Assembly (NCBI RefSeq): GCF_011386835.1
Contig: NC_088805.1
Coordinates: 18,100,836 to 18,164,835 of the forward strand
Direction: 5' to 3'
From: Chrysemys picta bellii
Taxonomy: Eukaryota; Chordata; Testudines; Emydidae
Length of the DNA: 64,000 nucleotides
In this document: positions 1 to 64,000 of the stretch, one piece after another
Layout: the number at the start of each line of letters is the position of its first letter
Position numbering within the stretch: the stretch's first letter is position 1
Translations under genes and position numbers: made by a program
Notes under the pieces: model-generated
Database searches by the model: none
The model's input: only the letters and a program-made list of their open reading frames with translations
What the model was told of the DNA's origin: nothing

Positions 1-920
1 TGCAAGGATCCCAGTATGGGCATTGGGGGGGGGGGGGCTATACGAGAGAGGCTGTGGTATCCAGAACTGATCCCACCATCCCTGACGTGGACGAGGAACC
101 TTGTAAAAAAATGGTTCCTGAAATGATACAGAGGGGAAACCTACACTGATAAAGATGAGACTGATTGAATGTCTCCTTCGTTCTCCTCAATGCGGGGCCT
201 TATAAGTCCCTGGAGTAGCAGAATTCCTGCTGTTCCAAGTGGGTCAGTGCCAATGCAGCAGTTGAGGTGGATGGTAACATTGAGCTGGAGCACTGGAACT
301 AGCTCAACACTTTGCAGGCATGGAAGCCATGCTAGGAGGCCTCTCCCAAACCACTGTAGAGGGCACCCCTGGCTCACATAAGTGAACACCATCTAAGAGG
401 GGTTTGCATGACTGGGCCCTTATAGTGGTATTTTCCTAGAGTAGGGATTGGTCTTCAACATTTGGCACAGCACTGAGCACATTGATGGTGCTAAATATCT
501 AATGGTCAACTTGCATTTCTCACTTGTTCTCAGTCACAACCCTTAAGGCAGTGTCTGATGTCACCCCACATTTTCCCTCAGTATTTTTATTTGATTGTAA
601 CCACTTAAAACATTGCTCCTCAAACATCTCCCAAATATTATCCAACAGCATTACAATATTGATAGCCTACATATAATTTGTATCACAAAATTATGAACTC
701 CCAAATAAATCAATCAGTAACACAACTCTTGCTGTCTAAATGGCATGTTAATCTGACCTGAATAAAACTTGTATAAAGAATAAATTTACACTTTCCCAAA
801 GGGCACAATAGCAACATATTCTGTTATCCCAGCCACTTAGGTCCAGAAAATAACAGACAATCCCACTGCTGTGAGAGCCACTACAGGATTATTGTTAGAG
901 ACTTTAGCAGCATTTGAGAA
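1..920. other. no gene seen; AT-rich sequence
   Basis: No exon, RNA gene or recognised repeat. A run of 11-13 G lies near position 27. A short open frame on both strands over about 141-392 has no recognisable protein similarity and I treat it as chance. Confidence 0.5.
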
Positions 921-1091
921 GGGGCCAGATTTACAAAGGGATTTAGGTGCTTAAAGAGACAGACAGGTACCTTGTGAGATTTTTCAAAAGCACGTAAGCA
1001 GGTTGGGCACCTAACTCACTTAGGCACTTTTAAAAATCTCTCCAAGTGCCTGTCTATGTCTTTAGTCACCTAAATACCTTTCAATATAGGT
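921..1091. mobile_element. palindromic MITE of the CCAGATTTACAAAGG family
   Basis: The left arm (about 921-1003) reads GGCCAGATTTACAAAGGGAT and continues through TTTAGGTG. The right arm (about 1018-1091) is its imperfect reverse complement, including CACCTAAATACCTTTC. The whole unit folds into one long hairpin. It has no coding capacity, so it would need a transposase from elsewhere. Related copies are at 56159-56248 and, as an internal piece, at 61157-61246. No clear target duplication was found. Confidence 0.6.
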
Positions 1092-3744
1092 TTACAACCA
1101 CAAATCTTGTCTTTCCAGCTATAGCATCTCCCTTCACCCCAGATTACAGCTGCCTGAGAGACAGCTATTAACAGTTGGCATCTGCCACTCTGTTCTTGCC
1201 ACAGAAGTTAGCTCCAAGGCTTCCATTTCCATTTCCAACTAGGAGTTCCACCATGACCTGTTAAACACACCGATGCCATGTTGTCTTACAAGACATAGTA
1301 TATAAACCATGACAACCACGCTCACCTTGAGCACCTACGTGAATACTACTAATGAAATCTGTGAACAAAATTCTGTACAGCAACTCAAGTTCTATGCATT
1401 AATAAAGTAATTACTGCTAAATACAAATACCACATTTTTATGTACACATTTGAAGTGGTTATGAACACACATTTGGATGACAACTTTGTAGTCCAATGAG
1501 TATTTCCTAAATCAATGGGACTATTTGCATCAATAAGCCTCTTTCCTCAATGAACAAGGGTTTCATAACCACAACCCACATCAGCAAGGTCTTTTAGGAA
1601 GTAGGGATTTGCTAACACAGCTGGGATTCTACTGCAGAAGGCACATCATTGGGACCACTGCAGATGGAGACTCAAGAAAAAGTGTGGAAATTGCTGCAGG
1701 TAAGATTAAGGATGAGAAGAAGTCTTTCTAAATTAGGAGATGCTCAGTAGAGTAGGAAACTTGTTTTCAAAGTGCACAGGACCATTTTAAACATGTACAT
1801 AAAAATATGCAATTCATATTTGGTAGTAAACCTTTTACTGGTGCATCTATTTTAGTTGTAGTACAGACATTTATACACGAGAGGCTATTTTCAATGGCAC
1901 AGTTTCAACATATGCATATAGATGCCACCTTTTATAGTATCATTTATTGTAATTTATTATCCTGAAGCCCGGAATAGAGTTTTGTCCCCAAACTAAAACA
2001 GGTGGAAAATCAAGAGAGCTCTCTCAAATAAACACAGGTTAAGAAGGAATGTTTGCTGTGCATCTACTCTTTGCATTTGATGCCTGTATATATTCACACA
2101 CAAGTGGCATATATGCATATTTTCCTATGTTAGCAGAAAGAAAAAATACATCTTCCATGCAGCCTCAGCACCAGACCATTACAGGCAATAATAGCCTTGT
2201 TTAACAATTACGTTTGGAAATTGGTTAAAAAAAATCCTACCAGAGCCACAAGCTCAGTAGCTATAGCAACGTGCTTAACTTCTCAGGAGAAGAAATTTCT
2301 CCCATTGGCTCAAATAAGATAACCTGCCCTAAAATGGATGCAAAATAGCTGTCACTGCAAATATACAGTTTAAGAGATACAGAATACAATCATGAAATAA
2401 AATTTTGGAATGCACAATGCTTTATTTTAAGGAAGCCAAAAAGCCGCCCCACAGGCAGTGGTTATGAATAGAGTTTAATTCTTTTACTCTCACTGTTTTA
2501 AAAGCTAAATCATTTATCTCAAAGCTTAATTGTGCCTTTTAACAAATTGGGCTTCACTGGAAATCATTATCTGTGTTTTTCCCCTTCTTTTTACAATTCA
2601 AAGGCAGCATCTGTTAAAAGAGCAGAAATGAACCATTTCCCCTTCATTACACAAAGAGTAAAAAGTCATCCCAAGTTCACATTACTTCAGAAGGTAATTT
2701 CTGTTCATCAGAACAATTTGGTATGTGTTCATTCCTTTACGTCCAGTCTTACAGGCTCATTCTCACAAATGTTCATATTCAATTTGGCTTGAAGGTATTT
2801 TCTATAGTCATGTTGCAAAAATTGCCCATTTAATGATTATTCCATGTCAGTACTAAAAATACTATATTACTGTGCAATATATCATAGATTGTACTATATT
2901 TAGGATATGCACATATTATACAAAATGAATGATTTCCAAAAGCCTTACAGATTCACGAGCACTGGGGCAGTTGAACCCAAGGAAGGATTCTCCCTCCCAC
3001 AGGAGGAGCGCAGGAAGTACCATCTCTGTCCTCCACCACAGAGATGGCTGGAGCACCACAGGAGGACCACCAGCAGGCTGCCTGGGAATTCACTGGATTC
3101 CCTGGCCTTGTGCCCTACCCACCAGCTGGCCTGTTGGCAGAGTGATATCTGATTGACTTGAGTCACTGAACTAGGCTATGAGCTTACTTCCCACCACCAG
3201 GGACCACAGCCTAGAATCAAGCCCTGTATATAGAGGGCTCACAGCCACCGCAGACATGAAACCCGCTCTGAGGTGCAGCTATTCTTTACCAAAGGAAAGT
3301 GTCCCATCTTGCCTTCTAAATATCACTGTTACCCTACTCTTGGATATCAGCCTCACTTCATAGAATTTCAGGCTAGATGTGGACATTCACATAGTCCCAC
3401 ACTGTTTACAATAACCTTACGGATACAATGTTGTCTGTTTTTACCCTCTTGTATTACAACTAGGCTGCTAGCACGTGATGGCACAGTCACTGATTTTCCA
3501 CTGCAAGGGACAGAGTCCAAAAAATTCCAAAGTAATACTGCAAGCCAATGGCGTATTTGGAGGTTGCCTTATTGGCATTAGAAAAATAAAGTTAAAACCA
3601 AGAAGTGTTAGGAAATTCAAAGTTAAAGCAAATCTGGCTCAGAATTTAGGTTTAACAAATATAGGATCTCTAAGAAGATCAATAGACTGTTTACATGAGT
3701 TTTTCAAAATTCTTATAGAAATACCTTTTTAAAATATACATTAA
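1092..3744. other. no gene seen
   Basis: Mostly AT-rich, low-complexity-free sequence. A moderately GC-rich patch at 2950-3250 opens short frames in three phases, but none resembles a known protein and no splice or start context stands out. It may be intron or intergenic. Confidence 0.5.
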
Positions 3745-4095
3745 TAGATTCCAAGGCCAGAAGGAACCATTGTGATCATCTAGTTCGACCTCCTGTACAA
3801 TGCAGACCAAAATAACTCCTAGACCATTTCTTGATTTAAAAATTGCCAGTGATGGATAATCCACCATGACCTTTGGTAAATTGTTCAATGGTTAATTACC
3901 CTCACTAATAAATATTTACACTTTATTTCCAGTCTGAATTTGTTTAGCTTCAACTTCTAGCCATTGGACTGTATTATACCTTTCTCTGATAAACTGAAGA
4001 GCTCATTATCAAATATTTGTTCTTCATGTAGGTACTTACTGCCTGAGATCAAGTCACCCCTTAACCTTCTCTTTGTTAAAATAAAAGTTTTTAAT
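3745..4095 (-). mobile_element. CR1 LINE 3' fragment, antisense
   Basis: The plus strand starts with the reverse complement of a CR1 3' tail (ATAGATTCCAAGGCCAGAAG) and runs through the familiar 3' section of ORF2 and UTR, including CAAGTCACCCCTTAACCTTC. It is 5'-truncated. Identification rests on recall of the CR1 subfamily that is abundant in turtles. Confidence 0.75.
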
Positions 4096-4606
4096 TGCCA
4101 AGGATTCCTTTCCTGCTCTGCTTCCTTTTTTGTTGGTCGATGGGTAGAATACCAACTCTGTGGAACACTATTTTCATCTGCATTATAGGAATAATCAGAT
4201 TTACCCACCTTTGAAAAGCTTTCAGATCCCTAAATTAAAGATGCTATTTAAGTGCAAACTCATTAATAAAGACCATAGAATTCATATTATGCTCTGTCTT
4301 CTCTGGTAAAGACATGGATTTTTTTTTGGCTGTTAAATAACACACATGTCATTTGCCCAGTGGATACAAGTGCTTATGAAGTGTGTCTAAATATAAAATT
4401 ACCATATTTTTTAAAAAAATCTGTTATTTATCAAATTGATGGGAAAGATGCCAAGGAATCTATTTCAGTCCAGAGGGTTAATGTGTCTAGGCTCAAAATA
4501 ATATTTGTAGTTTCTTTGGAAAACTGCTGGCATTAATGCCAGTCATTTTTCAACATTTACTGTGCCTTCAATTTTAAATTTTAAACAGTACCAAAACCAA
4601 TCTTAC

Positions 4607-4837
4607 ATTATTATGGACAGGTTTCAGAGTAACAGCCGTGTTAGTCTGTATCCGCAAAAAGAAGAACAGGAGTACTTGTGGCACCTTAGAGACTAACAAA
4701 TTTATTAGAGCATAAGCTTTCGTGGACTACTTTCGTGAAGAAGTGGGCTGTAGTCCACGAAAGCTTATGCTCTAATAAATTTGTTAGTCTCTAAGGTGCC
4801 ACAAGTACTCCTGTTCTTCTTTTATTATTATGGACAG
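4607..4837 (+). mobile_element. foldback SINE insertion with 14-bp target duplication
   Basis: The core 4621-4823 begins GTTTCAGAGTAACAGCCGTG, the 5' end of a pol III-type SINE very common in turtles. Positions 4657-4730 and 4750-4823 are perfect reverse complements over 74 bp, separated by a 19-nt loop. The whole unit is flanked by an exact direct repeat, ATTATTATGGACAG, at 4607-4620 and 4824-4837. In ordinary copies the sequence after the left arm continues into AGCCCACTTCTTC. Here that stretch appears only in the inverted half, so the second half is an inverted copy that reaches slightly further 3'. The single target duplication shows that both halves arrived in one event. Confidence 0.85.
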
Positions 4838-5980
4838 TTTGCTTGCCACATTTTAGTATTTAAGTCAATCTATTATATAGACATGACAGGAGTCCAGAAC
4901 TAGTGACTCCTGTATAAGAGAAACCATAGAAATGTAGGACTTGAAAAGACCTTGACAGGTCATCAAGTCAAGTCCCCTGCACTGAAGCAGGACAAAATAT
5001 TATCTGTACCATTCCTGACAGGTGCTTGTCTCACCTGTTCTTTAAAACCTCCAATGACGAGACTCTACAACCTCCCTAGGTAATGGTTCCAGTGCTTAAC
5101 CACCCTGACAGTTAGGAAGTTTTTCCTGATGTCTCTCCTAAATTTCCCTTGCTGCAATTTAAGTCCATTACTTCTTGTCCTATGCTCAGCAGTTAAGGAG
5201 AACAATTTATCCTCCTCCTCTTTATAGCAATCTTTTACGTACTTGAAGATTGTCCCCCCTCAGTCTTCTCTTGTGCAGGCTAAACAAACCCATTTTTTAA
5301 ATCTTGCCTCACAAGTCATGTCTTCTAGACCTTTAATCATTTTTGTGGCTCTCTTCTGGGCTTCCTCCAATTTGTCCACATCTGTCCTGAAGTGTTGTGC
5401 CCAGAACTGGACAGAGTACTCCAGTTGAGGCCTTATCAGTGCTGAGTAGAGTGGAAGAAGTACTTCTCACACTCCTGCTAATACATTCCAGAATGATGTT
5501 CACTTTTTTTTGGCAGCAGTATTACATTATCTTTTTTACAACAGTATTACATTGCTGACCCATATTTAGTTTGTGATCCACTAGACATCCTGCCCTCAGA
5601 TCCTTTTCTGCAGTACTGCTTCCTAGGCACTCATTTCCCACTTTGTATTTGTGCAACTGATTAGTCCTTCCTCAGTGTAGTACTTTGCATTTGTCCTTAT
5701 TGATTTTCATCTTATTTACTTCAGACCATTTCTCCAGTTTGTCAAGATCACTTTGAATTCTAATCCTGTCCTCCTAAGCACTTGCAACCCTTCCCAGCTC
5801 AGTATCATTTACAGACTTTATAAATGTACTTGCTGTGCCATTATCCAAATCATTTATGAAGATATTGAATAGAACCAGATCCAGGACAGAACCCCGTGGA
5901 GCACTTGATATGCTCTTCCAGCTCGATTGTGAACCATAGATAACTACTGTCTGACTACAGTTTTCCAGCCAGCTGTTTAC

Positions 5981-6172
5981 CTAGCTTACAGTAGGTTTGT
6001 CCAGGCTATATTTCTCTAGTTTGTTTAGGAGAAGGTCACGTGAGACAGTAACAAAAGCCTTTCTAAAGTCAAGATATATGACATCTACTCTTTCCCCCTT
6101 ATCCACAAGGTTTGTTAACCTGTCAAAGAAGGATATTAAGTTGGTTTGCATGATTTTTCTTGACAAATCCAC
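5981..6172 (-). pseudogene. CR1 ORF2 reverse transcriptase fragment (copy A)
   Basis: A 63-residue minus-strand frame carries the block around RT motif A: NLISFFDRLTNLVDKGERVD, then YLDFRKAF, then LLLNKLEKY. These are hallmark residues of CR1 reverse transcriptase. The first Asp of motif A is present. The second, expected after AF as AFD, is Val here. Stops flank the frame on both sides and neighbouring ORF2 pieces lie in other phases, so this is a fragment of a decayed ORF. The same Asp-to-Val change is seen in copy B at 14836-15078. Confidence 0.8.
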
Positions 6173-6579
6173 ATTGACTCTTACTTATCACCTTATTATC
6201 TTCTCAGTGCTTACAAACTGATTGTTTGATTATTTGCTACATTATTTTTCTGGGTCCTGAAGCTTAGTTGACTCGTCTGTAATTCCCTAGGTTGTCTTTA
6301 TTCCCCTTTTTATAGATACGATACTATGCTTGCCCTTTTCCAGTCCTGTGGGATCTCTCCCACAAGTTCTCAATGGTATTCACTAATGGCTCAGAGATCT
6401 TTTCAGCCAGTTCCTTAAATATTCTAGGATGTATTTCATCAGACCCTGCCAACTTGAAGCCTCTAACTTGTCTAATTCTTTACTTGTTCTTCCCCTATTT
6501 TAGCCTCAGATCCTACCCCATTTACACTGATGTTAACTATATTAGTCATCCAATCACTGCTAACCTTTTCAGTAAAAAC

Positions 6580-6783
6580 TTAAACAAAAGCAGCACATAA
6601 CACTTTGGCGATTGCTGCATTTTCTGTTATTGTCTTTCCTTCCTCACTTAGTAATGGGCCTACCTTGCCCCTAGTCTTCTTGCTTCTCATGTATTTATAA
6701 AATGTTTTCTTGTTATCCTTTATATCCCTAACTTGTTTAACCTTGTTTTGTGCCTTGGCCTTTCTAATTTTGTCCCTACACAC
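6580..6783 (-). pseudogene. CR1 ORF2 linker between endonuclease and RT (copy A)
   Basis: A 67-residue minus-strand frame contains KIRKAKAQNK, DIKDNKKTFYKY and GPLLSEEG. These match the linker region of CR1 ORF2, where the usual form is RDGIRKAK followed by KNNKKGFYKY. It sits upstream, in element orientation, of the RT fragment, as expected for an ORF2 in normal order. It is broken by stops at both ends and has no independent function. Confidence 0.75.
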
Positions 6784-6912
6784 TTGTGTTGTTTTTTATA
6801 TTCATCCTTAATAATCTGACTTAGTTTCCACTTCTCCTCTTTTTTGAGTTTCAGGTTGTTGAAGATCTCCTGGTTAAGCAAGGGTGGCCTCTTACCATAA
6901 TACTAATCTTTC

Positions 6913-7125
6913 CTATGCTTTGGTATAGTTTGCTCTTGTGCCCTTAATAATGTTGCTTTTAAAAAATCCCCAACTCTCCTGAACTCTTTTGCCCCTTAGA
7001 CTTGCTTCCCATGGGATCTTACCTACCAATCCTATGGGTTTGTTAAAGTTTGCCTTCTTGAAGTCCACTGTCTTTATTCTGCTGTTTTCCCTTCTACCAT
7101 TCCTTAGAATCATGACCACTTTCAC
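6913..7125 (-). pseudogene. CR1 ORF2 endonuclease C-terminal fragment (copy A)
   Basis: A 70-residue minus-strand frame with [21 protein letters not shown] and VQESWGFFK corresponds to the end of the CR1 endonuclease domain and the start of the linker (family pattern: DFRRANF then GRIPWD then VQESW). The same block recurs in copy B at 15654-15881. It is the most 5' ORF2 material retained in this copy. Confidence 0.75.
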
Positions 7126-7290
7126 TCAAGCTGCCCTCCCCTCCACCTTCAGATTCTCTACTAGTTCCTCCCTGTTTGTCAGAACCAAATCCAGAATAGC
7201 CTCTCCTCTCATTGCTTTCTCCACATTATGTATGAAAATGACTTGTTGGAGACCTTTTCAGCATGGTGTACACAGATTCAACCTTCAAAT

Positions 7291-10200
7291 TGTCACGCTA
7301 TTAACAGGAGTGATGCAGATAAATGACTGTATACATCACTAAAAATGTACCCCTGGGCCCTATAACTAGCCAAGCTGAGTTTTTCAGAATTTTTACTTGT
7401 AGAAAAATGCTCCTAGACTGAGGTATTTTCCCTCCACATTTTAGCCATGTGCAATAGTTTACAGTCAGATTACAGTTCTTTAATATGGGGTTACGGATTA
7501 CACGATAAAGCACCTAGAACTGTTTCAATCACTCAGATTGGCAAAACAGTCTTGATTTTTCCCAAAGACATGAAGCCTTGAGCACGGACTGGGCCACCTG
7601 TTCAATGGAACTGATGGAGGGAGGAGACAAGTTTTTGTTTGGGAAGGAATCCTTCTCTTCACTGCACTCAAGGTTGAAGGCCAGAGAACTGCTTTCTACT
7701 CTGTGCCACTCAGTAGGCCAACATACTTCACTCTGCTCTGGAATAGGGCCATAGAGGGCTCGTTTATGCTAGCTGGGAACGACAGGAGACATGCCTTCCT
7801 CATCACTGTACTTCAAGTCCCCTCCCTCTGGGCTGGTACTTTGTAACATATGTCAAATGGCTCCTATGCCTGCCTCTTCTGAGTAGTATAAAGAGCTTTA
7901 TTCACTGTTTAGGCAATTCCAAGAACCACTCACATGAAAATTCACTGTAGTTGGAATCATTCAGACAGCACATGAGAACACTTTATAACATAAGACAGGA
8001 GCACTAGGAGAAGAACCCTTAAATATACATAACAAAAAGGATGAAACACCTTCAATTATAGATGCTATAACTTCCCGCTTCCCTGCCAAAAGTGGTTTAA
8101 CAACCTGTTTGAGTTAGATTTGTCAGCTATTAAAAGTAATCTTCATATGCAATGTTACAAATCTGAACTAAGAAATAATGATGGTTAACGATAATTATAA
8201 ATTAGACAGAGGTCTTTGTAAAGATAATTAATCTGGAATGAGGACATTAATCTGGAATAAGGTTCACACTGTGTATATCAAAGTTATGAAATCAGCAGAA
8301 ACTTGTTAAATGCCTGATCTTGACACACAGAGGGCCTGATCCTTGCAGAATTCCCATTAAAGTCAACAGGTTTGGGCCACTTCTTACTAGGCAAAGGTAG
8401 AGAAACCTCACTACTCATGCCTGGGACGATGAATTTTTGGAGGTTCTCTCTTTAATCTGCCTTCCAATGCCAATCATGTTTCCTTGCTCTCACTTGTGAC
8501 AGAAATTCAGTCATCTGAAAATAGGTTCAATCTGGCCCTGCTCTACCAACCCCTCAAGAGACAGGGATACAGCATCCCATATTTTCCCTCTACTCATTTA
8601 TAATGTCCTCCAGCTACCATATCCTATTGTGTGGAGTGGCTCTCATTATCGTATAAGGATGTGGGTATGGCAGCAGAGTTTAAAAGTCAGGCTCCATCTT
8701 AAACAGCGGAACGCTGGACTGCTGGGTGCAGATTCAGAACAGATTGTGGCAGGCTGAAGTTTACAGCAGGCTCTCATTGACATGTTAAGTATATTTAAAT
8801 GAAATTAGTTTAGTGTACAAGGTCTCTGTGCCTTAAGAACACCACCAAATCTCTACAGTTAGAAGCTATTCCTCATTAATAACTACAAATTTGCATTAAT
8901 AATCATGAAATTTTTAAAGGGAAGACACTGATTTAGTAGCCACACCTTTGCCATTCAAACAATAGGAAGCAGTAATTGAAAGGAAATCACTACCCTTTAA
9001 AGCTGAAGGAAGGAAGGAAGGAAAAAGCTAATTATGAAATGTTGCATCATCTAAATGAAGACATACAGAGTCTATTTAAGAAAGAAATCTACTTAGATTT
9101 TTTTAAATTAGATACTATTTTTGGAATTCATATAATGCTGGCAACTGTAGTTTTGAAGATTTAAAAAGCAACAACAACAAAAATCTATTTTCAGAAATGT
9201 GCCAACATCATAGACTACACTAGTGCATGAGCAAGCCCTGTTAAATTCAACGTTTGTTTCCTGGTTTATGCAACAGTAATTTCAAATTCAAAAGGTAAAA
9301 GGAGGAATGACACAACAAAAATGCCACAATTATGTTAAGGAAATAAATGTTTTCAGATATTGTTTTCAGTTTAATCAAGACTTTACAAAAGTCGCCACCC
9401 CTGCAGAGTCATAGGCTTTTTCAGTGCTGAATGCCTATATTTAAAATTTCTTAGCTGCAAATCATTTACAACAGATTTAACAGCATCAGCAGCAGAGCGA
9501 ATTCATGAAGCAACTTTATTTCCCAGTCGGAATCTAAACTACACCTTGGGCAATTTTGGAGGTTATTTCCTCTTCAGAAATACATTAGAATTCCTTGACC
9601 TGCTGTTGGGGAAAATTGCAATTTTGCCTCAAGTTAAAAATGGGAATCCTAGCAAGACATTTACAAGTTTGCTTTGTAGTTTAGATTTTACTTTTGTGGG
9701 AGAGGAGGAACAGGACAAGTTGCACCAGAATTTCTACAGTTCCACCACAAGTGGGTTAGCACCATACAAGTCCAGTGGGGGGTGGGGAAGAGAGGGAATA
9801 CCCGAAGTGGGAGAAACTAGCTAACCTTGCTGTTGAATTTACTGTAAATGACAGTGAGATTCCAGCCTCAGATCGTATTAGCTAACTGGTCAAATACTTT
9901 AAAAAAAAAATCAAACCCTACTTTTACCACTGATAGGAGAGGGTGTCTCCTGCGAAGAGCTTAGATCTTTGAAAATGTTTCTATTTCAACATATATTTGA
10001 GAATGGTTACATTTCCCTGCACCTAAGTAGATGATTTTGACTGGAGCCACACTTTACCAATTTTTTAAAAAATCACAAAGATATGAATGGTCTAGGCAGT
10101 GAGATAGAGTATAAGACAAGCAACCTCCTGGCCCTACTTTGTATTTAAGACTTTTATCACAGGTTGATTGGCAGCTTTCATTCCTAAAGTAAACACTGAC

Positions 10201-10911
10201 TCAAAGACAACTAGAGTTCTGTACATTTAATGAGAATATCCATTGGGAGTAGAATCAAACTGCTACAGTTCAGAAGAAGCAGATAATTCTGGATAAAGTT
10301 AAATTTTACCAAAAATGCATTAAAGTGGAGTTCATGCATTTTTTATTCTAAAAGGGACCTTCTCCAAATTTTTCAAAAATATTTAAAGCCTGACAAACTC
10401 TGAGACCTGGCCTTTTTCCAATTATCTTGTGCGACTAGCCACACTTCTGGATGGTTTATTTAGGCTGTAATAAAACAAATAGCATTGACCTCCATAGAGT
10501 ACTGTCCAGAGTGGGACAAGTGCTCTTCTCAGTTACACACACACAATCCCAGTTGTTCTGTTAAATCTAAGGAACATGGCTAGTTACACTGAGTGACCCA
10601 GAGGTTTACTAATCTGGTGGTGGTGTTTGTTGTGCCTGTCATAAATTCCAGTTTGAATTTCCTAATACTAAGTCCTGTTTTGTCTTAGCACGCAGTAAGA
10701 GCAAAAATAAGAGCTGTGGCTATAGTTTTGTTAGTCACATTTACACTTCATGCCAATTTTCCATATTGCAGTTTCCCTGGTCTTGGGCAACAAACCAGTT
10801 GAAGGAAGGCACTAAAAATGGACATATTATTGCCATCATGCTCACTAAATTAGAGGTGTGTGTGAAGCTTTACAAATAGAGTACTAAATATTCTTGGGAT
10901 CTCTTCATCCA
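7291..10911. other. no gene seen; mostly unique AT-rich sequence
   Basis: No host exon recognised. A short GGCCTGATCCTTGCAGAATT motif at about 8334-8400 resembles one end of a turtle MITE. A small GGAA repeat lies near 9007-9022. Short frames at 8976 and 9546 have no recognisable similarity. Confidence 0.5.
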
Positions 10912-11996
10912 AATATAGTTAGGGTTACCATATTTCGAGCCTCCAAAAGGAGGACACTCCACCGGACACCGGCCCCACCCCAGCCCCGCCCACGCCCACG
11001 CCCCAACTCCGCCCCTTCCTCAAAGTCCCCGTCCCAACTCCGCCCCCTCCCCTGCTTCCCGCGAACATTTGATTCGCGGGAAGCCTGAAGCAGGTAAGGG
11101 GGGGAGTGGGGGGAGGAGGAGCGGCCCAGGCTGCCCCCCCCCGGCGTTTCCAGCCTGGGCCAGCCCCCGGCCGAGCACCCCCTGGCCCCGCCGGCCCCCG
11201 GACCCCCGGCCGAGCATCCCCCGGCCCGCTCAGCGGCCCCCAGCCCTGCCGGCCCCCCGGCCCGCTCAGCACCCCCCGGCCCGGCCCCCGATCCCCGGCC
11301 GAGCACCCCCTGGCCCCGCCAGCCCCCGGACCCCCGGCCAAGCATCCCCCGGCCTGCTCAGCACCCCCCAGCCCCGCCGGCCCCCCGGCCCGCTCAGCAC
11401 CCCCCGGCCCGGACCCCGGCTGAGCACCCCCTGGCCCCCCCGGCCCGCTCAGCACCCCCCAGCCCTGCCTCCGGACCCCACTTCTCCTACCTGGGCTCCA
11501 GCTGAGCTGCTCCTCCCCTCTCAGAATGTAAGAGCCAAGCTGCTGGCTTCGGGCAGCCCTCCCCTGCCTCAGGACCCAGAGCTGGCTGGGCACGTCCCTT
11601 CCCCGGCTCCAGCTGAGCTGCTCGGCTCCTCCCCCTCAGACTTACAGAGCGAGCTGCCCGAGCCAGCGTTACCGGCTTCGGGCAGCCCACCCCTCTGCCT
11701 CCGGACCTTGCACCGCGGGAGCAGCTCAGCTGGAGCCGGGTAGGAGAAGTGCCTGGCTGGGGGCTCGGGGTCCGGAGGCAGGGGGGGATTGCCCGAAGCC
11801 AGTAGCGCTGGCTCGGGCAGCTTGGCTCTGTAAATCTGAGAGGAGGAGTGGAGCAGAGCCGCAGGGGGAGAGGAAGTGCCGGCCATTTTCCCGGACATGT
11901 GTGGCTTTTCGGCAATTCCCCCCGGACGGGGGTTTGATTGCTGAAAAGCCGGACATGTCCGGGAAAAACCGGACGTATGGTAACCCTAAATATAGT
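10912..11996 (-). mobile_element. hAT-type non-autonomous element with GC-rich minisatellite core (copy 1)
   Basis: The termini at 10920 and 11988 are inverted repeats, TAGGGTTACCATA and TATGGTAACCCTA. They are flanked by an exact 8-bp duplication, AATATAGT, at 10912-10919 and 11989-11996. An 8-bp duplication and T/CAGGG ends are hAT features. The 1.07-kb interior is a GC-rich array of units such as GGCCGAGCACCCCCTGG from about 11160 to 11470. A small TGCCGAAAAGCC-type palindrome sits next to the right end. Long overlapping frames here on both strands follow from the GC-rich repeats and lack any transposase motif. A second copy, in the opposite orientation, is at 62945-63471. The strand given is arbitrary, opposite to that copy. 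Confidence 0.85.
11160..11470. repeat. GC-rich minisatellite inside hAT copy 1
   Basis: Variants of a roughly 25-60 bp unit built from CCCCCGGCCGAGCA, CCCGCTCAGCACCCCCC and CCCCGCCGGCCCC repeat several times with point changes. The region is strongly C-rich on the plus strand. It explains the long Pro/Ala/Gly-rich open frames that can be read in several phases. Confidence 0.8.
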
Positions 11997-13203
11997 AAAA
12001 GGGATTTTTAAAACGCAGCACTTTTACATTATAAATGATTTCAATGCCTTGTATTGTACTGTACTTAAAAAGAGTTGTTTTAATTGAATTAGAAAGTTAT
12101 GCCTACAATGCCATAGCCTAATCTCTTTAAAGTCAATGGCAAAATTCCCATTGGCTTCAATGGCCCATGATTTGGCCCTTAAATGTTTCTGTAAGCAGCT
12201 TTTCAGAAAACAAAATGATTATCTAAGTATCTCAAGGGCACTGATGAAAGGTATTAATCTTGAAGCAATACACTTCCTTCCACACCCCACCCCATCCCAA
12301 AAACAATGAACATTTAGTGATATTCTAAGAAATCTAGTTTGGCATTATCCAACACAAGTATTATTCCTAGATTTTCCCCCCTCAACTAAGCTAACCTGGC
12401 AAGGAATAAAAGGGTTTCTCTGTACTTAAAAAAAAAAAAAAAAAAAAAGGAACTAGTGCTCATAATTTAAGTTTCTACAATATGCCTAGAACACATGTGG
12501 GTGCTGCAAAAATAAATATAATACAAACGCTATAGGATTCATTATTTCTGAATTTTTTACCAAATATTTATTCTTGCTTCCTAAGGGTGTTTGGCCTACA
12601 TGACATCCATCTCCTGTTTGAGAGGGAGCAAATCCAACTACTGGAATCCAAAGAATGGTAATGGCTATTAAATCCTAGTATTTCATAAACCTCTAAGCTG
12701 TGTTCCTAGCACAGCAGATGATTTTATAACATTCCTTTTCGAAGAGCAGCTTGAACTTGCCAACAGGAGGAAATGGTTCTTTTACTGAAAACAACCAAAA
12801 CAAAACATACTCAAAAGAAAACAAGCAAGCAGAGGTCAACAGCTCAGAAGAAAGTGGATCATCCTGCATAGTATTCATTGCACTGTGTCAGTGAAAGAGG
12901 ACTCTAGATTCACAGTAGTTACCACTGATATCACAGCTACAGCTGAAACTGCAGTAAACACCCATTCCCAATGTTTTCCCTGTAATTTTAGCACCAACAC
13001 CATGGTGGTTGGGTGCCACATTCCAGCTCTCACAGAAGCTGACAGCAGCAGCTGGAGTCAGGTATAATATGGAATAAATTTCTCAGAATTCAGCTTTGCC
13101 AACTATCCTCCAAAGCAGAGTGAAGTCCAAAAATTAAAAAACTGTCCCCCACCAAGTGTTTCTCTTTCATAAAGCCAACTCTTAAGACAATTTACACATA
13201 CAA
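11997..13203. other. no gene seen; contains poly-A tract
   Basis: AT-rich sequence with a run of about 20 A near 12428-12448 and a small inverted motif (GTCAATGGCAAAATTCCC then TTCAATGG) near 12132-12180 that looks like a MITE remnant. No coding sequence recognised. Confidence 0.5.
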
Positions 13204-13311
13204 AGAATCATAGAAATGTAGGACTGAAAGGGACCTCAGTAAGTCATCTAGTCTAGTCCTCTACTCTGAGGCAAGACTCAGTATTACCTAGACCATCCCT
13301 GACCGGTGTTT

Positions 13312-13636
13312 GTCTAACCCAGGAGTAGGCAACCTATGGCACGCATGCCGAAGGCAGCACGCTAGCTGATTTTTGGTGGCACTCACACTGCCCGGGTCCT
13401 GGCCACCAGTCCAGGGGGCTTAGCATTTTAATTTAATTTTAAATAAAGCTTCTTAAACATTTTAAAAACCTTATTTACTTTACATACAACAATAGTTTAT
13501 TTATATATTATAGACTTATAGAAAGACGCCTCCTAAAAATGTTAAAATGTATAACTGGCACGCGAACCTTAAATTAGAGTGAATAAATGAAGACTTGGCA
13601 CACCACTTCTGAAAGGTTGCTGACCCCGGTCTAACC
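13312..13636. mobile_element. hAT MITE nested in CR1, 8-bp target duplication
   Basis: The element 13320-13628 starts CAGGAGTAGGCAACCTATGG and ends GGTTGCTGACCCCG, which are inverted repeats of the turtle CAGGGGTCGGCAACC type. It is bounded by the exact duplication GTCTAACC at 13312-13319 and 13629-13636. It is 309 bp with an AT-rich middle and no coding capacity. It entered CR1 copy B, so it is younger than that copy. Confidence 0.85.
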
Positions 13637-14012
13637 TATTCATAAAAACATCCAACAACAGAGATTCCATAACCTCCCTAGGTAATTTTTTCCAGTGCTT
13701 AACTACCCTGACAGGAAGTTTTTCCTAATGTGTCACCTAAATCTCCCTTGCTGCAATTTAAGCCCCTTACTGTCCTCAGTGGTTAAGGAAAACAATTTAT
13801 TACCCTTCTTTTTATAACAACCTTTTACATACTTGAAGACTGTTATCATGCCTCCCCCACCCCCCATGTCTTCTCTTCTCCAGACTAAACAAACCACCTT
13901 TTAGACTTTTCATCATTTTTATTGCTCTCCTCTGGACTTCCTCCAGTTTTTCCACATCCCTCCCAAAGTGTTGTGCGCAGAACTGGATACATTACTCCAG
14001 TTGAGGCCTTAT

Positions 14013-14323
14013 CAGGGTTTGTCTACACTACCGGCTGGATCGACCGGCAGTGATCAATCCGGGGGGGGGGGGGGTCAATTTATTGTGTCTAGTGTAGATG
14101 CGATAAATTGACCGCCGATCGCTCTAGTGTCGACGCCGGTACTCCACCTCAACAAGAAGCACAAGGGGAATTGACTGGAGAGCATCTCCCATCGACACAC
14201 CGCAGTGAAGACACTGCGGTAAGTAGATCTAAGTACGTCGACTTCAGCTACATTATTGGTGTAGCTAAAGTTGCGTAACTTAGATCGATCCCCCACCCCC
14301 CAGTAGTGTAGACCAGCCCCCAG
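14013..14323. mobile_element. TIR element nested in CR1, 3-bp target duplication
   Basis: The element 14016-14320 starts GGTTTGTCTACACTAC and ends GTAGTGTAGACCAGCCCC. Comparison with copy A, which reads TTATCAGTGCTGAG at the same point, shows the insertion exactly and gives the duplication CAG at 14013-14015 and 14321-14323. Inside, GTCGACGCCGGTACTC and ACTTCAGCTAC motifs are shared with the larger palindromic element at 43422-43967. A 3-bp duplication fits PIF/Harbinger or CMC families, though CAG is not the usual Harbinger TWA. A run of 12 G lies near 14061. Confidence 0.8.
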
Positions 14324-14835
14324 TGCTGAGTAGAGTGGAAGAATTACTTCTTGTGTCTCGTGTTCACTTTTTTTGCAACAGTATTACATTGTTGCCCATA
14401 TTTATTGTGTGATCCACTAGAACCCCCCAGATCCTTTTCTGCAGTACTCCTTCCTAGGCAGTCATTTCCCACTTTGTATTTTGCGCAATTGATTATTCCT
14501 TCCTAAGTGTAGTACTTTGCATTTGTCCTTATTGAATTTCATCCTCTTTATTTCAGACCATTTCTCCAGTTTGTCTAGATCATTTTGAATTCTAATCTTG
14601 TCCTCCTAAGCACTTGCTACCCCTCCCATCGTGGTATTGTCCAAAACTTCGTAAGTGTACTCTCTATGCCATTATCCAAATCATTTATGAAGATATTGAA
14701 CAGAACTGAACTGAGGACAGATCCCTGCAGCTCCCCACTCAGTATATCCTTCCATCTTGAGTGTGAACTATTGATAACTACCTCTCTGAGTCTGGCTTGC
14801 CAACCATTTGTGCACCCACCTTATAATAGGTTCAT

Positions 14836-15078
14836 CTAGACTACATTTCTCAGTTTGTTTATGAGAAGGTGTTGTGAGACAGTAACCAAAGCATTACTAA
14901 AGTCAAGATATATCACATTTACTGCTTCCCTTCGATCCATAAGTTTTGTTACCCTGTGAGAGAAGGATATTAGGTTGGTTTGATATGATTTGCTCTTAAC
15001 AAAGCCATGTTGACTATTACTTGTCACCTTATTATCTTCTAGGTGCTTACAAATTGATTGTTTGATTATTTGCTCCAT
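14836..15078 (-). pseudogene. CR1 ORF2 reverse transcriptase fragment (copy B)
   Basis: An 80-residue minus-strand frame contains CKHLEDNKV, QHGFVKSKS, TNLISFSHRVTKLMD and VIYLDFSNA, then LLINKLRN. QHGF and LDF are CR1 RT motif landmarks. The second Asp of motif A is replaced by Val, as in copy A. Stops at both ends and frame changes elsewhere show it is not functional. Confidence 0.8.
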
Positions 15079-15653
15079 TATCTTTCTATGTACTGAATTT
15101 AAGCTGACTGATCTATAATTCCCTGGTTTGTCCTTATTCCCCTTTTTATAGATAGGTACTATATTTGCCCTTTTCTAGTCCTCTGGGATCTTTCCCGTCC
15201 TTCACAAGTTCTCAGAGATAATCACTAATGGCTCAGACATCTCTTCAACTAGTTCCTTAAGTATTCTAGGACGTATTTCATCAGGGCCTGCCAATTTGAA
15301 TACATCTAATCTGTCTAAGTAATTCTTTACCTGTTCTTTTCCTATTTTGCCTCAGCTCCTACTCCACTTACAATGATGGTCATTATATTTGTCGTCCGAC
15401 CACTGCTAACCTTTTTGGTAAAAACTGAAACAAAAAAGGGATTTAACACTTCAGCCTTTACTGAGTTTTCTGTTATTGTCTTTCTCTCCTCATTGAGTAA
15501 ATGGGCCTACCCTGTCCTTGGTCTTCATCTTGCTTCTAATGTATTTGTAAAACATTTTCTTGTCACTCTTTATGTCCCTAGCTAGTTTAATCTCGTTTTG
15601 TGCCTTGTCCTTTCTAATTTTGTCCCTATATGCTTGGGGCGGGGGGATTATAT

Positions 15654-15881
15654 TCATCCTTCGTAATTTGACCTAGTGTCCACTTTTTGTATGACTCTTT
15701 TTTGGGTTTCAGTTGTTGAAGATCTCCCAGTTAAGACAGGGTGCTCTCTTATCTTCCTATCTTTCCTACGCATGGGGATAATTTGTTTCTGTGCCCCTAA
15801 TAATGTCTCTTTATAAAATCCCCAACTCTTGTAAACTCTTTTTTCCCTTAGACTAGCTTCCCATGGGATCTCACCTGCCAA
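15654..15881 (-). pseudogene. CR1 ORF2 endonuclease/linker fragment (copy B)
   Basis: A 75-residue minus-strand frame with [14 protein letters not shown] followed by SWGFYKE matches the endonuclease C-terminus of CR1 and the equivalent block of copy A at 6913-7125. It marks the 5'-most coding part kept in copy B. Confidence 0.7.
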
Positions 15882-15900
15882 TTCTCTGAGTCTGCCAATT

Positions 15901-16584
15901 GATATGGCATAGCAACACCAATGTATCCAGGTTTCTCTAACACAGTTTAAACAGATCCCAACATCTGTGAAAAAGAAGAGACTACCTTGGAATTCTTAAA
16001 AAACTGATTAGTATACTAAAGAATCTGGCCAAAACTAATTACAAATGAATAGGAGTTAAGGAAGAAATATGGATCTGTAAAATGAGACCAATGGGTCTCT
16101 ATTTGAGAACTGCAGTGTTCTAACTAATGGATTAGTTTTCATGTGTGTGATGGGAGGGGAGAGGTGAACATATAGATACTGCTTGAATAGTTGGATAATA
16201 TGAACAATATTATGAATAAGTTGTTTCCCTCCCAGTTTTATTGTTTTTCTGATAAAAATCTCAATTACATGAGCCAAAAACTAGTTTCTTTTGCAAGTCT
16301 GGCATTCTTGTCACATAGCATTTGACCAAATAGCATGGAAACTAATGCACAGCTGTCCAAGAATGATAGGCTGTCTATATTTAGGTATGTTTGACATGGC
16401 ACATTTTACAAATTTGGGGAAAATATTAAGACAGTTTTCTCTAAACAAATGGTGCTGAACTCAATACCTCGACAATTTAATTTCTTCTGTATTTTTTATA
16501 CACAGCATCTAGTATAGTTCAAATCTTCACAATTAAACAAGGAGACTATTTTGGACCCCATTGGGAACTGGGCATCTGGGTGTT
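15901..16584. other. no gene seen
   Basis: AT-rich sequence between CR1 copy B and an LTR-like fragment. Nothing recognisable on either strand. Confidence 0.5.
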
Positions 16585-16799
16585 GGAGACAGGAACACTT
16601 CTTAAGCTGTTTTCAGTTAAGCCTGCAGCTTTTGGGGGACGTAGTTCATACTTGGGTCAGTGTTTGTAGCAGGCTAGAGTGTCTGGCACAATCAGGCAGG
16701 GTTCTGAAGTCCCAAGATGCCAGGGAAAACGGGCTTGGGGTAGTCTCAGCACATCAGTTGGCAGTTCCCAAGGGGTTTTCTGTGATCCAACCCGTCACA
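16585..16799 (-). mobile_element. LTR-like dispersed repeat fragment, antisense
   Basis: The right edge reads CTGTGATCCAACCCGTCACA, the reverse complement of the TGTGATGGGTTGG end that also starts the 29841-31138 copy. The stretch to the left (TCAGTTAAGCCTGCAGC onwards) matches my recollection of the first part of this turtle family. It is truncated on the left, and a MIR fragment starts immediately to the right. Confidence 0.6.
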
Positions 16800-16804
16800 C
16801 ACTC

Positions 16805-16940
16805 AATTTTACAGACTGGTAAAATGACACACAGAGGTTAAATAGCACATAGTAAATCAATGGCAGAGCCTTAAATACAACCCCCCATGTTTCCTGGCTC
16901 CCAGTTCTTTGTTTTACCAATCGGACCTTGCTGCCTCCCT
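16805..16940 (+). mobile_element. MIR (CORE-SINE) fragment
   Basis: TTTTACAGACTGGTAAAATG, then CACAGAGGTTAAATAGCACA, then GGCAGAGCCTTAAATACAA follow the order of the MIR 3' half. It is an ancient tRNA-derived SINE remnant with many substitutions. Confidence 0.7.
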
Positions 16941-17929
16941 GGTAACTGAATAAACAGGATAGAGTGATTTCTGCCTGTTAATAAAAATTTACAATATATT
17001 GTTTAAAAGCAGATGATCAAGTGGGTGTATTAAACTGCACATCTCTGCTGGCTATTTTCTGATTAAATATGTTATACTTACCTACTGTATTGTAAGTATT
17101 GATATGCAGTCTATGATTTCTAAATAAACAGATGTTAAAATATGTAATAAAAAGTCCATTTAAGTGAAACACCATTTTCCTAATCATTTATTGTATACTT
17201 GAAGTGTATCATCTACAGCAATGTTTACTATTTATCGACAGAAATCAAGGCAACTTATCTTTGGCTCAACAGACAACTTATTATGATAACCTTGCAAAAC
17301 TACACATTTCCTTAACCATGCTATTAACAGACTATATTGTTAAAGATTTCAGCTACAAGTGGGTATATCAGAGGCTCATACACAGGTTTACATAGAATTA
17401 TCAGAACTTTCTCCTCTATTTCAACGTCCTAGGGTAAATTATGAGTTAAGGAAGCTTTGAGGACTCATGAAACTAAAAATTCATCCATTTTAAATAACCT
17501 TAATCTGTCAGAGGTAGACATTGTCAAAATTCTTTTTCATCTAAAAATATCTCTTTCATATTCCCACAGTACTATACATACAGAAATTATGGTATCAGTT
17601 GTATGAAAACCTGATAATATTCATGGGATTCCTCACTTTTATGTTCCTATTGAAGACTGATGGAGTGAAACACATAGGTATCTTGAATAAAACCTTCTCT
17701 GGAGGCAGGATTAATTACTGTAACTTAATGTTTGGTGCTACAGTTGTCTGCCATACCCCACCAAGTGACTCGGTCGCTACGCTGAGGATTTTACAATCAA
17801 TGGGCATGAACACTTAATTCTAGGCACTGTGCTTACTACTGTAAATGATCCCCATTGGAATTGGGGAATAGTTTAGATACATGATATGATGAAGTGAAAT
17901 GGACAGAAGGAAGGAAGGAAGGCTTACAC
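16941..17929. other. no gene seen; short GGAA microsatellite at end
   Basis: AT-rich sequence with no recognisable coding region. A (GAAG)n run at about 17906-17922 precedes a hAT MITE. Confidence 0.5.
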
Positions 17930-18085
17930 CAGTGGTGGGCAACCTGCGGCCCATCAGAGTAATCCGACTACGGGCAGCGAGATATTTTGCTGATGTTGAT
18001 CAGCCGCAGGCACAGCCCCCTGCAGCTCCCAGTGGCCGCGGATCACAGTTCCCGGCCAATGGGAGCTGTGGGAAGTGGTGCGGGT
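17930..18085 (+). mobile_element. truncated hAT MITE, CAGTGGTGGGCAACC type
   Basis: It begins CAGTGGTGGGCAACCTGCGG like the complete copy at 24251-24593, but stops after the first internal palindrome (18023-18068), at about GTGGTGCGG. The far TIR is absent, so this copy could not move. Confidence 0.75.
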
Positions 18086-19996
18086 TGCTAAAAGCCTCAT
18101 AGTGTAGCTATAGCCTTAGCCATGTACTGCCTCTCAGGCACTGCTTTAGTGTAAGGCAGGAGAGAGGTGTCAAAGAATCTCCTTTGGTGCTATTCAAACA
18201 GAGGGGTTGGATGAGGATATTTTCTCTTTACTTGGAATAATCAAGGTATAAGAACCAGTGTTTCAACCCAGGAGTGATCCAGTGGTGAAAACTACACATA
18301 TTACTAGCGCACAAAAGGACAAACAACTTACCAGTTTTGGTTAAAGGGTAGAACGATTTCTGATCTGCAATTTCCTTTAAGGTTTCATCACATCATACCT
18401 CCACTGAACACAAACCCTTGTAAGGTAATGCCCCAAGGCCAAACCAGTGAATCCAGACCTACGTGACTCATCATTCTCCTCACCCACCTCACTTGTGCAA
18501 GTGTCTTTTCATGGCTCAGCAGCTGCATTATAGCACATCCCTGTAATCAAGGGCACAAAGAGTCTCCATTCACTTATGTCCTTTGAACAACCCCAATGCC
18601 TTATTCTGCTTAAGAAGAGGGAGGCTTAAGGTCATTCAAATCAGGTATCCAATCTGAAAGGGCATCATGCTATTCTTTGCGATATTTGACTCCCCATACG
18701 TTATTCTGAATATTTATTCCGCAGCCTAGTGTCCAAATTGATGTCTTTTGTGATTGTTTCACAAAATATGCCGAGGTCAGTAGAACTCTGACTTAATGTT
18801 ATAAAAAAAACAAGAGGAGACTAGCAAATTCGCTTTCTGGAGGAAACTGAATTTGCAATCTTCCCTTATGGCCAAGAAATCATTATCCGTTTGAAAGAGC
18901 TATATATGAAAGTTAACTTACCATACCAGAGCACTATTGAAGAGACAGGCAGCAACACATTAATGTGTGGCTGACCACTCACAAGTTCACACGACTTGTA
19001 GTGATACAGTATTGGATTTTACTCTTCCATTGTGCCATGTACTTTTAGCTTGGAGGTGCTTGATTTACTTTTCCAGGATCAGAAGATGATGTAGGTAAGT
19101 AAAAAAGTTATTATGCAGTAGTTTGGAACATCTTATCACACTTTTACAAGTAGACACTTGCTCCTTCAGTACAAATCAAAAACTATGTAGTGTCTCTACG
19201 GCATTGATATGAATTGTTCTTTCTGAGGATTGTTTAACAATTCCAATTTATGTTGGCTGTCAGCCATCAAGCTAAAATGGTAAACATACTAAACATTTTT
19301 GTTCTACCAGTACTATTTTGTTCTCTTCCTATTCATGGTGCACATCAAACATGTAATTATTTATAGCTAGAGTATGGTACAGCAAAGAATGATAGCTTAC
19401 AGAGTTTTGATTTAGCGAGAATCTCTGAGTGCCTTTGGAAGAGGAGTGTGGTGCATGTTACAACTCTCAGTAACAATATTTGATATCAAATAATTTATCT
19501 ACATTTGATTTTAAAAAGTAAAATTTATGTTTCACTAACTTTAAGAGAATTTTTTATTCAGTGAGTGTATTTCTGTTCCCAAGTTCAACATGGAGCTGCA
19601 TGGATGCAACAGAAGAGATTTGACCCAATACGTTAATAATTTTTGCTTATTTATGTGCATTTATACTCTTCTTTATATTATAAAATAAAATATTTATTCA
19701 AAAATCTTGTAGCTCTTTTTAACCATAAAAAATATAAAATGTTTTAGCAAAAACATAGCTGTTTTGTTTCCATATTATCTACTCTCAAGTTTAATTTATA
19801 AAGAAATTAATGATGTTTCAGCCCCTAGCATTTATCCTAGCTAAACTGAACAGCAGCACCCAGTATTCTTGCTTTGGAACCAAAACAACTTGTTTCTTTT
19901 TCCATGTACCTTCAGAGTATCTTTTGCTGTAATTATATATGTGTGAGTAATGTCAAAGTGCTAAATTAACTTTTAGACTGAGATATGAAGTACTCT
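18086..19996. other. no gene seen
   Basis: Unique AT-rich sequence. No exon-like frame, RNA gene or recognised repeat. Confidence 0.5.
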
Positions 19997-20103
19997 GGCC
20001 CTGATCCAGTAAAGCACTTAAGTGTGTGCTTAAATCCCATTCAAGTTGTGGGGACTAATGCTTGTGCTTGAAGTTAGACACACGCTTTGTTGAATCAAGG
20101 CCT
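19997..20103. mobile_element. short MITE, GGCCCTGATCCAG type
   Basis: The left end GGCCCTGATCCAGTAAAGC and the right end GCTTTGTTGAATCAAGGCC are imperfect inverted repeats around a CACTTAAGTGTGTGCTTAA core. This type is frequent in turtles. No target duplication was resolved. Confidence 0.6.
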
Positions 20104-20121
20104 CAAAAGTTGGGTAATACA

Positions 20122-20170
20122 ATGAGAGACAAGGTGGGAGGGGTAATATCTTTTATTGGACCAACTTCTC
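20122..20170 (+). mobile_element. SINE fragment (same family as 38381-38510)
   Basis: GAGAGACAAGGTGGGAGGGG followed by TAATATCTTTTATTGGACCA matches the middle of the SINE better preserved at 38381-38510. Both ends are missing. Confidence 0.65.
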
Positions 20171-21385
20171 CCTCAATGGTAAAACTGAAACCTCAACCCT
20201 AACTATGCTGTCTTGACGCTATTACTTATGATACAGTCCCTTCTTGCATCTGTATAAATTGCCTTTTATTACACTTTGTATTGACTGACAAATTAGAATT
20301 TCGTATACCACTTCATATGCTGTAGGTGAAAATACATGCAATTTTCAGTTTTAGCTTAGCTTTCAAGACTTGATGAGATCTACAAAACGAGTCAAATTTC
20401 AAGAAAATTCTCAGGATAGTGTATAGTCATAAATCATTCCCTCCTCTCCAACAAAACCACTTCCACCCCAATCACCTTACTCCCTAGTTAATATCCAGGC
20501 CTCTTAACTAATCATACACAATGCATACTACCAAGCTATCCTCCTCCCCACTTATCCAGTGCAAGCAGCCACCATTTTTTGCATGGTTTAAATGCTGGTT
20601 CCAGTGGGTAATAATCCTATGGCAGGGGTACTACTGGTGGAATAATAGCACACAACTGCCTCAACACTGAGTGCGCTTATGGTAGCTCCAGTCCTAGCAG
20701 TTAGTTGCTTCCTTTGTAAGGGAACAGAAGAGACTTGTCTAGCACATGACTAGAACCCTCCTGGAAATTCCATCAAACTCCTTTAGGACTCTTCATCTGG
20801 TTTCTGCTCATTACCACTAAGCTCTGCTGGTTTCCAATCAGACAATCAGTAGCCCAATAAATCCAATGCATGGCCCCAAAACCTAGTTGTCCACTGAAAT
20901 CAGCTGAAAGATTGCAGTTGGAATTTCCAGTAGCATACTTATGCCTGGCTGCACATAATTAATAATTCTGCCCAGCTAAGCAAAAATACGGGTCACTTAG
21001 CCAAACCAAGATGCTTTCAGCCTCGAGCACACTGGCATTCTGCCCCAAAGAGCCTCAAAAATGCCAAATTGAATTTAATAATTTTCAATTAAATTCCACA
21101 CAAAAATAGCAAAAACTGTCTCTCCCTTCAGACTTTATCAAAATTCTACTGCTTAGCAAATGGGAGCAGTTTCCTTCACGTGGGTGCAACCGTATTAGCC
21201 TTTTAGCTTCAGCCTTAGTAATGCTATTTAACACATCCCTCTCCTGAACAGGGCATAGGAAAAAAAAAAATCACACTTTTTGCCATTCCCTGGTTTGTGA
21301 AACTTTGAGAAACCTAAAACTCTAACAAGACAAAAGAACCCTAAGTTCTTTTTTGTAGCCTCACATCTTAAATATGATACATAAA
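20171..21385. other. no gene seen
   Basis: AT-rich flank of the DNA transposon that starts at 21389. No feature recognised. Confidence 0.5.
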
Positions 21386-21388
21386 TTA

Positions 21389-21506
21389 CACTGCTCTACA
21401 GCCAAAATGCTTCTGAAATAAATGTAGTCAAACTTTACTAATTCTGGGTCACTGAGAACGAAAATTATGCTTAAAAGTGTTGATTGGCTCTAGTTTTCAA
21501 GATATG
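21389..21506 (+). repeat. left terminal inverted repeat of the CACTG transposon
   Basis: It begins CACTGCTCTACAGCC and ends near GATTGGCTCTAGTTTTCAAG. It pairs imperfectly with 23811-23937; the best-conserved blocks are the outer 12 bp, the GCTTCTGA block and the inner GATTGGCT block. Small indels lie between them. Confidence 0.8.
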
Positions 21507-21561
21507 CTATTGGGTCAGTATATACGACCCTTGACTTGGGAATGGCGGAGGATAAGTGAGT

Positions 21562-21568
21562 TATAAAG
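21562..21568 (+). promoter_or_regulatory. possible TATA box of the transposase gene
   Basis: TATAAAG lies about 335 bp before the ATG, inside the element and just downstream of a GGGTC...GACCC palindrome (21512-21530). Position and sequence fit a core promoter, but a lone TATA in AT-rich DNA is weak evidence. Confidence 0.3.
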
Positions 21569-21680
21569 TGAAGGGATCTCAATTTAAACCAGAAATGACT
21601 AAAATACATCTTTGACTGGATCTATGAATAAATCTATGACTGGGTTTGGACAGTACTTGCTTTTTAGGCAAAACAATGAA

Positions 21681-21761
21681 TGATGCAATCTGAAGCTGGT
21701 ATTGCGTCATACATGATATGAATTGCATCATGTTATTCCTAGAAGTCATGGATGATGCAAT
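21681..21761 (+). promoter_or_regulatory. four C/EBP-ATF composite-like sites
   Basis: TGATGCAAT occurs on the plus strand at 21681-21689 and 21753-21761, and on the minus strand at 21722-21730. TGACGCAAT occurs on the minus strand at 21701-21709. TGATGCAAT is the textbook C/EBP-ATF composite (amino-acid response) element bound by ATF4/CHOP with C/EBP. Four copies in 81 bp, 138 bp before the ATG and lying between left TIR and gene, are unlikely to be chance. They could be stress-responsive promoter elements or transposase-binding subterminal repeats; sequence alone does not decide. Confidence 0.5.
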
Positions 21762-21898
21762 CATAACGAAGCTTACATCACTCTGCTGAACAAATTGCCC
21801 TCTTTCAGCTCTAGAAATCAGTCAGTGTCGTGCTCTCTTATTTGTCAGTGTTTGATTTTGCAAAGGGACACATTTCTGTTTAGCCAAAGTGAGCAGAG

Positions 21899-23581
21899 AT
21901 GCCTCGTACTTGTGTGAACAGTGCAGATAACTTCTGCTATGTTTGTGGTGAAGTGACTTTTGCATCACAAAAGCACAGTATAACCACTATGGTTAAGAAA
22001 GCCTATCACCTTTATTTTGGCTGCAAAATTGGAGATCAGAACAAGAGGTGGGCCCCACACATATGCTGCAACACTTGTGCAACAAATCTTCGCCAGTGGT
22101 TGAACAGGAAAAGGAAATCTATGCCTTTTGCAGTGCCAATGATTTGGAGAGAGCCAACAGATCATACCAGCAATTGTTACTTCTGCATGGTGCCTCCAGT
22201 TGGGAAAGGTGTGTCAAAGAAGAAAAAGTGGACTGTGCATTATCCTAACATTCCATCAGCTATACACCCAGTACCCCACGGAGAAGGACTGCCGGTTCCT
22301 GATGCACCAGAATCATTCTCACTTGAGTCAGACGAGGAAGAGGAAGAGGATGAAACTTCTGGTCCTGAACCATCAATGTCACAGGACCCACATTTTCTCC
22401 CATCCTCCTCCTCTGAACCACACCTCATAACACAAGGTGAACTGAATGACCTTGTCAGGGATTTGGAACTACCCAAGAGTAAGGCAGAGCTGTTGGGCTC
22501 CAGACTACAGCAGTGGAATCTCCTGGCTGGTGATGTTAGGGTTTCCATGTTCCGTGGCTGTCAAAAGGATCTTGTCCCATTCTTCTTCATGGAAGGTGAT
22601 CTTGTAGCCTGCAACAACATCGATGGTGTGATGGCAGCCCTCAACATCGTTCACAATCCAGATGAGTGGAGACTGTTCATTGATTCATGGAAGACGAGTC
22701 TTAAAGCTGTTTTACTGCATAATGGCAATGTTTTGCCATCAATTCCAGTTGGTCATGCAGTCCATATGAAGGAAACCTATGACAACATGAAACAACTTTT
22801 GAGGTGCATAAACTATGACCAACATCAGTGGCAGCTTTGTGGCGATTTGAAGGTTGTTGCTCTCTTGCTTGGTCTGCAGCCTGGATACACAAAGTACTGC
22901 TGTTTTCTCTGCGAATGGGATAGTCGTGCAAGAGATTCCCACTACATCAAGAAAGATTGGCCACTCCAACAGTCATTGGAGCCTGGGAGGAAAAGTGTTC
23001 AGCATGCACCGCTTGTTGAATCAAGGAAGATTTTGTTGCTACCCTTACACATCAAGCTGGGTCTGATGAAGAACTTTGTCAAGGCCATTGACAAAACACA
23101 AGCAGCTTTCAAGTACCTCCATGGAAAATTTCCAAGGTTAAGTGAAGCTAAGATAAAGGAAGGTGTCTTTGTTGGTCCTCAGATTCATGAACTTCTTCGA
23201 GATGATGCATTTGACCATGCACTGCCTGGCAAGGAAAAGACGGCATGGAAAGCCTTCCAGTTAGTGGCAATAAATTTTCTCGGAAACAACAAGGCAGACA
23301 ACTACAGGTTGTTGGTGGAAAACCTCCTCAAGGCATACAAAAGCCTTGGTTGCAACACGTCACTAAAGATATGTTTTTTGCACTCTCATCTAGATTTTTT
23401 TCCACCGAACTGCGGAGCAGTGAGTGACGAACACGGTGAGCGATTTCACCAGGACATTGCAACAATGGAGAAATGCTATCAGGGCAAATGGAGCCCATCA
23501 ATGCTTGCAGACTATTGCTGGACAGTGACAAGAGATGCTCCATTTAATGAATACAGAGACAAGCCAAGAATCGCCGAGTAG
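21899..23581 (+). CDS. DDE transposase-like zinc-finger protein, intact
   Basis: A 560-residue single-exon protein on the plus strand, probably the transposase that would cut and join the CACTG element in the nucleus. The start is the first ATG after the leader, with a purine at -3 (GCAGAGATG). N-terminus: paired Cys-x2-Cys at C13/C16 and C57/C60, then C93/C96, suggesting zinc-binding DNA-recognition modules. An acidic run (about 143-152) follows a KKKK stretch. The core has FIDSWK (D262), CGDLKV (D316), CCFLCEW (C335/C338), LPLHIKLG, and DEHGERFHQD (H512/H517) before MEKCYQGKW (E524). D-x18-C-x2-C and H-x4-H match the zinc and active-site spacing I recall for RAG1. The family is one I recognise as widespread, multicopy and usually labelled uncharacterised. 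Calling it a CMC/Transib-like transposase is inference from ends and motif spacing. No stop or frameshift is present, in contrast to every other coding remnant here. Confidence 0.8.
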   Translation: MPRTCVNSADNFCYVCGEVTFASQKHSITTMVKKAYHLYFGCKIGDQNKRWAPHICCNTCATNLRQWLNRKRKSMPFAVPMIWREPTDHTSNCYFCMVPPVGKGVSKKKKWTVHYPNIPSAIHPVPHGEGLPVPDAPESFSLESDEEEEEDETSGPEPSMSQDPHFLPSSSSEPHLITQGELNDLVRDLELPKSKAELLGSRLQQWNLLAGDVRVSMFRGCQKDLVPFFFMEGDLVACNNIDGVMAALNIVHNPDEWRLFIDSWKTSLKAVLLHNGNVLPSIPVGHAVHMKETYDNMKQLLRCINYDQHQWQLCGDLKVVALLLGLQPGYTKYCCFLCEWDSRARDSHYIKKDWPLQQSLEPGRKSVQHAPLVESRKILLLPLHIKLGLMKNFVKAIDKTQAAFKYLHGKFPRLSEAKIKEGVFVGPQIHELLRDDAFDHALPGKEKTAWKAFQLVAINFLGNNKADNYRLLVENLLKAYKSLGCNTSLKICFLHSHLDFFPPNCGAVSDEHGERFHQDIATMEKCYQGKWSPSMLADYCWTVTRDAPFNEYRDKPRIAE

Positions 23582-23810
23582 ACGCTGAATAGGACTAAAC
23601 TATGTACATAATAGTTTTTTGCCTTTTGTTTCATCATAAATTTTATTTATATAACCCTTTTGCTGATTTTTAAAGTGTTACATAAACAGGACAGGTGAAA
23701 TATTATCATGTAAAGCAACCATAAACACATGAAAAGACCTAGGTTTACAATTTATGATTAAAACTCTACTATCTACACAATATACATAGACATAAAATGT
23801 AAAAACTTAA

Positions 23811-23937
23811 ATATCTTAGAAACAGTAGCCAATCAGTTGTTTTAATTGTCATATTTGAATTCAGCACATCAAAATACATAATAAATAGCACATTTTATCT
23901 CTGAAGCAGACGACTTCTCAAAAATTGTAGACCAGTG
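23811..23937 (-). repeat. right terminal inverted repeat of the CACTG transposon
   Basis: Ends TGTAGACCAGTG. It is the inverted partner of 21389-21506 and holds an AATAAA at 23880-23885, about 300 bp after the stop codon. That AATAAA could serve as polyadenylation signal for the gene, so its transcript would end inside the TIR. Confidence 0.75.
23880..23885 (+). terminator. candidate polyadenylation signal of the transposase gene
   Basis: Canonical AATAAA within the right TIR, about 300 bp downstream of the TAG stop. No experimental cleavage site is known here. Confidence 0.35.
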
Positions 23938-24242
23938 TTATGACTAGACTAAGAATTTAATTTGCACCCTGAGATAACAAGCAGTATCATTTAATTAGAC
24001 AATCTAAACACATATGACACGTGGCAGCATAGCATATTAGATTACACAGGCATTCCTGGGCTGGACATGGTCCAGTAATAGTAGACCAAGGATTATATCT
24101 TAAATGGACACCAGATTTTTATTTGTAAGAAAAAGACAAACAGAATCTGCAATGGACTTCTGAACAACCTCCACTTTTTATTTCTTTCTGCAATTAAGGC
24201 ATGATAAAATAATCCAGGCTAAATTGCTAATTACATTTAATC

Positions 24243-24601
24243 GTCTATTACAGTGGTGGGCAACCTGCGGCCCACATGCAGATCATCAGGGTAATCTGAT
24301 TGCAGGCCACAAGGCATTTTGCTGACATTGACCATCTGCAGGCACAGCTCCCTGCAGCTCCCATTGGCTGCGGTTCGCCATTCCCGGTCAATGGGAGCTG
24401 CGGGAAGACGCGGGCCGCAAGGACGTGCTGGCCGCCACTTCCTGCAGCTCCCATTCGCCGGGAACAGTGAACCGTGGCCACTGGGAGCTGCATGGGGCCA
24501 TGCCTGCGGATGGTCAATGTCAGGAAAATGCCTTATGGCCTGCAGTCATATTACCCTGATGGGCCACACGCGGCCGCAGCTTGCCCACCACTGTTCTATA
24601 A
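24243..24601. mobile_element. complete hAT MITE, CAGTGGTGGGCAACC type
   Basis: The element 24251-24593 (343 bp) starts CAGTGGTGGGCAACCTGCGG and ends GCTTGCCCACCACTG. The flanks GTCTATTA (24243-24250) and TTCTATAA (24594-24601) agree at 6 of 8 positions, as an aged hAT duplication would. The interior is a near-complete palindrome. It contains two copies of the CAGCTCCCATTGGC module (24355-24400 and 24445-24490). Confidence 0.85.
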
Positions 24602-24793
24602 CCTCATATATAAAAGTTTAAAAAATACCTTCTGTATTTGGTTGTTTGTGACCAGAAGTAGCTTTTTGACTATATAATCAAAAGATATGTACAAAATTAG
24701 TTATTCCAATATAATCCATTAACCAGTCAACTCAGTCCTTGCAATTTAATGACCTGACTTTTTTTTTTAATTCTGCCTGCACAGTATGTGCAG

Positions 24794-25854
24794 CTGTGTT
24801 ATTCCTGAGGGCATTCTGCGCCAAAAAATTAAAAATTCTGCACGCAATATTTTAAAATTCTGCGAGTTTTATTTGTTAATAAATAAATGAGGAGGCTCCA
24901 GCATGACTGTGGGGAGCACAGGCCACTGGCTGCACAAAGGTGGAGATCACCCAGCAGCCTCCCCACCTCCGGAACACAGACTCAGCGGTGAGGCACCCGA
25001 CCCTGACACAGCACAAGGCCTGGGCCTGCCCCAGAAACACCCTGGATCCCTGCCCCTTGAGGGACTCTGGGTGCTGAGGGAGTGGGGCTTGGTGGGGGTC
25101 TGGGTGCAGCTAGTTGAGGATCACTGGCATGGGTGTCTGGATGTGGGGGCTCAGGGTGATGCGGGGTGGTGGGGCTCATCAGGGTGGGAGGTTGAGTGCA
25201 GGGAGCTCAGTGGGTGTGGTCTGGGGTGCAGGAGTGGGGATTTGGAGGCAGGGGGTCTGGGTGCAGGGAGACTCCAGATTCAGGGGTTGAGGTTAGGTGG
25301 GGTGAGGTTCAGTTATGGAGGGCTGGGGGGTTCTGGGTGTACGGGGTGAAACTTGACAGGGGTGTCTGGGTATGGAAGGTCCAGATGCATGGGGATTGGG
25401 TGGATGGGGGAACAGCTCCCCGTACAGTGACCCCTCCCCCTGCAGCTGAGGAGCTATGGGGGCAGGAAGCAGGGGAGGATGCTGAGCTTCCCGTAGCTGG
25501 AGGAGGTTTCTGGGGGAGGGTCTGACACATCCCCAGCTATTCCTTGCAGGGGAAGAGGAAGTCCTGTCCTCTTCTGCCTCCAGCCCAGCCAGGACTAGCA
25601 GCTAATCCCATTTTAGGGTAGGAGCCACTGGCTGGGATGTCCCCAGCCCCACGGTGATTTACCTCTCTGCCGGCTGTTCTGGATGCCTGAAACAAGGTAC
25701 CTGCACTGCTAGGGAGTGGTCTGTGATGGCTCTTGCAGCTTCACTTTGCTTCACTGTCAGAAAGTCATTTTTCTGCAAGGAAGCAAATAAATCTGCGGGG
25801 GTCATGAATTCTGTGCATGCGCAGTGGTGCAGAATTCCCCCAGGATTACTGTGT
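24794..25854. mobile_element. TIR element, TATTCCTGAGGGCATTCTGC type (copy 1)
   Basis: The element 24800-25848 starts TATTCCTGAGGGCATTCTGC and ends GCAGAATTCCCCCAGGATTA, which are inverted repeats. CTGTGT flanks both sides (24794-24799 and 25849-25854). The left 100 bp is AT-rich and repeats an AAAATTCTGC-type motif. The next 600 bp is G-rich (GGGTGCAGG, GGGTCTGGGTG), producing long spurious frames on both strands. Related to 45360-46260. Confidence 0.75.
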
Positions 25855-26655
25855 GTGCCTTATTTTCAATAATCATTATTATGCTCATGAGCACATCAGG
25901 TAAGTTCATAAATAAATGGCCAGTTATGTATGTATTTGCATAAACACTTATCTGAGTTGCAAATGCAATTGTAGTACTGTAGCTATATACAATATTTTTG
26001 AATGCACAACTGCATGCCTGACATTTGAAAATCCTACTTTATTGTTCACGATTCCTCTTTTATTCTGCTAGATTATACCCTTTTTAAAAACATACCTTTC
26101 TTTTAAACACATATTAACTTTTAAGAACAGTATCTCTCCTTACCTTTCCCTTTGCCATCTTCCCCCTCTGATGTCTCATTTAAACTAATCTGAATCTTTT
26201 GTCTGCAAAACATATACTATAGGATAACAATATATCTAATAGAAGACTCATTATTCAAAGTAAATTCATATTATAAAAATACTTTTGAATGACCTTAAAC
26301 TCTCTAATCCAGGAAGGATTACTTTAGGAAAGAAATTGGCATAAATTATGATAGCGTAAAATTCCAAATTAAAGAAATGAAAACATATTGCTGTCTTGGT
26401 AATGAAAATAATTATTTGAGTATTAAACATCAGTGAACTTAATTTTTCTGTGTCTGATTGCAATCTGTACAGTTACCAAGCATGTGTTCATAAAAATCTT
26501 AAATTAATATGAGAGTTTTCTAAAATTATATATTTGATTACATACAAAAAATAGTTAAGATAAAGTTATTCGCATTGCAAAGTCAAGCACTGTAAAGTTA
26601 GGAAATGCCAAAACTACTGTAACTTATTTACTCCTAATTCTAATTTACCCATTGT
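25855..26655. other. no gene seen
   Basis: AT-rich unique sequence without recognisable features. Confidence 0.5.
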
Positions 26656-26659
26656 GTGT

Positions 26660-26737
26660 CTACAATGAATGAAACAGGAGTCAAAGGAGAAAATATGTGA
26701 CGACATTAGTCCCTTCTGGCCTTAGAATCTATTAAAT
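26660..26737 (+). mobile_element. CR1 3' tail fragment, sense
   Basis: GTCCCTTCTGGCCTTAGAAT followed by CTATTA is the sense version of the tail seen antisense at 3745. Only the last few dozen bases are recognisable. Confidence 0.5.
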
Positions 26738-26939
26738 ACTGTAATGTAATTAAATATTATCATATGCATAAGGAGACAGAATTAAGGTTGCCAGACATTT
26801 ACAGCTGCCTGTGCATTTCCTAACTTTCAAATTAATGACTTTGCAACCTAAATCTATATTAAACGAAAACAGTTATTGATGTGTAATTTCCTAGGCGTTT
26901 TAATTTTTAAAGGAAAAAAAGATTAAAACAATGTAGCCA

Positions 26940-27030
26940 CACCCCTATCGTGAATCATCAGCGCAGTTTGAACCCTGTACCTTCAATATCACAACACAGC
27001 TTGAGCTACAAGACTAACTACGTTAGTGGA
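26940..27030 (-). mobile_element. tRNA-like SINE fragment
   Basis: On the minus strand TTGTAGCTCAAGCTGTGTTG resembles a pol III box A and GGTACAGGGTTCAAACTGC resembles box B, about 30 bp apart, as in a tRNA-derived SINE head. There is no intact cloverleaf, so this is not a functional tRNA gene. No tail or target duplication was identified. Confidence 0.45.
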
Positions 27031-27307
27031 CAGCAGGAGGAAACAGTTATTCTGGAGGTGTGGATGGGCTGCTGGGTCCTAAGGGTAGCTGAGGAAAGCT
27101 CAGTCCTACCCAGTTCTCTTTCCTCCCCCTCCTCCTGGCCCTGATCATGCTTTCAGATAGGCTGCTGAGGGTCCATGGACCATGGGTATGGTCCAGGCCA
27201 GATGTCCCAACAGTTCCCAGACATTCCCAATACGGTGTGTGCTGCTGTGTGACCTGGCTCTTTAGAATGTTTGTCTTCAGTTATTCTGGAGTACTGCTAA
27301 ATTGCAA

Positions 27308-28237
27308 CTGAGAGATAGGGTTGCCAACTGTCTAATCACACAAACCCAAACACCTTTGCCCCGCCCCCTTCCCCACCTCTGCCCCAAGGCCCCACCCTGC
27401 ACACTCCATCCCCTCTCCCTCAGTCGCTCACTCTTCCCCATTCTCACTCACTTTCACTGGGCTGGAGCAGGGGGTTGAGGTGAGGGAGGGGGTGAGGGCT
27501 TTGGGCTGGGTCCGAGGGGTTTGGAGTGTGGGAGGGGGCTCTGGGCTGAGCCTGGGGCAGGGGATTGAGGTGTAGGAGGGGTCCAGAGTGCAAGCTATGG
27601 GAGGGAGTATGGGTGCTGGAGGGGGCTCACAGCTGGGGCAGGGGATTGGGATGTGGGAGGGGGGTTCCGGGCTGGGTAGGGGTACAGTAGGGAGTACGGG
27701 GTGCAGGCTCTGGGATGGAGTGTGGGTGTAGGAGGGGGCTCAAGGCTGGGGCAGGGCGTTGGGGTGCAGACTCTAGCCAGGAGGTGCTTACCTCGGGCAG
27801 CTCCCAGGCAGTGGCTCAGCAGGGCCAAGGCAGGCTCCCTGCCTGCGCTGGCCCTGCACCACTCCCAGAAGCGGGTCGGCACGTCCCTGCAGCCCTTGGG
27901 GGGGGGCAGGGGGCTCCACGTGCTGCCTGCATCCGCAAGCGCTGCCCCTGCAGCTCCCATTGGCCGCAATTCCCGGCCAATGGGAGCTGTGGAGTCGGTG
28001 CCAGGGCAGCGCGCAGAGACCCTCTGTCCCCCACCCCCGGGGCTGCAGGGATGTGCCGGCCACTTCCGGGAGTGGCATGGGGCCATGGCAGGCAGGGAGC
28101 CTGCATTAGCCCCACTTTGCCGCCAGACTTTTAGTGCCTAAAATCTCCCGGTTTGGCTTCAGTAGCCTCCGAGAGATAGGGCCTGATTCCCGGAGACTCT
28201 CAACAAAACCAGGAGGGTTGGCAACCCTACAGAGATG
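27308..28237. mobile_element. hAT-type element, TAGGGTTGCCAAC ends, GC-rich core
   Basis: The element 27316-28229 (914 bp) starts TAGGGTTGCCAAC and ends GTTGGCAACCCTA. The 8-bp flanks CTGAGAGA and CAGAGATG agree at 5 of 8. The left half is a G-rich imperfect repeat of GGGGCTCTGGGCTG-like units from about 27465 to 27770. The right half holds the CAGCTCCCATTGGCCGC palindrome (27951-27989). Long frames on both strands are Pro/Gly/Ala-rich and have no transposase motif. Confidence 0.75.
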
Positions 28238-29840
28238 GAGGAAATTGTGATTAATAGTGTTCCTCTTTTGACATGAGTAATTAGTCAAAGTTCAGAGACC
28301 TGGGGATGTTCCAGTTGGAAGCAGAAATTGATGGAGTCCGGTATTTTCTTTGATGCAATGTTGTTTATTTACAAAGAATGTACAAAGTCCAGTGTCTGAA
28401 CACAGAAAGAATCAAATAGCAGGAAACAGCATCTTTTGCTCACAGTACCAAAAGCACTCGTTTCATCCTAGATCCCTGATTCAAAAATCTCTCCCGAGGT
28501 TTCTTTTAGGGTCAGCCACCCTGCTTTTAGCTATTTCTTTCCTATCCCTCTCTGATCTGTTCTCAGTTTCTCTTTGTTCTGCCTTCCACACTGTGACTGA
28601 ATGCATCCCTGTATTCACACCCTACACACCACTGTTCATATTCCTTTTGTCTTCGTGGGGGTTATGCTTACAGTTATGTTAACTAAAGGGTGAGTCCACA
28701 CCTATCTATCTTGATCCCATAATAAGGTTTCACCCAGCTCATATCTATAGTTTATAACTAGCAAAACCTGACCAGAATGTCATGGGACAAGGCATATCTC
28801 TAGCCCCAGAGCTTGGTTCCTGCTGCATTTTAAAAGCCTACTGAAAACAACAGAGGTATTAGCATTTCTTTTTAAAATCCGCAAAAATCTTAAAGGAAAG
28901 CATTAGGCAATTTTAAATATGGGGGTTGCTACCAGCTCCCCTTATAATGACTTTAAAAATGAGTAGCTGTTCAGTACATATGCAACATTATGTCCTAAAT
29001 TAGTAGCAAATGAAATTCAAAACATTAAGTTCACTTTTGATATTTAACTGCACATCTCTTAAAACCTTTAATGACTACCTCTACTTCACCCTCTCTGCCT
29101 GCCTTAATCAAGTAAGCTTTTGGCTTCAATCTAATTTTCTTCATATTAGTATGCCTCCACCTACCAAACTCCCGTCCTTCAATCATTGCCTATTGTATCA
29201 GTCATTAACTCAGGCCTCCTATTTACCACCACTGAGGCAAATTTGTCCTTGGTTTAAATCTATTAAATTCAAGACTTACAGCTGTGATGAATTCTACCTC
29301 CAGCTTACATCAGTGATGAATTTGGCCCACTTGACTGATCTGTTGTTATCTTCTACATCTATGTTTTTAAGTCTTCTTGTCATTGCCTCTACAACATTGT
29401 GTGTATATGACACTGCCTTGACTCCACGAGCTCAGCCCAAGATACAGGTGATATATATAGGTGTAAGGGGAAGTTGTTGTTTTGTTTTTTAATGATTAGA
29501 GTGTTGACTTTATTCCAATAGAAGACAGCGCATCCAATTTTCAAGGTGGTGTGCACCCTTAGGGTTCTTTGGTAGTCTTCACTCCATATCTAACTGAACT
29601 CTAGTTACTCAATTAGAGAGCTATTTGCAGTCCTCTGCCTAAAATTACCTTAAAGGCAGCACTCACTAGAGCTACTGCCCACCTCAGTCCTCTGTTACAC
29701 AGGCACAATTCTCAAAAGGAACTGTACCTGTGTAACTGAGAGCAGAATTGAGCCAAGAGTCATTATGAAGCTTGTGGGAGTCACGTGCTTAAAGCTAAGT
29801 TACTCTCATCTTGATGCAATCAGTAAAAAGGAAACTTTAG
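28238..29840. other. no gene seen
   Basis: AT-rich sequence. The longest open frame (29010-29492 plus, 160 residues) is rich in Leu and Ser and has no recognisable domain, start context or partner exon. I regard it as chance. Confidence 0.45.
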
Positions 29841-29968
29841 TGTGATGGGTTGGACCCCCCCTTCTTGGATGCCACCTGATGTACTGGGATTTCACTGAGC
29901 CTCCCCTGCTCAATCAGCCTGGGTTCCCTCTCCCTGCTTTGCTGAATGAAGCGCTCCAGCCTCTTGCA

Positions 29969-30002
<34 letters not shown>

Positions 30003-31138
30003 CCGCACCCCGCTGCAGACACAGACTGAAATCAGCTCTGTGTGAGAGGACTCCCTCAGCACTCACGTGTACAACCCTTTTTGGGAGATAAACCCAAAAT
30101 AATACCTGTCTTGCGCTGTATAGAAAAATCTGCACCGCGCAAACTCATAAGAATCTGCCCTCTTCTTCAATGTGAAGAGAGATGTGTACAGTTCTTGCCC
30201 CCACCCAGTTAGAAATTGCATAAACTGGGTTTTATTATAAACAAGAAATAAGTTTATTAACTAATAAAGGTGGATTTTAAGTGAATATAAGAGATTACAG
30301 ACAGAACAAAGCAAATTACTAAGCAAATTAAACCAAACACGCAAACTAAGCTAGTTTCACTAAAGAAATTGGTTACAAATAGTATTTCTCACCCTAAATA
30401 TAGTTGCAGTCAGATTAGAGAAAGTCTTTAAAGGCAGCTGCACTGGTTTCCCTCTTGAGATTTAGGTATTATTACTCACAAGCTAGATGCCCTTCCAGCT
30501 TGGGTTCAACCCTTCTCCCCTCACTTCAGTTCTTGCTTCCAGGTCTTTCTTCAGTGTCTCTTAGGGTGGGGAGACAGGGGAGAACCATGATGATGTCACT
30601 CCCCTGCCTTATATGGCTCTAGAGTAAGACGGGAACCCTTTGTCTTCTAGTGGAAAACCACTGGCATTCCAAAAGGGGAGGAGGGATATCCAGTACCAGG
30701 TGACACGGACCCATGTCTCTGCAGGGCAGTGGCAGCCATTGTTCATAGGCTGTCTCCAGAGTCCACAGGAAGACTAAGCTCTTTCACAGTCCATTGTCTC
30801 TGCTAACGGCCCATTAGCTCTGCCTGGCTAATGGCCCATTAGCCCTGCTGGTTGGGGGTGACACCCAAAGTAACACATTTGAAATACAGATACATAGTTA
30901 ATATTCCTAACTTCAGGTACAGAAATGATACAGGCTTACAAATTAGATAATCACATTCAGTAAATCATAACCTTTCCAATGATACCTCACATGAGCCATC
31001 TTGAATAAAGTATATCTCAGTTATGTCATATTCACATCATAAGCATATTTTCATAAAGAGTATGGAGTGAAATGTCACATTTAGGACACAATCTACCTCT
31101 GTGCATATGCAATTCCCAGATGGGCAGAACCTCACACA
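29841..31138 (+). mobile_element. LTR-like dispersed repeat
   Basis: Starts TGTGATGGGTTGGACC and ends GAACCTCACACA, so it has TG...CA termini with a short inverted TGTGA/TCACA. The middle passes through a TTTATTAACTAATAAAGG stretch typical of this turtle family. An antisense fragment is at 16585-16799. Flanks (TTTAG and TGTAA) do not give a clean duplication. No coding sequence is present; a solo LTR is possible but not shown. A (CA)n microsatellite lies at 29971-29999. Confidence 0.5.
29971..29999 (+). repeat. (CA)n microsatellite
   Basis: About 14 uninterrupted CA units inside the LTR-like repeat. Confidence 0.95.
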
Positions 31139-34100
31139 TGTAATAAAAGGCAAAATTTAGCCCTTAATCTCTGACTATTGCTATTCTCGAGGAGTCCAGT
31201 CTTCCTGTCCCTTCAGTTCTCACTTTTCCTTTGACATGTACTCATACTTTAACTCCCATTAATGTTAATGGTGATTTCATTCAGATCAAGAGAAGACTTG
31301 ATTAGGCTATAGAACGAATACAAAATAAAGCTAGACCACTCTACAGTAGCACCTCAGCAGTTCTCATTTAATATATAAAACCCAATAATTCTCACAAATA
31401 ATCTGGCAGCCTCACCACACGTCTCAGCAAAAATGTAATAGTACAGCTGTAGAGAAGTCTTGTGTTACTAAGACTTCATTACATTTATGGAATATCCTAA
31501 TATACCAGAAGAATTATAAATAATTAAAACTAAACCACGTTTGTCAAAATAAAGAGCTTGAAGTACATTTTGTGATGCAATGTCCTTGATTATTTTACAG
31601 TGTCAGTTCACTTACTAACTCTCAATATACCCTACTTATTAGTGTGAATTATCAAGGTTCTGCTGTGTTATCAAGATGTGGGGTAATTTGTGTCAGATAT
31701 TCAGATTTCCTTTTAAATGCCCACCAGCAGTTTCATTCTGGGTATAGGACAGTTTCAATCCCTCAGTCTCATCTCATATTTCGATACCATGCTTATGAAA
31801 AATTGAACTTTGGTATCAATTTAAGGCCAAACAAAGACTCTCCATATAGATGTAATGACAATATTTTAAGATTAGAATAAATTGTTTTGGAAGTAAAATC
31901 ATAGCACATAATGCACATAGCACATAACTCTGGTTTTGGTAACAGCACAGGCACCGTGCAACTGGGTCTCATGAATAACCCTGTAGCTTACTGGATGATG
32001 GTACAGTCATGCATCAAAGTCACGCAATATAATAAATACTTAGGCCATAACTTAAGTACCACAATAGACCTTCTGTGCCAACTGACAGTGTGACCTCCAT
32101 AACAAGGTTAGGAAATCATCAGCCAGGCACACCAGCCAATTTTTTAAAGCAGGTCACTATAGGCAGAATTCTGTCAATCTAGATAATATGGCTAGAGCTC
32201 TCATGCACAGTTTAAAAAGCAGTTAGAAGTACATTCCCTCATTCTTTAAAGACAACTTCATTTCCACAAGTTTTTATTTAAAGGAAAACCATTCTTTTTG
32301 CATTGAAAAATAATACATCATGTGTTGAAGGAAATTAGGGGCATTCAAGGGAGAAAAATAACTTGATAGATTCCACCACTTGTATAAAATGACATAGGTT
32401 CCTTACATTAAATGTTGCCATGTTAACAAGACTAATTTAATGCTCAAACTGAAAACAGGTACCATGTATTTTACTCAACTTTATTTTTCTGAACTATAAT
32501 CTTTGAACTGTATTTTTTTTAAAGCTACAGGTTTTATTTTAAATCTTTTACATTGGCAAATGTCACTCAACCTTCCAGACTAGCCATCAGGTCACAGGGA
32601 CTCAAGAAGCTACTGAGCACCGTGCAGTCCCTGGGAATTGAGGGCAATGAACACCTTGCAGGAGTGTTCAGCCGCTTGTAGGATCTAGCCTGGGCAGTAC
32701 TGTCTGATATCTCTCTGGATCCTATTCTTGCCCTTCCCGCCCCAGATACAAGTAATTCTCACTGAAGCCATGCAGGAATCAGACTGGCTAAATAAGGAGT
32801 GAAAATGCCTGCAGTTCAATGTAGTAACAGGAGTGAACCTATTAAGCTCTTATACAGGGCATAACTAGAGACAGATCTGAACCAAAATTCCAGATCCAAA
32901 CTCATCTCTAACAGCGTTACAGTTTAAATGTGGATTTGATTCTATTCCCTGCTGAACTATAGACTAACGAAATTTCAGACAAGTATAAAATCCTGTCATT
33001 CAACTGTAGCAAATTAAAAAAATATATAAATTTTCACTGACATCACATTCCTATGTCACTAACTGAGATAATGAGTCATTCAGAAACAAGCAGGAAAGAG
33101 GAAGGGCTAGTGAAATTAATTAAGACAGAATATTATTGGTATTTATAGGTAGGGTTCTCAGAAAAGTACAGTTTAACTTCTATTTGTGGGATATTAAAAT
33201 TGCAGGCTACAGAACCCCTCATCTGGGAACATGAGACTTCTAGCATGGTCCCCTCAAGGCCTCTGCAGTTTATTTTTATGCAAATATTGAAAGAGAACAA
33301 CTACCAATGTACATAGGAAAATGTAGGCAAAGCCTGAGCCAAAATTGGGAAATTTGGAAAGAATGTATCCATTGGGAATGGAATGGAAATTTTAGTTGGG
33401 TGGAAATAAAATAAGCATAATAATAAAGCAATCCTGAGATGTTAATTTTAAGTTTACACTTTGGTCATAAACATTACATTTTTTCCAGATATTTCAGTGG
33501 CTGAATATAAGCAGTCTTTTCAAATGTACAGATTTTACGAGAGAGCGAGACAACTAATTGTCCTATTATCTATGAAGTTAACATTATTAGCCAGGCTACT
33601 TAAGGGAAAGTTTTTACACTTTGTGAAGCAACTTTTAGTACTGCCTCAGCGTCAATTTAACTTTCTATTTCACTCTAGACAATCTCTTTGCAGCATGGAT
33701 GCATCCAGACATCTCCCCAACCATACTGCACTATCCCCACTTATCACTTGAAGACTATACTGGAGAAAGTAGGAAAAACTGTCTCACAAACAAAACCTAA
33801 TGAGATTACAGTTGAAACCACATTTATGGTCAGAATCTTGATAGGGATAATCTTACATTTATATATTTTTATCATTAAGTTTTAAAGCAATTTACAAATT
33901 TAAACTGATGTACAAGCTACTGAATATACAAGGTCACTATGTCCTCCTTTGAAATACAGCCTTTTCCTCAGGGTCTAGGGTGTACACAATAGCAGCCAAA
34001 CAACAGCAAAAAGTAAAGTCACAGATTAGGATAGGAGAATATATTTTGCTGTTAGGCTGGCAGAATACACTAGCTTCCGACTGAATTCGGTAACTTCAAC

Positions 34101-34179
34101 AAGCTTAACACTTTATACTAATTAAACAAGTTACAATAAGGAATAATAAAACTATAGATTTATCATTTCTATAGAAGCC
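31139..34179. other. no gene seen
   Basis: Unique AT-rich sequence with no recognised exon or repeat. Short frames near 31644 and 33461 have no similarity that I recognise. Confidence 0.5.
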
Positions 34180-34425
34180 TACATCTGAGAATCTTAAGCA
34201 GTCTACAAACATTAATACATATTTCTTTTTATGAGATAGTTACAGAAAGAATTCATCACCATGCTCCCCCCCCCTTTTTTTTTTTTAATTTATGAGGAAA
34301 ACCAGAGCCACAGAGAGATTAAATGAATTGTGCAAGGTCATACAGCAAGTCAGTGGCAGAGCCAGGAATAGAATCTGACCTCTTGGCACTTCATCCTGTA
34401 CTTCAGTCACCAGACATTGCCTAAA
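34180..34425 (+). mobile_element. MIR (CORE-SINE) copy
   Basis: GAGCCACAGAGAGATTAAAT, then TGTGCAAGGTCATACAGC and GTCAGTGGCAGAGCCAGGA follow the MIR consensus in order on the plus strand. A C-run and T-run near 34266-34286 interrupt the left part. Confidence 0.75.
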
Positions 34426-34621
34426 CAATTCATAAGCAGAAGTAGTTTTAAATCAAAGCTGTGACAGCTCACAGTATAAAATTTAACATGCTGAAAGCAC
34501 AAGTAATCTGCTTCCTCTCAAGTGGATTCCAAAGCTAGTTCACAGCTCGCCAGCCAAGAATGTTGCAGAAAGGTATGGGAGTGTAAGGCCAAGCAAAGGT
34601 GCTCTCTTGGATCCTGTCCTG

Positions 34622-34863
34622 ATGGCCAAAAGGGTGTGTTTCAATTGTGTCAGCTCAATTAAGTTAGCTTAACACAATTGAAAAGCTTCACTAAGATACA
34701 CACTAACATATATGAAGCCATGTTAGTTGGCTACGTTTTAGCCTATTGGGGAGCCTAGGCTAAAACATGACCAACCCAAACCACTTAATAAGTCTTAATG
34801 GGGCTTTTCAAGTGTTTACTAATTCCATAGAGTTGACAACTGAAACACACCCTTTTTGCCCAT
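34622..34863. mobile_element. MITE with about 30-bp TIRs, GGGTGTGTTTC type
   Basis: The left end ATGGCCAAAAGGGTGTGTTT continues as CAATTGTGTCAGCTC. The right end, reverse-complemented, reads ATGGGCAAAAAGGGTGTGTT and continues as TCAGTTGTCAACTC. A further inner hairpin, TTTTAGCC...GGCTAAAA, lies near 34736-34768. No coding capacity and no clear target duplication. I do not recognise the family. Confidence 0.6.
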
Positions 34864-35339
34864 AAAGCCTTGAAGACCGGGTAGCGGATTCAGTCGCGTC
34901 ACCGCTATTCAGTGTTCACAGTCATCACTAGCTCAAAGAATGTGCATAAGTGCTCCCAAATCAGAGTTTCTACATCAGATCAATTTAGAGTGATCGCACT
35001 AATAATTTTGCTTTTACCACCTCTTCATTAAAAAATAGACACAAATCAAATTTTAGATAGTGCTGAAAGTTCATTTGCTAACTTTGATGGCTTGGAAGTG
35101 CCTGGGGTTTTATCTTTTAATTGGATAACCACTAGACATTAAAATAGCCCGGTTATTCAGAGCACTCAATTTAAGACGTTCTGAATATATAGCACTAAGT
35201 GGACATTACCAGGGAGTGGGATTAAGAGTTGTTCCTCCCTGTCCCCTGTCTATTAAGTAATGGAAGTAAGGAGGACTTCTGTCAGCATTACTGCACACTA
35301 GCACTATACATTTTATATGTCCACCCCAGCTAGGTCAAT

Positions 35340-35420
35340 AAGTCCTTGTCTGCACTGGAATTTAGCTACTGAAGTAGTTGCATCAGTTCAAGTCTGAAGT
35401 GTAGACATGGTTTACACATG
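35340..35420. mobile_element. short MITE remnant, TTGTCTGCACT type
   Basis: CCTTGTCTGCACTGG at the left and CTGAAGTGTAGACATGG at the right are imperfect inverted repeats of the GTCTACACT family that also makes up 14016-14320. Confidence 0.5.
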
Positions 35421-35464
35421 ACAGCGTAACTTGCTCAAGTGCAGCTTATACCTGTTTGAAACTA

Positions 35465-35616
35465 GGCATTGTGACATGCGCAATGGGTCACAGTGCCACT
35501 CATTCAAATTTGGCCTGGCTGCCCCTTCGTCATCATGACAGTGTGAATCATTATGAAGGGGCGATCAGGCCAAACCTGAGTGGCGCTGTGACCACATTCG
35601 CCTGGTCGCAATGCCC
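35465..35616. mobile_element. foldback (palindromic) element
   Basis: Left arm 35465-35538 and right arm 35546-35616 pair over about 70 bp with few mismatches, for example GGTCACAGTGCCACTCA against TGAGTGGCGCTGTGACC and GGCCTGGCTGCCCCTTC against GAAGGGGCGATCAGGCC. The loop is short (about 8 nt). No target duplication was found and I do not recognise the family. Confidence 0.65.
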
Positions 35617-36254
35617 AGAACAAGGAGCTGGGCCCAGCTCCGGAGGACAGTAGCTGCTGCTGTGAGGTGAGTTCAGAGTGGGCTCACTTTGCAAAATTCA
35701 GATCTATGGAAGTACATAGGGAAATACTTTATCGCAGTGACTTCTCCTGAAAATGTATGCCGGCACCGAATGAATATAGCTTTCTCAGAGTTCTGGGGAG
35801 GGAAGACAGAACTGACTGAAAGTTTTTGGCAGTCAAGTCATGTAAACATAACTTGATCTCACCAAAAAAGTCAGTTTGCATATGCAGTCTGGTCAATAAG
35901 GAACGGCTACACAAAACCGTTGCCCAAGTTCTAGGGCAAGAATGATTGTTTAGCGCCTGAAATTTGAGGATTATTTTCCCTGAGAAACTGTCAATTAGCA
36001 TAACTTTAAAACCAGCTCAACTCTTTCTGACTACCAGGCTGTAACTATGACAACAAGATCCAGGAACCTACAATAAATATGATAAAGTGTCAATAACCCA
36101 GTCTTTTACATGTAAATAGATAAAGAATAAGAAAGACAGAGAAGACCCCTACCCGGGCTTTAGCTTCAGTTTTTAAATTTCTTCCATGCTGAGAATGCTA
36201 TCATGTCCCCATTTCCCACTAGAATAACTTAAAAAAAGAGAGGGAGAGAGAGAA

Positions 36255-36528
36255 AAAACCCTTTTGGAAAAATCCTTTAGAACTGAATCTGCAACAGGGA
36301 AGATTTAGGTTAGATATTAGGAAAAACTTTCTAACTATAAGGACAATTAAGCTCTGGAGTAGGCTGCCAATGGAGGCTGGGGAATCCCTGTCATTGGAGG
36401 TTTTTGAGAACAGGTTAGGCAAACACCTGTCTGGGATGGTCTAGGTATGGTTGGTCCTGCCTCAGAGGGCTGAACTAGATGACCTCTCAAGGTCCCGTCC
36501 AGCCCTACATTTCTGTGATTCTATAAAT
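36255..36528 (+). mobile_element. CR1 LINE 3' end, sense
   Basis: Sense-strand end of ORF2 and UTR: GGATTTAGG-type start, then TCTGGAGTAGGCTGCCAATG, ACCTCTCAAGGTCCCGTCCA and the terminal CTACATTTCTGTGATTCTAT. It is the only substantial CR1 piece in plus orientation in the window and is 5'-truncated. Confidence 0.85.
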
Positions 36529-38380
36529 AGAGAATAAGAGCCTTTCTATAGAATTTTTAAACAAAACTATGAAACTCTATAACAAGGATAAAATCTCTAT
36601 TAAAATCTACAGGTTGGTTTAAAAATTCTACAGACAAGATCTAATTCTTTATTAAACTGTATAGATTTTCTGAAGTAATTTCAGAAGAATCTTAGAAATG
36701 AAGCTGAGAGGAAATAAACCTTAATCAAGGTTTTGGCTACTTTTTCCAGTTGTATCTGCATTTTCATATACACCGACAGTTATAGGTCAGAGCTGTGCAT
36801 GGAAGACCACATGGTTATGGAACATTAACCAGAGACACTGTAAGACTTGCCTCAGCACTTAGAGTGGCGATTGGCAAAGATGCCAAAAAATTGCTTCTCT
36901 CTGCCCCATTCAGCAATCCTTGGAGAAATCTGGCGCCTCCCCTTTCCACATGATAATATACAGGAAGTGGCCCACAATGCTGATATCAGATAGTAGCAGC
37001 ATGCAGATCAAGTTCATTATCACTGCGAGCAGGAGAGGAGCAGGCTCTTTACAGCTGACTGACAGCAATTCTGCAAGTAATAGGCTATAAGGAGCCTTAA
37101 AATCAGGTAAGACGTAGTATACTGGCCTTCTGCTATCTAAGAAAATAATCTAAAATTTACCAGAACACTTCCACTGAGCTATCCATCAGCTGGGGCTGGA
37201 CAAACCTCAGACCTCATGTTTATAGGAGAAATGACACTATGTGGAAAATATTACTAGAGATTTAAACACCGGGAACAGAGGAGAGGAGAAAAAGACTGAA
37301 GCCATGGGAGTGAACTAGAAAAGGGAACAAGAAAAAAGGGAGGAAATGGAGAGGGAGAGAAAGAGATGAGGAAACTGGAGGTGAGAAAAAAGAGGAGAGG
37401 ACTGCGAGAAAGAATCAAAAATAGAAAACAAAAACAAAACAAAAAAACAAAATCAGAACAATACATGGAGACAAAGGGGGGGGGCAGCAGACTGAAGACA
37501 GAGTGAGAGAGAATGGAAAAAACATAGGGGAGATACAGCAATGACACCGGGGAAATGAAGGCCTCTGAACATGCCCATCCCAAACAGGAGAGCTCTAAGC
37601 TAACAGTTACAAAGTTGCAGCTTATTCAGTGAATCATAATTCAAATACCATTTCTGCCTTCCATTATAGAAGCTCTCCAACTGTTTCTAGCTATGAATGG
37701 CAGACACCATCCTAGTCTAAATACCTTGAAGCCACAGTACTTAAGGGCAGCAAAAGCTAGCAGGGGCACACACTAGTCTAGGATGATTCAATAAGAGCAA
37801 TAAAGATAATTCAATGCTCCAGATAGATGGGTCATCATGAGGAGACTGAAAAGTGGCTGTCTTCATATCTCTTGCTGAACTATTGCATCTATTGAACTGT
37901 TCACAAAAACTTGCTAACAGAATCCTTGCAGCCACTAATGCTGCAGAGGACTTAGAGTTGTGTATTATTACCGAATAGCTGTTGTACTATTCCCTCCTTG
38001 GCTTAAATATTCCTTTAGGGTTTAGATTGCTTGATGCAACTGGAAAGCATACAGAGACTGTCTTAAGATCAGCCATCCATTCATAATGAATATTTTCAGG
38101 AAGCAATAAAGGATAGGAGCTAAAAATTTAAAAACCCACAGCATTACATCAAAGTCAACCCCAGATTTGAGTTGGTAAGAGCCTTGTTTGTTAGAATATA
38201 TACAGTAAAACATTTTAAAATTTCTTGCTGTTAAATAAGCTATTTTCTAATAGGGAAACAGAAAATCAATAAACTAAAAGCACATTTGTCTTGATGTTCT
38301 GCTAATGCACATACACCCTGCAGCCACTGCATCTTGGACCACGATCTCATCAGATTGCACAATCTAAATAGTTGTATGCA
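36529..38380. other. no gene seen; polypurine tract at 37265-37560
   Basis: AT-rich sequence. From 37265 to about 37560 the plus strand is strongly A/G-rich (GAGAGGAG, GGAGGAAATGGAGAGG), giving a pyrimidine-rich minus strand with an artefactual hydrophobic open frame. Confidence 0.55.
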
Positions 38381-38510
38381 GTTTTGTAGCCATGTTGGTC
38401 CCAGGGTATTAGAGAGACAAAGTGAGTGAGGTAATATCTTTTAATTAGACCAACTTCTGCTGGTGAAACAGACAAGCTTTCAAGCTTACACAGAGCTCTT
38501 CTTCAGGTGT
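38381..38510 (+). mobile_element. SINE, GTAGCCATGTTGGTC type
   Basis: GTAGCCATGTTGGTCCCAGG is the pol III box-A-bearing head. TAATATCTTTTAATTAGACC, CAAGCTTTCAAGCTTACAC and AGAGCTCTTCTTCAGGTGTC follow in the order of the turtle SINE. It is nearly full length for the recognised part. A fragment of the same family is at 20122-20170. Confidence 0.75.
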
Positions 38511-39354
38511 CAGCCTCCTTCAGTGTTTAGAAGGAAAAGCCTGTAGGAAATGGTATATAGGGTACTCAGTAGATGTCACTCTTCCCTTTCAGTCAATACA
38601 TACCAGCATGGGACAGTACAATTTCAGAGGTGTCATACAGCACTCATGGTCAGAGATCCCACTGCACTCCTTGGAAGAATAAATGTCCTGCCTAACTTGT
38701 CTCTATTGTTTTACTATTTCATGTCCTAAATTGTCCTGTAGTAACATGTTGTGCTTTAAGCAGCATTCCACCCCAGAGGTGGCTGCATTCCACCAGTTGG
38801 TGAAGCGTGTAAACAGCTAGTATAATAAGAACAGTACATATTGGGATATTGCTTTTTCAGGTCCCACTGTAGTTTCCAGGAAGAGCTGAAAGGAAGAAAA
38901 ATAGCTCAGACTGTAACTGCTAATCTGACAAAAGACTCAACTTTTAAAGAGGGGGGCGGGGGGAAGCTTGCTAAATCATCAATGCCAGAATAGCAGTCAA
39001 GAACCTGCTTCTGTCCAAGAAAGGTTCATCAAGATGATACAAGGCTGAGAGCTGCTAGCACAGCTGACAAATACCAACTCTATCTGGAAACGGGGAATTT
39101 GAAAGTTCCTATTTTTACATTTTTGAAAGTTTCCTGCTGTGTACTTCCTCTGGAGCTTCCCTCACAATTTTTTAAACCCATCTATGTCTTTTTAAAAATA
39201 CCGAAATTGCTATACCCGTTCAATGAAAGGTTTATTTAATACATTGGAGTAGTTTCCGGAGAACCCAATGCAGGATTGGGGACTCCTCGTTCTAGACACT
39301 GTAAAAACACATATAAAGACATGGTCCCTACCCCAGAGAGCTTCTAATCTAGGA
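38511..39354. other. no gene seen
   Basis: No exon or repeat recognised. Confidence 0.5.
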
Positions 39355-39515
39355 TCTCAAGGCACTTTTACAGACATTAAAAATTTAATCTCCTAACACT
39401 TGTGAGGTAGGTATTATTCCCATTTTATTAATGGGGGCAATAAGGCACAGAGATAAGCGAATCACCCAAGATCACATAGGTAGTCTGTTGCAGAGTCAGA
39501 AATACAGGATATGTC
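39355..39515 (+). mobile_element. MIR (CORE-SINE) copy
   Basis: GTGAGGTAGGTATTATTCCC, then ATTTTATTAATGGGGGCAA, then GGCACAGAGATAAGCGAATC and CCAAGATCACATAGGTAG run in MIR order. Confidence 0.8.
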
Positions 39516-42500
39516 TCAACTACCAATTATGTGTTTTAACTGGTAGATGTTCTTCCATATATAATACAAAGGGGTTTTGAAGAATTTGACTGATGTTTAG
39601 CACATTCTGATATGACAAACTATTTCCCAAACAATCCTTCAGTGATAAGCAATGAGAAAACTATAAACTGTTCTACACTCATATTAATTTTCTGTTAATG
39701 GGAGACATTTACCAAGATGTAGTAACAGAAGTAATGGAAATGGACAAGGAACACTGCATTTTTTGTTTTTAAAGTGCCACTGCTTTACATTTTAAACAAA
39801 AGACGAACAAAGCATTATATGGCTTATGAACAGTTGCCACTATTACTAATGCTCTTCTTTGAGCACTCGGTATATACAGGACCCTGTATTAATTATCCTC
39901 TGTCTTCCTAGCAGTATGTTCTATACACAACATTTACCTCATTATGATAAAAACAAAACCATCAGACTGAACAGAAGCAAATAAACATTTTAATCTACAT
40001 GGTAACACTTTTCAGATTTGTGGAGTGCTGCTCATTTCTGTTTGAGCATCCAGGGACACTGGCATGTGAAGCTAAGTTAGGGCATTAGCTAGTGGTAAAA
40101 AAGTACTCATGAGAAGAGTGTGAAAACAAGGCATCCCTCATGACGCATTTTTAATCACCTATTTTGCTTTCTTTATAATCCCGCCTGTTCCCTTCTCTAC
40201 CCTTCCCTTGCCTACACACAATCACACTGGAAGATAAGATCATTACAGTGCAGCATGGGAAAACTATCACCAGTCAGAAATGAATCAACTGATGCAAAGC
40301 TTTGTATCAGTGCCTGCCATTTGCATCACAAGGAGAGTGTGATGGTATCCCTTCTAGCTTGCAGTCTGTACTGAACATAAATACTGAACCAACATCTTGC
40401 TATACATAAACAACAGATCCAAGATGAGGTCTTCTTATGCTACCACAAAAAATGTTGCTTTTTTTCTTTCAGTTCATCTTGTCAGGATTCCCTGTTATAT
40501 TATACTTTACTAATACCAAAGAATGAGGTTATTTACTCTGGTAAATAATGTCTTACCTTATCAGGTTTCTAACTTGATGCTAGTTCCATGTGACACGTTA
40601 TTGAGAACTCTGTAATGATAGGTCAAAACATAATCAGTATTTACCGAGCCAGATTGGGAAACTGTTAACAAAAAAATTCAAATATATTTCACCACATTTT
40701 AAACTCAGGCATATTATAGTTCATTAGCATGAAGCCCCTCTTCATGGTATTGCTTAGTCACTATTGCTCCAGTAATTCATAAAAGGAAAAAAATGTATTA
40801 TAATTTTGTCTGGTTCTAGCTTCAGCAGCTTAAAAAAACCAAGAACCCAAGAAGCAAAGATGACCAATTTAAACACTGCAGAAAAATTCTATCAATACCC
40901 AAAACAGTGCCCAAAAATCCTATCACTACTCTAAACAAAGAGTTTTTGTTACAACAATGCTGGTTTCATGCCATTTTAGGGAAAAAAAGACTTGCTGCCA
41001 CATGCAGTGTAGACATGCCCTAAGGTTGTTACTGCATTTTAGTAGCCCACTTTCTGTATGTTAAAACACTGATTCTCCTACTTGTATGGTAGGTGTTGGC
41101 AATTTTATCCTGATTGATTTGTACATCTGGAATGATTTCCCTCTGGTTTTAGTTTGCATGGATTTTATATATGAGCAACATTGCTCTACTTGCTTTTATA
41201 TTTAATTTTGTCCCATTTTGTCAGAGAACACCGACCTGATTTTGATCCCACTGAAATAAAATAGCAGAACTTTCATGAATTACAAAGCAAGCAGGACTGG
41301 GCCCCATTTTTGCAACATGGGATTTGTGTTGCCATGGTAAAAGGCTCAAGCTGTAATAAAATTGAACTGTTAAGCTTTGTACAGAACATCAATAACTAAG
41401 GCAAAATTTTCACACTCTACCATCCTACATGGGGGAAGGGAAAGAGAAAAAACTACATAAACATTTTAACATGTTTATATATTAAGCATTTTCATACAAT
41501 TCATGGCTCCTTTTAAAAATATGGAGCCAATCCTGCTCCCTTTACTCATATGAGTAGGCTAGTAACCCTATTGACTTCAATGGGACTATTCATACCAATA
41601 TAGAAAGCAAAATTTGGACCTCTGTTCTTTAACAAATTAAGCAAAGTGATCAAGCATTATGGCATGTACATTATGTACACCAAAGTTTGCTCATTTTAAA
41701 TACTATGAGTGACATTGAGGATAAATTTAGGAATTGCTCTCGGTATAAAAACTGTACAAGAAATTATCTGAAAAATGATGTCTATGATGTACATTTATAC
41801 CATCTCATCGACGGGTTCCAAAGCATTTTACAGATATATGTCTGGATTCACCTTTGCATACATTGGGGCATCATTTCAGAAAAAATTTCAGGGGGAGGGA
41901 GCAAAATTGTGTCAGCATACAGAACATTACAGGTGATTATATTATATCTTGCAAAGTCGGGAAGGGGACAAAAATGAAAGACATAATGGAGCATACAGAC
42001 TTACGAAAAGTTGGGAGGGGGAGACAACTCTCCCCATTGCATATGATGTTCCTGTCATACATTCATACATCCTCATACACATGATTATTTTAAATGTATC
42101 ACAGCAGAAATGTTAGTGCATTTTTTAAAAATGCTTTGGCATCTCAAGGGACATCTGTCAAAAGATCCAGTGTGTCAATCCTTATTTGTGTAAGTAGCCC
42201 TTATCTAAATAGTTTCCCTGAAGTCACTGGGTTTACTTGCATAAGTCAAGGTTGTAGGATCAGGCCCAAAACTGGTACAGTAGCCCCTGATTTAACCAAA
42301 ACTAGCCCACAATTCACACATCTTAAGCACAACTATTAAGAAAGTTTAATTCATTGTTCCTCCTTCTCCCTTCACAAACTGACTTTTTTTTTTTCCTGTT
42401 AAAAAAAATGTAAGGCCAGTAGCCTCACCCCTGTGCATTACCCTAATTTGTCAGTATGTAAAAGTGAAGAAGGAAGATGCATTTTAGTAAGGAAACGGAC

Positions 42501-43421
42501 CTTAATTTCTTCTTTCTAAAAGTTTATACAAAGGCCCAGAAAAATATTGTAAAGTAATTGCTTTAGTGTCCTTTGAGCCCAAGTCCAGAAAGTGTTTTTT
42601 TGACAAGGATGACCATTATGCTAAGGTCAAAGCATATTTTTCCACCATCTGGAATTAGCAAAAAGAAATTCCATCCAGGAGGAAAGGGATCATATTTGAA
42701 ATTCCTTTCATTCCACTGGAGCAATCTCCCAGCTTTTAGAAATTGTTCAAGCTCTGGAAGATGGTTCAAACTAAGATTCCCAAAGGGATTAAGAGAAATG
42801 GGAGGGGAGTCGGCAGGCTGAAGACACAAGCTTTATGTACCAAACATTCTCTTCTATAATTCACGAGGCATGAAATTGCCTCATATATTATTTGGCTTTG
42901 GACCAAAACAAGTCTAGTTTGCCAGTTCAAGAGCAAAACAAATCTATGTGTACAAAAGTGACATGTGTAATAAGCTCATTTCAAGGATTTTAGGATTAAA
43001 ATACTTTAAAAAAACAACAACCTTATATAACATTCTAGTGAATCTTACATTTTCAGATAACACCTAATTCATCCACTTCCCAGGCTCCTAAACAGGGCAT
43101 TGTGCAGTGTACTTCCTATTTTATGCACTCAAGCCTGTATGCCCTCTGCGTAGAATTCCCATTAAGGCATGCAGAAGGAGGCCCTATATGAGCATAATGA
43201 ATCTCCATGCCAGTGCATTGTTTTGCCTGCCTGTACTGCAGCATAGGCATTTCATTTCAGCTATTTTATAGATGGATCCTGCAGTCCTTATGGGGCTAGG
43301 CTCCTGAGTAAGGGCTGAAGGATCAGGTCTAAACTGAGTATGTGCTCAACTTTTTAATAATTCTGTATTTGGGAAATAAGATGCAAAGCTGTGGAGAATT
43401 GCTCCAGGTACATCTACACTA
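39516..43421. other. no gene seen; one short MITE-like motif
   Basis: Unique AT-rich sequence. Around 41522-41610 GAGCCAATCCTGCTCCC and TTGACTTCAATGGGACTAT resemble a turtle MITE. At 41007-41025 GTGTAGACATGCCCTAAGG looks like the right end of a GTCTACACT MITE whose left half is not visible. Confidence 0.45.
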
Positions 43422-43967
43422 CAGGTACATCTATACTTACCTCCGGGTCCGGCGGTAAGCAATCGATCTTCTGGGATCGATCCCGGAAGTGCTCGCCGTC
43501 GACGCCGGTACTCCTGCTCCGTGAGAGGAGTACGCGGAGTCAACGAGGGAGCCTGCCTGCTTCGAACTAAGATACTTCGTATCTAAGTAAGTTCGAACTA
43601 AGATACTTCGACTTCAGCTACGTTATTCATGTAGCTGAAGTTTCGTATCTTAGTTCAAAGTGGGGGGTTTGGCCTGGTCCACACTAACCCCCCACTTCGG
43701 ACTAAGGTACGCAAATTCAGCTACGTTAATAACGTAGCTGAATTCGAAGTACCTTAGTCCGAACTTACTGCGGGTCCAGACGCTGCAGGCAGGCTCTCCC
43801 GTCGATGCCGCGTACTCCTCTCGCTGAGCTGGAGTACCGGCGTCAACGGCAAGCACTTCCGGGATCGATCCGGGATCGATTTATCGCGTCTAGACAAGAC
43901 GCGATAAATCGATCCCAGAAGATCGATCGCTTACATCCGGACCAGGAAGTAAGTATAGACATACCCT
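43422..43967. mobile_element. 546-bp palindromic TIR element
   Basis: The left end GGTACATCTATACTTACC and the right end GGAAGTAAGTATAGACATACCC are inverted. The inverted pairing continues for roughly 230-270 bp per arm: AAGCAATCGATCTTCTGGGA with its partner near 43907-43934, GTCGACGCCGGTACTC with its partner near 43833-43856, and an inner hairpin around ACTTCAGCTACGTTATT. It shares motifs with 14016-14320. The flanking CATCTACACTAC (left) and TTAGTGTGGACC (right) suggest it landed in an older GTCTACACT-type MITE. No coding region; superfamily uncertain. Confidence 0.75.
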
Positions 43968-44880
43968 TAGTGTGGACCAGCTGGGAGTGAGCTTCCTAGC
44001 TTCTGTAGACAGACCTGCACAGCAGTATGGATGCTCGAGACCTCAAGCCCACCTTATTCCCTAGGCTTGACAGCCTGTTGAAGTGAAATGTTAAACCAGT
44101 GCAACTCTGTGTGTGAACACTACACCCGTTTTAAACGTGGCTTATATTGCTTTAGCATGCGCCTGTTAATTAAATTATTATTTAAACAAACTAAACCTAT
44201 GTGAGCCAGGTTTAAACTGGGGTAGTATCTACTCAGAAAGTTGCACTTGTTTAACAAACATAATGCAATATTACACTTTTAATTAAACCAGTGCAACTTG
44301 TGTTTTGACCAAGCCGAAGAGGGTGCCATTTTTGCTTAGTCACTTTTCTGAATAGAGCTGCCATTAAGTACAAAATAATTCCATTAAAACAAGCTTCCTA
44401 ATGTGAATGCACTTTAAAAACTATCTTTAAAAAAGTGCATTAAGTCTAACAAGCTACATAGCACGTATGATGCTATTTGAAATGCTACAGCTATCAAAGC
44501 CTCAGCAACAGAGCTTCTGTCACAAAAAGCATACCCAGCCTTGTTTAACTGTACTATCATTACCGCTATAATTATTTAAATCTAGTGTACAGGCAGACAA
44601 ACTATAGAACCACATAAAGTTCATACTCAAGTCTTCTTACTGTAATTTTTAAATCAGACGATTTAGCTTTTTTAAAAATTACACATTTTTTCTATGCAGA
44701 TTATAATGCAGATGGTAAAAGAAAAAAGTTTTACCATCTCAGTGTATGATTCAACTGGTGTATCAAAATGACAGATGTAAGTCCCCAGTGAATTCAGGGG
44801 TTATCAATCAGAAAATAGGTTTTCCCACATGGAAAATTAACAAAAATGAAAAGATTCTATTTGAAAATGTCACCAGGATG
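43968..44880. other. no gene seen
   Basis: AT-rich sequence with no recognised feature, apart from the likely remnant of the host MITE of 43422-43967 up to about 44020. Confidence 0.45.
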
Positions 44881-45014
44881 CCTCAAGTTAGTCATAGTTC
44901 AGGTGCTTCATGCCCCATTCTCCTCTATAGGCCACGTTCACTGGCTGGATAACGCTTCCAATGATACACCATGGGCATCCCTCCTGCTGATCCACCACAG
45001 TGCATTGTGGGACA

Positions 45015-45249
45015 GTCTATACCAGTGGATCTCAAACTTCATTGCACCCTGACCCCCTTCTGACAACAAAAATTACTACATGACCCCGGGAGGGGGGACC
45101 AAAGCCTGAGCCTGAGCCCTGGCTTCAGCCCTGGGTAGCGGGGCTTGGACTCCAGCTTCAGCCCCAGGCTCCAGCAAGTCTAACGCCAGCCCTGGTGATC
45201 TCATTAAAATGGGGTCCTGACCCACAGTTTGAGAACTGCTGGTCTATAC
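45015..45249. mobile_element. hAT MITE with perfect 8-bp target duplication
   Basis: The element 45023-45241 (219 bp) starts CAGTGGATCTCAAACTTC and ends AGTTTGAGAACTGCTG, of the CAGTGGTTCTCAAAC type. The duplication GTCTATAC is exact at 45015-45022 and 45242-45249. The interior is CT/GA-rich with CAGCCC repeats. The intact duplication makes it one of the younger insertions here. Confidence 0.9.
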
Positions 45250-47165
45250 CCTTATATTCATTCTTTTTACAAGACTATGATAAATCTTATTCAGAGCATG
45301 TCTTGTGAGGTATCACTTGAAAACTCGTAATTTACTGATCATTATTGTCCTGATAAAATTACTCCTGCGGGAGTTCTGTGCCACTGTGCATGTGCAGAAT
45401 TCATGTCCAGCGCAGAATTCCCCGCCCCCGAAAATATAAGCTGCCTGAGAAGTGCTGCAATTCCATCTTTCACCCATCAGAGGCCGCTGTGGTACCAAAA
45501 CAACCAGCAGGCAGCTGCATTCATCACAGTACCCTGCCGCAAAGCCAGGTTAGGACAGACATACTGGGGCACACGGTGCTGCAGGGGGGGGGTCACAGAC
45601 TGGGGTTCAGAAGGGCTAGTGGGGTGACAGCAGACTGGGGCACAGGCTCAGGAGCTAGTAGGGTGACAGCATTAAGCCAGGGGCTGAATGGGAGGGAGGC
45701 TGCAAGGAAACATGGGGATAGGGGATGCAGGGATGCACAGAGACAGGGGTAGATGTGTCTGACTGAATGGGAGAGGCTTGGGGTCTGCATGGGGGAGGCT
45801 CCCCAACTCCCTAATGATCCCTTCCCTTCCCCCCAAAAAACCTGTTCCATACTTCTCCCACCCTCACCCAACAACCCTCTAGGTTAATTCACAGACTCCT
45901 TCCCTCTCCCTCGGCTCCTCCATTACCCCTGACTCCCACAAGCCTTTGCACTGCTTCTGAGAGGTGTGGGAAATATGCTCCTATATTATCATTTAAATGA
46001 ATTACCCAAAGTTCTATATTAATCTATTTGTCAAAAAAAATTACCTGAATCTTTTTTTTTTGGTCTGTATTGTTACAAATATACTTGTTGATGGGTATTT
46101 TGAAATAAATTACCAAAATAATTGAAACTGGCATGATTATATTGTGTCATTTTGACAAATAAAATATGCAGAATTTTAAAATGTGTGCAGAATTTTTAAT
46201 TTTTTGCCACAGACTTTTCTCTTTTTTGGCACAGAATTCACCCCCACCCCACCCCCCAAATATAAAATATGTGTGGCAACATTGTATGTATGTATAAGAT
46301 TCACCTGTATGACTTTACTGAGACATGCTTCAAGTTTAGAAAAACAGGCACAAACCAGTTCCTCAGAGACAAAAGGCACACTGATGCCTCAACCAGGTGT
46401 TAACAAAATGAAATGTACTATCACCGGGTTAAGTGGCCATTCTTTTGCAGGAAGAAGGGGGTGAGTGAGAAATTTACATCTTGGCAATAGAACAGCTGGA
46501 TGTTCCTATGTAAACAGACTGGCTGTCGCCTGAACCCCAGCTGGAGATCACTCTTGAAGAGGAGGAAAAGATATAAAAATGAGAAACAGAGGCCCCAAAT
46601 CATCTCTACTCATGTCATCAACCATGTTTGAAAGACAAAAGAAGCATCATTGAACTGGGGGAGGGGTCCTGGCTGAAAGATCCAGCCAGAAAACGTTTTT
46701 GCTTTAAATTCATTAAGCTTGTAAAGTTAGGTATTAGTTTGCATTTTACCTTTTATTTCTTTGTAACCAATTCTGACTTTCATGCCTCATTACTTGCAAT
46801 CACTTAAATTCTATCTTTATGTGGTTAATAAACTCATATCATTGTTTTAACTAAACCAGTGTGTTTGGTTGAAGTGCTTGAAATCTTCATTTGAGATAAC
46901 AAGATTTGTGCATATAGTTTTCTATTAATGAAATGACAGACTTTTTATGAACTTGTATTGTCCAGAGGTAAAGAACTGGGTAGCACAAGACGCACATTTC
47001 TGGGGACAAGTCTGGGACTGGGAGTTTGCTGGTGTCGCTCTGCAATATAATTCAGGACTGGCCAGTTAGAAGCACTCATATAATTCAGCTGAGAGTGATT
47101 TTGCATGCTAGAGGCTATGTGTGAACAGACCACGAGTAGTAGTTCTCACAGCGAAGCAGTGTAAA
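45250..47165 (+). mobile_element. old dispersed repeat, possibly LTR-type, interrupted
   Basis: 45250-45359 and 46261-47165 read as one sequence when the 45360-46260 element is removed. Stretches such as AGTGGCCATTCTTTTGCAGG, GGAGGGGTCCTGGCTGAAAG and AACTAAACCAGTGTGTTTGG match a turtle dispersed family that I recall and suspect is LTR-derived. No coding sequence, no confirmed ends. Confidence 0.35.
45352..46268. mobile_element. TIR element, CCTGRGGG type (copy 2)
   Basis: The element 45360-46260 starts TACTCCTGCGGGAGTTCTGT. Its right part holds TGCAGAATTTTAAAATGTGT and GCCACAG/GGCACAGAATT as in copy 1 read in the other direction. The right terminus is degenerate (ACCCCACCCCCCAAA). The flanks GATAAAAT (45352-45359) and TATAAAAT (46261-46268) match at 7 of 8, pointing to hAT. 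Orientation is opposite to 24800-25848. Confidence 0.7.
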
Positions 47166-47980
47166 AGTTGAAAACTGAGGGGACACAGCTGTTCAACATT
47201 CCAGATTGTACCCTGGGCAATGTCATGGGGAGATCTAATCTGTCTGAGGAATCTGGCCTATAGAGGAGAATGGAGTAGGAGATACCCATACCACAAGTTC
47301 CGGAAGGTCCAATGGCAGCATTGCTTAACTGAACATTTTGAGTTTTCAACCCAAAACTTTTCAGTTTTCTGGTGTTCAATTTTTCCATTAAAAATCTAAA
47401 TTCTCCAAGTAAAGCAGATGCTTAATGAAAATCTTGGTTTAGTCAAAAGACCAACTCTGTAGAAAAGTTATTTCAATGGAAAATTTCGGCCAGTCCTTGT
47501 TTCCATTATAAAAATTTTCCCCAACAAAAGTGAAGTCTCTTCTCCTTTTAAGCTGTTAATTTTACAACAGGAAGAGTAATAAATTCATTTGCTGCAAATC
47601 CAAGTAATTAAGGCTACGTGAAGGGAAAATGTAGAAGGAAAACTCCAGGACAATCCCCTTGCAATTTACTCACTGCACAGTCTGACTACATTTACAGCAG
47701 AAGAAACAGCAGGTTCAGACTCCAGATCCCATATTCGTAGGATGCACGGACCATACACCTGAAGGATCTGTGCACTGGCCTTGAGTCCTCCTGTTCCTGT
47801 AGCCCAATTCCCTCCTTGGAGCTCTGATGTCAGGAACTCTACATACAGGATACAGGTAAGCGATGAATTTACAATACTTAAGTAGGCAGATAATAGATTG
47901 AAAAGTATTTGCCTCTGAAGATCCCACTTTTTCATGCAGGAGGAGATTTTGTTTCCCCTGTTTCCTGCACTCCATCCAAA
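47166..47980. other. no gene seen
   Basis: About 25 bp near 47250-47275 (GGCCTATAGAGGAGAATGGA) is the reverse complement of a stretch at 44913-44936, so two inverted pieces of the same sequence bracket the interrupted repeat. Nothing else recognised. Confidence 0.4.
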
Positions 47981-48242
47981 GGCTTTGGCTACACTTGGGG
48001 ATTCACAGTGCTGCCGCCCGCAGCAGCGCTGTGAAGCGCAAGTGTAGTCGCGCTGCCAGCTGCAAGTACTCCACCTCTCCGAGGGGAATAGCTTGCAGCG
48101 CTGCGAGCGAGCGTGCAGCGCTGCAGGCGCTGATTATACTGGCGCTTTACAGCGCTGTACTCGCTGCGCTCGGGGGGGTGCGTTTTCACACCCCTGAGCG
48201 CAGCCAGTTGCAGCGCTGTACAGCGCCAGTGTAGCCAAGGCC
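47981..48242. mobile_element. MITE, TTGGCTACACT type, rich in GCAGCGCTG
   Basis: The left end GGCTTTGGCTACACTTGG and the right end CCAGTGTAGCCAAGGCC are inverted repeats. The 262-bp interior is dominated by GCAGCGCTG and AGCGCTGTA motifs on both strands. No target duplication is clear. Short frames on both strands arise from the GC-rich palindromes. Confidence 0.75.
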
Positions 48243-49081
48243 ATAGTCTGATCTCCCTGTATTCTACCTACAAAGCTCAATTACTCTGCCTTTATGACAA
48301 AGTTAATTTCATCCCACATGTAGAAAAGGGAACTTACAAGTCTAACATCTATGCTACATACTTCCAAAACACAAAGAACTTGAAGAAAATGCACAACACA
48401 GTCCTGGGTAAAGAGGCAATAAGTACTTAAAACCCTTTATAGTCCTCTTCCCTACATGCCCCATTTTAACATTATGTGGTTCGCCAACAACCAAATAGAA
48501 TAGCTAAAAGGAGCTATTCTAACACTTAGGCCTGTCAAAAACCAATAGTCTCTCTACCCCATTAGGTACAAAACACATGCAAACTGCTACTGCTGCAGTG
48601 AAAGGAGAGCATATAGCTGGAAGCTCTGCTCCTCTTCTCCCTCCTCTGTAATCATAGGCACAAGCCTTGGGAGCTCATTAGCTGTATTTCCCAGACTGAT
48701 GTCAGTGACAGAAATAACCCCTTGGCCAAACTACTGACTTTGACAGTAAGTCTGAGAATTAGAAGTGAATTTAAATATGTTCATTCACTCATTCTTTTTT
48801 GTCAAATTCCAGATTCCATAAGACTAAATAGGCTAATTTCAACAATAAGGGCCAAATGCTGCTCAGCAACTCACTACACGTTTCACCAATGAGCCTGTAC
48901 ACCATGCATAAACATTTACACATATGTAAAGTGGCTGTAAAATGCTACCAAACAAGGTTGGTGGCATTTGATATCCACTTTGTACTCATACACCTGACTG
49001 TGCAAGGTGAGAGGCAGTGGAGACTGAGGCACAACTTGCAAAAGTGAGTAAAGACTTTGTACCAGGTCCTGCTCTTGGATA
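48243..49081. other. no gene seen
   Basis: No exon or repeat recognised. Confidence 0.5.
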
Positions 49082-49277
49082 TACACCTCTACCCCGATAT
49101 AACACTGTCCTCGGGAGCCAAAAAATCTTACTGTGTTATAGGTGAAATCGTGTTATATCGAACTTGCTTTGATCCGCCGGAGTGCGCAGCCCCGTCCCCT
49201 TGGAGCGCTGCTTTACCGCGTTATATCCGAATTCATGTTATATCGCGATGGTCACGTTATATCTGGGTAGAGGTGTA
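49082..49277. mobile_element. mariner-like MITE with TA ends
   Basis: The left end TACACCTCTACCCCGATATA and the right end TATCTGGGTAGAGGTGTA are inverted repeats ending in TA, which fits a Tc1/mariner TA target. GTTATATCG and CGATATAAC-like words repeat inside. 196 bp, non-coding. Confidence 0.75.
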
Positions 49278-50435
49278 CCACTGTGAATCTGAAATAACTG
49301 ATTTCAATGGAGTTGCATGGCCTCAAAAGTATTGTGCTGCAGCTTCCCACCTTGGCTGGGATGTGAAAGTAGATTTTAATCTCTCCCCACTCCTCCAGCT
49401 ATAATCACTTCATCCACATTAGCCTCAGTTACTCAGTCTTTATAAGAACTAAGTATGGTTGCCCTTCTGATGAGTGATAGCAGATATGAGGGCTTCCTAG
49501 TGAAGGAGAAATCAATGACATGGAGTGCGGATATATTCTGAGTTCTGGTTTTATTTATACCAGTTCTGGAACAGCAGTGGTCAAAAACTGGCAGAGAATC
49601 CCTCTTTTCGGGAATTGCTGCCCTTGCCAATTCCAGGGTCCCAGGAAGAAACTCTGCCTCAAGAATCAACTCCAATTAGAGACCAAGGCAGAAAGCCAAT
49701 GCTTTTGCTTTGTGCACAGTTCCTGCTACTCAGACCTTGCAAAACAAAGCTCCCATCCCACATGGTATTTCTTCCCAAGATCACTAAGAAAAGCACTTTG
49801 AAGAGTATACGTAACTGCACTACCAGGTGATACCTGCTATAGTATTCTTGTTTGTTTAGTTGGGGGGGGGGGGTTATGCTGGGGAAGGGATTATGACCAT
49901 ATTGTACTTTTGGTGTTGGGACAGTCCACGCAAAAAACTGTGCCTAATATGTTCAGATTTTATTTCCAATTATGGCCAGCGAGAGCAAAGGTTTATGTTG
50001 AATAGGTTATCAGAAGATAATAATGAACTTAGCATAAGTCACTGATCCTGAGAGAATATACCTGCCTTTTACCACTCAGGGAAATCAGTGCATTTATTTC
50101 ATTGTTCTTCCAAACAAAAGAACCCAAGGCCATTGCACCTTAGGAGCGTACAAATACATATGTGCTTGTTTGAATTAATTTATAAGGAATTAGTACATTT
50201 TTGTGGGTTTCCGTACTTAAGGTATTATTGCCAAGATAAATACACTTAAAAGAATAACCTTTGGGGTAAATCCAAATAATGCAGACCAGATTTTTTTCCC
50301 TCATAAATAGTGTACTTCCAAGGACCTCAGAGATTTGTAATCAGCAAGCACAGACATTCCAAACGTGTCTGTAGCCCTCTGGCTCACCAAAAAGCTAAAA
50401 CTATCAAAGTAAGGCATATATATATATATATATAT

Positions 50436-50467
<32 letters not shown>

Positions 50468-50785
50468 TAATATAATGCTATATTAAGGCTGAGAAGGGCA
50501 TTCCACTCTAAGGGTCAAAATCTCATCATTTACATCAATACACATGCAAATTAACTCCACTGATACTACTCTGTTCGCCTCAGTATTTAGTCCCACACCT
50601 CTATTTTCAGGATCTCTCAACAAATATTTTGGGGGTTGAGATTGCATCTGTCTGATCCTCAGCCCAACGATTCATATTTTTTAGGTGACTGTAGAAGTCT
50701 GAGTATAAACCTCCTTGGCCATTTGAGTTAGATGACCACATTAAACCTAGAAAGGATTAGAATGACCTCTCCTTATATATATTTT
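49278..50785. other. no gene seen; TA/CA microsatellite
   Basis: Unique sequence with a run of 10 G near 49862 and a compound (TA)n(AC)n microsatellite at about 50416-50468. Confidence 0.55.
50416..50468 (+). repeat. compound (TA)n(AC)n microsatellite
   Basis: Alternating TA units from about 50416, then ATATAC, then about 13 AC units to 50466. Confidence 0.9.
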
Positions 50786-50811
50786 TTACTCACCTTGTGC
50801 AGTAACTGAGG

Positions 50812-51020
50812 TTTTTTGAGATGAGTATCCCTGTTGGTGCTCCATTGCAGGTGTTGGTGCACCCCTGCGCCTTCGCTCACAGAGTTTTACAGCAGTGCCT
50901 GTACGGGTTGCGCACGCGCGGTGCCTACCTCACGTGCTCTTGTCTGTTGAAGTGTCGCGTGCACGACCTGGATCCCTCAGTTCCTTCTCCATCTCAGAGC
51001 CTGTATCCAGCTCCGAAGTA
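50812..51020 (+). repeat. left inverted terminal repeat of the DIRS-like element
   Basis: Starts TTTTTTGAGATGAGTATCCC and includes GGTGTTGGTGCACCCCTGCG and GTTTTACAGCAGTGCCTGTA. Its partner is 55283-55500 in reverse complement. Confidence 0.8.
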
Positions 51021-51037
51021 GAGAGGAGGGTGGGTAG

Positions 51038-51145
51038 TGGAGCACTCACAGGGACACTCATCTCAAAGAACCTCAGTTACTACACAAGGTGAGTAACCTT
51101 CTCGTCTTCAAGAGAGGTGTCCCTGTGGGTGCTCCACTCCAGGTG
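51038..51145. repeat. internal complementary region of the DIRS-like element
   Basis: 51038-51097 (ending ACACAAGGTGAGTAA) is the reverse complement of 50786-50848. 51100-51145 (GAGAGGTGTCCCTGTGGG, GCTCCACTCCAGGTG) is the reverse complement of 55456-55500. The two halves are fused end to end, as needed for the circular-junction template in DIRS replication. Confidence 0.75.
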
Positions 51146-51163
51146 ACTATAAAGCAGTGCCCT

Positions 51164-51735
51164 TTAGGATGGTTGGGGTTTCAGAGTAGGAAATAAAGCA
51201 GCGGAAAGTACCGCTTGGCTAAGTTGAGTATCTATTTTAGTGCCTTGTGTTGTTTGGCACAATGTTTGGCAAAAGCATGTTCGGATGCCCAGGTAGCAGC
51301 CTTGCAAATGTCTGTCAATGGGACATTGTTTAAAAATGCTCTGGAAGTGGAGATGGACCTCGTAGAATGTGCCCTGACGGTTGTTGGAGGCTGAACGTCC
51401 TTTAGCTGATAGTATAGTCAAATACAGCCAGATATCCATTTAGAGAGCCTCTGTGTCAATATGGGCACTCCCTTGGACCGTTCCGCTATGAATACAAAGA
51501 GTTTAGGAGAAGCCTGAAATGGTTTTGTTCTGTCCAGAAGGGCCAGAGCCCTTCTAATGTCCAGCGTGTGCACGGCCGCCTTGAACGAGTTTGCGTATGG
51601 CTTGGGGAAGAAAGTTGGGAGCTGCAGAGGTTCGTTAATGTGGAAGGACGAGTGCACCTTGGGTAAGAATTTGGGATGGGTGCGTAACGTAACTTTGTCC
51701 TTAAGAAAGATGGTAAACGGGGTTCAGCCATAAGC
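51164..51735 (-). pseudogene. DIRS tyrosine recombinase remnant
   Basis: Minus-strand frames hold FLPKVHSSFHINEPLQLP, FFPKPYANS, HTLDIRRAL and QRLSKWI, which match the tyrosine recombinase of DIRS1-like elements. Further on, in another phase, RAHSTRSISTS (HSTR at 51358-51369) and ATWASEHAF correspond to the catalytic H-x-x-R and the following W-A-S block. The recombinase would integrate the circular DNA form. Frame changes and stops (for example within the ALLDRTKPF block) break it, and the nucleophilic Tyr cannot be placed with confidence. Confidence 0.7.
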
Positions 51736-52075
51736 GCCCCTATCTCCCAAACATGTCTCGTGGATGACTTCTAGGGCCATTTGTGGGTGGTAATAGCTGC
51801 CCACATGGTGTAAAAGGGGCATAAACGGTCTGCAAAGAGCTGGATGATAGTACTGTGCGTTGGAACCAGCAAGAGGTGTCTTCTAGGCCCTCGACCAAAG
51901 CTTCAAATTTGTTTATTGGAAGAAGGGGGCTGAGACACCGTTGCTGGTGGTGGGCGACGGCGTTGTGGCCTTTGTCTTTGCCTCTGTTCTTGTTGCTGCT
52001 TGTATGGTCTCTGCTGAGTGTAGGAAAGGTATCTGGGGCGTTGGTATGGTTGATACCTGTACTCACGGCCGTCCC
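51736..52075 (-). pseudogene. DIRS gag basic tail and start of RT, joined to recombinase by deletion
   Basis: In minus-strand phase the region reads a YRYQPYQRPRYLSYTQQ block, then a Gln/Arg-rich stretch (QQQEQRQRQRPQRRR), then ADRLCPFYTMWAAITTHKW. The last is like the opening of DIRS reverse transcriptase (W..IT.D.WVL). The recombinase sequence starts almost immediately afterwards, so the RT catalytic core and RNase H have been lost between roughly 51725 and 51740. A stop precedes the RT-like part. Confidence 0.6.
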
Positions 52076-53250
52076 TAGGGGGTGTGGGACCTGGGGTAAA
52101 TCAGCCTGTATGGGTCCCCCTTAACATTTTTTATACAGATGAAATCTGGTTACAGTGAACTTCAAGGGCAGCTGCTGGCTGCAGGTTAAATATTGATAGC
52201 GCCCAGCTGTATAATTATAATGTTGTTATATTATATTGTAGTTCTTTTTTATAATTATAATGAAGTTCATATAATTAAAAAAAAAAACCCTCATCAATCA
52301 CGATCAGTGTCGCACCACTTACTTTCTGAAATCCACCTTCCTGGACTTCCTTGCAGCAAATTCACTTCCCAGGTGCATATGGTCTCGCTACCCTCAGTGG
52401 ATTTTTTTAAAAATGTAATTATGCATTCACAACACTGAGAGCCCATGTCTCCGGAACTGGGTGGTTCTTGGAGGGCCTATATGTGCCCTGGTGGAGGGGG
52501 ACTCCAGGAGCCTCCATGATGGAGGAGGGACTCTAATATCTGTTTTCTCTGGGGGCTGGGAGAGGGATGGGAGGCGGAAAAGCAGATGGATGGGGACCCC
52601 AGTGCTGGTGGGTGGCGGAGAGAGCACAGTTGTGGGGACCCAGGTCCTGGTACTACGGTAAGGGGGACCCCAAGGCTGGGGAGCTGAAAGGCAAGGAGGA
52701 CCCTGAGGCAGGGGGTGATGAGGGCTGGCCATGGCCTGGAGTGGCCTTGGAGGACCCCATGCAGTGCTGGGAGAGGGGAGAAAGGGCAGTGCAAGGGGGA
52801 GGTGTGGGGCCCTGGGGGGACACCAGTGCTGGGCGAGGGACAATGGAGACTACTGGCTGGCACTCACCTGTGCTAGGGACGAGGGGGGCCCCCTGTGCTG
52901 GTGGAGGGTCCCGCCGGAAAAGGGAAGGGTCCTTCCAAGGTGGAAGGGCAGGGGCAGGGGCAGCCTGCCTTGGCACTAGTGCAGGTGGGCACTCGGACCC
53001 TGTGGTGGCAGGCGACGTCGGGAGCTGGCGGAGCGGAGCAGGCTGGGGCTGGGTCGCTCGCTGCTGCTGCCACAGAGACTGAGCCCAAGCCCGGGGGGCT
53101 GTGGGCAAGAAATAAACGCCCCAGCTGCTGAGTGCCAGCGCCAGGCCCTCAGCTAGCCTCCCGGGCCACCCTGCTTCCCTACCCTGGGCATCCCCCTGAA
53201 GCACAGGGTTGACCCAGTCCGTACTATGGATGGGATGGCTCTGTCTGTAC
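52076..53250. other. foreign block inserted in DIRS gag, G-rich
   Basis: The gag-like reading frame stops matching at about 53250 (after ATRRRQYRQ) and resumes at about 52075 (GREYRYQPYQ). The 1.17 kb between them has AT-rich material at 52130-52440 and a G-rich, minisatellite-like part at 52455-53060 (GGGGACCC, AGTGCTGG, GGTGGAGG). The long frames on both strands here reflect composition. I found no target duplication and do not recognise the family. Confidence 0.5.
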
Positions 53251-54152
53251 TGTCTTCTCCTCGTGGCAGGTGTATGGATACCAAGAGATTGGAGTGTGGC
53301 GCACAAGTCCTTCATAGTGTGAAGAATCTCATTCATCTTAGCTGCGAACAGCTTCTCTCCATCGAATGGGAGGTCCTCCACTGTGTTCTGTATTTCACGG
53401 GGGAATGTGGGAAAATGTGAACCACAACGCCCTTTGCATGACTACAGCTGTGGCAGTGGATCTGGCTGCAGTGTCGGCAGCATCCTGAATTTGCAGCCCC
53501 GTGTGGGCGATGGTTTGGCCTTCGAAGACTAATAATTTGAACTGTTGTCTCTTTGCTTCCGGAATATCATCAGTAAAATTGTTAAACTTAGCATAGTTCT
53601 TGTGATCATACTTGTGGTCATTTGGCCAGTAGGGCCGAATAATTGGACACTCTGAATTGGAGTGCAGAGGAAGCATAGACTTTTCGTCCAAAGAGGTCTA
53701 GCCTTGTCCGAAGGGGTGGATCTGAAATGTTGTTGCTTGCCCCTTTGGTTGGCCATCTCTACCACAAGCAAATTAGGAGCCAGATGTGTAAATAAGAATT
53801 CAGATCTCTTAGATGGGACATAATATTTTCAATCAGCTTTTTCACAGGTAGGTGGAATTGTGGCTGGTGTTTGCCAAACTGTTTTTGCTGGGTCCATGAT
53901 AGCATTGCCCATCAATGCTGCTATCTTAGAGGAGGAGGAAGTTTGTAAGATGTCGGTTAACTTATGCTGAGTTTCTGACACCTCCTCAAGGGTGATCTTA
54001 AGTTCATCGGCCACTCTTTTAAACAGGTCCTGAAACTGGGAAAAATCATCCGCTGTTGTTGGTGGTGGAGGCATTATAGCCTCATCAGGAGAAGAGGAGG
54101 AATTCGTGGGTGGCGAGGTGTCTGGGGCAGCATCTACTGCCTGTTCTGCCAC
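53250..54152 (-). pseudogene. DIRS gag core, LAP2alpha-C-terminus-like, broken
   Basis: Minus-strand pieces in order: a 107-residue frame (53829-54152) with TTADDFSQFQDLFKRVADEL, ETQHKLTDIL and ALMGNAIMDPAKTVWQTPAT; a block with LLVVEMANQRGKQ; a 98-residue frame (53395-53691) with YDHKNYAKFNNFTDDIP and DAADTAARSTATAVVM; and EDLPFDGEKLF with EILHTMKDL. This is the region predicted in many vertebrates as lamina-associated polypeptide 2 alpha-like. The LAP2alpha-specific exon is held to derive from a DIRS1-like gag, so this is the retroelement relative and not the host TMPO gene. At least two frameshifts and several stops interrupt it. Confidence 0.75.
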
Positions 54153-54819
54153 GGGGTCTTCCTGATGTTCTCCTCCACCCTGCGTGAAGGTGGAGGTGGG
54201 GATTTTGATGCTTCCCTATGAGGACTAGTGTGTCTGCAGTGGCGTCGTCTATATGACCCCCATGGGAGGTCCCAGCCATGGGTGTCCATACCAGGGAGGG
54301 ATGTCACGATCAGAGGATGATCGAGACCTGGGTAGTGCAGTGGCCATGGGTGTTCTGACAGGGGAAGAGTGGTGAGGGGAGAATACCCCTTCAGCCTCAT
54401 CGTCCTCATCACTGGAGAATTGCGATGGAATTGGAGACAGATGCTGATGTGGAACCAATGGCTCGGGGAAACATCAGTACCCAAGAGAGGAGACTGCGGA
54501 GTGGATGAGACAAGCAAATCCCTATGGTGCAGGAAAGGATGCGGCATCGATGGTGTGGGTGCCGTGGGAAGTGGGGTTATCGTGGTTCCAGAGGTCTTTG
54601 GAAGAAGTGCCAAGGCAGGAGCAGTCACTGGTGCCGTCTCCACTGGAGGCGCCAGTGGTGCCATGGTGGACGCCAGCAACTTGGAGCCATTCACCTCGGT
54701 ACCAGGGCAGTGGGTGCCGGTGGCGGCTGTCTTGTAGACGGTGCCGGAAGTGCTCGGGGTATTGTACGTGCTGAAGCACGGTGCCATTGACACTGATGAG
54801 AGCTATCTCATTTTTTACT

Positions 54820-55160
54820 AGTTGCGCTCTCTGAGACAACGTGGAAGGTCACTTTTTGCTGGTCCTGTTGATTTTGGGGCCTAGGTGGTGAAGGAGCCGG
54901 TGACCCAAGGGGCTGTTGTCCCAGGTCGGAGGCCGGTCTCAGGGACTTCACCATGAGAGTGAGTTTGAGTCTCAGTTCCCTGTCTCTTCATGCTCTCACT
55001 TTAAGTTTGCTGCAATGGGCACACTTCTGGGGAACATGGGATTCACCCAGACATCGGACACATTGTGAGTGTCCGTCTGACACTGGCATCACTTCTCTAC
55101 ATAAGGTGCACTGTTTGAAACCCGGTGAGCCTGGCATAACGGGGCAAATATCTAACTATG
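54820..55160 (-). pseudogene. DIRS gag N-terminal zinc finger
   Basis: Minus-strand reading gives CTLCREVMPVSDGHSQC, VRCLGESH, CAHCSKL and then RDRELRLKLTLM. Paired Cys-x2-Cys with GE.H match the N-terminal gag finger of DIRS1-like elements (family pattern CxxC...H..C..CLGE.H). A stop follows CSKLKVRA. It sits just inside the right inverted repeat, as a 5' gag should. Confidence 0.65.
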
Positions 55161-55282
55161 GGTTGAAAGAAAAAAATTATTTTTTTAAATAAAGAAAGAA
55201 ACTAAAAAGAACTGTCTTTAATTGTCTAAACTGGCTAACACTAAATAACTATTAACTGATCAGACCAAAAAACTAGGTATGA

Positions 55283-55500
55283 ATGGGACTACAGAGCTCA
55301 GTCTCAGGCTGGGGATGGCTGATAAGGAATTGGGGGGTCTGGGTCACGCACGCAGACTTCACACACTTCAACAGACAACAAGGCAGGCATCGCATGTGCG
55401 GGCCCCATACAGGCATTGCTGTAAAACTCTCTGAGCGAAGGCACAGGGGCACACCAACACCTGGAGTGGAGCACCCACAGGGACATCTCTCGAAGAAGAA
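55283..55500 (-). repeat. right inverted terminal repeat of the DIRS-like element
   Basis: Ends CACAGGGACATCTCTCGAAG. Contains GCATTGCTGTAAAACTCTC and CACCTGGAGTGGAGCACCC, the inverted partner of 50812-51020. Confidence 0.8.
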
Positions 55501-56158
55501 TAAATATTATCACACTAAAAGGGCCAAGTGCCTTCATCTCCCATTATAATAAAGGTTACTCTGTAATGCAGGAGTACTGATATAAGGCTGATTTTTTACC
55601 TTCCTGTCCCAGTCACCTGACCCAGCTCAGCGTTACTGTTACACCCATCGACATCAGAGCATGTTGTGAGAAGGAAGCTCCTTTCGGACTAAGTAATAAC
55701 AATTTCCTCATTTCCGTTTTAAATTGGTTTAAAATGGTGATGGGAGAATAGTGTGTAGGAGCCCTTCAGTCTTAACTAGGGAACAATCTTGGGTCAGAAA
55801 CACCTGGCCCCGCTTACTGTATCTTTGCATATCAAACCTCTCCATCATTCTTTTGAAACAGGTCAGAATGAAGAGAATTTATTATGCTGCTCCTGGAGAT
55901 GTAGGAAGATGTGTAATGAATCCTTCTTGTCCTTGCCAATTTTTATGGGTCCTTGGGAGGGGAATTCCTAAAGAGCCCGTGAAAGGGGCATTCCTCCCTC
56001 TCCAATTTGCCTGGGTTTACATGAAAACAGCTTAAGTTCACTGGTAAGCTAGGCAGGTAAGGTGACCTCTTACTTTAACCAGCCATGCTAAGAGAAAGGT
56101 TGTGGGTTATTTTGTTTTTATTTTTTTGGTAATTCTGATTTTTGGGAGGGATAGACTA
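55501..56158. other. no gene seen
   Basis: Unique sequence. No recognised feature. Confidence 0.5.
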
Positions 56159-56248
56159 AGGCCCAGATCCACAAAGGTATTTAGGCTCGTAACTTCCACT
56201 GATATTCATTAAAGTAAGGAGCCTAAATATCTTTGTGGATCTGGGCCT
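56159..56248. mobile_element. 90-bp palindromic MITE, GGCCCAGATCCACAAAGG type
   Basis: GGCCCAGATCCACAAAGGTA then TTTAGGCTC on the left and GAGCCTAAATATCTTTGTGG then ATCTGGGCC on the right pair almost perfectly. The flanking TAA and TCA may be a decayed 3-bp duplication. Same family as 921-1091. Confidence 0.75.
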
Positions 56249-56374
56249 CAGTGAATAGATGTGGGAGATTCCTGGAATTAGTTCTTTCATATTGTTCTTT
56301 AATATTAAAGTGTTTCAACTCTTTATAAGAAAGAGTTAAGGTTTATGCATAGGACTAAAACAGGAACTTCTGGA

Positions 56375-56480
56375 TTCTAATCCCAGCTGTGGTTCCATTT
56401 TATGCAGCAAGTTATTCATCATTCTGTGCCTCAGTGTCCCCTTTTGTAAATTTGGGGTGAAAATATTTAATTCTCTTCTA
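56375..56480 (-). mobile_element. MIR fragment, antisense
   Basis: CAAGTTATTCATCATTCTGT, GCCTCAGTGTCCCCTTTTGT and AAATTTGGGGTGAAAATA follow the reverse complement of MIR. Confidence 0.7.
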
Positions 56481-59400
56481 TTGTGATGCAAACATGAACT
56501 TCCAAAGTGATAAACGCAAAGTTTAGTTTTCTGACGTCGACCCTTGATTTCAATGAGAACTGCATCCCAGGGCAGAACTAGAATCCATAAGATCTGACCT
56601 GAATTATTGATCATTCCATATAAATACCAGAGTAAAAAGTGTGTTTGGATGCTTCTGGTGACTCACCTTCTAGTCACAAGAGACAAATATATAACCCTAG
56701 AAAGGGCATCTTCCATCACCTGTGAGGTGTGCTGCTTCAACTACACCAGAGGATAGGCTCTTTCAAAGATGACTATTTAATTTAATAATTTTTGTGAGCA
56801 ATCTGTCCTGAGTGGACAGATTATAGTTAGGAGGACTGATTGTGCAAAGATGCCCATAACTTTATTCATGTGAGCAGTTTCATGGTTTCAACAGGATTAC
56901 TCAAATATGTAAAATTATTCATGTGCATGTTTTCAGGGTTGGGCCCTAATATGTGTATTATTTCACATAAAAGAAGGGTGTGAAGAGTCTACTCCAACTC
57001 CTCCATAGTTCTGTGCCTAGTTCTACTACTGACCTTGCAACAAAAAATAATAGAGTGCTTCTGTTCATCCATCTGTAAGATAAGCCATTTTATTTGTGAA
57101 ATGCCCCTTCCTTCATTTCCATTTCTCTTGTTTTCGAAAGCCTTAAAACATTTCTAAATAAACCTTAAAACAAATGCTCTCAGATACACCAAAAACCTTG
57201 GGAGTTGAACATGCACCTCTGACAGCAGAATTTGACCCTTATTTTTTAACTGTCTTGTACTTAAAGAAAATAGGAGATACCAAGAAGACAGATTAAATGA
57301 AGCCCTAAAGACATAGTAATCTGAGTTACCAAATAACTTCAAGTAGACTTACCCTATTCCCTGGAAAGTTTAGACACATTAAGGGCAAAATTCAGAGCTA
57401 TTGTAACTCCATCCTCTACAACTCCATCCTCTACAATTTGGCTTTTATGCTCTTCGAAAACACAAACAATTATTTCATGACACTACCCATCTATCCTTGT
57501 TTGTGCCTTGTGAAATAATCAGACTTCCATCCCTTGCTTTGGGAAATAAAGAAGCTAGAAAATAATGGCTTGGAAGACGCATGCAACACAAGAAAAGTAT
57601 TGAGTCTTCTACTGCTGCTAAATTTTCCTTTTTAAATACATCCTTTTGCTGAAAGGAAAGGAAAGGAAAGGAAAGGAAAGACAAAGAGTTAGAGCTTCCT
57701 AACATGATCCCTCTTTTCCCTCAGAGAAAGGAAGCAACAGTCAGCAGAGACCCAGAAAGCCAGGCTTCCAATTTAGCACTCCCCATCCTTTTAGAGAAAG
57801 GAAGTGGTGGCTGGTGGAGATACAGGAACAGAGCCTCCAACTCACTCCTCCACTTCCTCCCAGGGACAGAGGCAACAGCTGGAAGAGGTGTGGAAAAACT
57901 CTTTGGAAGTTTTTTCCATATTTTAAGCTTTGTCATGACTTGTGAAGCGCGTCATGGCAGAGACTGGAAGTGATCCTGCACTGAACCCCCTTATTCCACG
58001 ATTTAGAAATGTCCTCCTAACTAAATGACTAAAATAGGAATTTGGCACCGAAGTCTAGAAAGTCCAGGAATGCAGAACAAACTCCAGCCTCATCACCCAA
58101 ACCCAGAGGAATGGAAAACCAACAGGAATCTGTGGCTTAGCATTGCAGAACATAATCAAGTTTGAGGCTTTTAAGAAGCATATCTGAGGATATTTCTGAA
58201 TAAAAAGCTAGGGAAATCCATGCCAATTGTGAAATAACCCAATAAAGGAGGGCCAAGGGACTCTATGCAGCAAATCCTAGTTCACAGTTCCTTCAACTAC
58301 CTCCAGGCACTGACTTGGAAACAGAAAGGGTACACAGAATGCTAGACCAAAACTTATGCCCAGGAAACAACCAAAAACATTTAAAAGGCATATTTATAAG
58401 ATTTATAGCTAAGGAGCGCCTACTAAAGAAACCAAAAGATAGCTGGAACAGGGCAACTTACCTCAAAAAATAAATATATTGCAGGACTTCAGCAAAGATA
58501 TAAAGCAATTAACAATATTCCAAACAGTCACGGGCATGCTACAGAAGAAGGGTTTGCATGGGTACATCTGTTTTCCTGTTATCTTCCATGTGAGAAAAGG
58601 AGAAGCACTGCAATTTTCCAACAGCAGAAGAAAAGTCCTACATGCCAGGTATTCAAGAAATACGTCATGAAGATACTACATGAAGTCTAGAGGCCATCCT
58701 GGCAGAAAATCACCACTGACAGGATACATTTTCAAAACCTCTGCCAGGTAAGGGAATTTTTTTCAATGATTATCTTGAGTGTCCCTTTAATTTCCTCTTC
58801 ATTGCTTTTGGCAGTAAGCCTTACAGATGTAAGACACATAGAATACATCAAAGACACAGGAGAAAGCCGACACTTCAAAGCCCAGCCACACAGTTTTAAA
58901 CATTCCATCTGCCAGTTTTAAACTCAATGCAGAAAAACTTACTGCAAAATTAAAAAGGGAATAAAAAGTGATTGGGAAGCAAATTCCAGCCATTCTTTTA
59001 CTGCAGTACTTCATAGTTTTAGAATGCACCTGCATGCTCAGTGAGTGTATCTTGTGACAGTATTACAAAGAATAATTACATTCAGTTGACCTTTACTTTA
59101 TTTATCTGTTTGGAATTAAATTGTATTCAGCTGAGGAGTATTTACATAACCAGTAAAATTAAAATCATAGTTTGTAGGGACTTGTAGCCTTTTCCTTTAA
59201 TAGACTACATATCAAGTGAAGAGTTTCATAAACTCCAAATACCATTACTGTGCTCTACTCACTCCCAACATGAGCTTATGATATTTAGACTCTGGGTTGT
59301 TAGATCTCTCTCCCCATTACAACCTTTCTGCCAGAAACTGTTTGTCCCATTGAATCCCTTCACTGGCTTTGTTTTGTATTTTGTGTTGCAACATGCTGTG

Positions 59401-61156
59401 TACATTTCTGGTGCTTTTACATTGCAAGCTTGTTGGGGAAGGCACTGCTTATATTTTTTTTTAAATGACACGGGACCATATTACAACCTTCAGTTCATTG
59501 CAGGTCCTTTCAAAACAGTTCATTTAAAGTGAAGGCACTCGTGCTCATGGCTAATGACACATTCAACAATTACTTGGCAGGCTTCACCTGCACTACAGAA
59601 TCACAGGCACTGACAGTGCTAAGTAAAAATAATCGAGAGAAGGGTGGCTGTAGTGAAATAATCAGACTTATACACTGTAGGGAAGGGCTGGTGGCCTAGC
59701 ACCCCATTAACAATTTTCTCTCAAGGACACATAAGAGTACTAGAGTAAATGGTTAGCACTGAGCAGATGCTATAAGTTGGCTGATATGACATCCTGACCC
59801 TGCATTTCAGTATTTGAAGCTTTTTATGGTTCAAAGGCTTTCCCCCTTATTCCCATGACATACAGCCAAGTGCCAAGGTTATTTAGAGCTTTAATAGCAT
59901 GAAAAGCCATTTGCAATCTTCTCTTTGTTTTTCCTCTACAATCAGTCAAGGACCTAGTTCTTGAAGAAACAATGCTAAACTAGCTGCTAGTATCACTGAA
60001 ATTGCTCAGGAGCGAGCTGCAGATGGAGACAATCCCCAGGGACCCAAATATTTCAAGACACCCAGTGAAGACACTGATCCAGGCAGAAAAAAATTAAAAA
60101 GCCATGACGTCCCTTATGCCCAGTAGTGTGCTCTGCTCCCCCGGCCTCCTCTAATGGCTAACTAGCGTGCAAAGAGCTGATAATGCTCCATAGATGCCTC
60201 AGGGCCCATCCTCTACTGCACTGCCTTTGATTTGCACATTGCTCTCTTCACTGAGTGTAGCCAATGTGTCATTGCAGAGCAGAGAGCACATGAATACATC
60301 GGCATCAAAGGATGATTCTCATCACTGCAGGTAACATCAGGCAACAGCAAGAGTGAAGGCTTCTGCGTGCCAGCTACACCTGAATATATTTTAATTTGTT
60401 CTTCAATGAAGAATAGGGAAAATGAGAGAAAGGTGTTAGAGATCTGTGGATGGAGAATGGGCTCAAGCATTATCAGAGTTCCTTAAGCCTAAAATTCTCA
60501 CTAATGGCCCTGAATGGGCATCCTGCATCTTTCATTTTAAGAACTGTATCCAATTGTGATGTTTCATTTAAAATAGTCTTCCCTCTTAAACAAAATAGTC
60601 CACAGTGATAAATATCCATCCCCTGTCATATCCCAAGGGAACTAGACGATAGCATGGAGAATTCAAGGTTAAATCGCAGCCATGTTTTCCAACTAAGTTT
60701 TCTATCTCCCATCTGGGAATGGCTCCCTAAGCTAAAAGTCATTGGAGAAAGGCCTATAGTCCTAAGCTACAACTCAGGTAACTGATAGTGCTGGGTTCAT
60801 TTCAGGGAGAAAACAGAGCTTGCCTAGATGTCAGGACAAGGAGCTCTGGAAATATAGAAGGTGCTCATTTTACAGCTTGAGCTTGAAGTGCTAGATACTT
60901 TACTAGGCTATTTTATTTTGCTTGCAGAAGTAAAGCCATAACATTAACCTGAAACCCCACAAAGGGATTTATTTGTTTGACTCAGGACTTTGAGATGTGT
61001 TTCTGTTCAGCTATGTAGATGTTGGCCCTTCTACAGCCACCTTCAAGAATCAAATCTATACAACTGGGCAAAGGGTACTATAAACTGACTGTGATACATT
61101 GTCCTGCCAAGGGGATACAAATATATTGTGTTCACAGCAATAAGGACATACAGGAT
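56481..61156. other. no gene seen; (GGAAA)n at 57653-57680
   Basis: Largest repeat-poor stretch of the window. A GGAAA microsatellite lies at 57653-57680. Short frames (for example 57704, 58479, 59278) have no recognisable similarity. A host intron or intergenic DNA is the simplest reading. Confidence 0.5.
57653..57680 (+). repeat. (GGAAA)n microsatellite
   Basis: Five to six consecutive GGAAA units. Confidence 0.9.
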
Positions 61157-61246
61157 AACATTTTCAAAAGTACCATAAGTGACCTAGGAGCCTAAATGCA
61201 AAAGTCAATTTTGAAAATGGGACTTAAGGCAGTATTGAAAATGTTA
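61157..61246. mobile_element. internal piece of a palindromic MITE
   Basis: AACATTTTCAAAAGTACC and its partner GTATTGAAAATGTT enclose GAGCCTAAATGC and GAAAATGGGACTTA. These words belong to the middle of the family at 921-1091. Confidence 0.5.
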
Positions 61247-61399
61247 TCCACAATGCATCATCCTGTCTGTAACATGTAACTCTTGACACTGAAATTACAT
61301 GTGTACTGCTTATGTTAAGTTTTTAAGAGATGTCTTCCCAGGTGTTTTAAGTATGACTTTATGAAAGACAAAATGGTAGTTCGTGAATATGGAATAGAT

Positions 61400-61600
61400 G
61401 CTTATTAGTACTTAGCACTTATAATGCAACCTTTGGAAGATCTCAATACACTTGACAAATATCAATTAAATAAAGCCTCTGACATAGCCATAAGTATTTT
61501 TCTCACTTTACAGATTGGAAAATGGCACAAAGAGACGATAATTTGGCAAAGGTCCCACATATGCAGTAAGATTAAATGTACCACAATGAGAAAAACTACA
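61400..61600 (+). mobile_element. MIR copy
   Basis: CACTTATAATGCAACCTTTG, TTTTTCTCACTTTACAGATT, GGAAAATGGCACAAAGAGA and GGCAAAGGTCCCACATATGC follow the MIR layout. Confidence 0.65.
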
Positions 61601-62944
61601 AATTGTGCCTGTTACCTTATCCAGAAACCTAGGTAGCTTTCAGTAAAAGATGGTTTTCCAAATTTGTCATATTTCTATTTAGTAATTCACAAATATTGTA
61701 AAGATCAGTCCTTTCCTAAGCATACAGTGTGGCATCAATGGATTGATTTCATCATCACTGATGATGCTGATTCTTTGTTTTGTGGCATTTAAAGGGGGGA
61801 AATCTAAGACAGCATGTTCCACTAGGCAGGAAAGCAATAGTTAAGATGAATTCTTTGCTTAAATCCCATTACCTGAATAAAATGCAAAGTGTGGCAATTA
61901 TAGTCAAGTGGGATGAATACCATCATTATAACTTCAGAGGTAAGTGGAAATATTTTGAAAAGCAATAGTTCAACTAAAGCCACATTTAAAGCATGCAAAG
62001 TTACACTAGACCTTTATCTATCACAAAATATAGACTTGATAGATTAACAGGAGACAGTAAACTTTTATTTTTAAACTGCTTAGGTTGCAGTGCTATTAGT
62101 ACAAATAGCTTCTAATACCAGCATGTCAAATACATCATACTAACATTCACTATTATGATGGTATATGACGCTCTTTCCTCCACAGGTGAACCAACACCCC
62201 AGTGGAGCACTTTGACTTCTTTTATTAGAGAGACAGAGCTGAGGTCTTCTTTAGCTGTGGCAACTATGGATTATTAACACAGATTTTCAGCACATATTAG
62301 TCCAAATAGTGAATCCTTTCCACATAATAAAAGTTACTTCCCATAGGTGTCATTGAAAGGAGAGATTTAAGCATTTATTTTCTGCTTTAGGTAAAAAACA
62401 AAACAAAACAAAAAACAGTTGCTATAGAACAAAAGTACATTTTTACATTCAAAGCTCTTCCTAAAAAGTAACATAGAAAATTATATAACATACACAGAGA
62501 AGCTAGCAGGGGGATAATACTTTAATCCTCACAACTGAGGGGAGGGAGAATAAGTCACAAGAGGCCAAAGTCATTTTCAGTCACTGCAATATTTACGCAG
62601 GGAAGAATAATAGATGTTTTCGTTTGTTTTTAACATTTCACTGTAAGGCAATGAGGAACTGCACATATTGTGAATGCTGCTCCTGACCACTAACAGAAAC
62701 TTCCATAACTACGAAATCCTGCCACTTTGAGTAACAATGACAGTATGTTTTAATATTTAGCTCAATGTGCATTCATGGAGTTTTACAGGAGTAAAATGAG
62801 AAATCCTGCCCAAAACAGCTTATGAGCTAAGGGCCAGATTATGACTGGTTTATGTAAAGGTTGGAGGAGGTGTTGTTTTGCTTAATTCACAGCAAAGACT
62901 GCATAAAGCACAGGTAGGGTGTAGGAGGAGACAGGGCCATATCC
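61601..62944. other. no gene seen
   Basis: AT-rich unique sequence with a short AAAAC repeat near 62396. Confidence 0.5.
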
Positions 62945-63471
62945 TACTCCCTTAGGTTACCATACGTCTGGATTTTCCCGGACATGTCCGGCTTTTTGGG
63001 CCTCAAATCCCCGTCCGGGGGGAAATCCCAAAAAGCCGGACATGTCCGGGAAAATAGGGAGGGCCTGGCGGTGCTCGGCCGGGGGCCGGGGCCAGGAGTG
63101 CAGAGCTGGGGTGCTCGGCCAGAGCCGGCGGTGCGGGCCAGGGCTGGCGGTGCTCGGCCGGGGGTGTTGGGCTGGGGGTCGGCGCTGGCCTGGGGGTGCT
63201 CGGCCGGGGGCCGGGAGCCAGGGCCGGTGCTGCTCAGCCAGGGGCGGGGCCGGCGGTGCTTGGCCGAGGGTGTTGGGCTGGGGGCCGGTGCTGGCCCGGG
63301 CCCGGGGGTGCTCGGCCGGGGGCCGGGAGCCGGGGCCGGTGGTGGGGCGGCGGTGCTTGGCCGGGGGTGTTGGGCCGGGAGCTGGCGTCCCAGGAAGGGG
63401 CGGAGTTGGGCTGGGGCCCCGTGGAGTGTCCTCCTTTTTTAAAATGAAAATATGGTAACCCTATACTTCCT
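62945..63471 (+). mobile_element. hAT-type element with GC-rich minisatellite core (copy 2)
   Basis: The element 62953-63463 (511 bp) starts TAGGTTACCATACG and ends TATGGTAACCCTA. The flanks TACTCCCT and TACTTCCT match at 7 of 8. The left part holds a GGACATGTCCGG/CCCCGTCCGGGG palindrome. The core, from about 63065 to 63385, repeats GGTGCTCGGCCGGGGG-type units. The right part (GGAGTGTCCTCCTTTTTT) is the reverse complement of the left part of copy 1, so the two copies are in opposite orientation. No coding capacity beyond composition-driven frames. Confidence 0.85.
63065..63385 (+). repeat. GC-rich minisatellite inside hAT copy 2
   Basis: Repeats built on GCTCGGCCGGGGGCCGGG and GTGTTGGGCTGGGGG, complementary in composition to the array in copy 1. 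Confidence 0.8.
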
Positions 63472-64000
63472 ATTCCAAATGACCTGAGTTTGCAGGTTGT
63501 GGAGAAGAATGCCTGGCTACACCATTTTAATAGAAGAGCAGTTCTCATGTTCATCTGTGCACCAAATTCAGAATTAGACAGACAGAGAAAATTAAGAGAA
63601 CCAAAATTAATGGAGGGATGAGGGTTACAACAACAAATAAAGATGTCAGATTATATTATAAATGCAGTTTGTAAGATCTGATTCTTTAGTTATCTATTTT
63701 AAGTGGAAGGCCATAGAAGAGAGGAAGAATAGAGGGAAAAAGTAGGAAGTGAGTTTTAAGGAGGGATTTGTAGCAAAAGAGTAATTGGTGCAGCACATGG
63801 AGATCTATGTGGTTCATGAAAAGAAACAAAAAGCATGTATATGACTATGAACAAGGCCATCAAAAGGGCAAACCAAATGGGGGAAGTAAGGAAAAAAGAA
63901 GGCTGAGATGTTAGGCACAGCAGTTATGCAACTCCTTGGAAGAGGTAAGAAAGAATAGGAGTTTGATTTTTATGCAGAGAAAGACAAGATAATAAGGGAC
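63472..64000. other. no gene seen
   Basis: Purine-rich AT-rich sequence to the end of the window; nothing recognised. Confidence 0.5.

Follow-up and report, generated by a model that had tools for sequence, protein, structure and literature searches.

The window, a stretch of 64,000 nucleotides from the painted turtle (Chrysemys picta bellii), carries a Chapaev3 transposon with a single open transposase frame. The features of the element are as follows, in window coordinates.

21386..21388, no strand: left target-site duplication TTA, preceded by A
21389-23937: transposon of 2,549 bp, with TTA duplications on both sides
21389..21505, + strand: left terminal inverted repeat, 117 bp, CACTG end, diverged and gapped relative to the right end
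21681..21761, strands +, -, -, +: four TGAYGCAAT sites in the 510-bp leader, spacings 20, 21 and 31
21899..23581, + strand: transposase frame, 560 codons (564 codons in the majority of copies)
21899..22315, + strand: putative N-terminal zinc domain, residues 1-139, of ZAD-like predicted fold, with Cys 13, 16, 57, 60, His 89, Cys 93, Cys 96 and His 127 conserved
22418..23557, + strand: predicted RAG1/Transib-like catalytic core, residues 174-553, with D262, D316, C335-x2-C338, L383-H384, H512-x4-H517 and E524
23552..23557, + strand: site of a 1-bp deletion that shifts the last 8 codons
23811..23937, - strand: right terminal inverted repeat, 127 bp, CAGTG end
23938..23940, no strand: right target-site duplication TTA, followed by T

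An earlier reading made from the letters of the window (the sequence-only reading) had placed a DNA transposon with terminal inverted repeats and a target-site duplication at 21386-23940, and these limits proved exact, duplications included: the ends are CACTG...CAGTG within TTA...TTA, and other copies agree. In a gapped alignment of the 117-bp left with the 127-bp right repeat, 85 of 109 ungapped columns are identical (86 in the majority sequence of copies). None of 1000 dinucleotide-shuffled pairs reached the alignment score of 60 (largest 54), while elsewhere in the window this score was reached by one of 1971 random inverted pairs of the same spacing and by none of 1640 inverted pairs in a systematic tiling (best 59). 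The similarity thus stands above shuffled and tiled pairs, and the terminal inverted repeats are real, though diverged and gapped. Decisive support for the element comes from its other copies, since 63 of 70 fetched loci keep both ends, and 57 of these 63 are flanked by an exact 3-bp duplication (TTA 31, TAA 19, other 7), the remaining 6 having unequal flanking 3-mers.

In the 2.37-Gb host genome, the first 36 bp of the left end gave 4,108 matches and a 36-bp coding motif 3,806 matches, each with at most 3 mismatches, and the reversed-sequence controls of both gave none; the figure of ~4,000 copies used below therefore counts 36-bp probe matches and not full-length elements. This copy count, a check proposed by the sequence-only reading, shows a multi-copy family, and the idea of a single-copy gene raised there falls away, the window copy being one of ~4,000 and of average divergence (rank 36 of 63). 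As coding-motif matches are nearly as numerous as left-end matches, most copies carry coding sequence, which disfavours amplification of MITEs as the main source of copies. For closer study, 78 of 8,584 first-look candidates were scored and 70 loci were fetched, of which the 7 lacking a recognisable end have identities of 97.8-99.3% (~98.2-98.5% for three of them). The 63 aligned copies were picked by protein score and are thus biased towards open frames: 30 of them have neither a nonsense change nor a frameshift, and in all five that are frameshifted the shift falls within the final 40 bases of the frame, as expected from that ranking. The closest copies in the set, L003, L039 and L057 (G000 C5, 1.00-1.26 Mb), have flanks that are 98.9-100% alike and represent a local segmental duplication carrying the transposon.

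The sequence-only reading described an intact, uninterrupted gene of 560 aa. The frame is indeed open from 21899 to 23581, but the gene is not intact, because the 1-bp deletion near the C-terminus puts the last 8 codons out of register with the family, whose C-terminal tail is encoded in an alternative frame at the 3' end. No Pfam family above cut-off was found for the 560-aa protein, and searches of PDB sequences gave chance-level matches only; the best solved-structure matches of its predicted fold are RAG1 and Transib. Over 121 aligned rows, D262 and D316 are invariant and C335/C338, L383-H384, H517 and E524 near-invariant, and H512 is found in the window copy and in the majority sequence. 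E524, a conserved acid, may be the third catalytic residue. The candidate catalytic D, D and E and the checked zinc ligands are all intact in the window copy, thus partial activity of its product is conceivable from the sequence. No second gene was seen in the element. The statement that every other coding remnant in the window is broken was followed up for 10 of the 21 other ORFs of at least 110 aa, and none of those scanned has a Pfam match above cut-off.

The TGAYGCAAT cluster of the leader also occurs in the majority sequence of 63 copies, and three of the window's six TGATGCAAT sites fall in 21681-21761. The spacings of 20, 21 and 31 bp are close to whole helical turns, and the sites resemble a C/EBP-ATF composite site. 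None of 5000 shuffles of the leader held more than one TGAYGCAAT site, a motif chosen post hoc, and some 9-mer attained at least 3 copies in 11 of 1000 leader shuffles. One of the four sites contains a CpG. The cluster was rejected as a constrained regulatory site, as substitutions in it (56/2,268) are not fewer than in the rest of the leader (421/29,794).

A protein search yielded 1,795 relatives among 8,000 scored candidates, and the organism-labelled relatives among the best 120, which were listed, come from turtle, lamprey, firefly, frog and leech; a second search added a relative from electric eel. The earlier remark that the family is usually annotated as uncharacterised is borne out, the named matches listed being 'uncharacterized' or 'hypothetical' and Pfam silent. 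Among viral and bacterial contigs, six short peptide patterns found no relatives, a weak probe as the patterns derive from a diverged copy, and a viral structure library gave no matches at E 0.001 or better. In a tree of 33 chosen relatives, the window copy, P0001 and a Chrysemys protein form a group (99/92), which a lamprey protein and P0107 join next (100/98), and a frog protein falls with leech and firefly (forks 98/95 and 98/93). Over the 522 residues compared, P0001 and the turtle majority protein are identical.

Between the lamprey protein and the turtle majority protein, 423 residues were compared and 48 differ; 18 of these 48 differences lie at conserved positions, which is the neutral proportion. 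Against P0001 the lamprey protein differs at 43 of 393 residues, 16 of the 43 at conserved positions, and the estimate leaves no difference between progenitors. In both counts the lamprey gene model was used without its C-terminal part and one frameshifted stretch, and including the omitted parts gives 31 of 89 differences at conserved positions over 485 residues against the turtle majority. As the differences fall on conserved positions in neutral proportion, the turtle and lamprey progenitors would have been nearly identical. At the protein level, the best reading is that the family very probably moved by horizontal transfer, directly or via a third host. Vertical inheritance or contamination would instead explain the likeness if the evidence, one lamprey protein from a degraded gene model compared at the protein level, misleads; we consider this unlikely, however, given the near-identical progenitors, the single clade of lamprey, turtle, P0001 and P0107 apart from the frog, and, against a contaminant on the turtle side, the ~4,000 matches on large contigs.

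The 63 copies diverge from their majority by 0.8-1.8% (median 1.33%). With CpG sites set aside and two segmental duplicates removed, the remaining 61 copies have a median of 1.01%, and 1,049 of 1,250 non-CpG variants in these 61 copies are private; the copies examined form one star-like burst. Combining the divergence of ~1% with human or mammalian substitution rates and the slow rate of turtles, we infer that the burst took place very roughly 15-25 million years ago. For turtle genes, an evolutionary rate about one third of that in humans has been described (PMC4054807, in part). The recent arrival proposed by the sequence-only reading, which had also called for the divergence of copies to be measured, is not upheld by a star-like burst with a non-CpG median of ~1.0%.

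It could be argued that the family is still mobile in the painted turtle, and that the window copy or its sisters jump today, given that 30 of the 63 aligned copies are free of nonsense changes and frameshifts relative to the majority and that the motifs are conserved. Yet among the 63 copies none lies within 0.8% of the majority, no pair at unrelated sites differs by less than 1.5%, and most non-CpG variants are private. The window copy itself is frameshifted and is altered at residues 264 (near D262) and 492 (before H(4)H), both of which are uniform in all other rows with a letter. Younger copies could exist outside the sampled set, which was drawn from the 78 candidates scored among 8,584, and present mobility seems to us quite improbable.

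The assignment of the element to Chapaev3, in the CMC/Transib-RAG1 group, rests on A-TTA...TTA-T, CAC...GTG, the protein motifs and the predicted fold. According to PMC4079192 (in part), Chapaev elements in general have 3- to 4-bp duplications and CAC/GTG ends, and the Chapaev3 group (Merrow, Garfield and Conan) is marked by TWA duplications between A and T, CAC...GTG and the motifs C(2)C, LH and H(4)H, all of which the turtle element has in common. The window copy reads A-TTA/TTA-T; among the 57 copies with an exact duplication, 50 have TWA and 39 have A..T flanks, the other 18 being flanked differently. The window copy has CAC...GTG termini with inverted repeats, both ends being found at 63 of the 70 loci, and the DDE-type core contains C(2)C, LH and H(4)H. 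Merrow, a family of lampreys and fishes, and Garfield have, as in the turtle, a transposase of ~560 aa in an element of ~2.3-2.5 kb, and star-like copies and horizontal transfer, with lampreys and a lizard involved, are likewise described for the group (PMC4079192, in part). Differences lie in length (2,550 bp for the turtle majority versus 2,451 for Merrow_PM), in copy number (~4,000 versus at most a few hundred) and in gene structure, the Merrow and Garfield transposases being split into two exons (78 + ~480 aa; Merrow 78 + 484) in the same parts of PMC4079192, whereas the turtle frame is continuous and aligned over 99-100% in many of the matches listed. The Transib, RAG1 and RAG-like transposases share ~10-13% identity with the turtle protein, and the turtle element differs from Transib and RAG in its 3-bp TWA duplication, with no second gene seen.

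TWA duplications are also found in PIF/Harbinger and CACTR ends in CACTA, thus the element might be placed in one of these other superfamilies with 3-bp duplications (PIF/Harbinger or CACTA/EnSpm). This placement is very improbable, as the predicted RAG1/Transib fold with C(2)C...H(4)H and the lack of a match to any Pfam transposase family stand against it, and the A-TWA-T context is as described for Chapaev3 (PMC4079192, in part). C(2)C and H(3-4)H are common to CACTA too and do not on their own exclude it (PMC12730594, in part). No description of Chapaev elements in turtles was found in the open-licence literature, and Repbase may already name the family. Table 1 of hosts in PMC4079192, for which databases of September 2013 were searched, does not include a turtle, a review mentions Chapaev in anole only (PMC7397244), and the word Chapaev is absent from PMC11008031 and PMC4054807, as far as the available parts of these sources go. 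The locus is ordinary and the family moderately interesting, adding to known Chapaev3.

Relative to the majority of the 63 copies, the window copy carries 20 missense, 7 synonymous and 8 non-coding changes besides the 1-bp deletion in the frame, and 10 of its 35 substitutions are CpG transitions, with CpG positions making up 82 of 2,550. Its omega is 0.99 against the non-coding spectrum. Codons 1-552 hold 18 of its missense changes, and 11 of these fall where relatives are at least 90% conserved, compared with 338 of 836 in all 63 copies, a neutral expectation of 0.35-0.37 and 38 of 1,264 differences between P0001 and nine family members; changes in the window copy strike family-conserved residues at or above the neutral rate. 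The neutral chance of no stop is ~0.4 given 17 private missense changes, thus the open frame is unremarkable and a chance survival. Over all 63 copies omega is 0.73 and nonsense changes reach 0.455 of expectation relative to synonymous ones, which we put down to the picking of copies by protein score, weak constraint being formally possible. The dN/dS comparison among copies that the earlier reading had proposed is therefore neutral for the window copy, with the lower family value ascribed to picking, and the frameshift, the omega of 0.99 and the 11 of 18 missense changes at conserved positions run counter to its view of an intact element that is recent or under selection (active or domesticated).

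We conclude that, as the best explanation overall (probability roughly 0.92), the window copy of this autonomous cut-and-paste Chapaev3 transposon no longer functions and is decaying neutrally. Domestication as a host gene, which the nearly full-length open frame might suggest, is hardly credible for a locus still flanked by its target-site duplication and inverted repeats, with ~4,000 copies, an omega of 0.99 and conserved residues changed at or above the neutral rate, where a domesticated transposase would show a single copy, no inverted repeats and purifying selection. Both domestication and current activity were set aside on neutrality, copy number and divergence.

The history of the element may be pictured as follows. 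While the family was active, a single-exon transposase would have bound the element ends, cut the element out and inserted it at A-TWA-T sites, so that TWA was duplicated. This protein combines the N-terminal zinc module with a predicted RNase H core of RAG1/Transib type, into which a C(2)C/H(4)H zinc site is inserted. In Transib and RAG1 the ends are paired, cut and joined to the target; by analogy, two turtle transposase molecules would pair and cut the ends and join them to A-TWA-T via 3-bp staggered cuts, a cut-and-paste chemistry that we infer from fold and motifs. Horizontal transfer very probably brought the family into the turtle lineage, where it multiplied in a single burst to ~4,000 copies, most of them coding. 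All copies have drifted since then, and in the window copy the frame happened to stay open even though conserved residues and the C-terminal tail were lost.

An N-terminal Chapa zinc domain has been described for Chapaev3 (Kapitonov and Koonin 2015, PMC4411706, in part), and the turtle N-terminus has a conserved domain with zinc-ligand-like Cys and His. Its predicted fold bears a weak likeness to ZAD (Foldseek E 0.23; Pita ZAD E 1.0). In insects, ZAD serves for dimerisation in the largest transcription-factor class. The turtle module differs in having extra conserved His and Cys (89, 93, 96, 127) and in being attached to a transposase. There is almost no sequence signal, zf-AD in Pfam matching one of 69 aligned members at E 0.068. 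A Pfam signal of the RAG1 importin-binding domain was seen in two of 69 aligned relatives at E 0.23. These two signals, both below the Pfam cut-off, would fit weakly with a RAG1/ZAD-like N-terminus, and are also within chance. No link between Chapaev and ZAD was found in print in the open-licence literature. We tentatively suggest, with the odds somewhat against it, that the Chapaev3 N-terminal module (Chapa, also reported in RAG1) may be truly homologous to ZAD, by which the insect factors dimerise, as judged from the predicted model.

Several other features lie in the window. The stretches 10905-11743 and 62984-63458 are GC-rich, with overlapping ORFs rich in Gly, Ala, Arg and Pro and with similar endings, and are probably one dispersed GC-rich repeat. 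The GC-rich stretch at 24250-24620 is presumably a common turtle hAT-type repeat. On the minus strand, 52653-53381 holds a 242-codon ORF with no Pfam match, whose first 35 residues presumably recall a domain in vertebrate DIRS-like elements.

The case of an apparently intact gene among repeats is thus settled as chance survival from a large family, and the turtle, with ~4,000 mostly coding copies, is added to the known hosts of horizontally moving Chapaev3. The high-confidence model shows the closeness in predicted fold of the little-studied Chapaev3 transposases to RAG1 and Transib. If the ZAD homology is true, a single zinc dimerisation module would be common to Chapaev/RAG-type transposases and ZAD zinc-finger proteins, having been exchanged between transposons and regulators of the host, and the N-terminus of RAG1 would be related to ZAD. 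A ZAD-like N-terminus, if real, would link the transposase, the V(D)J recombinase and the dimerisation domains of insect transcription factors.
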